The notes under the pieces are model-generated. The model searched no databases and had not been told where the DNA came from. It was given only the letters and a program-made list of their open reading frames with translations. Positions 1 to 44,115 of a DNA stretch of 44,115 bases are shown here, piece after piece (positions within the stretch are counted from its first letter, which is position 1; each line of letters starts with the position of its first letter). This DNA comes from Acidobacteriota bacterium (GTDB taxonomy: Bacteria > Acidobacteriota > Terriglobia > UBA7540), in contig CADDZJ010000022.1 of NCBI GenBank assembly GCA_902812415.1, positions 1 through 44,115 on the forward strand, read 5' to 3'. Both the position numbers and the translations under genes were made by a program.

Positions 1-100
1 CAGGTATAGAGCCTCAGCCAGGGAACCCCTCCGGATGCAGCGTAACAGATTGGGATGAGACGAGGGAGACGGATGAGACAAATGAGACAGTTTTTGGGAA

Positions 101-346
101 GCTGTTTCAAAACCCACTGAGGTTTACAAATTATAGCGACAGCATTTTTTGTAGCGCCGGTGTCCTCACCGGCGTTTTTCGGCGCTGAGGACAGCGCCGC
201 TACAGTTTTCGTTGTCACTATAATTTGCAATTCTCAATAGTTCACGGCATCGGGCGCGCGCGGTCGAGGCGGCTTGACGCCGCCATTGGGAGTGGCGGGA
301 TAAGCCGCCGCTACTCAACATGAGCGATCCGAGGTTTTGAAACAGC
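101..346. repeat. Inverted GCTGTTTCAAAACC pair enclosing a MITE
   Basis: GCTGTTTCAAAACC at 101-114 reappears in inverted orientation at 333-346, giving perfect 14-bp ends to a 246-bp segment that contains the 122-bp palindrome at 118-239. A third, direct copy of the same word (GAAGCTGTTTCAAAA, matching 98-112) lies at 3085-3099, right after the stop of the secreted protein gene. This suggests a nested repeat: one short element inserted inside another. Confidence 0.6.
118..239 (+). repeat. MITE/REP-like palindromic element, copy 1
   Basis: A 122-bp imperfect palindrome. Its ends carry inverted copies of a TTACAAATTATAGTGACA-like word (with the variants TATAGCGACA on the left and TTTGCAATT on the right). 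The core begins TGTAGCG (150-156) and ends CGCTACA (198-204), with inner CCGGTG..CACCGG and GGCGCTG..CAGCGCC arms. It has no coding capacity. The reverse complement occurs with few differences at 5331-5452, which shows it is a dispersed element and not a local terminator. Confidence 0.85.
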
Positions 347-445
347 CTCTGGCGACGGTCTTCAGGCCGGCAGGGATGCGCCGAAGCATGATTCCGGCTT
401 CGCTGCCGCATGCTGTAGTGGCGGCGCTATTGTTGGCGGCATACT

Positions 446-1228
446 TCAATCCATCGGATACAGGCTGCAGCCGCCATCCACCAGCAGCGTCGTCCCTGTG
501 ATGTAATCGGAGGCCTCTGAGCACAGGAACAAGAAGGCATCCGCCACGGATTCCGGCGGCTGCATGTAACCCAGCGGAATAGCTTTTTGCGCGCGATTTC
601 GATAATCCGGCTCCGTATCCCACTGGCGTTTCGCCATGCCGACCGCCACAATTCCGGGCGCAATCGAATTCACGCGGATTCCGCGCGCGGCCAACTCGCG
701 CGCCATGCCCCTCATCAGCATTTTCATCCCGCTTTTGCTGACGTTGTAGGGGGTGATATCAGGCCAGGGGACGTCCTGGACCCACGAGGAAGTGAAGATG
801 ATTTTGCCCTTGATTCCTTGCTGAATCATGGCCTGGGCCGAAGCTTGCGCCACCATAAACGCGCTTTTCAGGTTAAGGTCCAAAATCCTGTCCCAATCTT
901 GTTCCGAATAGTTCAGGATCGGGCAGGATTGCGCCATGCCGGCGTGACAGAGCGCAATGTCGAGCCGATGAAAATGCGCCACCGCCCGGTTCACCAGTGC
1001 CTGGCACTCGGACCGCCGGGTGACATCCGCCCGGAGGTAAAGGAAGCGCTCGGCGGGCCACCGGGCTGCTTGAGCAAGCTCCTGAGCCTCCGGCGCGGGT
1101 ATCAGATCGTTGACGACAACTCGGGCGGAGTGGGCGAGGAGTTCACCGACCACAACCTTTCCGATAGCTCCCATACCGCCGGTGATGAGAATGACCTTGC
1201 CTTCCAGACAATTCTTTGCGTAAGTCAT
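446..1228 (-). CDS. SDR family NAD(P)-dependent oxidoreductase
   Basis: A classical short-chain dehydrogenase/reductase of 260 residues, the usual size for the family. It has the TGGMGAIG nucleotide-binding motif near the N-terminus, an Asp in the VNDL segment after strand 2, the TSS serine, the catalytic YNVSK and the RVNSIAPG motif, and it ends with the typical ITGTTLLVDGG. The usual NNAG motif is CHAG, a mild deviation. I chose the ATG at 1228, preceded by GGGAGAATCC, over an upstream in-frame TTG at 1267 that would add 13 residues. Substrate is unknown; 3-oxoacyl or sugar-alcohol oxidoreduction are both possible. It stands alone, divergent from yebC. Confidence 0.9.
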   Translation of the reverse strand: MTYAKNCLEGKVILITGGMGAIGKVVVGELLAHSARVVVNDLIPAPEAQELAQAARWPAERFLYLRADVTRRSECQALVNRAVAHFHRLDIALCHAGMAQSCPILNYSEQDWDRILDLNLKSAFMVAQASAQAMIQQGIKGKIIFTSSWVQDVPWPDITPYNVSKSGMKMLMRGMARELAARGIRVNSIAPGIVAVGMAKRQWDTEPDYRNRAQKAIPLGYMQPPESVADAFLFLCSEASDYITGTTLLVDGGCSLYPMD

Positions 1229-1536
1229 GGATTCTCCCGTCCATGGATTCTCCGTGTGAAAGGGCAATCTTACACTAAGACTCTCGTCAAAGGCCGAAAA
1301 AAACGTTTACGGTCACTGTTCCTTCTCCGATTTTCGGCGGCGGATCGACCTTGGGAGGGCTTCTGAGGGCGCAGTAGCCTGCGCTGCCGCGTCAGAGACT
1401 GGATAGCGCGCGAGGAGAGGGTTATGATAGCATCTGAAGATCGAGGGAGAATCGCCTGAGGCGGGCAGGCAGTTGGTTCCGAGCGGATTAAGGCGTCACG
1501 CAGATCAGCCTACATCAAGAAAGGGTTTTTAAGTTT

Positions 1537-2292
1537 ATGTCTGGCCATTCGAAATGGGCAACCATTAAGCATAAGAAGGGCGCTCTGGATGCGCGTCGCG
1601 GAAAAATCTTCACCAAGTTGATTAAGGAAATTACGGTCGCAGCCCGCCTGGGCGGAGGGGATCCGGACGCCAATCCACGCTTGCGCACCGCGATTGCAGC
1701 GGCCAAGGCGGAGAACATGCCGGCTGATAACATCAAGCGCGCCATTCAGAAAGGCACGGGCGAACTGCCGGGGACTTCGTACGAAGAATCAGTCTACGAA
1801 GGTTATGGACCTGGCGGCGTGGCGATGATGGTGGAAGTCGCCACCGACAACAAGAACCGCACCATTTCCGAAATCCGGCATATTTTCAGCAAAAATGGCG
1901 GCAATTTAAGCGAAAGCGGCAGCGTCGCCTGGATGTTCCACAAGAAGGGTTATATCGTCGTTGAGAAAGAGAAGGCGGATGAAGAAAAGCTTTTGAATCT
2001 CGTCATGGAGACCGGAGCAGAAGACTTGAACGACGATGACAGCAACTGGGAGATCTTTACGGCGGTTAATGATTTCCAGCGCGTTGTGGAGCGGCTGAAA
2101 GCGGAGAATATCACGCCCGCAGTGGCGGAAATTTCCATGATTCCGCAATCCTACGTCAAGCTCAGCGGCAAGAGCGCCCAACAGGTTTTGCGTCTGAGTG
2201 AAGAGCTGGAAGATCACGACGACGTGCAGCACGTCTACTCGAATTTCGATATTGAGGAATCGGAGCTCCACGCGCTCGCTGAAGCCAAGTGA
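1537..2292 (+). CDS. yebC: YebC/PmpR family transcriptional regulatory protein
   Basis: A cytoplasmic YebC/PmpR-family protein of 251 residues, the normal length. The N-terminus [25 protein letters not shown] is the family hallmark (shown here only as its opening residues). It continues with [26 protein letters not shown] and [10 protein letters not shown], and the acidic C-terminal domain ends VYSNFDI. Family members bind DNA as regulators, and some, such as TACO1 and bacterial YebC, act in translation of proline-rich stretches. The start is the ATG behind AAGAAAGGG. There is no ruvC next to it, unlike in many proteobacteria; the downstream gene begins almost at once on the same strand. Confidence 0.95.
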
Positions 2293-2341
2293 CCTTCCTC
2301 GGGGCATCAAGCGCCTGGACTCCTGGCTTAGAATCCGGGAA

Positions 2342-3085
2342 GTGATACCTATCGAGTTTCCAAAACGCGGGATTGATATCTCACCCCGGAGTTTTCTTCG
2401 ACGCTGCGGGGTTCTCCTCTATCTTCTTTCGATTGGCGTCGCAAGCGTCCCATGCGCCTTCGCTGCCGCGCGCCATTCTTCGGCGCCGGAAACCCCTTTT
2501 GCCCAGGCATCCAGCGCCGTTCCCCAGATCACTTATGCCAAAGTATTGAAGGGCAGCAATCCGGAATATGAAAAGATCACCGTGAATGCGGAAGGCGATG
2601 GGACTTACGATGGCCGCAGGCTTTCTGACCCGCCGAACCCGCGACATTTCAAGCTATCTGACCGCACCACTCAAAAGGTGTTCTCCCTGGCTGCAAGCCT
2701 CAATAATTTTCGTGTTTGCGCTTTGGAAAGCCATAAACGCGTGGCCAATCTTGGCCTGAAGTCTTTTCAATATAAAAAAGGAACTCAGGTGAACCGATGT
2801 CAGTTCAACTATTCGACCAACCGCACGGCGCAGGAATTGACAGACCTTCTCGAAAGCATTGGCGTCGTCGAGCGTCACATCATCGCGCTGGACTACGCCA
2901 TGAAATACGATCACCTTGGCCTGCCTCGGGAATTAACCCTGATCCAGATCGATCTTGATAACAAAGCCCTCGTCGATCCTCAAATGATGGTGAAAGCTCT
3001 CGAGGAGATCACGCATAATCCCCGCTTCTTACACCTGGCGCAAGCTCGCGCCGAAAATATCCTGCAAGAGATTCAGCGGCAATAG
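2342..3085 (+). CDS. Conserved secreted protein of unknown function
   Basis: No named domain recognised. The open frame begins inside yebC (from 2198), but those first codons look like read-through of another frame; the likely protein starts near a GTG at 2342, giving about 247 residues. The start is uncertain because the GGGA before it is too close for a normal ribosome site. A basic-hydrophobic stretch (RRCGVLLYLLSIGVASVPCAFA) forms a signal peptide. The mature part has a YEKITVNAEGDGTY segment and a charged, probably alpha/beta C-terminal half with two cysteines. I recall similar secreted proteins in Acidobacteria, but no function. It sits 50 bp after yebC on the same strand and may be co-transcribed. 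Confidence 0.65.
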   Translation: MIPIEFPKRGIDISPRSFLRRCGVLLYLLSIGVASVPCAFAAARHSSAPETPFAQASSAVPQITYAKVLKGSNPEYEKITVNAEGDGTYDGRRLSDPPNPRHFKLSDRTTQKVFSLAASLNNFRVCALESHKRVANLGLKSFQYKKGTQVNRCQFNYSTNRTAQELTDLLESIGVVERHIIALDYAMKYDHLGLPRELTLIQIDLDNKALVDPQMMVKALEEITHNPRFLHLAQARAENILQEIQRQ

Positions 3086-3121
3086 AAGCTGTTTCAAAAT
3101 CTCGCTCTGCCTGCCCAACGG

Positions 3122-3249
3122 GTTGCTGAAAAATCCGGAGGCTGTCAGGCTGAGCGGAGCATCCCTGCGTTTGTGAACCTGCGAAATACAGCGATCCTTC
3201 GTCGCCTGCGGCTCTTCAGGATGACAGGCTGGATGAGTTTTTCGGCGAC
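3122..3249. repeat. Imperfect palindromic intergenic repeat
   Basis: A segment of about 128 bp between the ends of two convergent genes. Its termini are inverted (GTTGCTGAAAAA at the left, TTTTTCGGCGAC at the right), with inner arms GGCTGTCAGGCTGAGC and GCTCTTCAGGATGACAGG. The words GTCATCCTGAGC and GATCCTTCG are typical of short repeats dispersed in many environmental bacterial genomes. It could form a long hairpin at the 3' ends of both transcripts and may act as a bidirectional transcript end. Confidence 0.55.
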
Positions 3250-3267
3250 CCGATAAGCGTCACGCTT

Positions 3268-4281
3268 TTACTCTTTCGAGGTTCTTCGGGAAAGCTCTTT
3301 CACCTTTTGCGCCAAGTCTGGAAGGTGTGAGAAATAAGCATAAAGCTTTTTGATCTCACTGAGCGGGCGCGCGGGCGTCCCCCACAGGACGCTGCCCTTT
3401 CGAATCACTTTACCGGGCAGAATGCCGGCCTGCGATCCAATCACCGCGCCATCTTCAATCCGAACATGATCTCCGATCCCTACCTGGCCGCCGATGATAA
3501 CGTAGTCGCCAATTTCCGTGCTTCCTGAAATCCCGGTCTGGGCGGCAATGATGCCATGCCGGCCAATGTGGACATTGTGAGCAATTTGCACCAGGTTATC
3601 GATCTTCGTTCCTGAACCGATCACGGTAGAGCCGAGCGATCCTCGATCAATCGTAGTGTTGCATCCGATCTCGACGTCATCCTCGATGATCACCTTCCCA
3701 AGCTGCGGGAACTTATGGTGGCGGCCTTCTGCAAAGACGTAGCCAAAACCATCCCCGCCTATGACGACCCCGGCGTGCAATGTAACGCGGCTGCCGATTT
3801 GAGCGCCGGGATACACCCGGACGCCCGGATAGAGCGTACAATCGGAGCCGATCTTTACGCCTGCCCCGATAGATACCCCCGCCGCAAGAACGCTTCTTTC
3901 GCCCATCGTGGCATAGTCTTCGATCGTCACATAGGGGCCTATCGAGGCGCTTGGCGGCAGGCTGGCGGTTGGAGAGATTACAGCAGTCGGATGAATCCCA
4001 GAAGCAGCCAATTTGGAAGGGCAGAGAGCGTTCGCGGCGTAAATAAAAGCCAGCTTGGGATGCTTGACACGGATGAGGGTGTGGCCGCGCAACGATGCGC
4101 CTTCGGGTATGAGGATGCAGCCAGCCTGCGAGGCAGCGGCCTGCTGGAGCGCCTGTTCTCCTTCCGCAAAGGCGAGTTCGCTCGAAGAGGCGTTTTCCAG
4201 ATCGGCTACACTGCAAATCTCATGGTTTCCGTCCCCGTAAAGTTCGCCGCCCAGAAGTTGAGCGATTTCGTAAACTCTCAT
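3268..4281 (-). CDS. lpxD: UDP-3-O-(3-hydroxyacyl)glucosamine N-acyltransferase
   Basis: LpxD adds the second 3-hydroxyacyl chain, taken from acyl-ACP, to UDP-3-O-acylglucosamine in lipid A synthesis. The N-terminal domain (about residues 1-95) binds the uridine. It is followed by a left-handed beta-helix built from hexapeptide repeats ([32 protein letters not shown]) and a C-terminal helix. The catalytic His is H235 in IAHNVHIG, matching H239 of E. coli LpxD. I chose the ATG at 4281, preceded by GAGG, giving 337 residues; the frame stays open upstream but would run into the preceding gene. It follows the acyltransferase gene by 47 bp, so the two form a lipid A operon. lpxA, lpxB and fabZ are not adjacent. 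Confidence 0.95.
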
Positions 4282-4328
4282 GGTGGCCTCAAGAGGGAGA
4301 AGAGCGCTGCCACAGGTTCCCAGGATTT

Positions 4329-5309
4329 CTAAAAGGGATAGACCGGGGGTTCGCCTGGAGGACGTGTTTTCCACCGGCGATGCATCCAAAGCCACTGTTC
4401 GGGATAACGCCGGATATATTGTTCCAATAATTTTGTGAAATGAGCGGTATTGAGTGTAATTTCCTTTTCCGGATCATCATCCCGGAGCCATTCCACGGCC
4501 TCAAAGCGCAGCCGATATTTTCGCAGTTGCGAATCCCAAATCACCAGGCCCAGCGTCACCGGAGCCCCGGTTTTGCGGGCCACTCGCGCCGGCCCTGTGG
4601 TTGTGCAGGCAGGGAGGCCGAAAAAATCCACAAAGACTCCTTCGGTTGAAAGCATGTTCTGGTCCATGAGAATGCCGACGGATTCTCCTTGCCGCAAAGC
4701 GCGCAGCGCCTGGCGGGCGAATTCCCCTTTTTCAATGGACTGGCCGCCGCTCAGGCAGCGGTAACGATCGATCAGCGAATCAATCAGAGGATTATCGAGC
4801 CTTCGCACCACGAAATGAACAGGATGGCCATAGACGCCGTGGGCAAAAGATCCGAGTTCCCAATTTCCAAAGTGCGCTGTCAGAAAGAGCAGTCCTTTTC
4901 CCTGGCGTTGCGCGCGATCGAAATTCTCATAGCCGTCGTAGACGATCAATTGCTCAATGTTGCTGCGGTTCCAATGGGGAAAATGGGCGAAATCCGCGAG
5001 CATACGGCCCAGATTCTGGAAGCTGGCGAAAAGCGCGCGCCGCCGCTCGCGCGGAGACCATTCAGGGTAAGCCAGCCGAAGATTCCAAAGTCCTACGCGC
5101 CGAAGCCGCGGCCAGAACCAGTAGCTCAAGCCGGCGAGAGCGGTGCAGAGGATGCGCGCAAGGCGGTGAGGCAATGCTCCCAGGAGTTGTAACAATCCTT
5201 TGACCGCCCAATACTCCACTCGATGGCGGAAGGATGGGGCAGCTTCCGCTTGATCGTCCCTGGAGACAGACTCCGGGGTGGTGAGGCTGCTCAAAATGCG
5301 AGAGTCCAT
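4329..5309 (-). CDS. Lysophospholipid/lipid A (HtrB/LpxL-type) acyltransferase
   Basis: A membrane-anchored late acyltransferase of 326 residues, typical of the LpxL/LpxM (HtrB) family that adds secondary acyl chains to lipid A on the inner membrane. The HX4E catalytic motif is H146-FGNW-E151 ([12 protein letters not shown]). Family features follow: a [15 protein letters not shown] segment, [18 protein letters not shown], and a C-terminal [13 protein letters not shown] box. A hydrophobic stretch around residues 50-65 probably anchors it. The start is an ATG at 5309 with only a weak GAAAG upstream. It is the first gene of the pair with lpxD. An ornithine-lipid or other acyltransferase role cannot be excluded, but linkage to lpxD favours lipid A. 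Confidence 0.9.
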
Positions 5310-5330
5310 TGGCTGGCTTTCACGGATAGT

Positions 5331-5452
5331 TATTGAGAATTACAAATTATAGTGACAACGCGGACTGTAGCGGCGCTGTCCTCAGCGCCGAAAAACGCCG
5401 GTGGCGACACCGGCGCTACAGAAAATGCTGTCACTATAATTTGTAAACCTCA
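5331..5452 (-). repeat. MITE/REP-like palindromic element, copy 2
   Basis: This is the reverse complement of the element at 118-239, with the same length of 122 bp and the same ends (TATTGAGAAT at one side, AACCTCA at the other). The core TGTAGCGGCG..CGCTACA is retained. Compensating differences are visible in the arms: the terminal repeats match each other better here (TATAGTGACA on both sides) than in copy 1. It lies in the divergent region between the acyltransferase and the GNAT gene and could influence either promoter. Confidence 0.85.
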
Positions 5453-5527
5453 GTAGGTTATACTTTTTCAAGAATGAGCGCGGCGAACGGGAATCGATGA
5501 CGCCTCGCTCAGAAACAGGCGCTGAAC

Positions 5528-6520
5528 TTGACCACCGAAATTGTCGATATTCGGCATTTTGGCGCAGGCGATTTCGCTGCCCTGCTCGAAGCAGAATCCT
5601 CTGCCTGGGCTAAATCCCTTCGCTGGGATTATACCCCTTCTGCCCGGCTCATCGCTGCCTGCCTGGCCGATAAGCGGCTTTCCGGCTATGCGCTGGTGGC
5701 TGATCAACGCATTCAGGGCTACAGCTTTTTCCTTTACGAGGATCAGAAGGGTCTCATCGGCAATCTTTTTGTGGAACCAAATGGTTCCTCCAGGGAGCAT
5801 GCATTGCTCCTGCTGGATCATGTGATTGAGACTTTGAAAGCCACGCCGGGTCTGCGCCGGGTGGAAGCGCAGCTTCCGCACTTTGGCCTTCAGGATCTGG
5901 AATCATGTTTTGAGCGGCATCAATTTGCGACCTATCTTCGGCGATTCATGGCTCTCCGTTTGAAAAGCCGCCCCATGGGCTCTCTGCCGTTGGCTGAGTC
6001 GCCTCGCGGCGCCCACGTTTTTTCCTCAACCGTGTCGGACGACTTCGTCATCGAGCCCTGGGAACGAAGGCATGACGAGGAGGCCGCGCGGCTTCTCTAT
6101 CATGCTTATCGCGGCCATATCGACGCGGAGATTAACGACCAGTACTGTTCCCTGCAAGGCTGCTTGCGGCTCATCGAGAACATTGTGCATCTTCATGGGT
6201 GTGGCGAGAGTGTGCCTCAGGCTTCGCTGGTCGTCATCCATCGAAGCGCCAGGAAGCTGGCGGGGATTCTTGCGCTCACGGCGGTGCGGCCAACAACCGC
6301 GCACATCCCGCAGATTGCGGTTTCCCGTGAATTTCAGCGCGAAGGGTTGGGAATGGGATTGATGGAAGCATCTTTCCGGGAGCTGGAGAGACTGGGATTT
6401 GAAGAGGTCTCTCTGACGGTTACTGACCTGAATGTGAATGCCGTTCGTTTTTACGAGCGGCTGGGGTTTGAGACCTTCCGAACCTTTGGCGCGTTTGCCT
6501 GGAATCGTCCGGCCGCGTGA
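5528..6520 (+). CDS. Two-domain GNAT family N-acetyltransferase
   Basis: A 330-residue protein, about twice the length of one GNAT domain. The N-terminal half (1-140) looks like a degenerate GNAT fold, with YALVADQRIQGYSF and IGNLFVEP resembling strands 3-4. The C-terminal half (about 170-330) is a well-formed domain with IPQIAVSREFQREGLGMGLM, which contains the acetyl-CoA pyrophosphate loop of the QxxGxG type, and NVNAVRFYERLGF, the classical end of the fold. It should transfer an acyl group from CoA to an amine; the acceptor is unknown. The start is a TTG at 5528; the in-frame ATG at 5474 is followed by a stop. No operon partner. Confidence 0.85.
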   Translation: MTTEIVDIRHFGAGDFAALLEAESSAWAKSLRWDYTPSARLIAACLADKRLSGYALVADQRIQGYSFFLYEDQKGLIGNLFVEPNGSSREHALLLLDHVIETLKATPGLRRVEAQLPHFGLQDLESCFERHQFATYLRRFMALRLKSRPMGSLPLAESPRGAHVFSSTVSDDFVIEPWERRHDEEAARLLYHAYRGHIDAEINDQYCSLQGCLRLIENIVHLHGCGESVPQASLVVIHRSARKLAGILALTAVRPTTAHIPQIAVSREFQREGLGMGLMEASFRELERLGFEEVSLTVTDLNVNAVRFYERLGFETFRTFGAFAWNRPAA

Positions 6521-6815
6521 GGCGGTGGGGCTTCCTGAATGCCGCAAAAAAACTGACTGCCGCGAGAAATCTACCCTTACAAGAAAGCGAATTATCACCC
6601 CCATTTTTTCTAATACATCCACAGCGGCTTCCCTGTTTACAATTTAAGTGTAGCTAAGGCGTTAAAAAAAGGAACCTCAATTCAGGAGGAGGAAGAAAAA
6701 AGCCGCCCCCCGTTGATGAGCAGCAAACGAGCTACCCTTGAAGGATGCGCCTCAAGTTTCTTTTCAAGGCGCTTTCAACGGATGGAGCGACGCAGGGAAC
6801 GAGTAACCCCCAACC
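6521..6815 (+). other. Untranslated leader region before the TerC gene
   Basis: No gene seen. The stretch contains a purine-rich part (GGAGGAGGAAGAAAAAA near 6686) and two mutually exclusive stems just before the start codon: CCTTGAA (6737-6743) with TTCAAGG (6763-6769), and GCGCCT (6747-6752) with AGGCGC (6767-6772). Because TerC genes are often under manganese riboswitches I looked for the yybP-ykoY signature words and did not find them, so the leader is listed only as a possible structured RNA. Confidence 0.35.
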
Positions 6816-7886
6816 ATGAATGAATCGTACGCTCTGGTTCTTTTTAACCTGCTGGTTTTGGGTATTCTGGCTCTGGATTTGGGGGTGTTCCACCGACGCG
6901 CACACCGGCCGTCTTTCAGGGAAGCGGCTCTCTGGTCAGTGGTTTGGATTGGGCTTTCGGGGGCCCTATGCGTCACCCTTTATTTCTGGCGCGGGCCTCA
7001 TGCCGCTTTAGAGTATCTCACCAGCGATATTCTTCAGAAGTCGCTTTCTCTCGATAACGTCTTCTTCTTCGCGCTGATCTTTGGCGCCATGGCTATCTCC
7101 GCGCGCTTGCAGCACCGCGTGCTCTTCTGGGGGGTCATCGGCGCTGTTGTGCTGCGCGCCGCCTTCCTTGTTGGCGGGCTGGCGCTGATCGCCCGTTTTC
7201 AGTGGATGTTCTACGTCTTCGGCGCCTTTCTGGTGTTCACCGGAGCCAGGCTGCTGGCTCAACGCGAGGGCCCGGCCATCGATCCAAAACGCAACATTGC
7301 GGTTCGATGGGCCCAAAAAGTTTTTCCGGTCGCTGAGGATTATGAAGGTTCGCGCTTCTTCATCAAAAGAGGCGGCCAGTGGCACATGACGCGGCTCTTT
7401 ATCGTTCTGGCCATGGTGGAGATCGCGGATCTTGTCTTCGCGCTGGATTCCATCCCCGCCAGTTTCGCCGTCTCACGCGATCCGTTCATCGTTTATACTT
7501 CCAACATCCTGGCGTTGCTGGGATTGCGCGCGCTTTACTTTCTGGTCGAGCGCGCGCTCACCCGCATGCGGTACCTGACTCTGGGCCTTTCTTCCGTGCT
7601 CGTTTTTATGGGGTTGAAGATGCTCGCGGCAAAGTTCATTCCGATTCCCATCTGGTTTTCTCTTCCGGTTATCTGCGCAATACTCGGCGTTGCGATGGCA
7701 GCTTCCATGTGGACGGGCAGGCGCAGGCCCTTGCACGAGAAGGCGCCATCCTCGCAACCATCCCTGGTTCCAGGGGACCAGAGATTTGGGGGAATAAGAG
7801 ATTTTGAAGGCGGCTGCGGAAATGTCCGGTCAACTCTCGATCAGCAGCGTTCCCGGGTCTTCCACGAGTCCCTTCACCCGCGCTAG
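6816..7886 (+). CDS. TerC family integral membrane protein
   Basis: A polytopic inner-membrane protein of 356 residues of the TerC/Alx family, linked in other bacteria to manganese export, metalation of exported enzymes and tellurite resistance. Family marks are LALDLGVFHR in the first helix, SLSLDNVFFFALIF (Asp in membrane), the EDYEGSRFF loop, and EIADLVFALDSIPA with its paired acidic residues. About eight to nine hydrophobic segments run from residue 6 to 300. The last 55 or so residues are hydrophilic with no family resemblance, and the final 57 bp overlap the 3' end of sucB on the other strand. That suggests the original stop was lost. The start is an ATG without a strong ribosome site. 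Confidence 0.9.
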   Translation: MNESYALVLFNLLVLGILALDLGVFHRRAHRPSFREAALWSVVWIGLSGALCVTLYFWRGPHAALEYLTSDILQKSLSLDNVFFFALIFGAMAISARLQHRVLFWGVIGAVVLRAAFLVGGLALIARFQWMFYVFGAFLVFTGARLLAQREGPAIDPKRNIAVRWAQKVFPVAEDYEGSRFFIKRGGQWHMTRLFIVLAMVEIADLVFALDSIPASFAVSRDPFIVYTSNILALLGLRALYFLVERALTRMRYLTLGLSSVLVFMGLKMLAAKFIPIPIWFSLPVICAILGVAMAASMWTGRRRPLHEKAPSSQPSLVPGDQRFGGIRDFEGGCGNVRSTLDQQRSRVFHESLHPR

Positions 7887-9134
7887 AAACTGTACGGCTT
7901 CCAGGCCATCCACGATTCGATGATCGTAGCTCAGCGCCACATACATCATTGGCCGTACCACAATCTGACCCTGCACGGCGACGGGACGCTCTTCGATCTT
8001 GTGCAGTCCCAGAATCCCGACTTGCGGAGGATTTAAAATCGGAGTGCTGAGCAGGGAGCCGAAAACTCCGCCGTTGGTAATGGAAAACGTCCCGCCGCGA
8101 AGATCGGCAAGGGTAAGCGATCCCTCCCGCGCCTTGCGCGCATACTCTTTAACCGCAATTTCAATTTCGGCGAAAGAGAGGCAGTCGGCGTCGCGCAGCA
8201 CAGGCACCACCAGCCCTTCTTCCGCGCCGACGGCCACGCCGATATCGTAATAATGTTTCAGGATCATCTCATCGCCCTGAACTTCAGCGTTCAGGCGAGG
8301 AAATTGCTTGAGGGCCGCAACGCAGGCCTTGACAAAGAATGAAGTGATGCCAAGATTGACGCCGTACTTTTCCTTGAAGGCCTCCTTCTGCCGCTTTCGC
8401 AGTTCCACCACCGCGCTCATGTCAATTTCATTGAAGGTGGTCAGCATAGCCGCTGTATGCTGCGCCTCCACAAGCCTTTGCGCGATGGTCATGCGCCGGC
8501 GCGACATCCGTATCCGCTCTTCGTGACGCGGAGGGATTTGCGGCGCCTGAGTCGGGACGCTGGGAATCGCGCGGACTGCGGGAGCAGCGCCGCTTGAACC
8601 ACTGGCAAGCCTCTCGGCATCCTGACGCGTAAAGCGCGCTGCTGAGTCGGCCAGCGGGACTTGAGTCAAGTCCAACCCTTTCTCCCGCGCGAAGCGTCGC
8701 GCCGAAGGGGTGGAAACCTCCTCGGCCGTGCGGCTCCGCGCTTCCGCGGTTGTTTTGGGTTGTGGCGCTGGTTCAGGCGGAGCGGGTTTTTGTGGCGCGG
8801 TTTGCGCTGGCTCGGAAATCTCAGCTTGGGATATCGCGGAGGCTGGAGCAGATTGCGCCTGCGCTCCGGAGCCATTGGAAGGCTGCGGACCCGGGGGCAG
8901 TTCTTCAATCAGCCCCAGGACATCTCCAATGCGCACGTCTTCGCCTTCCTTCCGCTCAATCCTGGCGAGCACGCCCGCTTGCTCAGCGCCCACTTCAAGA
9001 TCCACCTTGTCCGTCTCAAGCTCCACAACCACCTCGCCGGGGCTCACCCGGTCTCCTTCCTTCTTGCGCCAGTGGCCCACCGTCGCTTCCAAAACCGATT
9101 CGCCAAGCTCCGGGACAACAATTTTAGTCGGCAT
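7830..9134 (-). CDS. sucB: 2-oxoglutarate dehydrogenase E2 (dihydrolipoyl succinyltransferase)
   Basis: The E2 core of the 2-oxoglutarate dehydrogenase complex: it takes the succinyl group from E1 on its lipoyl arm and passes it to CoA. The lipoyl domain (1-80) carries the modified lysine K43 in ETDKVDLE. A Pro/Ala-rich linker follows, then the E1/E3-binding domain (about 142-178, TPSARRFAREKG). The catalytic domain ends in SYDHRIVDG with H405 and D409. The ATG at 9134 is preceded by GAGGTGAAT, so the longer reading (30 extra residues) is rejected, giving 434 residues. It follows sucA by 113 bp. Whether the substrate is 2-oxoglutarate rather than a branched-chain oxoacid rests mainly on the sucA neighbour. 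Confidence 0.95.
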   Translation of the reverse strand: MPTKIVVPELGESVLEATVGHWRKKEGDRVSPGEVVVELETDKVDLEVGAEQAGVLARIERKEGEDVRIGDVLGLIEELPPGPQPSNGSGAQAQSAPASAISQAEISEPAQTAPQKPAPPEPAPQPKTTAEARSRTAEEVSTPSARRFAREKGLDLTQVPLADSAARFTRQDAERLASGSSGAAPAVRAIPSVPTQAPQIPPRHEERIRMSRRRMTIAQRLVEAQHTAAMLTTFNEIDMSAVVELRKRQKEAFKEKYGVNLGITSFFVKACVAALKQFPRLNAEVQGDEMILKHYYDIGVAVGAEEGLVVPVLRDADCLSFAEIEIAVKEYARKAREGSLTLADLRGGTFSITNGGVFGSLLSTPILNPPQVGILGLHKIEERPVAVQGQIVVRPMMYVALSYDHRIVDGLEAVQFLARVKGLVEDPGTLLIES

Positions 9135-9247
9135 ATTCACCTCAGCGAGCGCGCTGGCCATCCTGTCTTGAAGATCTTGATCGCGGCGAGGCGCCCTTCG
9201 GAGCCGCCCGGAAGCAAACCGCAACGGCCCCCGATTCGCAGCTTCAC

Positions 9248-12055
9248 TCAGGCCTTGCGAAGAAGCACCGTATCTTCGGTGCGCACTCCTTTCAGATCAA
9301 ACGCCTGACGGATGATTAATTCCTGATTGAGAGCGTGCCAGGCGGAAGAGCCCTCAGCGGGACTCGAGCTGCGCGGCCTGCCAATGTAGTGAAGCGGGCA
9401 GCGCCCGTCGATGAGCCGCGCAAGCTGGAGTCGCACAAATTCCCAGGCTCCCATATTCCTTGGCTCTTCCTGCAGCCAGACGACTTCATCCAGGGCGGAA
9501 TAGGCGGCCAGCAGGTCTTTCAGATCATCCTCCGGGAGAGGGTAAAGTTGCTCGACGCGGCAGATCGCAACCGCCGGGGTCTGCTGCCGTTGAGGGGAAG
9601 TCACCAGGTCCACGTAAACCTTGCCGTTGCACAGGATCAATCTCCGAACCTCGTCGGGCCTTTGCCGGGCGGCTTCATCATTGATCACGGCCTGCCAACC
9701 GCCTTCAGCCAACTCTCGCGGCGATGACGCAACCAGCGGATGACGCAGCAAGCTCTTGGGCGTGAGAACAACGAGCGGCAGCGGGTCTTTCTGCAAGAGC
9801 AACGCCTGCCGCCGAAGCAAATGAAAGTATTGCGCGGCAGTCGTGCAATTGGCGATACGGATGTTGATGGCTGCCGCAGACTGCAAAAAGCGTTCGGGGC
9901 GGGCGCTGGAGTGATCGGGTCCCTGGCCCTCAAGTCCGTGGGGCAGCAGCAGGACGAGCGAAGGCGTTAAGCCCCACTTGGACCGCGCCGAAACGATGAA
10001 TTCATCGACGACCGTCTGCGCTCCATTCACGAAGTCTCCGTACTGCGCCTCCCAAATCACAAGGCGGCCCGGCTCATTCACGTTATAGCCATACTCAAAA
10101 GCGAGAACCGCGTTTTCAGAGAGGGGGCTGTTGCGGATCTCAAAGGCAGCCTTAGCCTGCGGCAAGGCCTGAAGGGGGATGTAGCGGTCGCCGGTGTTCG
10201 CGTCGTAAAAGACCGCATGGCGCTGGCTGAACGTTCCGCGCTCCACGTCCTGGCCACTCACGCGGATGGCAATGCCGTCCTCAAGAATCGACGCCCAGGC
10301 GAGTTCCTCGGCTGACGACCAGTCAATGGTCTTTTCGTCGATATCTTCGAAAGTGGCTCGTTTGCGATCGATAGCCCGCTGAAGCTTCCGATTCACCGTG
10401 AATCCTTCCGGAAAGCGGCGCAGGGCTTCATGGAGTTGCCGTAAACGTTCAATGGGAACCGCGGTTTTCGTCTGCCGCGCAGTGCCGGGCTTCGGCGGCT
10501 CAGGCACCGGTTCCACCAGTTGCCTTTCCGGCTCCAGAGAATTATAGACGCTCTGGATGTGATCCATATGTTTGCGTACAAGCTCTTCGGCGAAGCCGGG
10601 CTGGATCACGCCGCGCTCAAGAAGAGTCTTCACCCAAAGCTGGCGCACGGTGGGGTGCTCGGCAATTTTTCGATACATCACTGGTTGCGTGAAGCTGGGC
10701 TCGTCACCTTCGTTATGTCCGTAGCGGCGATATCCGACGAGGTCAATCAGAAAATCTTTGCGGAAACGCGCGCGGTAGGCGAAGGCAAGGCGCGCCGCTC
10801 CGATACAGGCTTCGGGATCGTCTGCATTGACATGCACAATGGGAATTCGGAATCCGCGCGCAAGATCGCTGGCAAAGATCGTGCTGCGGCCTTCTTCAGG
10901 CGGAGTGGTGAACCCCAGTTGATTGTTGGCAATAATATGAATGGCGCCGCCGGTGGTATAGCCGGGAAGCCTGAAAAGGTTGAGAGTTTCCGCCACCACG
11001 CCCTGGCCGGGGAAAGCGGCGTCCCCATGAATCAGGATGGGCAGGGTTCGTGTGGGGTCGAAGCGCGGCGCTCCGCGTTGATCCGCCTGCGTGCCTCCGG
11101 CTCGCGCCATTCCAAGGACAACGGGATCGACGGCTTCCAGATGGCTGGGGTTGGGTGCCATGGAGATGATCAGGCTCACCGTTTCGTCGCTTTGAACCGA
11201 GCGCTGCGCGCCGGAATGGTATTTTACGTCGCCTGTCCATCCCAGGTCGCCTCGGTACTTGCTGGTTTTGACAGGGTCTTTGAACTCGGCCAGGATCTGC
11301 GCATAGGGTTTATTGAGCACATGAGCCAGCACGTTCAGCCGCCCGCGATGCCCCATGCCGATCAGAATCTGCCGCGTGTTTGCTTCCGCCGCAGAGTGGA
11401 TCACCTCTTCCAGCACCGGGATCAGCATCCCCAGTCCTTCAATCGAGAAGCGCGTTTTGCCCGGAAACGTGCGGTGCAGGAACGACTCAAAGACGCCTTC
11501 CTGGGTGAGCCTCTCCAGAATCCCGATTTCGGAAATGGGATTCTGGGGTGGATGAAACGTCCCGGACTCCGTGGCGTTTCGCAGCCACTCCCGCTCCTCG
11601 GGATCACGCAGATGAGCGTAGTCGAATCCGCTATGGAAACAGTAGACTTGACGCAGCGCCTGGATCACTTCAAAAGCATTTGACGCCGTCTCCGCAATCG
11701 ATCCGGAAATAATGTTGGCAGGAAGGCGCTTTAAGTCCTCTTCGGTAAGGCCGTACGTTTCGGGAAGCAAAGAGGGATCGCCGGGCAGTTCGCTGCCCAA
11801 CGGATCGATATGTGCGGCAAGGTTGCCGAATTTACGAATCGACTCCGCAAGGTTCACGGCGGCGACGATTTTCTCAACTGCCGCTGCGGGCGCCGCGCCG
11901 CGGAACTCCGGTGGGGGTAGATGTGGAGGGGGGGATTTCTGAAAGAAGGCGCGCGTTTCCGCATCCACGGCATTGGGGTCCCGGCGAAAGCGCTCGTAAA
12001 GCTCGGCTACGTATCCTGCATTTACTCCCTGGAAGTCCGACCAATCGTCGATCAT
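9248..12055 (-). CDS. sucA: 2-oxoglutarate dehydrogenase E1 component
   Basis: The thiamine-diphosphate E1 of the TCA-cycle 2-oxoglutarate dehydrogenase, which decarboxylates 2-oxoglutarate and succinylates the E2 lipoyl arm. The 935 residues match E. coli SucA. The short N-terminal segment (DFQGVNAGYVAELYERF) that binds E2 is present. The active-site segments GMGHRGRLNV (233-239 region), HGDAAFPGQG (343-352) and NNQLGF (377-382) are intact, and the C-terminal LLPHGLEGQGPDHSSARPERFL is typical. It is not the longer actinobacterial KGD fusion with an E2 domain. The ATG at 12055 has no clear ribosome site. It is divergent from aceE, and the unit has no E3 gene of its own. Confidence 0.97.
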   Translation of the reverse strand: MIDDWSDFQGVNAGYVAELYERFRRDPNAVDAETRAFFQKSPPPHLPPPEFRGAAPAAAVEKIVAAVNLAESIRKFGNLAAHIDPLGSELPGDPSLLPETYGLTEEDLKRLPANIISGSIAETASNAFEVIQALRQVYCFHSGFDYAHLRDPEEREWLRNATESGTFHPPQNPISEIGILERLTQEGVFESFLHRTFPGKTRFSIEGLGMLIPVLEEVIHSAAEANTRQILIGMGHRGRLNVLAHVLNKPYAQILAEFKDPVKTSKYRGDLGWTGDVKYHSGAQRSVQSDETVSLIISMAPNPSHLEAVDPVVLGMARAGGTQADQRGAPRFDPTRTLPILIHGDAAFPGQGVVAETLNLFRLPGYTTGGAIHIIANNQLGFTTPPEEGRSTIFASDLARGFRIPIVHVNADDPEACIGAARLAFAYRARFRKDFLIDLVGYRRYGHNEGDEPSFTQPVMYRKIAEHPTVRQLWVKTLLERGVIQPGFAEELVRKHMDHIQSVYNSLEPERQLVEPVPEPPKPGTARQTKTAVPIERLRQLHEALRRFPEGFTVNRKLQRAIDRKRATFEDIDEKTIDWSSAEELAWASILEDGIAIRVSGQDVERGTFSQRHAVFYDANTGDRYIPLQALPQAKAAFEIRNSPLSENAVLAFEYGYNVNEPGRLVIWEAQYGDFVNGAQTVVDEFIVSARSKWGLTPSLVLLLPHGLEGQGPDHSSARPERFLQSAAAINIRIANCTTAAQYFHLLRRQALLLQKDPLPLVVLTPKSLLRHPLVASSPRELAEGGWQAVINDEAARQRPDEVRRLILCNGKVYVDLVTSPQRQQTPAVAICRVEQLYPLPEDDLKDLLAAYSALDEVVWLQEEPRNMGAWEFVRLQLARLIDGRCPLHYIGRPRSSSPAEGSSAWHALNQELIIRQAFDLKGVRTEDTVLLRKA

Positions 12056-12248
12056 AAGTGTTGATGACGTTTAACTCTCATCCAAGTTTGCGTCACTCAG
12101 TAGACTAACAAATTGACCTGCATCTGCAAAGTGCTCATGCGCGCGATACCGACGCGCCACTTGAACCGAGGCGGAGAAAGGTTCGCATGGGGGCTGCGTG
12201 AAATGCCGTGTGGGTTTGGCGAGGCGTTGCCAAAAAACTTAAAAACTT

Positions 12249-12278
12249 TTGACAGAAGGCTTCGGGGCTCGCTAATTT
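12249..12278 (+). promoter_or_regulatory. Possible sigma-70-type promoter directed to aceE
   Basis: TTGACA at 12249-12254 is a perfect -35 word and is followed after 18 bp by TAATTT (12273-12278), a fair -10. Transcription would start about 12285 and give a leader of roughly 460 nt before aceE, which is long. A second promoter closer to aceE is possible. Confidence 0.35.
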
Positions 12279-12600
12279 ATAAAGATAGGGGCTGTTTGCC
12301 GCAGACTTTCGCGTGTTGGCTTTGGGATATTGGATTCCTGCGACCGCAACCGTTTTACCAGTTTGCTGGAGGGACCAGGAAGGACGTGGCGCGTGACGAT
12401 ACTCAGATCGCTCAAAGTCTGGTTTTCTTCAATGGATTCAGACTGCATAATTCCTCGAGTCGTTTTGCCAGCAAGACGTTGATGTTCCTCCTTAAGCTCA
12501 AAAGGGCAAGACGACGATGCGCTAGATACTGCGAATAGGCGTAAGATAGAGAGTCGAGCCTGAAGGGTCCGCTCAAAAATGACGGCTATTGGATTCGTAA

Positions 12601-12680
12601 TCTTCCGCTGAATCTTTTGGAGTGAAAGGGCTGCCTGAGAATCAGTTGTTCGTGGCGATATCTTCCGTTGAATCTGCTGG
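12601..12680. repeat. Direct repeat upstream of aceE, 60-bp spacing
   Basis: TCTTCCGCTGAATCTTTTGG (12601-12620) and TCTTCCGTTGAATCTGCTGG (12661-12680) differ at three positions, start exactly 60 bp apart, and are each followed by AGTG. They lie 64-143 bp before the aceE start, a usual place for operators, but may also be a local duplication. Confidence 0.5.
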
Positions 12681-12743
12681 CAGTGCCGGGTGCAAGGCCT
12701 TGGCCAGCAGTCTCAGGAATTTTAATTAAGGAAGTGAAAAAGC

Positions 12744-15422
12744 ATGATTGAGGCTATCGAGAACGAGTTTACTGAACTCGAATCGATTGAGACGAGGGAA
12801 TGGATTGAATCCCTCGACTACGTCATTGAGCAGCGCGACCCGCGCCGCGTTCGGAATCTCCTGAAAAGCCTCCGCGAGCACGCCCAAGCCGCAGGCATTA
12901 AGATTCCTCCTGCCATTAATACGCCTTACATCAATACGATTCCCGTAGAAGAGCAGCCTCCTTTCCCGGGTGATATCGAGATCGAGCGGCGGATCAAGAG
13001 CCTGGTGCGTTGGAACGCGATGGCCATGGTGGTGCGAGCCAACAAGGCTGAAGATGGCATTGGCGGGCACATTTCAACCTATGCATCAGCAGCGACGCTT
13101 TATGAAGTAGGTTTCAATCATTTTTTCCGGGGCGCAAATGAGGAGCACGATGCGGATGTCGTCTTCTTCCAGGGGCATGCTTCGCCCGGCATGTACGCGC
13201 GGGCCTTTCTGGAAGGGCGACTCACCGAACAGCAACTTGAGAATTTCCGTCGTGAGCTTAAGCCGGGCGGAGGGCTTTCATCGTATCCGCACCCCTGGCT
13301 GATGCCTGACTTCTGGCAATATCCCACGGTTTCGATGGGACTGGGCCCCATCATGTCTATCTACCACGCTCGATTTTTGCGCTATCTGGAAGACCGGGGG
13401 TTGAAGAAGACGGCAGGCGTGAAGGTGTGGGCTTTCCTGGGCGATGGCGAAGTGGATGAGCCTGAAACTCTCGGCGCCATTTCTCTGGCGGCTCGGGCGA
13501 AGCTGGATAATCTTATCTTCGTGATCAATTGTAATCTGCAACGATTGGACGGGCCGGTGCGGGGCAATGGAAACATCATTCAGGAACTTGAGGCGATTTT
13601 TCTGGGCGCGGGATGGAATGTAATCAAGGTGGTCTGGGGGAGTGATTGGGATCCGCTGCTGGCTCAGGATCGCGAAGGTTTGCTGGTGAAGCGCATGGGA
13701 GAAGTGGTTGATGGCCAGCGGCAGAAGTATTCCGTGGAGTCCGGTAAATACTTCCGGGAGGATTTCTTCGGAGTCAATCCGAAGTTGCTTGAAATGGTCA
13801 GGGATATTCCTGATGACCGGCTTGCGAAATTGAGACTGGGCGGACATGATCCGAAGAAGGTCTATGCAGCTTATCAGGCGGCGGTTGAACATACCGGAAC
13901 GCCCACAGTGATTCTGGCACGAACCATTAAAGGATATGGGCTCGGTGAGAGCGGAGAAGGGAAGAACATTACCCATCAACAGAAAAAGCTGAACGAGGAT
14001 GAAGTGCGGAAATTCCGCACACGCTTTGGAATTCCGATCAGTGATGAAGACCTCGCCAAGATGAGATTCTACCGGCCTCCGGAGGATAGCCCGGAAATGC
14101 AGTATTTGCATGCGCGGCGCCGGGAACTGGGCGGTTACCTGCCCAAACGATGTGTTACCGTGCCCCCCCTCAAGGCTCCCGGGGAAGATCTTTTCAAGGA
14201 ATTTTACGAAGGCACTCATGGCCGCGAAGTCTCAACCACTATGGCCTTTGTGCGGATGCTTGCCAAAATGCTGCGTGATCCGGAACTGGGCAAGCTGATT
14301 GTGCCGATTGTTCCGGATGAGGCGCGCACCTTTGGAATGGAAGCGCTGTTCCGGCAGGTGGGTATCTATTCCCGCCAGGGACAGCTTTATGAGCCCGTCG
14401 ATAAGGACACGTTGCTTTACTATAAGGAGGCCAGGGACGGCCAGATTCTCGAAGAGGGAATCACCGAGGCCGGCTCGATGTCGTCGTTTATTGCTGCGGG
14501 CACGGCTTATGCAACTCACGGGATCAATACGATCCCGTTTTTTATTTATTACTCCATGTTCGGCATTCAGCGCGTCGGCGATCTGGTCTGGGCGGCGGGC
14601 GACAGCCGCTGCCGCGGGTTCATGGTGGGCGGCACCGCCGGGCGAACGACGCTGGCCGGCGAAGGATTGCAGCATCAGGATGGGCACAGTCATTTGTTCG
14701 CCTATGCGGTGCCCAACCTGATGGCTTACGACCCTGCGTATGCTTATGAGATTGCCGTGATCATTCAAGAGGGCATTCGCCGGATGTATCAGGAGCAGGA
14801 GAGTATTTTCTATTACCTGACCGTGATGAACGAAAACTATGCCATGCCGGCGATGCCCGAGGGCGCTAAAGAGGGCATTTTGAAGGGTATGTATCGCTTC
14901 AAGACTTCTGAACTCAAGGGCGCCAAACTGCAAGCGCAATTGCTCGGCAGCGGCGCCATTCTGAACGAAGTTCTAAAGGCGCAGAAGATGTTGGAAGAAC
15001 AGTACGGGGTGGCGGCGGATGTTTGGAGCGTAACCAGTTATAAGGCGCTTTACCGCGACGCGCAATCCGTGGAGCGCTGGAATATGCTTCATCCCGGCGA
15101 GCCGCTGCGAGTGCCTTACGTGACCCAGTGCCTGAGCGATGCTCCCGGCGTAGTGGTTGCGGCGTCGGACTATATGAAGACGTTGCCGGATTCTCTTGCC
15201 CGATGGGTGTCGCGGCCGCTGGTTTCCCTCGGCACGGATGGTTTTGGGCGAAGCGAAGGCAGGCGCGCCTTGCGCGATTTCTTTGAGGTGGATGCCCGGT
15301 TTATTGCTTTCCACACGCTTGCGGCGCTGGCTCGCGAAAAGAAAATTAAACCCGACGTGGTGCAGAAGGCCATGAAGGAGATGGAGATTTCTGCGGATAA
15401 GCCGGAGCCGGTGGTTTCGTAA
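12744..15422 (+). CDS. aceE: Pyruvate dehydrogenase E1, homodimeric type
   Basis: The 892-residue single-chain E1 of the pyruvate dehydrogenase complex, which decarboxylates pyruvate on thiamine diphosphate and acetylates the E2 lipoyl arm. It closely follows the E. coli AceE pattern: GGHISTYAS (107-115), FQGHASPG (142-149), the thiamine motif GDGEVDEPE (233-241) ending in NCNLQ (262-266), and the C-terminal VVAASDYMK and LGTDGFGRS. The start is an ATG behind AAGGAAGTG. It heads the aceE-aceF-lpdA operon. It is the proteobacterial-type E1 and not the alpha2beta2 E1 found in many Gram-positive and mitochondrial complexes. Confidence 0.98.
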   Translation: MIEAIENEFTELESIETREWIESLDYVIEQRDPRRVRNLLKSLREHAQAAGIKIPPAINTPYINTIPVEEQPPFPGDIEIERRIKSLVRWNAMAMVVRANKAEDGIGGHISTYASAATLYEVGFNHFFRGANEEHDADVVFFQGHASPGMYARAFLEGRLTEQQLENFRRELKPGGGLSSYPHPWLMPDFWQYPTVSMGLGPIMSIYHARFLRYLEDRGLKKTAGVKVWAFLGDGEVDEPETLGAISLAARAKLDNLIFVINCNLQRLDGPVRGNGNIIQELEAIFLGAGWNVIKVVWGSDWDPLLAQDREGLLVKRMGEVVDGQRQKYSVESGKYFREDFFGVNPKLLEMVRDIPDDRLAKLRLGGHDPKKVYAAYQAAVEHTGTPTVILARTIKGYGLGESGEGKNITHQQKKLNEDEVRKFRTRFGIPISDEDLAKMRFYRPPEDSPEMQYLHARRRELGGYLPKRCVTVPPLKAPGEDLFKEFYEGTHGREVSTTMAFVRMLAKMLRDPELGKLIVPIVPDEARTFGMEALFRQVGIYSRQGQLYEPVDKDTLLYYKEARDGQILEEGITEAGSMSSFIAAGTAYATHGINTIPFFIYYSMFGIQRVGDLVWAAGDSRCRGFMVGGTAGRTTLAGEGLQHQDGHSHLFAYAVPNLMAYDPAYAYEIAVIIQEGIRRMYQEQESIFYYLTVMNENYAMPAMPEGAKEGILKGMYRFKTSELKGAKLQAQLLGSGAILNEVLKAQKMLEEQYGVAADVWSVTSYKALYRDAQSVERWNMLHPGEPLRVPYVTQCLSDAPGVVVAASDYMKTLPDSLARWVSRPLVSLGTDGFGRSEGRRALRDFFEVDARFIAFHTLAALAREKKIKPDVVQKAMKEMEISADKPEPVVS

Positions 15423-15473
15423 ATGTGGCAGCGCTTGCCGGGCGCATGACGTTTGAGAGGGATGTGATTTCTC

Positions 15474-16820
15474 ATGGCGACCGAATTTAGACTTCCTGAA
15501 CTGGGTGAAAACATCAAGTCCGGCGATTTGGTGAGGATTCTGGTTTCCGTGGGCGATGCCGTGAACCAGGATCAGCCCGTGCTGGAACTGGAGACGGATA
15601 AGGCGACAATCGAGGTGCCTTCGCCTGTAGCTGGAAAAGTGAAAGAAGTCTTCGTCAAAAATGGCGACAAGGTCAATGTGGGGCAATTGATTTTCACGGT
15701 TGATGGGGATACGGGAGCAGCGCAAAGCGCCGCAACCGCAGCGGCCAGGCCCGAAGCAGCCGCAGCCGCTCCAACCCGCAGAGCAGAGGCTCCCGCCTCG
15801 GGAGCAGTCAAGGAAGCGCCAGCGCCGCAAGAAAGCTTGGGCGCTGAGTCGAGAGTGCAGGTGGAGGCGGCCTCGCCCGTCGTTGTTCCTCTGAAGCCTT
15901 TGACTGAAATGGGCGCGCATCCTCTGGTTCCTGCAGCCCCATCGGCGCGCCGGGTTGCGCGCGAAATGGGTGTGGATATTGGCGCGGTCCCCGGCTCCGG
16001 TCCCGGCGGTCGCATCAGCGCGGAAGATGTAAGAGAATACGCCCGCGCGGCCCTGGGCGCAGGCGAGGCTCGAACCCGGGGCGCAGCGATGCCGTCCCTT
16101 CCGGACTTCGCCAGGTGGGGCGAGGTTGAACGGAAGCCCATGAGCCAGGTTCGCCGCAAAACGGCGGAACACATGGCTCAGGCGTGGGCCAACGTCTGCC
16201 AGGTGACCCAGTTTGACCAGGCTGATGTGACGCATCTTGAGGAGATCCGCAAGCAATATTCGGAGCGCGTTGAGAAATCCGGCGGCAAGCTGACGGTTAC
16301 CGCCATTGCGCTCAAAGTGGCGGCGGCGGCGCTCAAAGTTTTCCCGCAGTTTGCCGCAAGCGTTGACATGGCGCGCGGTGAAATCGTCTATAAAAAATAC
16401 TGTCACATCGGCGTGGCCGTGGATACGGAGCGCGGGTTGCTGGTTCCCGTTATTCGGGATGTGGACAGGAAAAACATCCTCCAGCTTTCCGTTGAACTCT
16501 CCCAGGTTGCCGAGAAAGCCCGCAACAGGAAACTGACTTTGGAAGAGATGGAAGGCGGAGTTTTCACCATCACCAATCTGGGCGGGATCGGCGGCACCTA
16601 TTTTTCGCCGATCGTCAATTACCCGGAGGTGGCGATCCTTGGCATTTCCCGGTCTAGGCTGGAACCGGTTTACGTTCGCGGGCAATTTGAGCCTCGCCTC
16701 ATGTTGCCTCTCTCGCTTTCCTACGATCACAGGTTGATTGACGGCGCGGATGCCGCTCGTTTCCTGCGTTGGGTGGCTGAAGCTCTCGAGCAACCTTTCC
16801 TGCTGCCTTTGCAGGGTTGA
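15474..16820 (+). CDS. aceF: Pyruvate dehydrogenase E2 (dihydrolipoyl acetyltransferase)
   Basis: The E2 core of the pyruvate dehydrogenase complex, which moves acetyl groups from the lipoyl arm to CoA. There is a single lipoyl domain (1-78) with K43 in ETDKATIE, against three in E. coli AceF. An Ala/Pro/Glu-rich linker (about 79-150) follows, then the peripheral-subunit-binding domain (155-190, SARRVAREMGVDIGAVPGSG) and the catalytic domain with SYDHRLIDG, H419 and D423. Length is 448 residues. The ATG sits behind GAGAGGGA, 51 bp after aceE. The EFRLPELGENI N-terminus is typical of PDH E2. Confidence 0.97.
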   Translation: MATEFRLPELGENIKSGDLVRILVSVGDAVNQDQPVLELETDKATIEVPSPVAGKVKEVFVKNGDKVNVGQLIFTVDGDTGAAQSAATAAARPEAAAAAPTRRAEAPASGAVKEAPAPQESLGAESRVQVEAASPVVVPLKPLTEMGAHPLVPAAPSARRVAREMGVDIGAVPGSGPGGRISAEDVREYARAALGAGEARTRGAAMPSLPDFARWGEVERKPMSQVRRKTAEHMAQAWANVCQVTQFDQADVTHLEEIRKQYSERVEKSGGKLTVTAIALKVAAAALKVFPQFAASVDMARGEIVYKKYCHIGVAVDTERGLLVPVIRDVDRKNILQLSVELSQVAEKARNRKLTLEEMEGGVFTITNLGGIGGTYFSPIVNYPEVAILGISRSRLEPVYVRGQFEPRLMLPLSLSYDHRLIDGADAARFLRWVAEALEQPFLLPLQG

Positions 16821-16880
16821 AGCCTGGTCTGAAATCCTGAACTTGAAAAGCGCTGAATTCTCCAGGAGAAGAGTGTCACG

Positions 16881-18305
16881 ATGAGTCCTGAATCCCATGC
16901 AACTCAACTGGTCGTGGTTGGAGGCGGGCCCGGAGGTTATGCTGCCGCATTCCTGGCCGCCGATCTGGGCATGCAGGTAGCCCTTGTCGATCCTGAAGCG
17001 AACCCCGGCGGCGTGTGCCTCTATCGCGGCTGCATCCCATCGAAAGCTCTCCTTCACGTGGCGAAGCTGATCGAGGAGTCGCGATTGGCTGCCAATTGGG
17101 GCGTCAAATTTGCAGAACCCAAGATCGATGTCGGCAAATTGCGCGCCTGGAAGGACTCCGTGGTTGGGAAGCTTACCGGTGGCCTGGGACAGCTTGCGAA
17201 GCAGCGCAACGTCAAATATGTTCGTGGCACGGCGAGCTTTCTGGATTCGAAGACGCTGAGCGTCAAAAATCAATCGGGGGAGGAAAAACTTGCTTTTCAG
17301 CATGCGATCCTGGCGACGGGCTCGCGCCCGGCCATGATCCCGGGCGTTCCTCAGGACAGCCCGCGAGTGCTGGATTCCACTTCCGCATTGGAACTGGCGG
17401 ACGTTCCCAAAAGCCTGCTGGTGGTCGGGGGCGGCTATATCGGACTTGAGCTGGGAACCGTTTACGCTGCGCTCGGCAGCAAGGTTTCTGTTGTTGAGAT
17501 GGAAGACGGGCTGATGCCAGGCGCGGATCGTGACCTGGTAAATGTTCTGGCCAAGCGATTGGAGAAAGCCTTTCAATCGATCATGCTCAAAACCAAAGTG
17601 GTGGAGATGAAAGATGCGGATAAAGGCATTCGGGTGAAGTTTGAAGGAGAGGGCGCGAAGAACGGCGAACAGGCCTACGATAAAGTGCTCATTGCGGTAG
17701 GACGCAAGCCGAACTCCAACGTTCCGGGGCTTGGGAACACCAAAGTGATTGTGAATTCCCGCGGGTATGTTCAGGTCAATGCTCAGCGGCAGACGATCGA
17801 CCCCAATATTTATGCCATTGGCGATGTGGCTGGCGAACCGCTGCTGGCGCACAAGGCGTCGCATGAAGGGCGCGCCGCCGTGGAAGCCATTGCGGGCCAC
17901 AAAGTGGCGTTTGAACCGCGCGCGATTCCGGCCGTCGTTTTTACTGATCCGGAAATTGCCTGGTGCGGTCTGAGCGAAACGGAAGCGCAGAAACAGGGCC
18001 GGCCTGTTCGCGTGGCAAAGTTCCCGTGGGGCGCTTCGGGACGCGCGGCGACGCTCGATCGTACCGACGGCCTCACCAAGCTGGTTATCGATCCGGAAAC
18101 CGAGCATGTGCTGGGCGTGGGAATTGTCGGAGTGGGAGCGGGTGATTTGATTGCCGAGGGAGTGCTGGCCATTGAAATGGGAGCCTTGGCAAAAGATATT
18201 GAGTTGACGATTCACCCGCATCCGACGCTTTCCGAAACCGTCATGCAGGCCGCAGAAACCTATTACGGCACGGCCACAGATTTCTATCGGCCGAAGAAGA
18301 AATAA
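16881..18305 (+). CDS. lpdA: Dihydrolipoyl dehydrogenase (E3)
   Basis: The flavoprotein E3 that reoxidises the dihydrolipoyl arm and reduces NAD+. It has an FAD-binding GGGPGGYAAA near residue 14, the redox disulfide C46-LYRG-C51 (GGVCLYRGCIPSK), the NAD-binding GGGYIGLELG, the second FAD motif YAIGDVAG, and at the dimer interface H447 with E452 in HPHPTLSE. Length is 474 residues, the same as in E. coli. The start is an ATG behind CCAGGAGAAG, 60 bp after aceF. It is the only E3 gene in the window and would also serve the sucA-sucB complex. Confidence 0.98.
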   Translation: MSPESHATQLVVVGGGPGGYAAAFLAADLGMQVALVDPEANPGGVCLYRGCIPSKALLHVAKLIEESRLAANWGVKFAEPKIDVGKLRAWKDSVVGKLTGGLGQLAKQRNVKYVRGTASFLDSKTLSVKNQSGEEKLAFQHAILATGSRPAMIPGVPQDSPRVLDSTSALELADVPKSLLVVGGGYIGLELGTVYAALGSKVSVVEMEDGLMPGADRDLVNVLAKRLEKAFQSIMLKTKVVEMKDADKGIRVKFEGEGAKNGEQAYDKVLIAVGRKPNSNVPGLGNTKVIVNSRGYVQVNAQRQTIDPNIYAIGDVAGEPLLAHKASHEGRAAVEAIAGHKVAFEPRAIPAVVFTDPEIAWCGLSETEAQKQGRPVRVAKFPWGASGRAATLDRTDGLTKLVIDPETEHVLGVGIVGVGAGDLIAEGVLAIEMGALAKDIELTIHPHPTLSETVMQAAETYYGTATDFYRPKKK

Positions 18306-18595
18306 TCCGATCCGGCGAGGGTCTGGTGAGGAGTGAAGAGTGACAAGTGACGAGCAATAGCAACCAGAACTCCGAATTGATTTTTTCATCGCCTTTCACT
18401 TGTCAGAAGTTATGAAAAATCTCGCTGTAGCGGCGATCTATGATCGCCGGATTTTTGTTTTCAAAAACTTCGGCGAACGTAGTTCGCCGCTACAACGGCG
18501 CGGTTTAATTCTTTCACAACTTTTGACGAGTGACGCGCAAAAGCAGCCAGAACTCCGAATTGATTTTTTGCTCGTCCCTCATCACTCGTCACGGA
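18306..18595. other. Repeat-filled convergent intergenic region
   Basis: Between the ends of lpdA (+) and the M16 peptidase (-) there is no gene. Almost the whole interval is explained by a 41-bp imperfect direct repeat (18346-18386 and 18529-18569, sharing CCAGAACTCCGAATTG and a run of six T) that flanks a palindromic element (18397-18532). Confidence 0.6.
18397..18532. repeat. MITE-like palindrome with TGTAGCGGCG core
   Basis: The ends are inverted 21-bp repeats with three mismatches: CACTTGTCAGAAGTTATG at 18397 onward, matched in reverse at 18512-18532. Inside, TGTAGCGGCG (18426-18435) and CGCCGCTACA (18485-18494) bound a core with two small hairpins, GGCGATC/GATCGCC and GGCGAAC/GTTCGCC. 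The core begins and ends like that of the elements at 118-239 and 5331-5452, but the outer repeats are different. Confidence 0.7.
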
Positions 18596-20017
18596 TCACG
18601 GCTTCACGACCTTCATCGGAATGCCAAAGGGCGCAAGCTGCTGATGGATGGCATTCTCATCTCCAACAGCCACAATGGTAACGCGGCCCGCAGGGAAATA
18701 CTTGGCTCCTGCCGCTTGAACTTCCTGTAACGTCACCTTTTGAATTTTTTCGCTTTCCTGCCCGATTTCTTCGGGCGGCAAACCATCCACCCACAACGAG
18801 GCTAACTTTCGGGCCACGGCAGCCTGGAGTTGATAGGCGATGGCTCGCGTTCCCACCAGATACCGCTTGGCCCGCTCGACTTCCTGCTCCTCGGGCGGCG
18901 TGGTCGCCATGCGGTTGAGTTGAACGAGAATCTCGTTGAAACACGCGCCGGTCACTTCATTGCGCACATTGACCATCGTTTCAACGGTGGTCGCATCCTT
19001 CCGCACCCGCAGAAGGGAGTGTGGTGAATAGGAATAGCCCTTCTGTTCCCGAATGTCATTGATCAGCCGAGACCCGAACATGCCACCGTAGATGGCATTG
19101 GCCACTTCGGTGGCCGCAAAGGCCGGGTCACGTTCGAGAGGGCCAAAAGCGCCGAGTATGAAAGTAGTCTGGACGGAGTGCGGCCGCGCCAGCACAAACA
19201 CGGCATGCGGATTATCTTGGGCCGGGGGCTCGGTGGATTCGACCGGCATGTCCTGGGGCGCAGTCCATTGGCCGAAATACTTCTCGACAAGGCTGGTGAA
19301 GCTTGAGGGTTGGAGATCCCCTACGGCCACGAGCACCGTTTGATCGGGCCGAAACTCTTTCCTGAATAGCTCCCGGATCTCCGCCGGAGTGGCGCTGGCC
19401 AACGACTCCATCGTGGGAGAGATGATGCTGTAAGGGTGATCGCCAAAAAACGCGCGCGCGAACGCCCGCTGCGCGATGAAATTCGGGTCGGCCTCGTGGG
19501 CTTGCAAGGCATCCTGTTCGTTGCGCTTTGCCAGAGCCACTTGCGAATCGGGAAAAGTGGCGTTTTGTAGAACGTCGCTCAGAGAGGCCAGGGCAGGTTC
19601 TGTCCTGGAGGATAAAAAGCTGATGCTCAGCGTGTCCGAATCGGAAAGGGGCTGGCCTGTCAGGTCGCCGCCCACCGCCTGAAAGTCATCGGCAATCTGG
19701 CGGGCGCTGCGGGTCCTGGTGCCTTGATCGATGGTATCGAGAAGCAGGTCGGAGAGGCCCGGGCGGTCTTTCGGATCAGCCGCCCTGCCTCCCCGCACGG
19801 CGACAACAAGCGCCACCTTGGGAAAGCCGGGGCGGGGAACAAGCCATACCGTGAGGCCGTTGGAGAGCTTCTTTTGCAAGACTTGTGGCGCGTGGAACGG
19901 AACCAGAGGGCCATAAGGAGGCAAGTCCTTGGGCAAAGGCGGCGTCTGGGCAATGGCGATACACGGCAAGAAAAACAAAATCATCAAGAGCAGGAAGTGG
20001 GGCAGTGAGGGTCTCAT
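18596..20017 (-). CDS. M16 family peptidase-like protein, zinc motif absent
   Basis: A 473-residue exported protein with a signal peptide (LLLMILFFLPCIAIAQ). The fold is M16 (pitrilysin/processing-peptidase): KLSNGLTVWLVPRPGFPKVAL and the domain-2 signature RKEFRPDQTVLVAVGDL. Where active members have HxxEH this one has LSDLLLDTID, so it should be the non-catalytic partner, as in alpha-MPP or the two-gene bacterial M16 pairs. Its ATG (20017) shares one base with the TGA of the upstream peptidase (TGATG), behind AAAGGAG, so translation is coupled. An in-frame TTG one codon earlier is less likely. A role in clearing periplasmic peptides is inference. Confidence 0.92.
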   Translation of the reverse strand: MRPSLPHFLLLMILFFLPCIAIAQTPPLPKDLPPYGPLVPFHAPQVLQKKLSNGLTVWLVPRPGFPKVALVVAVRGGRAADPKDRPGLSDLLLDTIDQGTRTRSARQIADDFQAVGGDLTGQPLSDSDTLSISFLSSRTEPALASLSDVLQNATFPDSQVALAKRNEQDALQAHEADPNFIAQRAFARAFFGDHPYSIISPTMESLASATPAEIRELFRKEFRPDQTVLVAVGDLQPSSFTSLVEKYFGQWTAPQDMPVESTEPPAQDNPHAVFVLARPHSVQTTFILGAFGPLERDPAFAATEVANAIYGGMFGSRLINDIREQKGYSYSPHSLLRVRKDATTVETMVNVRNEVTGACFNEILVQLNRMATTPPEEQEVERAKRYLVGTRAIAYQLQAAVARKLASLWVDGLPPEEIGQESEKIQKVTLQEVQAAGAKYFPAGRVTIVAVGDENAIHQQLAPFGIPMKVVKP

Positions 20018-21408
20018 CAATGCGCTCCTTTCGCGCCGGCCTCTTGCGTATGGGCCAGCGAAGCGGGGACACGATTAATAATGGTGCGATTCCCGGGCGC
20101 CAGATATTTTCGGGCGAAGGCCTCGATTTCATCGGAGGTCACCTGCGAGATTTCCGCCGGAATTTCGTTCACCCGATTGGGGTTGCCGCCAAACAGAGTG
20201 AGTTGGCCCAGAATGGAAGCGCGCGTTACCGGCATTTCCAACTGCGAATACCAGTCCGAACGCATCTTGGTGAGAACTCTTTCCAGTTCGGCCTGCGAAA
20301 CTCCTTTCGTCGCCAGGTCTTCGATGACCTCGTCGTATGCCTTCAATACCTGCTGCTCCGTCACCTTGGGCGGATAATAAATCAGGGAAGTCATCAGGGT
20401 CGGCCCGCCGTACGCATAGGGGCTTCCCAACGGCCAATTAACCCCGCCGTCAACTTCTAAGGCCACTTCTTTTTGTTTGACCAGCACTTGATACAGCCGC
20501 GATGCCTGACCGTTATGAAGGATTTCGCCGACCACCGCGCCGGCAATCGCATCGGTGGAATCGGCTGGCGGCATGCGATAACCGATGGCAACGGCCGGAA
20601 CTCGCGCCAGCTTGTCATACTCCACAGATCGGCGTTCGGCGGTTTGCGGTGCTTCGGAAACATCCGGTTTGGGCGGCACATCGTGTCGCGGAATGGAACC
20701 AAAATATTTTTCCGCTTTCGCAAAAACTTCTTCCGGCGTCACGTCGCCCACGACGGAGAGCACCGCGTTGTTGGGCACGTAATATAGCTCGAAGAAATTT
20801 CGCACATCCTGAAGGCTTGCCGCATCGAGGTCGTCAAAATCGCCGTAGAAGTTATGCGCATTGGGATATTTATCAAAAGCTTTTTGAGGCAGGTCCAGCC
20901 AGAAGAAGCCACCGTAGGGTTGGTTCAGAATGTTGACCCGCACCTCCTCTTTCACCACCTTGCGCTGATTATCCAGATTCGCCTGCGAAAAGTTGAGGGC
21001 TTTCATGCGATCCGCCTCAAGCCACAGCACGGGATCGAGAGCGGAGATGGGCGCGGTTTCAATGTATTCCGTAAAATCGAACCGGGTATCTCCGTTATCC
21101 CAGCCGCCGCCGCCTTCAATGACGCGATCAAAAACGCCTTTGGGGGCGTCGGGCGTGCCTTCAAACATCATGTGCTCGAAGAGATGCGCAAACCCCGTGC
21201 GGCCTTTAGGCTCAAGGCGAAAACCAATGCCGTAGGTGACGCAGAGCCCGAAAGTTGGAGCTGAATCATCCCGCGAGACGACGACTCGAAGACCGTTGCT
21301 GAGCGTCTTTTCGGCCACAGGGACGTTCCACTCCTTGGAAGCGGTGGCTGATCCCGGGGCGGTTAGTGGGATCAGAAGAAGCAGGTAGACCATCGGCAGG
21401 AATTTCAT
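20017..21408 (-). CDS. M16 family zinc metallopeptidase
   Basis: The catalytic member of the pair, 463 residues. A signal peptide (MKFLPMVYLLLLIPLTAPGSATA) directs it to the periplasm. The inverted zinc motif is H75-LFE-H79 (AHLFEHMMFEGT), with the distal glutamate at E154/E155 in KVVKEEVR, the correct spacing. The second half (about 240-455) is the usual M16_C domain with AIGYRMPPADS and a Tyr-Gly pair (YAYGGP). The start is an ATG behind TTGAGGAGAGC. It is followed directly by the inactive homologue, and the two likely form a heterodimeric clamshell protease. The substrate is unknown; oligopeptides are typical. Confidence 0.95.
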   Translation of the reverse strand: MKFLPMVYLLLLIPLTAPGSATASKEWNVPVAEKTLSNGLRVVVSRDDSAPTFGLCVTYGIGFRLEPKGRTGFAHLFEHMMFEGTPDAPKGVFDRVIEGGGGWDNGDTRFDFTEYIETAPISALDPVLWLEADRMKALNFSQANLDNQRKVVKEEVRVNILNQPYGGFFWLDLPQKAFDKYPNAHNFYGDFDDLDAASLQDVRNFFELYYVPNNAVLSVVGDVTPEEVFAKAEKYFGSIPRHDVPPKPDVSEAPQTAERRSVEYDKLARVPAVAIGYRMPPADSTDAIAGAVVGEILHNGQASRLYQVLVKQKEVALEVDGGVNWPLGSPYAYGGPTLMTSLIYYPPKVTEQQVLKAYDEVIEDLATKGVSQAELERVLTKMRSDWYSQLEMPVTRASILGQLTLFGGNPNRVNEIPAEISQVTSDEIEAFARKYLAPGNRTIINRVPASLAHTQEAGAKGAH

Positions 21409-21899
21409 CAGCTCTCCTCAAGTTGAGATGGCGGAATTTATGCCAAACCGTAAATCTAGGTTTCAGGCTGCCGCTTGTCAAGCGCGACGCCATCCGCCCT
21501 GCAATATGTCCCATAGGCGCCTGGACTGAACCCACGGGCGGGAGGCCCGTGCCACGGTTGTGACATGGCCATCCTGGCCATGACCACACATGGTCTGGAA
21601 GCGTTGGTGACACAAGACTCATGCAATGCCGTGCATTCCATTTTTGGCCTGATTCTATGCCACGAGAATACGAACAATTTCCCTGTTTTTTAGTTAAATC
21701 CATTCTTTTCCAGGTGTTACGAGAAACGAACAAATTAAATTAATAAGTCTTTTAAAATCTTTAAGATACATCAAATTTCGGAAATTGTTGGTAAAGGGTG
21801 ATCAAACAAGAAGCCGATAACGTACCTGCTTTCAATGTGATAGGTTATTTTTTACGCTCATCAGGCCTAAACATTCTTTTTTTCTCGTAATCCTGTGGG
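21409..21899. other. Intergenic region with palindromes and an AT-rich half
   Basis: No gene seen. The first part (to about 21700) carries two adjacent perfect hairpins. The second part (about 21725-21895) is strikingly AT-rich against a GC-rich genome, with runs such as AAATTAAATTAATAAG and TTCTTTTTTTCTC. It contains the promoter of the M16 pair (minus strand) and the 3' end of the NALKHG gene. Confidence 0.55.
21531..21582. repeat. Paired hairpin repeat
   Basis: CACGGGC (21533-21539) pairs with GCCCGTG (21545-21551), and CATGGCCA (21564-21571) pairs with TGGCCATG (21575-21582) across a 3-nt loop. Two perfect hairpins 12 bp apart, with surrounding words (CCCACGGGCGGGAGGCCCGTGC) of the type seen as dispersed repeats in acidobacterial genomes. 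Confidence 0.5.
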
Positions 21900-22862
21900 T
21901 CAGGCCTGCGACTGCTCCGCTGGTTCCGAGGAGAAGCGGTCATGCTCTGTATGGCTCCGACCGCCTACATGTTCCGCTGCGTTCGATTCCTTTTCAGCCT
22001 CTCGCTGCGTTCTTTCCATCTCCAGCAGCAGCCTGGTTTTTTGAGCGATCTGGCGATCAATCGAATTCATTTCGCGCATCAGCCAGCGCTGCGCCTCGGT
22101 GGGTGCCAGGCACTCATCCCGCATCACGGGCGTCAGTTCCACATGCTTGCGGATGTAAAGGTGGTACTGCTGGGTGACGTTGGCGATTTCCGCCTCAAGT
22201 TCCCGGCGCAGAGCGGTCAGGCTGGCGCGGTCAGGCGGGGTGGCGTCAGAGGGCTCCGCTAGGGTCTTGAAGAGGCCCCGGACAATGCCCCCGCGCAGCG
22301 TCGGAATGGGTCCGTAAACACACTTCAGGAGAACTTCACAATCGGTGAACTGGCCGACTTCGGCCATGTTCTTAAGCGCTTCCAGCCACTCGAGCAGCTT
22401 CTGGAACTTGGTGGGCGAGTCCACGTCATGGATCAGGCCGACGTTAAGCTGGGCGAGGGGGATCGGTTCGGTCGTTTGCTGGCTGACTTGCAGGCTGTGG
22501 CGCTGGCGCTTGATTTCGAGCTTCTGAACGCGGCGGGCAATGAGCGCCGCCTGGGCGCGCTCCAAGCGGCGGCGCTGCCAGCGCAGTGAAGTGAGGTCTT
22601 CCACCAGCATTCGGGCCGCCTCGGTGGAAGGCTGGAAGGATTCCAGGAGCTTCTGCCGCAGGAGCCGGAATTCCTGCGGGTCTTCACCCAGTTCCGCCAT
22701 GCTGGCGCTGAGCATTTCCAGATGTCTCCCCGGCCGCGACCGGCGACCGTGCTTGAGGGCGTTCAGAGAAACCCGCGCTTTGCCGCTCACGGTGCGCGGC
22801 CCGCGACGTTTGGGCGCGGTTTCGGTCTTCTTTGGGATGTTTTGCAAGTCCGTTAAGGCCAT
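21900..22862 (-). CDS. Hypothetical coiled-coil protein with N-terminal NALKHG motif
   Basis: A 320-residue soluble protein without an assigned domain. The N-terminus is basic and carries RRGPRTVSGKARVSLNALKHG (residues about 19-39), a motif that I recall from multicopy hypothetical proteins in Acidobacteria and Planctomycetes. Residues 85-130 and 215-300 are rich in Arg, Glu, Leu and Gln with heptad-like spacing (LRWQRRRLERAQAALIARR; NSIDRQIAQKTRLLLEMER), so coiled coils are likely. There is no signal peptide. The start is an ATG behind a perfect CGGAGGAAAG. It stands alone next to an AT-rich spacer. DNA binding through the basic N-terminus, or a link to mobile DNA, is conjecture. Confidence 0.8.
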   Translation of the reverse strand: MALTDLQNIPKKTETAPKRRGPRTVSGKARVSLNALKHGRRSRPGRHLEMLSASMAELGEDPQEFRLLRQKLLESFQPSTEAARMLVEDLTSLRWQRRRLERAQAALIARRVQKLEIKRQRHSLQVSQQTTEPIPLAQLNVGLIHDVDSPTKFQKLLEWLEALKNMAEVGQFTDCEVLLKCVYGPIPTLRGGIVRGLFKTLAEPSDATPPDRASLTALRRELEAEIANVTQQYHLYIRKHVELTPVMRDECLAPTEAQRWLMREMNSIDRQIAQKTRLLLEMERTQREAEKESNAAEHVGGRSHTEHDRFSSEPAEQSQA

Positions 22863-23203
22863 GATCTTTCCTCCGGGGGAATAGGGATTTCGTCTTTAAT
22901 CGAGGGGGAAAGTTACAGCAGGGTGTGCGTTGCGAGGGGAGGACGAAGCACCCTCATTTACTAATAAGTTACCATTGTTTCTGCGCTCCGTCAAGTCGTT
23001 TTGCGCAGTGTTTCGCCTTGCAGAAACTCTGCGGCGGTTCATTGCGCCCAGGACACGAGCCGCGGAGTTACGAAACAACTCCGGCTACCGCTGCGGGAGA
23101 GCTGGCGTTGAGGCGCATCCATCAAAATCAATTTACGCTCGCTTAGGATGGATGAAGTATAGTAAGCGGAAGGAATCCCGTGATCTGAGGTGATCCAGGA
23201 ATA
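22863..23203. other. Divergent intergenic region, no gene seen
   Basis: It separates the NALKHG gene (-) from the receiver-domain gene (+). Small open frames on the plus strand have no recognisable product. One short hairpin, CGGAGTT (23063-23069) with AACTCCG (23077-23083), is visible. Promoters for both genes must lie here, but I cannot place them with confidence. Confidence 0.5.
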
Positions 23204-23566
23204 ATGGCCAAAACGATTGTCGTTGTCGAAGACCTGATTTTCCTTTCCAGGATTCAGCAGACGGCAAAGCTGGTGAATGCGGAAATTGAGACCGCCCGGC
23301 TTGACGAGCTGACGGCCAGTCTCTCCCAGGCTCCGGCTCGCGCCATCATCCTTGACCTCAATCACCGCTCAGGGCGCGCCGTTGAAGCGCTCCGAACTTT
23401 GAAGTCCGACCCCTCGACGAAGAATATTCCGGTTATTGGCTTTGTCTCGCATGTGCAGGCGGATGTGGTAAGCGCGGCGCGGGAAGCGGGTTGCGACACG
23501 GTAATGGCTCGCTCAGCCTTTGTCCAGAAGCTTCCCGAATTGCTTCAGGAGCACAAGCGACAGTAA
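23204..23566 (+). CDS. Single-domain response-regulator receiver protein, degenerate
   Basis: A 120-residue CheY-like protein without an output domain. The fold is readable: strand 1 TIVVVED, the phospho-acceptor D51 in IILDLN, and strand 4 PVIGFVSHV with S82 in the Thr/Ser position. The acidic pair after strand 1 is reduced to one ED, and the conserved strand-5 Lys-Pro is missing (VMARSAF), so phosphorylation switching may be weak or lost. The start is an ATG behind CAGGA. No histidine kinase is nearby. Acidobacteria carry related stand-alone receivers, from memory. It may act as a phosphate sink or an adaptor. Confidence 0.85.
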   Translation: MAKTIVVVEDLIFLSRIQQTAKLVNAEIETARLDELTASLSQAPARAIILDLNHRSGRAVEALRTLKSDPSTKNIPVIGFVSHVQADVVSAAREAGCDTVMARSAFVQKLPELLQEHKRQ

Positions 23567-23764
23567 AGGCCGGAGGCTATATTGGTCGGTCACTCAATGC
23601 GGCCGCCCGTGTTTTGTCCCACCCGATGGTTTATTCTGAGATCTGATCGCCGCTGGATTCATCACCCTATGCCCCCTCCTCAGCAAGGAGGGAATTGGGG
23701 CTCCCCCCTTGGATAAGGACGGGTAGCGGTGGTTGTTGTAAAGAATTGACCGGACCTGCTAACT
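23567..23764. other. Convergent intergenic region with hairpin
   Basis: It lies between the 3' ends of the receiver gene (+) and czcA (-). CCCTCCT (23674-23680) pairs with AGGAGGG (23686-23692) around a CAGCA loop, forming a strong stem that could end transcripts from either side, though no T run follows. The neighbouring CCCC/GGGG words look like a dispersed repeat. Confidence 0.4.
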
Positions 23765-26700
23765 TCAGACAACGTCATGCACCACGTCGGTGGGTTTGGC
23801 GACGCAGGCATAAAGCGTGGGAAGGAAGAAGACGCTGATGGCGAGAGAAAGGCTCAGGCCGCCAACAATGACGATGGCGAACGGGCGTTGAGAATCCGAG
23901 CCGATGGCGTGCGAAAGCGCGGCTGGCAGCAATCCCAGAGTAGCCACCAACATCGTCATCATGATGGGTCGCAGGCGCAACTGGCAAGCTTCCACAATGG
24001 CATCTTCCAATGCAAGCCCACGCGCGCGTAGCTGGTTGATGTATTCCAGCATCACCAAGCCAATCTGGGTCGATACCCCGAACAGGGCGAGCAATCCGAC
24101 TCCGGAAGACACGCTGAAATAAGTGCCTGTAACCAGCAATGCGATGAGGCCGCCGAGAGGCGCCAAAGCGACATCCAGCAGAATCACCCATACCCATTTG
24201 AATGAATCGAAGGCGGCGTAAACCAATAGCGCGATAATGAGCAACGTCAGGGGAATAATGACCTCAAGACGTTTGTTGGCTGCCACTTCATTGGCATATT
24301 CGCCTGCCCAGTCGATTCGATAGCCGCTGGGCAGTTTTACGCGCTGGTTAACCTCCTGCATGGCTTGCTCAACTGTGCTGCCCAGGTCACGCCCGCGGAC
24401 GCTGTATTTGACGGCGATATAGCGTTCGTTCCCCTCGCGGTAAATCATGGACGCGCCTTCCTGAACCTTGATATCGCAAACTTGTCCAAGCGAGACTCGC
24501 GCGCCGGAAGGTGACAATATCCGAATATCGGCAATATCCTGTACCGTTTGCCGGTAAGGCTTTTCATAACGCACCACGAGGTCAAATCGCCGGTCGCCAA
24601 TCAGTATTTGGCTGACCGTTTTTCCTCCAACCGCGGTTTCGACCGCGTCCTGAATGTCCGAGACGTTGATCCCGTAACGGCCTGCCAGTTCGCGATTCAC
24701 AATCAGGTTGATGTTGGGTTGTCCCATAACCCGGAATACGCCGAGGTCTTTGATTCCCGGTATGCGCCGCATCACATCGGCGATTTCATCGGCTTTGGCT
24801 TCGAGAGTTTTGAGATCGGTTCCATAGATTTTGACCGCCAAGGCTCCTTTCACCCCGCTGACGGCTTCATCGACATTATCCTCGATAGGCTGCGAGAAGT
24901 TCCAAATAACGCCGGGAATGGTTGATTCGAGCTTCTGATCCATCGCGGCGATGAGCTTGTCCTTATCAGAGCGGTAAGGTTCGGGCCACTGCTTTTGGGG
25001 TTTCAAGCCCACGTAGTACTCGGTGTTAAAAAAGCCGGTGGCATCTGTTCCATCGTCGGGGCGACCAACCTGACTGACGATTTCTGTGGTCTCAGGAAAC
25101 GAGGCAAATATGAGCCGGGCCTGGTGGACAATCCGTTCGCCTTCAGAAGGGCCCGTGCTTGCCGCCAGGGTTCCGCGCGCCCAGATGGCTCCTTCATCGA
25201 GATGCGGCAGGAATTCGGAGCCAACCATGCCGCTTGTCGAAAGATAAATCATCACCGCAAAAAGCGCTCCGGCGCTTGCGAGCGTGGCTTTGCGATGGCG
25301 AAGGCACCCGCGCAGGGCCAGGCGATATCGCGCGCCGAGAAATAACAGGATAGGATTGTGCCATTCCTCGACGTGCCGGCGCAGAAGCAGGCTGGAGAGA
25401 ACTGTTGAAATGACCAGGGCGAAAATCAAGCCGCCCAGCAGTGCAAAAGCAACCGTCCAGGCCATCGGGTGAAACAATTTTCCAGCCACGCCCTGAAGGG
25501 TGAAGATGGGAAGATAGGCGGTGATGATAATCAGGATTGCGTAAAAAACAGGGCGCTGAACTTCGTGCGCAGCCCAGTAGATGATTTCTCCGATGTTCTT
25601 ATGTTTCCATTCGCGCAAGCTGATCAGGCGTAGGATGTTCTCCACCATGACGACGGTTCCATCCACCACCATGCCAAAGTCCAGAGCCCCAAGCGAAAGA
25701 AGGTTTGCCGGAATATGACTCAAATCCAGGCACGTGGCGGCGAAAAGAAGAGAAAAAGGGATCGTGCTTGCAACGATCACGGCGCTGCGGATGTTTCCCA
25801 GGAAGAAAAAAAGCAGAACCGTCACCAGGAGGAATCCGTCCGTGAGATTTCTCAATACGGTATCCGTGGTGTATTGGATCAGATCGGTGCGATCGAGATA
25901 AGGCACAATTTTGACGCCGGGAGGAAGGACGTGACGATTCAGCTCAGCCACCTTTTCTTCAATGCCCCGGAGCGTTGAGTCTGTTTGAGCGCCTTTGCGG
26001 AGCAGCACGATTCCTTCCACCACGTCGTTATCGTCCACGATGGTTCCGTCCGGGTTGCGGATGGTCTTCCCAATCTGCCCCAGCCGTATGGCATGACCCT
26101 GAATCACCTCGCCAACATCTCGCACCCGCACGGGAGTGCCATTCCCCACCTTGAGCACGGCGGCTGCGATGTCCTGAGTATTTTGCATCAACCCCACGGC
26201 CCGCACGTTGAAGGCTTGCTGACCGTGCTCGACGAAGCTTCCTCCGGCATTGGCATTGTTTGCCGCGAGGACCTGCTCAACCTGGCTCAGGGTGAGGTCG
26301 TAATTGATCAGTTGTTCGGGATTAATGAGAACCTGGTATTGGCGAGTGAGCCCTCCGAAACTCGAGACATCGACAACCCCAGGCACGGATTTGAATTGCC
26401 TTTCCAGGACCCAATCCTGAAGCGTTTTCAACTGCATCAAATCGTATCGAGGGTTTGTGCTTTCGAGGGTGTACCAATAGATCTGACCCACGGGGCTGTA
26501 GTCGGGCCCCAACATCGGTTGAACATTGGCGGGCAACACGACCCCGGACAGGCGCTCGAGAACCTGTTCCCGATTAAGCAGGTCGTTTGAATTGTCGGTG
26601 AAGATCATGGTGACCACGGAGAGGCCAAAAAGGGATTGCGAGCGCAGGTCCACCATGTGAGCAATGCCATTCATCTGAATTTCAATCGGAACCGTGATCT

Positions 26701-26890
26701 GTTGCTCCACTTCTTCAGCGGCATGTCCCGGCCACTGGGTAATGACCTGGACCCAGGGTGGAGCGACGTCGGGATAAGCTTCAACCGGCAGACGGTGGAA
26801 CGAGATGATTCCCCAAACAAGCAGGGCTATCCCGAGGCTGAGCATGAGCCATTTTTCTCGAAGGGCAAAATCGACGATGCGTTGAACCAT
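23765..26890 (-). CDS. czcA: Heavy-metal efflux RND transporter, CzcA type
   Basis: An inner-membrane proton-driven pump of 1041 residues that moves metal ions or drugs through a tripartite channel. It has twelve expected membrane helices and two large periplasmic loops. Family signs are AYPDVAPPWVQVITQWPG near residue 37 and the fourth-helix motif GALDFGMVVDGTVVMVEN with D-x5-D-x6-E acidic residues. This motif resembles the cobalt/zinc/cadmium (CzcA) class rather than copper/silver CusA, whose helix 4 reads AIGAMVDAAIVMIEN. The start is an ATG 2 bp after the adaptor stop (TAA-CG-ATG), so the two are translationally coupled. Metal specificity is inferred from this motif only. Confidence 0.93.
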   Translation of the reverse strand: MVQRIVDFALREKWLMLSLGIALLVWGIISFHRLPVEAYPDVAPPWVQVITQWPGHAAEEVEQQITVPIEIQMNGIAHMVDLRSQSLFGLSVVTMIFTDNSNDLLNREQVLERLSGVVLPANVQPMLGPDYSPVGQIYWYTLESTNPRYDLMQLKTLQDWVLERQFKSVPGVVDVSSFGGLTRQYQVLINPEQLINYDLTLSQVEQVLAANNANAGGSFVEHGQQAFNVRAVGLMQNTQDIAAAVLKVGNGTPVRVRDVGEVIQGHAIRLGQIGKTIRNPDGTIVDDNDVVEGIVLLRKGAQTDSTLRGIEEKVAELNRHVLPPGVKIVPYLDRTDLIQYTTDTVLRNLTDGFLLVTVLLFFFLGNIRSAVIVASTIPFSLLFAATCLDLSHIPANLLSLGALDFGMVVDGTVVMVENILRLISLREWKHKNIGEIIYWAAHEVQRPVFYAILIIITAYLPIFTLQGVAGKLFHPMAWTVAFALLGGLIFALVISTVLSSLLLRRHVEEWHNPILLFLGARYRLALRGCLRHRKATLASAGALFAVMIYLSTSGMVGSEFLPHLDEGAIWARGTLAASTGPSEGERIVHQARLIFASFPETTEIVSQVGRPDDGTDATGFFNTEYYVGLKPQKQWPEPYRSDKDKLIAAMDQKLESTIPGVIWNFSQPIEDNVDEAVSGVKGALAVKIYGTDLKTLEAKADEIADVMRRIPGIKDLGVFRVMGQPNINLIVNRELAGRYGINVSDIQDAVETAVGGKTVSQILIGDRRFDLVVRYEKPYRQTVQDIADIRILSPSGARVSLGQVCDIKVQEGASMIYREGNERYIAVKYSVRGRDLGSTVEQAMQEVNQRVKLPSGYRIDWAGEYANEVAANKRLEVIIPLTLLIIALLVYAAFDSFKWVWVILLDVALAPLGGLIALLVTGTYFSVSSGVGLLALFGVSTQIGLVMLEYINQLRARGLALEDAIVEACQLRLRPIMMTMLVATLGLLPAALSHAIGSDSQRPFAIVIVGGLSLSLAISVFFLPTLYACVAKPTDVVHDVV

Positions 26891-26892
26891 CG

Positions 26893-28041
26893 TTACTTTT
26901 CCGCCTCAACCGTCTGAGCGAATTGCAATGAATTGGCCACCACTTTTTCGCCGGGTTCGAGTCCGCTTAGGATCTCCTGATAGCCTCCTGGCGCGGTGAT
27001 TCCCGCCTGAACCTGCCGGCGCTCAAAAAGACCCGGCCCGGTGGGAACGAAGACCCAATATTGATCGTGCAGTTGAAAGAGCGATGAGCTTGGAACCACC
27101 ATCCGGGAAACCAGCTTGCGGGAGACGATCTTCACGGTTGCAAACATCTGCGGACGCAGCATTCCGCGCGGATTGTCCAGGACAATGCGCACCGCGGCTG
27201 TCCGTGTCGAGGGGTCGAGCACTCGGGAAATGTTATCAACCCGGCCTCGAAAAACGCGGTCGGGATAGGCATTGAAACGGACTTCAGCGAGATCATCCAG
27301 ATGCACCTTGCCAAGGTCGTTTTCATAAACGTTGGAAAGAACCCAGACACGCGAGAGGTCGGCAATCGTAAACAGCGCCGGGGAGTTATCGACGGACTTC
27401 ACGGCTTCGCCCGGCGAGATGTTCTGCTCGACAATTGTGCCTGAAATCGGAGCTTTGACTTCGATGAGCGGGGAGAGGTGATGGAGGTCCGCGCCGAGGA
27501 TGCGGAGTTGCTGCGTCGCAGTTGTAAGGTCAGCCTGGCTCTTATGCTCCGCGTCGTCAGCCTGTTGCAAATCCTTTAAAGAAATGGCGCCATGCGAATA
27601 GAGTTCCTGTGCGCGGACGAGGGCTTCATGGCTGAGTTGTTCGTCCGCCTGAGCCTTTAAGTAAACGTTGATCTCGGCGGAGAGGTCAGGGCTGTGAATC
27701 AGCAGAAGCGGCTGGCCCTTTTCAACATATCTTCCAAGCTCGGTTTTTACCTCCATCACCCGTCCGGCGGCGAGGGAGTACACGTGAACCGTCCGGTTCA
27801 CATCCGGAACCACGATTCCCGGAAGCGTAAGCACCGTGGGAAGCGGCCGCGTCTCGACCACTGCCAGCGGGAAGAGTTGAGGGCGCTGCACGCGAAAAGC
27901 GTCGCCTGCAGCCGGTTGCTCCATCACGCTCGGCGATGGTTTCGCCGGTTGATCGGACAGGTGCGAACGGCAGCCGGTAAGGGTCAATAAAACCGTGACG
28001 GCGAGCGCTAAAGTTACGCGCACTGTGAGTTGTTTGTTCAT
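26893..28041 (-). CDS. czcB: RND efflux periplasmic adaptor, CzcB/CusB-like lipoprotein
   Basis: The membrane-fusion protein that links the CzcA pump to an outer-membrane channel. Its 382 residues begin with a lipoprotein signal ending LTLTGC (Cys at about 24). A barrel-sandwich/lipoyl half (VHVYSLAAGRVMEVKTELGRYVEKGQPLL) follows, then an alpha-hairpin (about 125-185), and then the second half-motif IEVKAPISGTIVEQNISPGEAV. The beta-barrel part is DLAEVRFNAYPDRVFRGRVDNI. There are no N-terminal Met/His-rich metal-binding segments. The start overlaps the stop of the small upstream ORF as ATGA. No outer-membrane TolC/CzcC gene is linked, so the channel must be encoded elsewhere. Confidence 0.93.
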   Translation of the reverse strand: MNKQLTVRVTLALAVTVLLTLTGCRSHLSDQPAKPSPSVMEQPAAGDAFRVQRPQLFPLAVVETRPLPTVLTLPGIVVPDVNRTVHVYSLAAGRVMEVKTELGRYVEKGQPLLLIHSPDLSAEINVYLKAQADEQLSHEALVRAQELYSHGAISLKDLQQADDAEHKSQADLTTATQQLRILGADLHHLSPLIEVKAPISGTIVEQNISPGEAVKSVDNSPALFTIADLSRVWVLSNVYENDLGKVHLDDLAEVRFNAYPDRVFRGRVDNISRVLDPSTRTAAVRIVLDNPRGMLRPQMFATVKIVSRKLVSRMVVPSSSLFQLHDQYWVFVPTGPGLFERRQVQAGITAPGGYQEILSGLEPGEKVVANSLQFAQTVEAEK

Positions 28042-28262
28042 TGCAGTTGCCGGCTAAACGCAATCGGAACGCTGGGATATGAAATCCGCGCGCCGGTGGG
28101 AACGAAGCCGGTGAAATAGGCGCAAGGCCAATGCTTGTTCTTTTGCTTCAGGCGCATCAGCTCTGAAAGACGAATGCCCCTTGCGGAGTGTTTATTCCTG
28201 TTGAGCGCATCTCCAACCGAAAAGGCGGAGATGCGGCTCGTCATAAGGACCAGAATCCGCAA
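28038..28262 (-). CDS. Small ORF coupled to the czcB start
   Basis: An open frame of up to 74 codons from a TTG at 28262 (or an ATG at 28244). Its TGA overlaps the czcB ATG as ATGA, which is how real coupled genes are arranged, but there is no ribosome site at either start and the product (AYFTGFVPTGARISYPSVPIAFSRQ at the end) matches nothing I know. It could be a short coupling peptide or the 3' remnant of the missing outer-membrane channel gene. Confidence 0.3.
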   Translation of the reverse strand: MRILVLMTSRISAFSVGDALNRNKHSARGIRLSELMRLKQKNKHWPCAYFTGFVPTGARISYPSVPIAFSRQLQ

Positions 28263-28297
28263 ATAAGGGTTGGCCGAGCGGCGATTGGAGTTTGGGT

Positions 28298-28744
28298 TTA
28301 TGAGAGGGTGTAGCTTGGAGGCGCGCGGCCCGTAGCGGCGGGCGCCAGAAGCCCCTGGTGGTGGAACCAGGAGGGGTGAACAAGCGGAATATAACGAAGG
28401 GTCGGGGAAACGCCGCGGCTCGTAGCCGCCTGAAAGTTACTCAGAACCTCAAGCAGTTGAGCGAGAAAATAACCCGCGTGGCTGTGAGATGAATGAGGTT
28501 CCGCAATGCTCTCGGCATAAGTCGATTGGCAAAGCGACGGGAGTTGTTGCAGGCTTACCAGATCGTCGCTGGCCGAGAGGCAAGGGAAGAGAGCCAGAGT
28601 GGCTGCCAGAACGGCTATCCCATGCTTGAGGCGCACACGAGCGTGAGGAGCGCGCCGGTGGGACACTTCGCGGATCCACCACACGCTCAGGGATGCGCTG
28701 ACCACCCCGATCCAGAGCAGATTTAGAACAGTTTCAGGAGCCAT
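28298..28744 (-). CDS. Small membrane protein upstream of the metal efflux genes
   Basis: A protein of 148 residues with two hydrophobic segments (LLWIGVVSASLSVWWI, 8-23; GIAVLAATLALFPCLSASDDL, 41-61) separated by a basic loop, then a soluble His-rich C-terminal part that contains SHSHAGYF and VHPSWFHHQG. Small proteins with the same FPxxSASDDL turn occur next to efflux operons in Acidobacteria, from memory; they are uncharacterised. The histidines would suit metal contact, which is inference. The start is an ATG at 28744 with a poor TTGGA site. It is the first gene of the czcB-czcA unit. Confidence 0.6.
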   Translation of the reverse strand: MAPETVLNLLWIGVVSASLSVWWIREVSHRRAPHARVRLKHGIAVLAATLALFPCLSASDDLVSLQQLPSLCQSTYAESIAEPHSSHSHAGYFLAQLLEVLSNFQAATSRGVSPTLRYIPLVHPSWFHHQGLLAPAATGRAPPSYTLS

Positions 28745-28916
28745 TCCAACTTAAAACACTAGCAAAATGCCGCTCGATCTTCAACCAATCCCCTGCCTCA
28801 TGCTCCGCCTTGTTCCATAGCATCGACAATCGCAGGGTTAATCAAACTGAGCGCGGATTTGACCGGAGCCAGATTCTGGGATATGCTCACTCCAACCTTT
28901 AAGGAGCGCAATCCCA

Positions 28917-29744
28917 GTGCATCCTAATCTTAGTCTAACGGACTGGCTCAATCTTTCTATCCTCGTGGGCATCTTCCTGACGAATCTAGTTGTCCTGAAT
29001 GCCCTGTCCAGGAAAGCAGTGAGTGATGCAAATGTTCGGGATATCTGCATGGCTCATGTCCTTTGGACGGCAAACTGGCTCGTGTGGTTTTTTGCGTGGC
29101 TCGTTCACTTCAAGAGCGCGAACCTGATTATTGCGGACTTGCTGGATGATATCGGCGCCTTTTTTCTGATCGCTTTTGCCATAACCTTTGCCGGAGGATT
29201 CAGCAAACTGAAGGCCTATTGGTTTGTGATTGCGGGCTTTTTCATCATGGATGTGGTCTGGCTGGGGAGCGCCAGCGTCGTGACGCCGGATTCGGTTAAC
29301 CTGGTGTCAGCTTCGAGTTTAAAGGAGTGGGTGTCAGGTCTAGGCGGCGTAAGCCCTGAAGATATCATTTTTCGCCGCACCATTGTCTTCGCACCTTCGC
29401 TTTGCCTGGTGATTGTGGCGTTGGGGCTGGTTGCCTGGTCCTTCATTGAGCGCTTCAAGGAGTGGCAACTGAGCGCTCTCATGGCTTTGCTGGCCGGAGT
29501 TTATGCGATCCTGCACGTCGCCCTTTTTCAAGCCAACTTTTTCATTCCGGCGCTCAACTTTCATCAGCACCTGGAATTTCTGTTTTTGGCTTGGCGTGTA
29601 GTCCTTGTTCTGCTGTATTCATTTCTGATACTGAGTTCCGCCGGAATTGAAATACAGTCGCAGCGCATTATCGCCGTGCTGGGCACTGTAGGATCGGTGG
29701 TTTCTACGATTGTCGCCCTCAGAAGCTTCATTTTGGGAAAATAG
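28917..29744 (+). CDS. Polytopic membrane protein of unknown function
   Basis: A 275-residue inner-membrane protein with about eight hydrophobic helices: 12-28, 45-63, 68-92, 98-117, a break around 118-148, 153-175, 183-205, 215-238 and 250-270. The loop at 118-148 (VVTPDSVNLVSASSLKEWVSGLGG) probably faces the periplasm. I recognise no family. The start is a GTG at 28917 behind AAGGAG. Its TAG lies 5 bp before the start of the next gene, which encodes an exported proteasome-like protein, so the two are very likely one transcript and may act together. Confidence 0.75.
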   Translation: MHPNLSLTDWLNLSILVGIFLTNLVVLNALSRKAVSDANVRDICMAHVLWTANWLVWFFAWLVHFKSANLIIADLLDDIGAFFLIAFAITFAGGFSKLKAYWFVIAGFFIMDVVWLGSASVVTPDSVNLVSASSLKEWVSGLGGVSPEDIIFRRTIVFAPSLCLVIVALGLVAWSFIERFKEWQLSALMALLAGVYAILHVALFQANFFIPALNFHQHLEFLFLAWRVVLVLLYSFLILSSAGIEIQSQRIIAVLGTVGSVVSTIVALRSFILGK

Positions 29745-29749
29745 GAAGA

Positions 29750-30607
29750 TTGAAGATTCTTATCCTGCCGCTCGCGTGTCTGTTAACGATTTTGATGACC
29801 AGCGCTTCTGCCACAATCGCAAGCTCCCTGCCAGAGATTGGGAGCGTGGTCATTGTGTTATATTCCCGCAATGAAATCGTCATGGCGGCAGACAGTCGAG
29901 TGGTCAACGAGCAGACGGGCCAGTATCGAGACGACTACTGTAAGATCGTCACGCCCGGCGCCGGGTTTATCTATGGAGCGGCAGGAATTACAGAAACTGC
30001 CGGAGCATTCGACGCCGCCGGGTTAGTCAGGCGATTATTTCGTGAAGAGGGTCGCAGCTCCAAAGTTGGGTTTGTGCAAGAGATCGCAATGAAATGGGCT
30101 GATGCGATGGAACAGAACCTTGCAAGGCTGCCTTCCAACCGCCTGAGGCAATCTGCAGGGGAAGGCCGAGGAGCGGGTGCGCTTAACTGCGCGATGTTTG
30201 CCGGAGTCGAGCCTTCAGGCGAGCTTGCTTTGGTTCGCGCTCGGCTGTTTTATCGAGGCATTTCTGGTGACGGGATTCCCAAGGTCGCTGCGGAAATCAC
30301 TCCGATCCCGCTGGATAAGCCTGGCATCAACATTGCGGGATGCGGCGATGTGGATGTCCTGGAAAGCATCGTTCCGCCGCGAACCGCATGGGCGAAATCG
30401 GAAGTGGAGCGGTGGCGGCGCTTCACGGGCGATGCCAAAGCCAAAATCGCGATTCGGCTGGTGCAGTTGACAATCGACCGCGAGAAGCCAAGACGGTTTG
30501 GTTTCCAGGAGATTGTTCCGGTCGGCGGTGAGATCGACGCGGTGGAAATCGTTCCAGAGAGACCTGTGAAATGGATTCAGCGCAAAGCAAACTGTCCGGC
30601 TGAATGA
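29750..30607 (+). CDS. Exported protein resembling proteasome/HslV Ntn hydrolases
   Basis: A 285-residue protein with an N-terminal signal (ILILPLACLLTILMTSASATIA). The segment after it, EIGSVVIVLYSRNEIVMAADSRVV, follows the first two strands of 20S beta subunits and HslV. Taking S32 as position 1, D48 falls on Asp17 and K65 (DYCKIV) on Lys33/34, and Gly31 is the Gly that precedes the proteasome cleavage site. The middle helices (GFVQEIAMKWADAMEQNLARL) fit HslV helix 2. A later CGDVD and a C-terminal FGFQEIVPVGGEIDAV are not assigned. The start is a TTG at 29750 with AGGA close by. The family call is by eye; whether it is a hydrolase is unknown. Confidence 0.65.
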   Translation: MKILILPLACLLTILMTSASATIASSLPEIGSVVIVLYSRNEIVMAADSRVVNEQTGQYRDDYCKIVTPGAGFIYGAAGITETAGAFDAAGLVRRLFREEGRSSKVGFVQEIAMKWADAMEQNLARLPSNRLRQSAGEGRGAGALNCAMFAGVEPSGELALVRARLFYRGISGDGIPKVAAEITPIPLDKPGINIAGCGDVDVLESIVPPRTAWAKSEVERWRRFTGDAKAKIAIRLVQLTIDREKPRRFGFQEIVPVGGEIDAVEIVPERPVKWIQRKANCPAE

Positions 30608-30854
30608 TCGCCCGGCGTGATGGCGATACGATCCAGTGAGCTATGGATTCATTGCCGTGCCAAATCTTACGGAATCTCCCTCCCAGCTCGTAATCTTAGC
30701 CAACCGTGCCTGTTGAGGTCGCATTGCTCAGTTCGACTTGCCGGTAACTCCCGCGCGGTTCTTATTCTGATTTCATCTTGCCGGTAATTGCTATTGATCT
30801 TTGCCAGAACCATATCTGCCCTGCATCGAAGCGGCTTTTTATCGCAGGCTGACA
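30608..30854. other. Convergent intergenic region
   Basis: There is no gene between the Ntn-like gene (+) and the phosphoesterase gene (-). The word CTTGCCGGTAA occurs twice in direct orientation, at 30737-30747 and 30777-30787, exactly 40 bp apart. I see no clear terminator. Confidence 0.4.
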
Positions 30855-33698
30855 TTACCGCGGGCAGCCGCGCACAACAGTCTTGTTTGCTTTCTGTTGC
30901 ATCTCGCGGCGAATTATCATTGGATCATCCAGCGGGGCAGATGGCGGCGCGGCAACCGGCTTAAGCCCTTTTTCGATGACTTTTGCGGGATCGAAAACGC
31001 GGAGATCGGAAGGAATAGCTTCGTAAGGCGCAAAATCAGGAACATCGGTAAAGCGGTCGGAAAGATCAGTCGCGGCTGCGTCGTATTGATTCAGCCATGG
31101 CAGGCCGAAAATCAGGTCGAAGGTTTTCAGGATACTCATAAAATCTGCATGCACGTGGGAGACGGCGCGACGCGAATACGGGCTGATCACCAGCAGAATG
31201 CTGCGATGCGCGTCCACGTGGTCCGTGCCCGACTGTGCGTCGTCTTCGGTTACGAAAATGGCCATGTGTTTCCAATACCGGCTATGAGAAAAAATTTCGA
31301 TCAGCTTTCCGAGCGCCAGATCGTTATCAGCCACGTAGGAAGCCCGGAAGGGATAACCTTCTGAGGGTCGCGGCTTGGCGGTATGATCCTGCGGCAGCCA
31401 CATGGAAATAAACTGCGGCAGCGGCTCACGGCCGCTGGCGTAACGACTCTGCCACTCGCTCATGAACTGTTGAAAGCGATATTGGTCCGAGATATTGGTA
31501 TTGAAGTTCGGGTAGATGCGCGAAGTGTTTTCAAACAACGGCTCAGGCATGGGAATGTTCACCGATTCGCGGACGCCAGTAGGTTCCATGTCGGAATCTT
31601 CGTCGTAGCCTGCCAACTCGAGACCTTCCCCGTAATTGCGGAAGCTTATATGATGCCGGGCCAGATGTTCCCAGAGCGAGCCGGCTTCGAGGTAATCCTC
31701 GGGCCAGGGGCTCGTTGAGCCGATTTCAAGCCGTCCGGGCGCCTTTGAGTCCGCCTTCCAGTCGAATTCCCCTCCGTAGGCAGCTGGCCAGCTCGTCTCA
31801 AAGAGGACATTCGGATAATTACCCACCAGCCAGTGATGGCCATCCACGGAGACGTCCGAATCGACATAAAAATTATCACTGATGCCGAAGCGTTCAGCCA
31901 GCGCGTGCGCATTTGGCGTCACCCGGACATCGCGGAAAGCCAGACCCAGAGACTTGTTTCCGACGCACGCCTCGTCGCCGTATTCGGCAAGATTCGGATC
32001 GCCATTCACCGCCTCTTCGTTCACTTCTTTCAGATCTCCAAACACCTGGTCGAAGGTGCGGTTTTCCCTGATGATAAAAATGACGTGACGAATCTTTTCG
32101 CTGGCTATGTCGGGCGGAGGAATGGGGAAATCCGGCGAGCGGCGGTCGGGGTGAGCCGGAGTCAGGAACCCGTTGTTTGCCAGCACCTGCTCTGTTTCAG
32201 CGCTGAGCGGGGAAGTCAATTGGGACCCTGTGATTGCTCGCTGGTTTGCGGTTTCGGCAGAGGGATGAAGAAGGTTGATGATGGAAACTGTTCCTTTGGT
32301 GATGTCCCCGATATAGGTACCCTCGGGACCTTCGTGGAAATCCGGCCCGCCGTTCGGACCAGCGCCGAAGCCCTTGGCGTTCGCTACATAGAGAGTTTTA
32401 CCATTAGGACTGAGCGCCACGCGCGCCGGAAACCAGCCTGTAGGAATGTAGCCCACTACCTCGTCATTTCGCGTATCGACCACAGCCACAGCATTGATTC
32501 CAGCACAAGCGGCGTAAAGCGTGCGACCACCGGGGCTGAGCGCCAGACCAAATGGCAGCACGCCCCGCAGTCCTTTCACCGCCGGAGCGGGTTCGAGCAG
32601 GATCGTTTTCTGGATTTGACCGCTGAGCGCATCGATGACGGTAATGCTATCCTGACTGGCATTGCTGACATAAACTCGCTGCTGTTTGGCTACAATGCCG
32701 CATGGGCTGCTGCCCCCTACGGACCCGGGCCCAACTGGAATGCCGGTTCGCACCTTGAACTTAACCGCGGGCTGCGCTGGATTCGAGACATCAATCGCCC
32801 AGATGGAATTTGAAAGCAATGTGTTGGGGCTGCCCAGGCCGGGAATCGTTCTTCCCTCAACGATGGCGCCTTGCTCGGCCTGCGGCGACGGGAAACCAAA
32901 GGGGGGAAAAGTCAGCCCCGTCGCGCGAGGATGTTTCGGATTATATCCAGGCACGAGTGAATAGCGGAACATTCCCGCATTGGAAACGTAAAGGGTATGC
33001 CCACCGGGCGCGAGTGCGATCCCAAAAGGCAAATAACCCACCGGCTGGCTGGCGATGATTTTTCTCGACTGTGTGCTGAAGATCACTAACCGAAAATGAG
33101 CGATGTCCAGAGCGTAGAGATGAAGGCCGTCGGGGGAAAGCTTCAGATCTCCAGTCAGGCTGTCGTGAAATTCCGAGCCACCGAAGCTTCCGTTCAGATT
33201 CAACTCGCCTATGCGGTGGCGCCGCCGAAGGTCAAAAATCCCAATCTCGCCATTGTCGCCCTCTGACACATAGGCGGTCCGATTATCGGGAGCAATCGCT
33301 GCGCCAAGATAGACGCTCTTGGGATCAGCATTGGAAGGCTTGAAACCAGGAGGAATCTGCACGACCCGGGGATGCGAGCTTCCAAGGCGATTGATGATGG
33401 AGATGGAGAACGGCGCGGTGCCGCTGTTTACCGTGATTAACGTTTTGCCGTTGGGACTGAGCGCGAGGCCATAGGGATGCGGTGCCACCGTCACCTGAAC
33501 GCCACGCGGCGTGATCAGCCGGCCGTTGGGGAGAATCGTCGCTGCGTACCGATTAATGTGGGTGGCCCGCGTTCCGGCAGGCGCTTCGAGCGCGGCTCTC
33601 CCGCCCACCTGAAGCGCATTGCCTTTTGGCGACGCTGGCGAGAAGAGGCGCATGAAAAGTACGGTGAGAAGCAGCAACCACAGCCAGCGAATCGTCAT
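30855..33698 (-). CDS. Beta-propeller and phosphoesterase fusion protein
   Basis: A secreted protein of 947 residues. After a hydrophobic signal (WLWLLLLTVLFMRLF) come about ten YVTN-type repeats (PHPYGLALSPNGKTLITVNSG; LPFGLALSPGGRTLYAACAG; WFPARVALSPNGKTLYVANAKG), a beta-propeller over residues 50-480. The C-terminal half (about 540-930) is a phosphoesterase of the alkaline-phosphatase superfamily (phospholipase C/AcpA type): ENRTFDQVFGD with the nucleophile-bearing loop, SVDGHHWLVGNY, and the metal site in TEDDAQSGTDHVDAHRS. Substrate is unknown; a phosphodiester or phospholipid head group is plausible. The start is an ATG behind AGGAGA. It closes the minus-strand block that begins with the AraC gene, 108 bp after the alcohol dehydrogenase. 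Confidence 0.92.
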   Translation of the reverse strand: MTIRWLWLLLLTVLFMRLFSPASPKGNALQVGGRAALEAPAGTRATHINRYAATILPNGRLITPRGVQVTVAPHPYGLALSPNGKTLITVNSGTAPFSISIINRLGSSHPRVVQIPPGFKPSNADPKSVYLGAAIAPDNRTAYVSEGDNGEIGIFDLRRRHRIGELNLNGSFGGSEFHDSLTGDLKLSPDGLHLYALDIAHFRLVIFSTQSRKIIASQPVGYLPFGIALAPGGHTLYVSNAGMFRYSLVPGYNPKHPRATGLTFPPFGFPSPQAEQGAIVEGRTIPGLGSPNTLLSNSIWAIDVSNPAQPAVKFKVRTGIPVGPGSVGGSSPCGIVAKQQRVYVSNASQDSITVIDALSGQIQKTILLEPAPAVKGLRGVLPFGLALSPGGRTLYAACAGINAVAVVDTRNDEVVGYIPTGWFPARVALSPNGKTLYVANAKGFGAGPNGGPDFHEGPEGTYIGDITKGTVSIINLLHPSAETANQRAITGSQLTSPLSAETEQVLANNGFLTPAHPDRRSPDFPIPPPDIASEKIRHVIFIIRENRTFDQVFGDLKEVNEEAVNGDPNLAEYGDEACVGNKSLGLAFRDVRVTPNAHALAERFGISDNFYVDSDVSVDGHHWLVGNYPNVLFETSWPAAYGGEFDWKADSKAPGRLEIGSTSPWPEDYLEAGSLWEHLARHHISFRNYGEGLELAGYDEDSDMEPTGVRESVNIPMPEPLFENTSRIYPNFNTNISDQYRFQQFMSEWQSRYASGREPLPQFISMWLPQDHTAKPRPSEGYPFRASYVADNDLALGKLIEIFSHSRYWKHMAIFVTEDDAQSGTDHVDAHRSILLVISPYSRRAVSHVHADFMSILKTFDLIFGLPWLNQYDAAATDLSDRFTDVPDFAPYEAIPSDLRVFDPAKVIEKGLKPVAAPPSAPLDDPMIIRREMQQKANKTVVRGCPR

Positions 33699-33806
33699 TC
33701 TCTGATTTTGTCTCCTAACAGAGCAGGCAGATACAGATTCCAGGTACTGAGGAACAAGCGAGGAACGTAATGATTAGTACGCCTCCCGTCTCTTGTCTCT
33801 GGCTTT

Positions 33807-34967
33807 TTACAGCGCCTGCTCATAGAGCGCCGCCATATCCGATTCAGTACAAGGCCTCGGGTTGAGCAGATGGCAGGCATCCTCCATCGCCTTCTTCGAC
33901 ATGGCGGGGATCATGTCGCGCGTGATTCCAAGCGCGCTGAGCCGATCGGGTACGCCCACTTCCCGAAGGAGCTGCCGGATCCGCCCAATCACCGCCGTGG
34001 CAGCTTTCGCGGCAGGCGCGCCCGTTCCGTCCAAACCCATGGCCTGCGCGATATCCCGCATCCGCTCTTCACACACGGGACGATTAAATTCGAGGACGTG
34101 CGGCAGGAGTATGCCGTTCGTCGTCCCGTGATGCAGGCCGCCAATGGAAGAAAGGGGATGGGCGAGCGAGTGAGTCACGCCTAAACCCTTCTGGAAGGCC
34201 ACAGCGCCCATCAGGGAGGCCATCATCATATTTGTCCGGGCGGCAAGGTTGCCGCCTTCATGAACCGCGATGGGAAGATTCTTCATAGCCAGACGTATGC
34301 CATAGAGGGCGATGGCATCACACAGCGGTTGGTAACCCTTTGCCAGATACGCCTCCACGTTGTGGGTGAGGGCGTCGAGACCCGTTCCGGCGGTGATTCC
34401 GGGCGGCAGGCCGAGCGTGAGTTCCGGGTCGTCCAGGGCGACGCTGGGAATCAGGTGAGGGCTGAAAATCACAGTCTTGCGGTCGGTGGCCTTGAGCAGG
34501 ATTACGGCGCTTCGCCCCACTTCGCTGCCGGTGCCGGAAGTCGTGGCGATTGCAACCATCGGCGGAAGATTGGCCGTAATCCGGTTGCTGCCGTTGGCCT
34601 GGTCGTCGTATTGCGCGAGCGGGAGCGGATGCGTCACCCCCAGGCGGATAACTTTGGCGGCGTCGAGCGGGCTGCCGCCCCCCAGCGCGACGATGCCATC
34701 GCAGCGCTCGCTGCGGTAACGTTCAATGCCCGCAAGGACATTCGCCTCAGTGGGATTGTTGTTCACGTTGTCGAACAGGATGAACGCTGTATTCGGGGCC
34801 GCAGCGGCGACACATGCGGCAAGCCCCGCCGCGACCACACCTGGGTCAGTGACCAGCAGCGGCCGGCGTACGCCCAGGCGTTTGATTTCATCGCCCAAAC
34901 GGCCAAGAGCCCCTGCGCCGAAAATGACGCGGGTGGGAAATGCAAAAATCGAAATGGAGTCATTCAT
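33807..34967 (-). CDS. Iron-containing alcohol dehydrogenase
   Basis: A cytoplasmic group III alcohol dehydrogenase of 386 residues, interconverting an alcohol and an aldehyde with NAD(P). It has the family signatures GGGSPLDAAKV (about 97-106), TTSGTGSEV (142-150), and the iron ligands D198, H202, H266 and H280 with the same spacing as in E. coli FucO (D196, H200, H263, H277). The start is an ATG at 34967. It lies 69 bp after the glutamine-synthetase-like gene and shares its direction, so in this cluster it probably oxidises an alcohol group of the pathway intermediate. Confidence 0.95.
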   Translation of the reverse strand: MNDSISIFAFPTRVIFGAGALGRLGDEIKRLGVRRPLLVTDPGVVAAGLAACVAAAAPNTAFILFDNVNNNPTEANVLAGIERYRSERCDGIVALGGGSPLDAAKVIRLGVTHPLPLAQYDDQANGSNRITANLPPMVAIATTSGTGSEVGRSAVILLKATDRKTVIFSPHLIPSVALDDPELTLGLPPGITAGTGLDALTHNVEAYLAKGYQPLCDAIALYGIRLAMKNLPIAVHEGGNLAARTNMMMASLMGAVAFQKGLGVTHSLAHPLSSIGGLHHGTTNGILLPHVLEFNRPVCEERMRDIAQAMGLDGTGAPAAKAATAVIGRIRQLLREVGVPDRLSALGITRDMIPAMSKKAMEDACHLLNPRPCTESDMAALYEQAL

Positions 34968-35036
34968 GATGTGTGACCGGTCTCCTGTTTCACGCGTCTG
35001 GCGCGCAACCGAATTGGATTGCTCCTGAAAAGCGCG

Positions 35037-36401
35037 TCAGATGCTCTCGAAGTAACGCTCGAGTTCCCAGTCTGTCACGGCGCGCTCGAACTGTTGCACC
35101 TCCCAGTTGCGGGTCATCGTATAAAAATCGACAAATTCTCCGCCGAACCAATCCCGCGCCGCGCGACTGCCGGCAAAGAGTTTGCTGGCTTCTTGTAGGC
35201 TGCGGGGCAGGGGAGCCGCGTCAGCGGCGCAGTAGGCGTTAGCGACCGGTGGGGGCAGCTTCAGGCGCTGCTGGATACCGTGAAGTCCCGAAGCCAGGCT
35301 TGCAGCCAGCGCCAAATAAGGATTTGCGTCCGCTCCAGGCAGCCGGTGCTCGATGCGCGTGGTTTTCGGACCGGTCAGAATGGCGCGAAGCGCAGTCGTG
35401 CGATTGTCAACGCCCCAGGTCACATTGACCGGCGCCCAGCTTTGCGTCCCGGGCGCTGTGCGCTTATAAGAATTGACGGTGGGTAAAAACATCACAGCAA
35501 ATTCCGGCATCAGCGCGAGTTGACCCGATAAGTACTGGCGCATGAGAGGCGACATTCCTTCCGGGGCGTGATTTGCGCCGCCATAGAAAAGATTCGTTCT
35601 GCCCTGGCGGTTGAGGAGGCTCTGGTGGATGTGGCCGCTCGATCCGGGAAGCCGGGGATTCCATTTGGCCATAAATGTCGCCATCAGGCCGCGCTTTTGC
35701 GCCAGCACCTTGACGGTTGTTTTGAACAGCGCCGCCTTATCCGCCGCGCGTAGGGCCTCGTCAACGCGGATCGCAGTTTCGTAGACGCCTGGCCCGGTCT
35801 CGGTGTGATGCCCTTCAATCTCAATGCCGAGGGTGCGCATCGAGTCCAGGATGGCATGAGCCAGATCCGAATGGACCGAGGCGCGCAAGACGCTATATCC
35901 GAACATGCCGGGCGTCATGGGCGTCAGGTCCCAGAAGCGTTTGGCGCGCGCGGAGTGGGAATCCTCGCGGAAGAACCAGTATTCATACTCGATCGCCGCG
36001 CGAGGCGTATACCCCATCCCGTTTGCGCGCTCGATGACGCGCTCGAGGACGTGACGGGGCGAGACGGCGAGCGGCTTGCCGTCCGGCCGGTGGAAATCCA
36101 GCAGAAAAAGCGCGGTATTCGGCTCCCAGGGGAGCACACAGAATGTCGAAAGATCAATGCGCGCGATGGCGTCTGGGTAGCCCGTGCGCCAGCCGGTAAC
36201 CGCGGGCTGATCGTACAAGGTGTCCGAACTGTCCCAGCCAAAGATCACATCGCAGAACCCCAGGCCGCTTTCGACGGCGGAGAAGAATTTGTCTTGCGAG
36301 ACATACTTGCCCCGTAAAATGCCATCCACATCGAAGCCGCCAATTTTTATCTTGTCGATCCGGTGTTTTTGAAATGCCTGCTTGATCTGGTTAAGGGTCA
36401 T
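35037..36401 (-). CDS. Glutamine-synthetase-family ligase (PuuA/GlnA4-like)
   Basis: A 454-residue ATP-dependent ligase of the glutamine synthetase family, typical of gamma-glutamylpolyamine or gamma-glutamyl-amine synthetases rather than housekeeping GlnA. The N-terminus has DVDGILRGKYVSQDKF. The catalytic domain shows IEYEYWFF, ETGPGVYE, SSGHIHQSLL, NSYKR and IEHRLPGADANPYLALAA, so metal, ATP and glutamate sites look intact. The Tyr adenylylation loop of GlnA is absent. It would join glutamate to an amine as the first catabolic step. Neighbours (aldehyde and alcohol dehydrogenases, APC permease) support catabolism. The acceptor amine cannot be read from the sequence. Confidence 0.92.
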   Translation of the reverse strand: MTLNQIKQAFQKHRIDKIKIGGFDVDGILRGKYVSQDKFFSAVESGLGFCDVIFGWDSSDTLYDQPAVTGWRTGYPDAIARIDLSTFCVLPWEPNTALFLLDFHRPDGKPLAVSPRHVLERVIERANGMGYTPRAAIEYEYWFFREDSHSARAKRFWDLTPMTPGMFGYSVLRASVHSDLAHAILDSMRTLGIEIEGHHTETGPGVYETAIRVDEALRAADKAALFKTTVKVLAQKRGLMATFMAKWNPRLPGSSGHIHQSLLNRQGRTNLFYGGANHAPEGMSPLMRQYLSGQLALMPEFAVMFLPTVNSYKRTAPGTQSWAPVNVTWGVDNRTTALRAILTGPKTTRIEHRLPGADANPYLALAASLASGLHGIQQRLKLPPPVANAYCAADAAPLPRSLQEASKLFAGSRAARDWFGGEFVDFYTMTRNWEVQQFERAVTDWELERYFESI

Positions 36402-36524
36402 AGGTTCTGGCGATCAGTTTTCAGCAATCAGCGAAACAGGGGCGAGTAAAAAGCAAACTATCGCGCGCACAGGATCAGCCTGAGGCAAAGCTGTTTGCTG
36501 ATGGCTGACCGCTGTTTGCTGCAA
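36402..36524. other. Intergenic region between the ligase and aldehyde dehydrogenase
   Basis: A 122-bp gap with GCTGTTTGCTG repeated directly (about 36489 and 36510) and an interspersed GATGGCTGACC. It may carry a weak internal promoter or an attenuation site, but I can show nothing decisive. Confidence 0.3.
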
Positions 36525-38003
36525 CTAATCGAGCGCCACCCAGACGGATTTAATCTGGGTGTAGGACTCGATGGCATGCCTCCCCATTTCACGCCCAAAG
36601 CCGCTTTGCTTGTAACCGCCGAACGGCGAGGCGCTATCAAAGCAATTATAGGCGTTGATCCAGACCGAACCGGCCTTGATCTCCTGCGCCAACCGGTGAG
36701 CTGTCTGAATATCGCGCGTCCACACGGCTGAGACCAACCCGTAGATGGTGCTGTTGGCAATTGCGGCCGCCTCCTCGACGTCCGAGAATTTCAGCGCTGC
36801 CAGCACGGGGCCGAAAATTTCTTCCTGGGCGATCTTCATCTGTGGCTTTACATCGGCGAAGATCGCGGGTTTGATGTAGTAACCGCGCGCCTTCTCGCCC
36901 TCCGTATCGCGCTCGCCGCCGCACAGGAGACTAGCCCCTTCACGCTTCCCCGCCTCAATATAGGTCATAATGCGCTCGAATTGCGTCTTGCTGATTTGCG
37001 CGCCCATTTCGCTGGCCGGATCAAGCGGATTGCCTATTCTCATTTTCCTCGCGCGTTCCGCGAGGCCGTTGACAAAGCGATCGTATATTTTTTCATGCAC
37101 CAGGAGGCGCGACCCGGCGCTGCACACTTCGCCCTTGTTCGCGTAGATTCCCCAAAAGGAGGCGTTTTGAGCGCGGTCGAGGTCGGCGTCAGGGAAGATG
37201 ATGTTGGGCGATTTGCCGCCCAGCTCAAGCGACAGGCGTTTCAGGTTGCTCTCGGCTGAAGCCTTCAGCAACGAGCGGGCTGTGCGGATGCTGCCGGTGA
37301 AGGCGATTTTGTCAACATCGTTGTGGCGAGCCAGCGCATCGCCGGCGGAAGGTCCGTAGCCGGTCACCACATTGACGACGCCTTCCGGCACGCCTGCTTC
37401 CACGCAATATTCGGCAAGTTTCAGCGTGGTGAGCGGGGTCATTTCGGAAGGCTTGATGACCATGGAGCAGCCCGTTGCAAGGGCTGGAGCCACCTTCCAC
37501 GCGGCGAGCAGCAGCGGATAATTCCATGCCGTAATCATGCCCACCACGCCCACCGGCTCGCGCAGGGTGTAGTTCAGATAGCTGCCGTCCACCGGGATCG
37601 TCTCGCCGCAAATCTTGCGCACCCAGCCGGCATAGTAATAAAAGATGTCCCAGGAAGGCGGGATATCGCCGCGCAGGGCCTCGCGGTACGTCTTGCCGTT
37701 GTTAAGCGACTCGAGCAGACCCAACTCTTCTTTGTTTTTCTCGATCAGTTCGCCGATGCGCCAGAGGATTTTCTCGCGTTCAGAAACTCTCATCTTGCGC
37801 CAGGCGCCGTTTTCAAATGAGCGGCGGGCGGCGCGAACGGCGCGATCCACATCCTCCGGGCCGGCGTCGGGAACGGTGGTGAGTTGCTCGCCTGTGGCGG
37901 GATTCATCACCGAAATTGTCTTGCCGGAGACGGCGTCTTCATACTTCCCATCGATGAAGAGCTTTTGGGGTTTTAGAGCTTTAGTAACAGTTGCGGCTTC
38001 CAT
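36525..38003 (-). CDS. NAD(P)-dependent aldehyde dehydrogenase
   Basis: A class-I-type aldehyde dehydrogenase of 492 residues, oxidising an aldehyde to the acid. The catalytic residues are present: N161 in AWNYP, E260 in LELGGKSP, C294 in NKGEVCSAGSRL; the NAD site FTGS is at 235-238. Closest in type to betaine-aldehyde/PuuC-like enzymes (ELGGKSPNIIF, FGGYKQSGFGRE). The start is an ATG at 38003 behind AAGGATTATCT. It sits between the permease and the glutamine-synthetase-like gene on the same strand, so gamma-glutamyl aldehydes are plausible substrates; this is inference from context. Confidence 0.96.
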   Translation of the reverse strand: MEAATVTKALKPQKLFIDGKYEDAVSGKTISVMNPATGEQLTTVPDAGPEDVDRAVRAARRSFENGAWRKMRVSEREKILWRIGELIEKNKEELGLLESLNNGKTYREALRGDIPPSWDIFYYYAGWVRKICGETIPVDGSYLNYTLREPVGVVGMITAWNYPLLLAAWKVAPALATGCSMVIKPSEMTPLTTLKLAEYCVEAGVPEGVVNVVTGYGPSAGDALARHNDVDKIAFTGSIRTARSLLKASAESNLKRLSLELGGKSPNIIFPDADLDRAQNASFWGIYANKGEVCSAGSRLLVHEKIYDRFVNGLAERARKMRIGNPLDPASEMGAQISKTQFERIMTYIEAGKREGASLLCGGERDTEGEKARGYYIKPAIFADVKPQMKIAQEEIFGPVLAALKFSDVEEAAAIANSTIYGLVSAVWTRDIQTAHRLAQEIKAGSVWINAYNCFDSASPFGGYKQSGFGREMGRHAIESYTQIKSVWVALD

Positions 38004-38061
38004 AGATAATCCTTATTCACGTCGGTCGCGCGAGCCTGCTTACTTATTGAGCCATTGTTTC

Positions 38062-38088
38062 ATTGAGTCATTGATTCAATGACTCAAT
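38062..38088. promoter_or_regulatory. Perfect 27-bp palindrome before the aldehyde dehydrogenase
   Basis: Arms ATTGAGTCATTGA and TCAATGACTCAAT surround a single central T. It lies in the 96-bp gap between the permease and aldehyde dehydrogenase genes, about 60 bp ahead of the latter's start. A 13-bp perfect inverted repeat with a one-base centre could be an operator for a dimeric regulator, or an RNA stem. Related CATTGTTTCATTGAG words precede it. Confidence 0.5.
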
Positions 38089-38099
38089 CCTTTCACTCA

Positions 38100-39626
38100 T
38101 CACTGTTCTTCTGCGTCTTTCGCAAGGTTCCAGGCGGGTTTCTGCATTTTGTGCTTGCCGGTGGAAAGGTGAAGCAGGAGCAACGCTCCCATCACCACGG
38201 CAATGCCCCAGCCAGCGCGCGTGTTGGGAGGCATCACCATGATCGTGCAGATTCCCAGCGTCCAGATGAGCGCCAGCAGGTTGATGGCGTTGCTGGAAGC
38301 GCCCAGATGCCACGGGCCGCGTTTGGAGATCCAGAGATTCTTTCTTTGCCAACCGAGATAAACCGGAATGATATAGGACAAATAAAATCCTACCACGCTG
38401 ATGGAGGTCACCACCGAATAGGCCCCGCTATAGACCATTGCCACAAAGGCCAGAGCTGCCGAGAGCCAGATGGCGGGAGCGGGCGTTTTATGGCGAGCGC
38501 TGATGCGGCTCCAGAGAGTGGAAAGCGGCATTCCGTGGTCGCGCGCGAAGGCGTAAAACGTCCGTGAGACCGAGGTGCAGGCGGCAAGCCCGCAGAACCA
38601 CATGGCGAGCACCGTCAAACCCAGCACCGCCGTTACGGCGCGGCCGCCCAGGGTCATTTCCACAATCGCCAGCACCGCGGGAACGGGATTGCCTCCGGCA
38701 TCCTTGGCGCCAAGCACGCGGGGGATGCTCGGAATTGCCCAAGTCAGCGAAAGAATCAGGATATAGCCAAAAAAGCCGGAAACCACGACAGACATCACCA
38801 TGCCCCAGGGCGCGCGACGGCGCGGATCGATGGTCTCCTCCGCCACGTGCGCCGAGGCGTCAAAGCCGGTGTAGGTCCACTGGGCTTGCAGAAGGCCGAG
38901 CATGAAAAGCCATGCGTAGGATGCATGGATGTGGCTGGATGAGGCGGCCTGGAGAAGAAAATGAAGAGGCCGCTTGGGAGCGAACATCCAAATTGCGCTA
39001 ATGAGCACTGCGACGCCCAGAATGTGCACGGTGACGCTGAAATCGTTGAGCCACGCCACCCATTGCGTTGAGTAATGGTTGATCACGGCTTGGGAGAGCA
39101 GCAGCAGCCCATAAACCATCAGGAGCGTCGAGGTTTTGGATTCCAGTCCCAGCATCGGGACCAGAAATTGCGCGCAGCCATAATCGATGCCCGCGATGGC
39201 GGCCACCAGCCCGACAATGTTCAGCCATGCCGTGAACCAAGCCCACATGGGGCCGCCCAGTTCCGCTGACCAGTGGTACATGCCGCCGGATGTGGGAAGC
39301 GCCGAGCACAGTTCCGCCATGCTGAGCGCCACGAGCACCGTTCCGGCTGTCGCCAACGGCCAACCCAGGGTCATTTCGAGCGGCCCGCCCATGGTGAGGC
39401 CGTAATCGAAGAGCGTGACTGCGCCCGTCAAAATGGAAATGATGGAAAACGAAATGGCGAAATTGGAAAAGCCGCCGAAACCCCGGATTAACTCCTGGGC
39501 GTAGCCGAGGCGGGCGAGATCGCGGGCGTCTTCCTGAGCGCGGCCATCCTCTATTTGCTGCGCGGAGCGCAAATGAGTTGTCGTCTTCGAACGGACCAGG
39601 CCGATTGTCTCCATTTGCCAATTCAT
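38100..39626 (-). CDS. APC superfamily amino acid/amine permease
   Basis: A 508-residue secondary transporter with about twelve membrane helices, of the amino-acid/polyamine/choline type. The amino terminus (residues 1-45) is charged and cytoplasmic; the first helix opens with the typical GFGGFSNFAISFSIISILTG. The SGGMYHWSAELGG segment is typical of GABA/choline-type permeases (UgaP/HnmA-like), and TGFDASAHVAEET matches the conserved helix 6 region. Cargo is probably an amine or amino acid, which fits the adjacent gamma-glutamyl ligase. The start is an ATG at 39626 with no evident ribosome site, within a hairpin arm (39620-39649); METIG at the fifth codon is an alternative start. Confidence 0.93.
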   Translation of the reverse strand: MNWQMETIGLVRSKTTTHLRSAQQIEDGRAQEDARDLARLGYAQELIRGFGGFSNFAISFSIISILTGAVTLFDYGLTMGGPLEMTLGWPLATAGTVLVALSMAELCSALPTSGGMYHWSAELGGPMWAWFTAWLNIVGLVAAIAGIDYGCAQFLVPMLGLESKTSTLLMVYGLLLLSQAVINHYSTQWVAWLNDFSVTVHILGVAVLISAIWMFAPKRPLHFLLQAASSSHIHASYAWLFMLGLLQAQWTYTGFDASAHVAEETIDPRRRAPWGMVMSVVVSGFFGYILILSLTWAIPSIPRVLGAKDAGGNPVPAVLAIVEMTLGGRAVTAVLGLTVLAMWFCGLAACTSVSRTFYAFARDHGMPLSTLWSRISARHKTPAPAIWLSAALAFVAMVYSGAYSVVTSISVVGFYLSYIIPVYLGWQRKNLWISKRGPWHLGASSNAINLLALIWTLGICTIMVMPPNTRAGWGIAVVMGALLLLHLSTGKHKMQKPAWNLAKDAEEQ

Positions 39627-39649
39627 AATTCTATTCAGAATTATGAATT
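39620..39649. promoter_or_regulatory. AT-rich perfect hairpin over the permease start codon
   Basis: Arms AATTCATAATTCT (39620-39632) and AGAATTATGAATT (39637-39649) with a 4-nt loop ATTC form a perfect 13-bp stem. It spans the permease ATG (39624-39626) and lies 3 bp beyond the receptor's stop (39653). No T run follows on either side, so it is not a classical terminator. It may sequester the permease start or act as an RNA processing end. Confidence 0.55.
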
Positions 39650-39652
39650 TAC

Positions 39653-42600
39653 TCAGAAATCGATGCGAGCGCCAATTTGGCCCTCACGAGCGCCGGCAAA
39701 CTCATAGAGCCCCTGAGCCGCTGTCACGCAGCCAAAGCCGCACTGTCCCTGAGCGGGGTTATTGACGTCCGTGATTTTCATATCCGGAATCCCCAGGTTG
39801 ACATGGTTGAGAACATCGACAAATGAGACCTCGAAACTCAGCTTAGCCCGCTCGGTGAGCCTGAAACTCTTGCTCAAGCCGAAGTCCCAATCGATAGTGC
39901 CTGGACCTTCGAGTGTCCCAATGCCCGCATTGCCGAAACGCCCGATCGGTGGATTGGCGGCATTGGTGCCCGCCTTGCAATTTCCACCGGGGCAGATATA
40001 CCCCGAGCTTAAAAACCACTGGTCTGCGCTCTGGCTGCCGGGATAAGCAGACCCTATGTGGTCAGGAGACTGGGCGCGCCCGCCGTAGACCCCAATGCCG
40101 GTCCCTGATGGATCGCCGCCCGAAAAGTAAGGAGTGAGCCACGGCCCCGACTGAAGCTTGATGATATTGCTCGCCTGCCATCCGCCAATGACGGCGTTGA
40201 GCGCCCGGTTCGAGGTCCTAGCAAAACGTTGGCCGCTTCCGAAGGGAAGCTGATAGATGAGCGTGTTGAGCCAGAGATGGCGCGGGTTAAATGTGTTTCC
40301 ATACTCCAGATGGCGGTCGTAAAAATCTCCCGACCTGTTGCAAGCCGTTTCCCCACAAAAGCCGCCATTGCTCGATGGCCCCTGGTTATCGGCCAAATTC
40401 CTGGAATACGTGTATGTGCTTTCAAAAGAAATGCCGTGCCCTAATCGGTGATGAGCTTCAACCTGTAACGCGTTGTAGTAGGCCGTGGCTCCAATATCCC
40501 TGGCTTCAACGCGACCCCAGTTTGGATAAGGTCGGCTGCTAAGGGGCTGCAAAGAGAACGGGACGGTCGAAGGGAGTGACTGATTCCAATTGGGCGCCCA
40601 GACCAAGTTCGTGGTTTTCATGCCGATGTAAGAGATGCGCAGCCCTGTCGCCAGGCCAAGATTGTGCTCCACTGACATGGACCATTGGAGGGAGTAAGGC
40701 TCCTTCCAATTTACCTGGTTCGCCGTGCCAAAATACGCGGTGCCGTACTGAGGGGCTCCGAAACCGGAACCGCCTGTCGATGTGACGGGCCACGCGAACG
40801 CCGGGCCGCTCGACCCCAGGGTGTTCAGGAACGTGCGCGTATACGCCTGCAGCGTTCCCGTGAGGGAATAAAAAACGCTTCCCAGGGTTGCCGCCTCGTA
40901 AGAGCCAATGCTGCCGCGCACGACGGTGTTGTCATTATTAAACGGCTTGTAGGCAAAACCGAAGCGCGGCAGGAAGCGTTTTGACGTGGTGCGAAGCCCT
41001 TGGGGAAAACCTGCCTGGGATGCCGTGAGCACCGGCGTGCATGGGGCGCTGTTCAAATTCAGAGGATCATTAGCAGTCAGCGGCACCGCAGCCAACGGGC
41101 AGGCATCGAATGTCTGAAGAAATGGAGGCGCGAGGTTCTGGGCGAATCCGTCCGGATAAATCGCCTGACCGGAGCGCGGCACGTGATCATTGAAATTGCC
41201 GATATTGCCATGCGCATCGGTATAACCGGGGTGGTACTCCCAGCGCACGCCGTATTCTAGCGTCAGGCGCTGATTGACGTGGAAATTATCCTGGGCGTAG
41301 AGGGCCCAGTGACGGCTTCGGCCATCATTGTCATTCGTGACGTTGTCCAGGTCGGACTCTTCGGGCAGGCCCAAAAGAAAATCCGCGAAGTCGTTGCCCG
41401 TGAATAGCCCGGTAAAACGAAACGTTCCGTAGTTATCAGCGCCAAAAAAGCCGAGAGCGGTTACGGCGCGAATGCCAAGCGTGTCGGCTCCAAATTTGAA
41501 CGTATGGCCGCCGCGAATCCAGGTCAGGTTATCGAGGAACTCGATGGTACGCGACTGGCTTAGCGAATTAAGGCGGTCCACATTCATGTTGGTGGTTTGG
41601 CCGCTGAAATCGATTTCTGGAGCGCCGTTGAACCAGAGGTTAGAGATTCCCTGCAAGCCGAGCGTATTGGTGAACGCTGCGCCTTTGAAAGGATTTGAAG
41701 TTCCGTTGGGATCGTTGGTGAATCCAAAGCGAAACTCGTTCAGCAAAGTGGGTTTCATCGTGTCCGTCGCCGAGACCACGAGCATCCTGTAGTGACTGAA
41801 GTTCGTGCTGGAGGGGAAAAGCAGTTCCTGGGGCGAGAGCTGATCGACGTTTTTAAACGTGTATCTTCCGAAGACAGAAAGTTTGGAGCCGAAGTACTGA
41901 TCACCACGGACGTCAAACGTATTGGAGTTGAGGTTCGCAGGCCGGTTGACGTTGTAGTTGTCATTCGTGTATGTGCTTTTGATGTTGGGCAGGGGGTAGA
42001 GGGAGAGCACCTTCTGGGCAATCGGGCTGATCGCGCTGCTCGGAATCTGGTTATTGGCATAGGGCTGTCCATTTAAGTTGTAAATTTGTTCGCTTTGGTC
42101 ATTGCAGACGCCGTTTGTGAAACCTGCTGTGCAGAAAACTGAGAGATCGCCGTTGCGCATGTCCTGGGTGGGAACGGTGTTCTGGACAACGCCGGTTCGC
42201 GGAAAACGAAAACCTTCGAAGTCCCCGTAGAAAAACGTCTTGTTGCGCCCATTGTAAAGATGCGGGATCACCACCGGGCCGCCCAGACTTCCACCGAAAT
42301 CATTGGCTACTTTCTTTGGCTTCGAGGACGCTCCAAAGGGAATCGCATCAAACGCGGCGTTCTGATCGTATTCAAAAATACTGCCGTGAAGCTGGTTGGT
42401 GCCGCTCTTGGAGGTCGTCGTGATGTCCGCGGGGTCGCCGTATTCGGCCGGCGCCCCGACGCCTTGCACTCGCATCTCGTCGATGGCCTCCGCGGAGGGG
42501 AAGGCGTCACGCAGCGGGCTGTTGCCGGTGACATCGGTGGTGGAGATTCCATCCAGCGTAAACTGGGACTGGCTTTGGAGAGCGCCCTGAATAGCGAGAT

Positions 42601-43141
42601 TGCCGCGAGCGTCCGTTTGTACTCCAGGGAGGACGGTAAGCAGGTAGTAGGGGCTGTTGCCGTTGGCGGAGGCGCGATAATTTGTCGGCAGGTCGGTGAT
42701 TTGCAAATGGCCGAAGCTTGAGGAAACCGTTGAAGTGTCTGTGCTGATGACCCCCAGTGTGCTGCCCTTCACGGTCACCGATTGGGTAACCGCTCCCAGG
42801 CTCAGAGCGACATCGGCCCGCAGAGTCTGCCGGGCCGTAAGGACCAGGCTCGTCACCTCGGCGGTCCGGAACCCCGGTTTGCTGACCTTGACCGTGTAGT
42901 GTCCGGGCTTGGCGTCAGCGAGTTCATAGTTGCCCTTCACATCTGTGGTGACGCTTCGTGAGCTGCCTTCGTCGGTATTCGTAACCACGACCGTGGCATC
43001 GGGGATCACTGCGCCCGAGGTGTCCTTAACGGTGCCCAGCAGCGTTCCAAAAGTCGACTGCGCCCATAGCGGAAATCGTGACCCGACAAGAATTAATCCA
43101 AGGGCCAGTCCGAAAGCGAGCATCGATTGTCTTTTTGACAT
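39653..43141 (-). CDS. TonB-dependent receptor, Oar-like with carboxypeptidase-regulatory domain
   Basis: An outer-membrane receptor of 1162 residues. A signal peptide (about 1-28, ending PLWAQ) is followed by a carboxypeptidase-regulatory-like domain (GTLLGTVKDTSGAVIPDATVVV, about 30-115), a plug domain (130-240), and a large beta-barrel ending ARIDF, with the terminal Phe expected for BAM-assembled barrels. This domain order is the large Acidobacteria/Bacteroidetes-like Oar group. The ATG at 43141 behind CGGAGGAGAG gives the signal peptide; the longer reading (TTG/ATG at 43171) is rejected. Substrate is unknown. It is transcribed towards the catabolic genes, 26 bp ahead of the permease, so it could import the cluster's substrate across the outer membrane. 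Confidence 0.95.
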   Translation of the reverse strand: MSKRQSMLAFGLALGLILVGSRFPLWAQSTFGTLLGTVKDTSGAVIPDATVVVTNTDEGSSRSVTTDVKGNYELADAKPGHYTVKVSKPGFRTAEVTSLVLTARQTLRADVALSLGAVTQSVTVKGSTLGVISTDTSTVSSSFGHLQITDLPTNYRASANGNSPYYLLTVLPGVQTDARGNLAIQGALQSQSQFTLDGISTTDVTGNSPLRDAFPSAEAIDEMRVQGVGAPAEYGDPADITTTSKSGTNQLHGSIFEYDQNAAFDAIPFGASSKPKKVANDFGGSLGGPVVIPHLYNGRNKTFFYGDFEGFRFPRTGVVQNTVPTQDMRNGDLSVFCTAGFTNGVCNDQSEQIYNLNGQPYANNQIPSSAISPIAQKVLSLYPLPNIKSTYTNDNYNVNRPANLNSNTFDVRGDQYFGSKLSVFGRYTFKNVDQLSPQELLFPSSTNFSHYRMLVVSATDTMKPTLLNEFRFGFTNDPNGTSNPFKGAAFTNTLGLQGISNLWFNGAPEIDFSGQTTNMNVDRLNSLSQSRTIEFLDNLTWIRGGHTFKFGADTLGIRAVTALGFFGADNYGTFRFTGLFTGNDFADFLLGLPEESDLDNVTNDNDGRSRHWALYAQDNFHVNQRLTLEYGVRWEYHPGYTDAHGNIGNFNDHVPRSGQAIYPDGFAQNLAPPFLQTFDACPLAAVPLTANDPLNLNSAPCTPVLTASQAGFPQGLRTTSKRFLPRFGFAYKPFNNDNTVVRGSIGSYEAATLGSVFYSLTGTLQAYTRTFLNTLGSSGPAFAWPVTSTGGSGFGAPQYGTAYFGTANQVNWKEPYSLQWSMSVEHNLGLATGLRISYIGMKTTNLVWAPNWNQSLPSTVPFSLQPLSSRPYPNWGRVEARDIGATAYYNALQVEAHHRLGHGISFESTYTYSRNLADNQGPSSNGGFCGETACNRSGDFYDRHLEYGNTFNPRHLWLNTLIYQLPFGSGQRFARTSNRALNAVIGGWQASNIIKLQSGPWLTPYFSGGDPSGTGIGVYGGRAQSPDHIGSAYPGSQSADQWFLSSGYICPGGNCKAGTNAANPPIGRFGNAGIGTLEGPGTIDWDFGLSKSFRLTERAKLSFEVSFVDVLNHVNLGIPDMKITDVNNPAQGQCGFGCVTAAQGLYEFAGAREGQIGARIDF

Positions 43142-43193
43142 GATTTCTCTCCTCCGATCAAGCTCGATCATGACGGCAACAGATTGCGCTGCT

Positions 43194-43222
43194 ATTGTCT
43201 TCGTATGACGCTTTTATTACAA
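43194..43222 (-). promoter_or_regulatory. Possible promoter of the TonB-dependent receptor
   Basis: On the minus strand TTGTAA (43217-43222) is followed after 17 bp by GACAAT (43194-43199). Each matches the sigma-70 consensus at four of six positions with ideal spacing. It lies 52 bp ahead of the receptor ATG. The match is moderate. Confidence 0.35.
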
Positions 43223-43268
43223 ATCCACCCTGAGGTGTCTTGTGGCAGACTAGCGCTTTTGGCGGAAA

Positions 43269-44090
43269 TTAACGCGAAGTTTTCAGCTGCCGGTATTGGG
43301 AAGGGGTCATGCCGGTGAGGGTCTGGAAGGTCTTGGAAAACTGGCTCTGGTCAGAGAAGCCTACGGCCAGGGCGATTTCCGCCAACGGATCGTCATTTTG
43401 AGACAGCAGGCGGCAGGCAAACTCGACTCGCAATTGTCGGAGCCGCTGCCCGACCGTACAACCCATACACCGGTGAAATTCACGAGCCAGGTGTACGGGA
43501 TGAACGCCCACCGTTTCGGCAATTCTGCCCAGCGTGAGCCGTTCGGCAAACCGGTCGTGAATCAGGTCGTTTGCCTGCCGCAACCATTGCGGCGGACGGA
43601 AGCGGGGGCCTTTCAGATTCTGTCGGAGAATTTCCGCCATCAACTCAATCGTAAGCCCTTCGATGGCAACCCAGGAAAGCTCGTCCATCAGGCGAAACTC
43701 TCCGTAAAGCCTTGCGGCAACCCAGCCCGCTTTGCCGCCGTTCAGGTCCATCGGACAATCTGCGAAAAGGGAGCGCTCGCGCAGGCCTTCGAGCCTTGAG
43801 GGTGCGATCTCAATATTGAGCTCGTGGGCTCCCCCTTCGTGAAATTGGTCGGAATGAATCTCGCCCGCGGGATGATACATCACAGTCCAGGGCTTTGAAG
43901 ACCGGACTTTGTCCTCGCACAGTTGGGTGGAGTTGCCGTCTAAAGTGATCCCAATGTAGGCGTCTTCATGGGAGTGCCGGGGGTTCCGCAGGTTAGGGCC
44001 GTACGTAATCTCTGTCAGACGCAGTCCGGCAAGCTCCATGGTCTTGACGACCTTTCCATGAAAAGAGCAATTGTGTAGCCGGAAGCCCAT
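43269..44090 (-). CDS. AraC family transcriptional regulator
   Basis: A 273-residue regulator. The N-terminal part (about 20-110) has a cupin-like ligand-sensing fold, with PRHSHEDAYIGITLDG typical of cupin motif 1 and YHPAGEIHSDQFHEGG of motif 2. The C-terminal part (about 170-270) is the two helix-turn-helix AraC domain: LGRIAETVGVHPVHLAREFHR and IALAVGFSDQSQFSKTFQTLTGMTPSQYR. The ATG at 44090 follows GGGAG by about 10 bp. It lies immediately upstream of the receptor and in the same direction, so it is the likely regulator of the receptor-to-phosphoesterase block. Confidence 0.93.
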   Translation of the reverse strand: MGFRLHNCSFHGKVVKTMELAGLRLTEITYGPNLRNPRHSHEDAYIGITLDGNSTQLCEDKVRSSKPWTVMYHPAGEIHSDQFHEGGAHELNIEIAPSRLEGLRERSLFADCPMDLNGGKAGWVAARLYGEFRLMDELSWVAIEGLTIELMAEILRQNLKGPRFRPPQWLRQANDLIHDRFAERLTLGRIAETVGVHPVHLAREFHRCMGCTVGQRLRQLRVEFACRLLSQNDDPLAEIALAVGFSDQSQFSKTFQTLTGMTPSQYRQLKTSR

Positions 44091-44115
44091 AAGTGAAAAA
44101 CTCCCATTACTTAGC

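Follow-up and report, generated by a model that had tools for sequence, protein, structure and literature searches.

The window analysed here is the whole 44,115-nt stretch of contig CADDZJ010000022.1 (positions 1 to 44,115, forward strand; assembly GCA_902812415.1) from an Acidobacteriota bacterium of the class Terriglobia. An open reading frame on its + strand, present as one copy in the genome, encodes a 285-aa protein that the initial annotation had put forward as an exported proteasome-like Ntn hydrolase with Ser in place of the catalytic Thr. The frame, its signal-peptide-like N-terminus and its Gly31-Ser32 pair are in the sequence as described there. The gene, its parts and the gene before it are as follows.

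28917..29744, + strand: upstream gene for a 275-aa hydrophobic membrane protein, ending 5 nt before the gene
29750..30607, + strand: whole gene, 285 aa, TTG start (open reading frame list and translation)
29750..29812, + strand: predicted Sec signal peptide, residues 1-21 (MK, hydrophobic core, SASA), from the sequence, homologues likewise
29813..29842, + strand: predicted short propeptide TIASSLPEIG, residues 22-31, with Gly(-1) last (G31 invariant in 6 of 6 aligned)
29843..30604, + strand: mature domain, 254 aa, predicted proteasome-beta-like Ntn fold (profile and fold searches)
29843..29845, + strand: Ser32, mature residue 1, predicted nucleophile (Thr or Ser in 38 of 38 members and 15 of 15 held-out frames)
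29891..29893, + strand: D48, Asp17 equivalent (D in 38 of 38)
29939..29944, + strand: C64-K65, with K65 as Lys33 equivalent (residue 34 here) behind a conserved Cys (K 38 of 38, C 37 of 38)
29984..29986, + strand: G79, Gly47 equivalent, putative oxyanion hole (Gly in 32 of 38)
30188..30190, + strand: C147 (mature C116), which may form a disulfide with C198; also present in L002, the nearest relative
30341..30343, + strand: C198 (mature C167), putatively paired with C147
30521..30529, + strand: VGG motif, residues 258-260, ahead of the last strands (V 35 of 38, first G 36 of 38)
30593..30595, + strand: C282 (mature C251), a C-terminal Cys that may be bonded to C64 in a disulfide (Cys in 36 of 38)

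The protein begins MKILILPLACLLTILMTSASA, which reads as a signal peptide: MK, a hydrophobic core (10-mer with a mean KD of 3.07) and SASA precede TIASSLPEIG and S32. The putative signal-peptide cut falls after A21, with A24 as an alternative. Gly31 is encoded by ggg (29840-29842) and Ser32 by agc (29843-29845). Counting S32 as residue 1, D48 is residue 17, as had been claimed. K65, proposed as the Lys33 equivalent, is the conserved Lys, although its number is 34 instead of 33, the stretch that separates it from D17 being longer by one residue.

The gene is perhaps co-transcribed with that of the upstream membrane protein. Sought as a conserved operon partner, the latter was found in 1 of 61 genomes, its own, and the surroundings differ in all the loci compared (the window, L023, L024, L090 and L091), with no conserved neighbour. 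Further along the window, 30855-33698 encodes a protein of 947 aa in which Pfam recognises beta-propeller repeats and a phosphoesterase domain, and 18596-21408 holds two adjacent genes, the second alone with an HxxEH motif by eye, which presumably resemble an M16-type peptidase pair. A separate HslV-like gene is present in the same genome, and a PF00227 protein scores over the cut-off in 98 of 101 genomes of the class, this one included; the gene under study is, therefore, an addition and not a replacement. Searches with PF00227 in this class also retrieved cytosolic-looking proteasome homologues (L086-L089), whose frames are 311-350 aa long; two or three of them begin MTIA.

We searched 101 genomes, including that of the window, with the window protein and obtained matches at E 0.01 or better in 8, of which 6 (again counting the window) are full-length open frames and 2 are noise. 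The candidates L007, L008 and L009, whose stop-to-stop frames span 67, 48 and 61 aa and are unlike the family, were rejected as noise. Profile searches, which covered Acidobacteriota only, matched 12 out of 396 genomes at the level of the phylum (an improved profile, used at 1e-8, matched 11 out of 396). Within the class, 39 out of 399 genomes matched at E 1e-11 or better and 55 out of 399 at 1e-3, the latter tally being inflated by at least two weak matches (G047:C25 and G488:C36) that are PF00227/HslV-like genes. The final set consists of 37 relatives and the window protein (38 members), with 15 held-out frames besides, all from Acidobacteriota; according to two named records, relatives occur in Terriglobia and in Acidobacteria. 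It excludes duplicates (L010, L023, L024 and L026-L033) and the pair L019/L020, 430-450 aa cytosolic proteins that match in the C-terminal part only. The 34-row profile A10 omits L017, L036, L044 and L054, profile A13 omits L014 and L046 as well, and some tree and Cys-count steps used L044, L054 and L053 without their fused tails.

Occurrence of the family is patchy and its sequences diverge strongly, with a median end branch of 1.13 in the tree, where the window protein groups with L002 (support 100/99). No relatives were found on plasmids (queries: the window protein, L012, L015 and L037) or in viral contigs, and PADLOC gave no match. A hit of L049 to an adenine phosphoribosyltransferase model (1.2e-5, far under the model cut-off) was taken as chance. 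Some members depart from the common layout: L044, L054 and L113 carry an extra C-terminal domain of roughly 200 aa of no assigned kind; the frame of L119 (G491:C85), a Ser1 member, continues into a tail that by eye resembles a tyrosine recombinase, perhaps in a disrupted gene; and at L115 (G746:C19) two family members lie adjacent on the same strand, one with Gly and one with Ala at position -1.

Taken alone, the window protein matches no Pfam, NCBIfam (HslV models NF003964 and TIGR03692 included) or PHROGs entry and no relevant PDB sequence, so the link to the proteasome needs the family profile. A 15-row profile retrieved from the PDB yeast PUP1 at 5.1e-5, along with other proteasome chains. 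With the 34-row profile of the mature part, HslV was best (E 0.001), profile position 1 fell on chain residue 1, and the first 29 of 94 PDB sequences were all HslV, proteasome beta or BPH. An hhalign comparison with an HslV of the same class gave an E-value of 1.8e-6 over residues 1-84, residue 1 lying on Thr1. The top Pfam family was PF00227, matched by 11 of the 34 members (best 2.8e-4); 8 of the 34 matched the PHROG 'peptidase HslV family', and L012 scored E 0.014 against the HslV models, far below the cut-off. For the C-terminal VGG...W block, the match to GG...W in a proteasome beta chain is weak, and that to the block of the L019/L020 pair is clear (hhalign E 1.9e-7). Kinship with proteasomes, proposed from a single sequence, is supported by the family profiles, whose matches to proteasome beta, HslV and BPH align residue 1 with Thr1.

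The proposed fold is supported by best PDB matches to proteasome, Anbu and HslV, albeit from low-confidence models. Two AlphaFold2 models, each built from only 3 sequences, had a pLDDT of 52.0 (pTM 0.54) and 50.2 (pTM 0.51). In Foldseek, rows 1-31 for the first model were proteasome, Anbu or HslV (best 3.6e-4) and rows 1-50 for the second were proteasome (best 1.3e-3); an E-value of 0.001 or better was reached by just 2 rows with the first model and none with the second. VIA Z scores went up to 7.2 and 8.0, a level that the tool calls common. In many rows, model residues 1-250 aligned with chain residues 1-191, residue 1 on mature residue 1, and the models agree in element order (core fold S1-S11 and helix pairs H1-H4 compared, at pLDDT 50-52). 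Anbu has a long C-terminal helix, H5, whereas these models end, at low confidence, in a strand and coil.

The hallmarks of proteasome-like families are a catalytic Thr1/Ser1, Asp17, Lys33 and an oxyanion Gly47, according to PMC8665760. All are present here: in the 38 members, residue 1 is Thr (36) or Ser (2), D17 and the Lys occur in 38 out of 38, a Gly47-like Gly in 32, a Cys before the Lys in 37 and a C-terminal Cys in 36. An unanchored alignment of the six full-length members from the first search likewise keeps G31, Ser/Thr at position 32, D48, D61, C64, K65 and G79 in 6 out of 6. Position 32 reads S, S, T, T, T, T in those six, and 2 Ser and 13 Thr over 15 members. The 15 held-out frames have 13 Thr and 2 Ser, and one of them (L109) has Glu in place of Asp17. 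The Gly-Ser pair of the initial annotation (as Gly-[Ser/Thr]), D48 and K65 are, then, conserved among homologues, with Ala replacing Gly mainly where the signal peptide abuts residue 1. The annotated Ser in place of Thr holds for the window protein, and the position is Thr or Ser in 53 out of 53 sequences, but Thr is the norm (49 Thr, 4 Ser); Ser1 occurs in a minority of the family, and all four Ser1 members are of the Gly(-1) type. The 20S beta subunits have a strict Thr1 and, in yeast, a T1S mutant had 40-45% lower activity on one substrate (PMC4792962).

For the Asp166-Ser129-Ser169 network described for 20S beta subunits (PMC4792962), the Ser169 position falls, in a weak alignment, on Val258 (V in 35 of 38 members) and an Asp166 equivalent is not recognisable, so the proteasome proton relay may be missing. 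These features are also what would be expected if an exported proteasome-fold protein had lost or changed its hydrolase activity and now acted as a transferase, a protein ligase of the connectase kind or a binding protein. Connectase, a monomeric ligase within the proteasome family (PMC8665760), sets a precedent, and the gene neighbours suggest no substrate or partner. The retention of residue 1, D17, K33 and, mostly, Gly47 across very divergent sequences speaks against such a loss, although the conserved N-terminal chemistry cannot tell hydrolysis from ligation. We regard a lost or altered activity as unlikely, but as the most serious of the alternatives.

The location of the protein was assessed across the family. 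A hydrophobic 10-mer with a mean KD of 1.78 or more lies within the 45 residues before residue 1 in 36 out of 38 members, against 1,414 of 7,600 (18.6%) random 45-mers drawn from mature parts, and in many members the segment is followed by A-x-A-like ends. The residue at position -1 is Gly in 24 members, Ala in 12, Gln in 1 and Leu in 1. The distance from the end of the hydrophobic segment to residue 1 is 4-10 residues in Ala(-1) members (junctions such as AFA|TTII, VWA|TTVI and AHA|TSVV), whereas in Gly(-1) members it is mostly 10-28 residues. This association has a p-value of 2.7e-5 over the 38 members, which are related sequences and not independent samples, with too few independent phylogenetic pairs for a test; the few held-out rows alone point in the same direction (p 0.088). 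With them added, the distance is 10 or more in 26 of 30 Gly(-1) sequences and 9 or less in 15 of 16 Ala(-1) sequences. A well-supported group in the tree unites Gly (L044, L054) and Ala (L048, L052) types.

Judged from these junctions, residue 1 of Ala(-1) members should sit at the expected signal peptidase cut, as with an ordinary signal peptide; in many relatives autoprocessing would be unnecessary, because signal peptidase would itself expose residue 1. In Gly(-1) members a short propeptide would usually be left after signal peptide removal, and self-cleavage probably follows. Attack of residue 1 on the carbonyl of a preceding Gly is the autolysis chemistry of the proteasome itself (PMC4792962), and propeptides are described for proteasome beta and HslV and not for other homologues (PMC8665760). 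Three members of the wider family have no signal peptide. L013 and L022 nonetheless retain conserved cysteines (both in L013, the first, before the Lys, in L022). L106 (G428:C20), which starts Met-Thr and lacks both, is possibly a cytoplasmic version.

The cysteines bear on the same question. The mature part has an even number of them in 33 out of 38 members, and in 12 out of 38 the two present are the one before the Lys and the C-terminal one. Even numbers and a conserved pair absent from L106 would fit an oxidising compartment; as L013 and L022 have cysteines and no signal peptide, the link between cysteines and export is suggestive rather than strict. A propeptide-bearing enzyme working in the cytoplasm would require the hydrophobic N-terminus to be either part of the propeptide or the product of a mis-called start (M16, for instance, being the true one). 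The TTG start, the poorly spaced Shine-Dalgarno-like aggaag and the three signal-peptide-less members lend this some weight, while the strong hydrophobic segment at the right place in nearly every member, its A-x-A-like ends and the cysteine pattern count against it, making a cytoplasmic enzyme improbable. Least plausible of all, and largely refuted, is a chance IVMAADSR stretch in an unrelated exported protein, an idea that the lack of database matches for the single sequence might encourage, but the profile searches, the hhalign comparison, the Pfam counts and the two fold searches all lead to the proteasome family, and with one and the same register.

We, thus, favour the reading of the gene as an exported proteasome-like Ntn hydrolase whose Ser32 nucleophile is freed by self-cleavage, with a probability of roughly 0.75 for this reading as a whole. 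Sequence comparison lends good support to an exported Ntn enzyme of the proteasome-like kind; its activity and processing are predictions. After removal of the Sec signal peptide, a propeptide of about 10 residues ending in Gly31 would remain. Folding would take place outside the cytoplasm, where the disulfides C64-C282 and C147-C198 would probably form, and Ser32, activated by K65 and D48, would attack the Gly31 carbonyl and free its own N-terminus. As the nucleophile, the mature Ser1 would then attack a peptide bond or some other amide, G79 being part of the oxyanion hole. As there is no ATP-driven unfoldase outside the cytoplasm, the enzyme most likely works alone, on small or unfolded substrates. 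For the family, we give even odds to an extracytoplasmic proteasome-like branch whose catalytic N-terminus arises by self-cleavage after Gly, by signal peptidase after Ala, or by Met removal in a member that never left, or has returned to, the cytoplasm and has no Cys pair.

Penicillin and AHL acylases are exported Ntn hydrolases that work outside the cytoplasm with an N-terminal nucleophile freed by processing; the present proteins have no Pfam match to those families, are smaller and, in the low-confidence models, follow the proteasome-type order of elements. With HslV and 20S beta (PF00227) the family shares the pattern of Thr/Ser at residue 1, D17, K33 and Gly47, the strand-helix order and, in the propeptide type, the Gly before residue 1. 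It differs from them in its signal peptide, the Cys beside the catalytic Lys, the C-terminal Cys and the size of the mature part (254 aa in the window protein, about 175 aa in HslV). HslV and 20S beta also form a cytoplasmic ring with an AAA+ partner, while no neighbour is conserved at the loci compared here. Fuchs, Alva and Lupas (2021; PMC8665760) described 22 new proteasome-like families (WPH, PMI, PPH, DPH, GPH and others) that, as portrayed there, are divergent and patchy with no evident AAA+ partner, like this one; compared by description only, our family may equal one of these clusters. By that paper's description, the L019/L020 pair, which shares the C-terminal block, is PMI-like. The main text of PMC8665760 mentions no periplasm, secretion or export, and full-text literature searches returned no paper that connects proteasome-like proteins or proteasome homologues with the periplasm, with signal peptides or with Acidobacteria.

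Proteasome relatives are otherwise described as cytoplasmic machines. An exported branch, if real, would mean that the proteasome fold has been recruited outside the cytoplasm without ATP-driven unfolding, giving a proteasome-derived enzyme family adapted to work there without ATP. The family would make the generation of an N-terminal nucleophile directly testable, with self-cleavage, signal peptidase and Met removal as the routes to compare, and its natural Ser1 members beside Thr1 relatives provide a ready-made comparison for asking why the proteasome nucleophile is Thr.

Follow-up and report, generated by a model that had tools for sequence, protein, structure and literature searches.

The six-gene cluster described here probably serves the catabolism of ethanolamine, a building block of cell membranes, by gamma-glutamylation, as judged from gene content, active-site residues and comparison with related loci. 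It is located at the end of the window, the whole stretch of 44,115 nucleotides that was analysed. The cluster represents a known pathway in variant form, and its ligase comes from a separate branch that recurs across several phyla. The host is a soil acidobacterium.

The six open reading frames are intact, and all lie on the minus strand in the order given by the preliminary description: AraC regulator, receptor, APC permease, aldehyde dehydrogenase (ALDH), ligase and iron-type alcohol dehydrogenase (Fe-ADH). Profile-based domain calls agree with the families named there (PF12833; CarboxypepD_reg and OMP_b-brl_4; AA_permease_2; Aldedh; Gln-synt_C; Fe-ADH). Because the window spans a complete contig, the region upstream of the AraC gene is out of view. 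Promoter and terminator scans of the cluster returned no more than expected by chance. The features are summarized in Table 1.

Table 1. Genes of the cluster and the gene downstream of it, with proposed functions
Feature	Coordinates	Strand	Remarks
AraC-family regulator	43269..44090	-	PF12833 + AraC_binding; 68% identity in L004/G404
Oar-like outer-membrane beta-barrel receptor	39653..43171	-	CarboxypepD_reg + PF25183; 61% identity in L004
APC-superfamily permease	38100..39626	-	AA_permease_2; nearest TIGR00907, below cut-off; proposed ethanolamine permease
Aldehyde dehydrogenase, PuuC/BADH-like	36525..38003	-	Aldedh, catalytic motifs; proposed gamma-glutamylacetaldehyde dehydrogenase
Glutamine-synthetase-like gamma-glutamyl-amine ligase	35037..36401	-	Gln-synt_C; proposed gamma-glutamylethanolamide synthetase
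Iron-type alcohol dehydrogenase, ligase-linked family	33807..34967	-	Fe-ADH; proposed gamma-glutamylethanolamide dehydrogenase
Secreted YncE-like beta-propeller + PF04185 phosphoesterase	30855..33698	-	Possible accessory; syntenic in L004/G404

From its residues and its place in the trees, the ligase is classed as a gamma-glutamyl-amine ligase that is neither GlnA nor PuuA. The residues for metal, glutamate and ATP are kept (E138, E140, E201, E208, H257, H259, R314, R334, R339, E351 and R353). The E327-type residue of the ammonium site, which is needed for glutamine formation, is replaced by W322 in the alignment. Tryptophan also occupies this position in IpuC, the closest named ligase with 40-42% identity, and PauA7 and GlnA4 carry W and F there, respectively (PMC6529630). 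The phylogenetic check proposed in the preliminary description places the ligase not with glutamine-forming GlnA but in a strongly supported clade of its own (clade A), apart from both GlnA and PuuA (SH-aLRT 99; bootstrap 100 in a second tree). Clade A has members in Acidobacteriota, Bacteroidota, Myxococcota and Pseudomonadota (among them Legionella), and its cultured carriers include Chitinophaga solisilvae, Parapedobacter koreensis and Olivibacter sitiensis.

The ligase-linked Fe-ADHs form one clade (99), from which EutG, FucO, YiaY and the other Fe-ADHs of the sampled genomes are excluded. The Fe-ADHs of ethanolamine operons nest within this clade, and a topology holding the window-type enzymes apart from them was rejected (p-AU 0.003); the window alcohol dehydrogenase and that of the published ethanolamine operon are of one type. 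The window ALDH possesses the catalytic motifs LELGGKSPNI and GEVCSAGSR, but belongs to a different subfamily from that of the published operon (~30% identity). The ALDHs of ethanolamine operons nest among proteobacterial clade-A ALDHs. A PuuB-type oxidase is absent from the cluster and from all 95 clade-A loci examined (21 acidobacterial, 31 Bacteroidota and 43 other).

The arrangement exceeds chance, because a second genome (L004/G404; 61-83% identity) preserves the AraC-receptor-APC-ALDH-ligase-FeADH order in synteny and the trio of ligase, Fe-ADH and ALDH co-occurs on one strand in 12 of the 21 acidobacterial, 12 of the 31 Bacteroidota and 33 of the 43 other loci; several of the loci lie on truncated contigs. 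The trio recurs together in many phyla and is therefore a conserved module; whether the genes stay together in related genomes, a check suggested at the outset, is thus answered for the trio across phyla and for the full order in L004/G404. Bacteroidota combine a clade-A ligase in the arrangement permease-ligase-FeADH-C26 hydrolase (PuuD-like)-ALDH, an apparently complete set, while the gammaproteobacterial arrangement is ligase-ALDH-FeADH-class I glutamine amidotransferase. Other clade-A ligases are found on dimethylformamidase plasmids (L103, L112) and, in nine Bacteroidota, in APH/HAD clusters, and the clade is therefore not all of one function.

Ethanolamine is the likeliest substrate from the genomic context. 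The window permease scores 50 bits on TIGR00908, the NCBI “ethanolamine permease” profile, and is not of that type; on this point the argument relies on the permeases of relatives. Bacteroidota permeases directly upstream of a clade-A ligase pass TIGR00908 with 430, 449 and 400 bits against a cut-off of 381.75, as does the Zooshikella permease with 497 bits, and an EAT-type permease is situated at most six genes away in 18 of the 31 Bacteroidota loci. In 10 of the 21 acidobacterial loci a permease of the window family adjoins the clade-A ligase, and members of this family are also observed beside two ETAGA/GlnA4-type ligases (L117, L119; 59% identity). The preliminary description took the region for a cluster that imports, gamma-glutamylates and oxidizes an amine or, more probably, an amino alcohol; the non-GlnA ligase, the conserved genes and the absence of PuuB support this core reading at the level of sequence.

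In the reaction order that we infer, the APC permease would carry ethanolamine across the inner membrane and the ligase would join it to L-glutamate at the expense of ATP, giving gamma-glutamylethanolamide. The Fe-ADH would oxidize this product to gamma-glutamylacetaldehyde, and the ALDH would convert the aldehyde to gamma-glutamylglycine. A hydrolase encoded elsewhere, for which the C26 gene G000:C100 is the best candidate, would then release glycine and recycle glutamate. As described earlier for PuuD, the window cluster has no hydrolase for gamma-glutamylglycine, and the clusters at all 21 acidobacterial loci lack one as well; the recommended search of the rest of the genome recovered this single, distant PuuD-like gene. 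The C26 gene occurs in nearly all genomes of the family, with or without the ligase, and was rejected as a co-evolved partner of the ligase; it is retained as a candidate only. The genome has no gene of the N-formylglutamate amidohydrolase family, and EutB of the classical eut ammonia-lyase (EutBC) is likewise absent from it.

The AraC regulator and the receptor are lineage-specific additions, common to one close relative only (L004/G404), and membership of AraC in the pathway is uncertain; control of the cluster by AraC, as implied in the preliminary description, is not supported. The preliminary description regarded the coupling to a TonB-type receptor as unusual; this point is weak and was dropped as a special feature, with ~65 PF25183 receptor genes in the genome and conservation in a single relative. 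We also note the same-strand downstream gene for a secreted beta-propeller and phosphoesterase, which was missing from the earlier account. Its PF04185 domain belongs to the phospholipase C/acid-phosphatase superfamily. The gene sits away from the ligase in most relatives and was rejected as a fixed part of the cluster.

Fe-ADH and ALDH would suit any primary amino alcohol, and the same chemistry could be directed to another short one (L-alaninol, 1-amino-2-propanol or 3-aminopropanol, for example), in which case ethanolamine would be a side substrate or none. IpuC, which shares the tryptophan, is annotated as a gamma-glutamylisopropylamide synthetase (isopropylamine/alaninol); nevertheless, IpuC loci contain a P450 system and no Fe-ADH, the clade's permeases reach ethanolamine-permease scores and the published ethanolamine operon has an Fe-ADH of this same family, which makes this alternative unlikely. 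A Puu-like polyamine or GABA route, in which putrescine or a similar amine is glutamylated and the ALDH acts as PuuC, is improbable. The ALDH shares 45% identity with PuuC of E. coli and the ligase weakly matches the gamma-glutamylputrescine synthetase profile NF045547 (198 bits vs a cut-off of 650), whereas PuuB is missing from the clade-A loci and an alcohol dehydrogenase takes its place, the ligase is 31% identical to PuuA on a separate branch and the permease 22% identical to PuuP. It is hardly credible that the ligase is a glutamine synthetase or a nitrogen-control GlnA paralogue amid an unrelated alcohol/aldehyde pathway: despite its membership in Gln-synt_C, it has lost the E327-type residue and lies far below the GlnA profile cut-offs, two ordinary GlnA-type genes are found elsewhere in the genome, and its linkage to Fe-ADH and ALDH is conserved across phyla.

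Ethanolamine catabolism by gamma-glutamylation could also be extended to the scavenging of phosphatidylethanolamine or glycerophosphoethanolamine, in which the head group is freed outside the cell by the phosphoesterase, with the receptor taking part, and is then imported and glutamylated. The downstream gene is syntenic in L004/G404 and one of only ~5 PF04185 genes in the genome. In G341, a distant relative, a receptor and a related phosphoesterase form a single in-frame fusion, which together with an APC permease adjoins a ligase cluster of another sub-lineage; the fused reading frame, however, has a truncated barrel, and the location of the phosphoesterase in most relatives argues against the extension, which we consider rather doubtful. 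Equally tentative is the wider proposal that clade A, unassigned until now, is a second lineage of gamma-glutamylethanolamide synthetases, largely separate from the GlnA4 and TRAP enzymes and joined in some Acidobacteriota to phosphoesterase and receptor as a locus for scavenging phospholipid head groups. In the open papers found, gamma-glutamylation of ethanolamine is described mainly in Streptomyces and some Proteobacteria. If the ethanolamine reading of the cluster is right, the route would extend to Bacteroidota, Acidobacteriota and Legionella-type bacteria, and many annotations would be corrected in a ligase branch now annotated “glutamine synthetase”.

The cluster shares the logic of gamma-glutamylation and a PuuC-like ALDH with the E. 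coli Puu pathway (PuuA, PuuB, PuuC, PuuD), and differs from it in the ligase, in having an alcohol dehydrogenase rather than PuuB and in having no PuuD in the cluster. IpuC of the Paenarthrobacter aurescens TC1 plasmids is similar in its ligase, but its loci carry an SDR with the P450 system rather than Fe-ADH. The Streptomyces coelicolor GlnA4 cluster, SCO1610-1615, has a proposed gamma-glutamylethanolamide route (PMC6529630). Like the window, it combines a glutamine-synthetase-like ligase without E327, a dehydrogenase and an ALDH; in contrast to the window, its dehydrogenase is of the short-chain type and it has its own glutamine amidotransferase. GlnA4 (SCO1613) was represented in the comparisons by the ligases of two loci chosen by gene content (L110, L111), which fall in clade B rather than clade A; a single origin of the two clades is borderline (p-AU 0.050). 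The TRAP-linked operon of Chromohalobacter, Agrobacterium and Phaeobacter comprises EtoVWX, an ethanolamine glutamylase, two dehydrogenases acting on gamma-glutamylethanolamide and gamma-glutamylacetaldehyde, and an amidohydrolase acting on gamma-glutamylglycine (PMC10132767). Two sampled loci, L108 and L109, match this layout and both use Fe-ADH. The ligase of L109 is 70% identical to 5dm3, presumably the ethanolamine-operon enzyme of C. salexigens. The window ligase is of another clade (~33-36% identity), its ALDH of another subfamily, and APC permease and AraC stand in place of TRAP and RpiR, with no amidohydrolase in the cluster; the combination of ligase, Fe-ADH and ALDH is nonetheless common to both, and the operon Fe-ADH nests in the family of the window enzyme.

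The genome containing the window comprises 4.84 Mb in 261 contigs, the window being contig C22; among named genomes, those most closely related to it are acidobacterial bins (Terriglobia, gp13). The six genes named in the preliminary description are all intact and lie on the minus strand at the positions reported there, and domain assignments confirmed their predicted domains. Intergenic gaps within the cluster range from 26 to 123 bases, and neither a hydrolase nor a flavin oxidase is found among the six genes. Upstream of AraC the contig stops almost at once, and on that side the cluster is readable only up to this gene. Two perfect inverted repeats are possible regulator sites or mRNA hairpins.

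Coordinates of the cluster and of associated features
Feature	Location	Strand	Details
Six-gene cluster	window 33807-44090	-	AraC, Oar-like receptor, APC permease, aldehyde dehydrogenase (ALDH), ligase, iron alcohol dehydrogenase (Fe-ADH)
Secreted YncE-like beta-propeller + PF04185 phosphoesterase	window 30855-33698	-	ENRTFDQVFGD motif; directly downstream of Fe-ADH
Inverted repeat	window 38062-38088		13-base arms, loop 1; gap before ALDH
Inverted repeat	window 39620-39649		13-base arms, loop 4; start of permease
C26 protein, window's genome	C100:3403-4017		178 bits
Fused ORF of G341	L180:7048-13032		1994 residues; TonB-receptor-type barrel (profile positions 1-634 of 838) + beta-propeller/phosphoesterase
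Alphaproteobacterial plasmid locus	L103:7134-17338		clade-A ligase near dimethylformamidase, polyamine ABC transporter and aminotransferase genes; no Fe-ADH
Alphaproteobacterial plasmid locus	L112:6516-17147		as L103
Rhizobium plasmid locus	L102:3558-10738		PuuD-like gene, GMC oxidoreductase, clade-A ligase, ALDH

The window ligase retains the metal-, glutamate- and ATP-binding residues and carries Trp322 at the place of glutamine synthetase Glu327, a position occupied by Phe in GlnA4 and by Trp in PauA7 (PMC6529630); two ordinary GlnA-type genes are present elsewhere in the genome. The ligase, previously termed PuuA/GlnA4-like, proved to belong to a clade of its own with Bacteroidota and Proteobacteria enzymes (clade A; SH-aLRT 99 in one tree, bootstrap 100 in another), apart from PuuA and from the GlnA4-like ligases. 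PuuA forms a long separate branch, IpuC a third group, and group B comprises TRAP-linked ethanolamine ligases, the GlnA4-like ligases of L110 and L111, and PDB 5dm3 and 11zs. Because clades A and B as a single clade are borderline (p-AU 0.050) and the window ligase is nearer to IpuC (40-42% identity) than to the ethanolamine ligases (33-36%), the substrate is not fixed by the ligase tree alone.

A scan of named genomes yielded 80 loci with 47-77% identity to the window ligase, and clustering of neighbouring ORFs identified ALDH and Fe-ADH as its two commonest neighbours. After single-genome duplicates were taken out, and although many contigs are truncated, both were located on the ligase's strand no more than six genes away at 12 of 21 acidobacterial loci, 12 of 31 loci from Bacteroidota and 33 of the 43 remaining loci. 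A close ligase occurs in 20 of 299 genomes of the window's class, 14 of them in its family (own genome counted), and in none of the three other genomes of its genus; the distribution is therefore patchy. Synteny of AraC and receptor is confined to the close relative G404 (locus L004).

Clade-A ligases also occur in other settings. A Bacteroidota subclade (L011, L013, L015, L022, L024, L025, L028, L048, L049) is without ADH or ALDH. Downstream of its ligase come a ~360-residue protein, which has no Pfam match and looks kinase-like by eye, and then a HAD phosphatase; the role of this subclade probably differs from that of the ADH/ALDH-linked ligases. At L102, the position of Fe-ADH appears to be filled by a flavin alcohol oxidoreductase.

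Three lines of evidence point to ethanolamine as the substrate: the permeases of relatives, the Fe-ADH clade, and a permease family common to both ligase groups. Immediately upstream of clade-A ligases in Bacteroidota lies a gene whose product, a permease, scores above the curated cut-off of TIGR00908 'ethanolamine permease'; Zooshikella likewise has such a permease, and four others score just below. Members of the window's permease family (59% identity) also adjoin the group-B ligases of two further Acidobacteriota, at L117 and L119, so that the two ligase groups share a single permease family. Within the window's class, the group-B cluster L114 contains a TIGR00908 permease (577 bits). The ligase-linked Fe-ADHs constitute one clade (support 99), outside which fall EutG, FucO, YiaY and other Fe-ADHs from ten genomes. 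Nested within it are those of the TRAP-linked ethanolamine operons L108 and L109, and a tree separating these from the window-type Fe-ADHs was rejected (p-AU 0.003, an optimistic value since the grouping was picked after a first tree). Phosphorylethanolamine acts as inducer of an operon with this TRAP-linked layout, whose binding protein in Phaeobacter has a Kd of 7.9 uM for ethanolamine (PMC10132767).

Like its counterpart in L008 (Myxococcota), the acidobacterial ALDH belongs to the PuuC/BADH/AldB type, with 45% identity to PuuC and about 30% to the TRAP-operon ALDH; the TRAP-operon ALDHs fall among proteobacterial clade-A ALDHs. A different ALDH subfamily seems to have taken over the aldehyde step, which fits a requirement for this reaction rather than an operon inherited as a fixed unit.

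In Bacteroidota the clusters include a PuuD-like gene of the C26 family, and in Gammaproteobacteria many include a class I amidotransferase-like gene; neither is found in the acidobacterial ligase clusters, in agreement with the earlier remark that the window cluster lacks a PuuD-type hydrolase. The distant PuuD-like gene sought elsewhere in the genome has one clear candidate, a C26 protein ~40% identical to cluster-borne C26 proteins, the orthologues of which occur across the window's family with or without the ligase. Genes for EutB and the N-formylglutamate amidohydrolase family are absent from the window's genome.

Coupling to a receptor had been considered unusual, which adds little: with about 65 Oar-like PF25183 receptors in the 4.8 Mb genome, finding one next to an operon is unremarkable. 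The beta-propeller/phosphoesterase gene is syntenic in L004, and in the distant G341 a related protein shares one continuous reading frame with a receptor barrel within a ligase/Fe-ADH/ALDH/APC permease cluster; in most relatives the phosphoesterase gene is located away from the ligase cluster. Scavenging of phospholipid head groups is an attractive, albeit doubtful, extension.

The core of the preliminary description, namely uptake, gamma-glutamylation and oxidation of an amino alcohol, holds as a prediction from gene content, with conserved linkage and no PuuB homologue at any of the acidobacterial, Bacteroidota and other loci (21 + 31 + 43). The cluster probably encodes a variant of the ethanolamine gamma-glutamylation pathway already known, set apart by a separate ligase clade, an ALDH from a different subfamily and a permease of the APC type.
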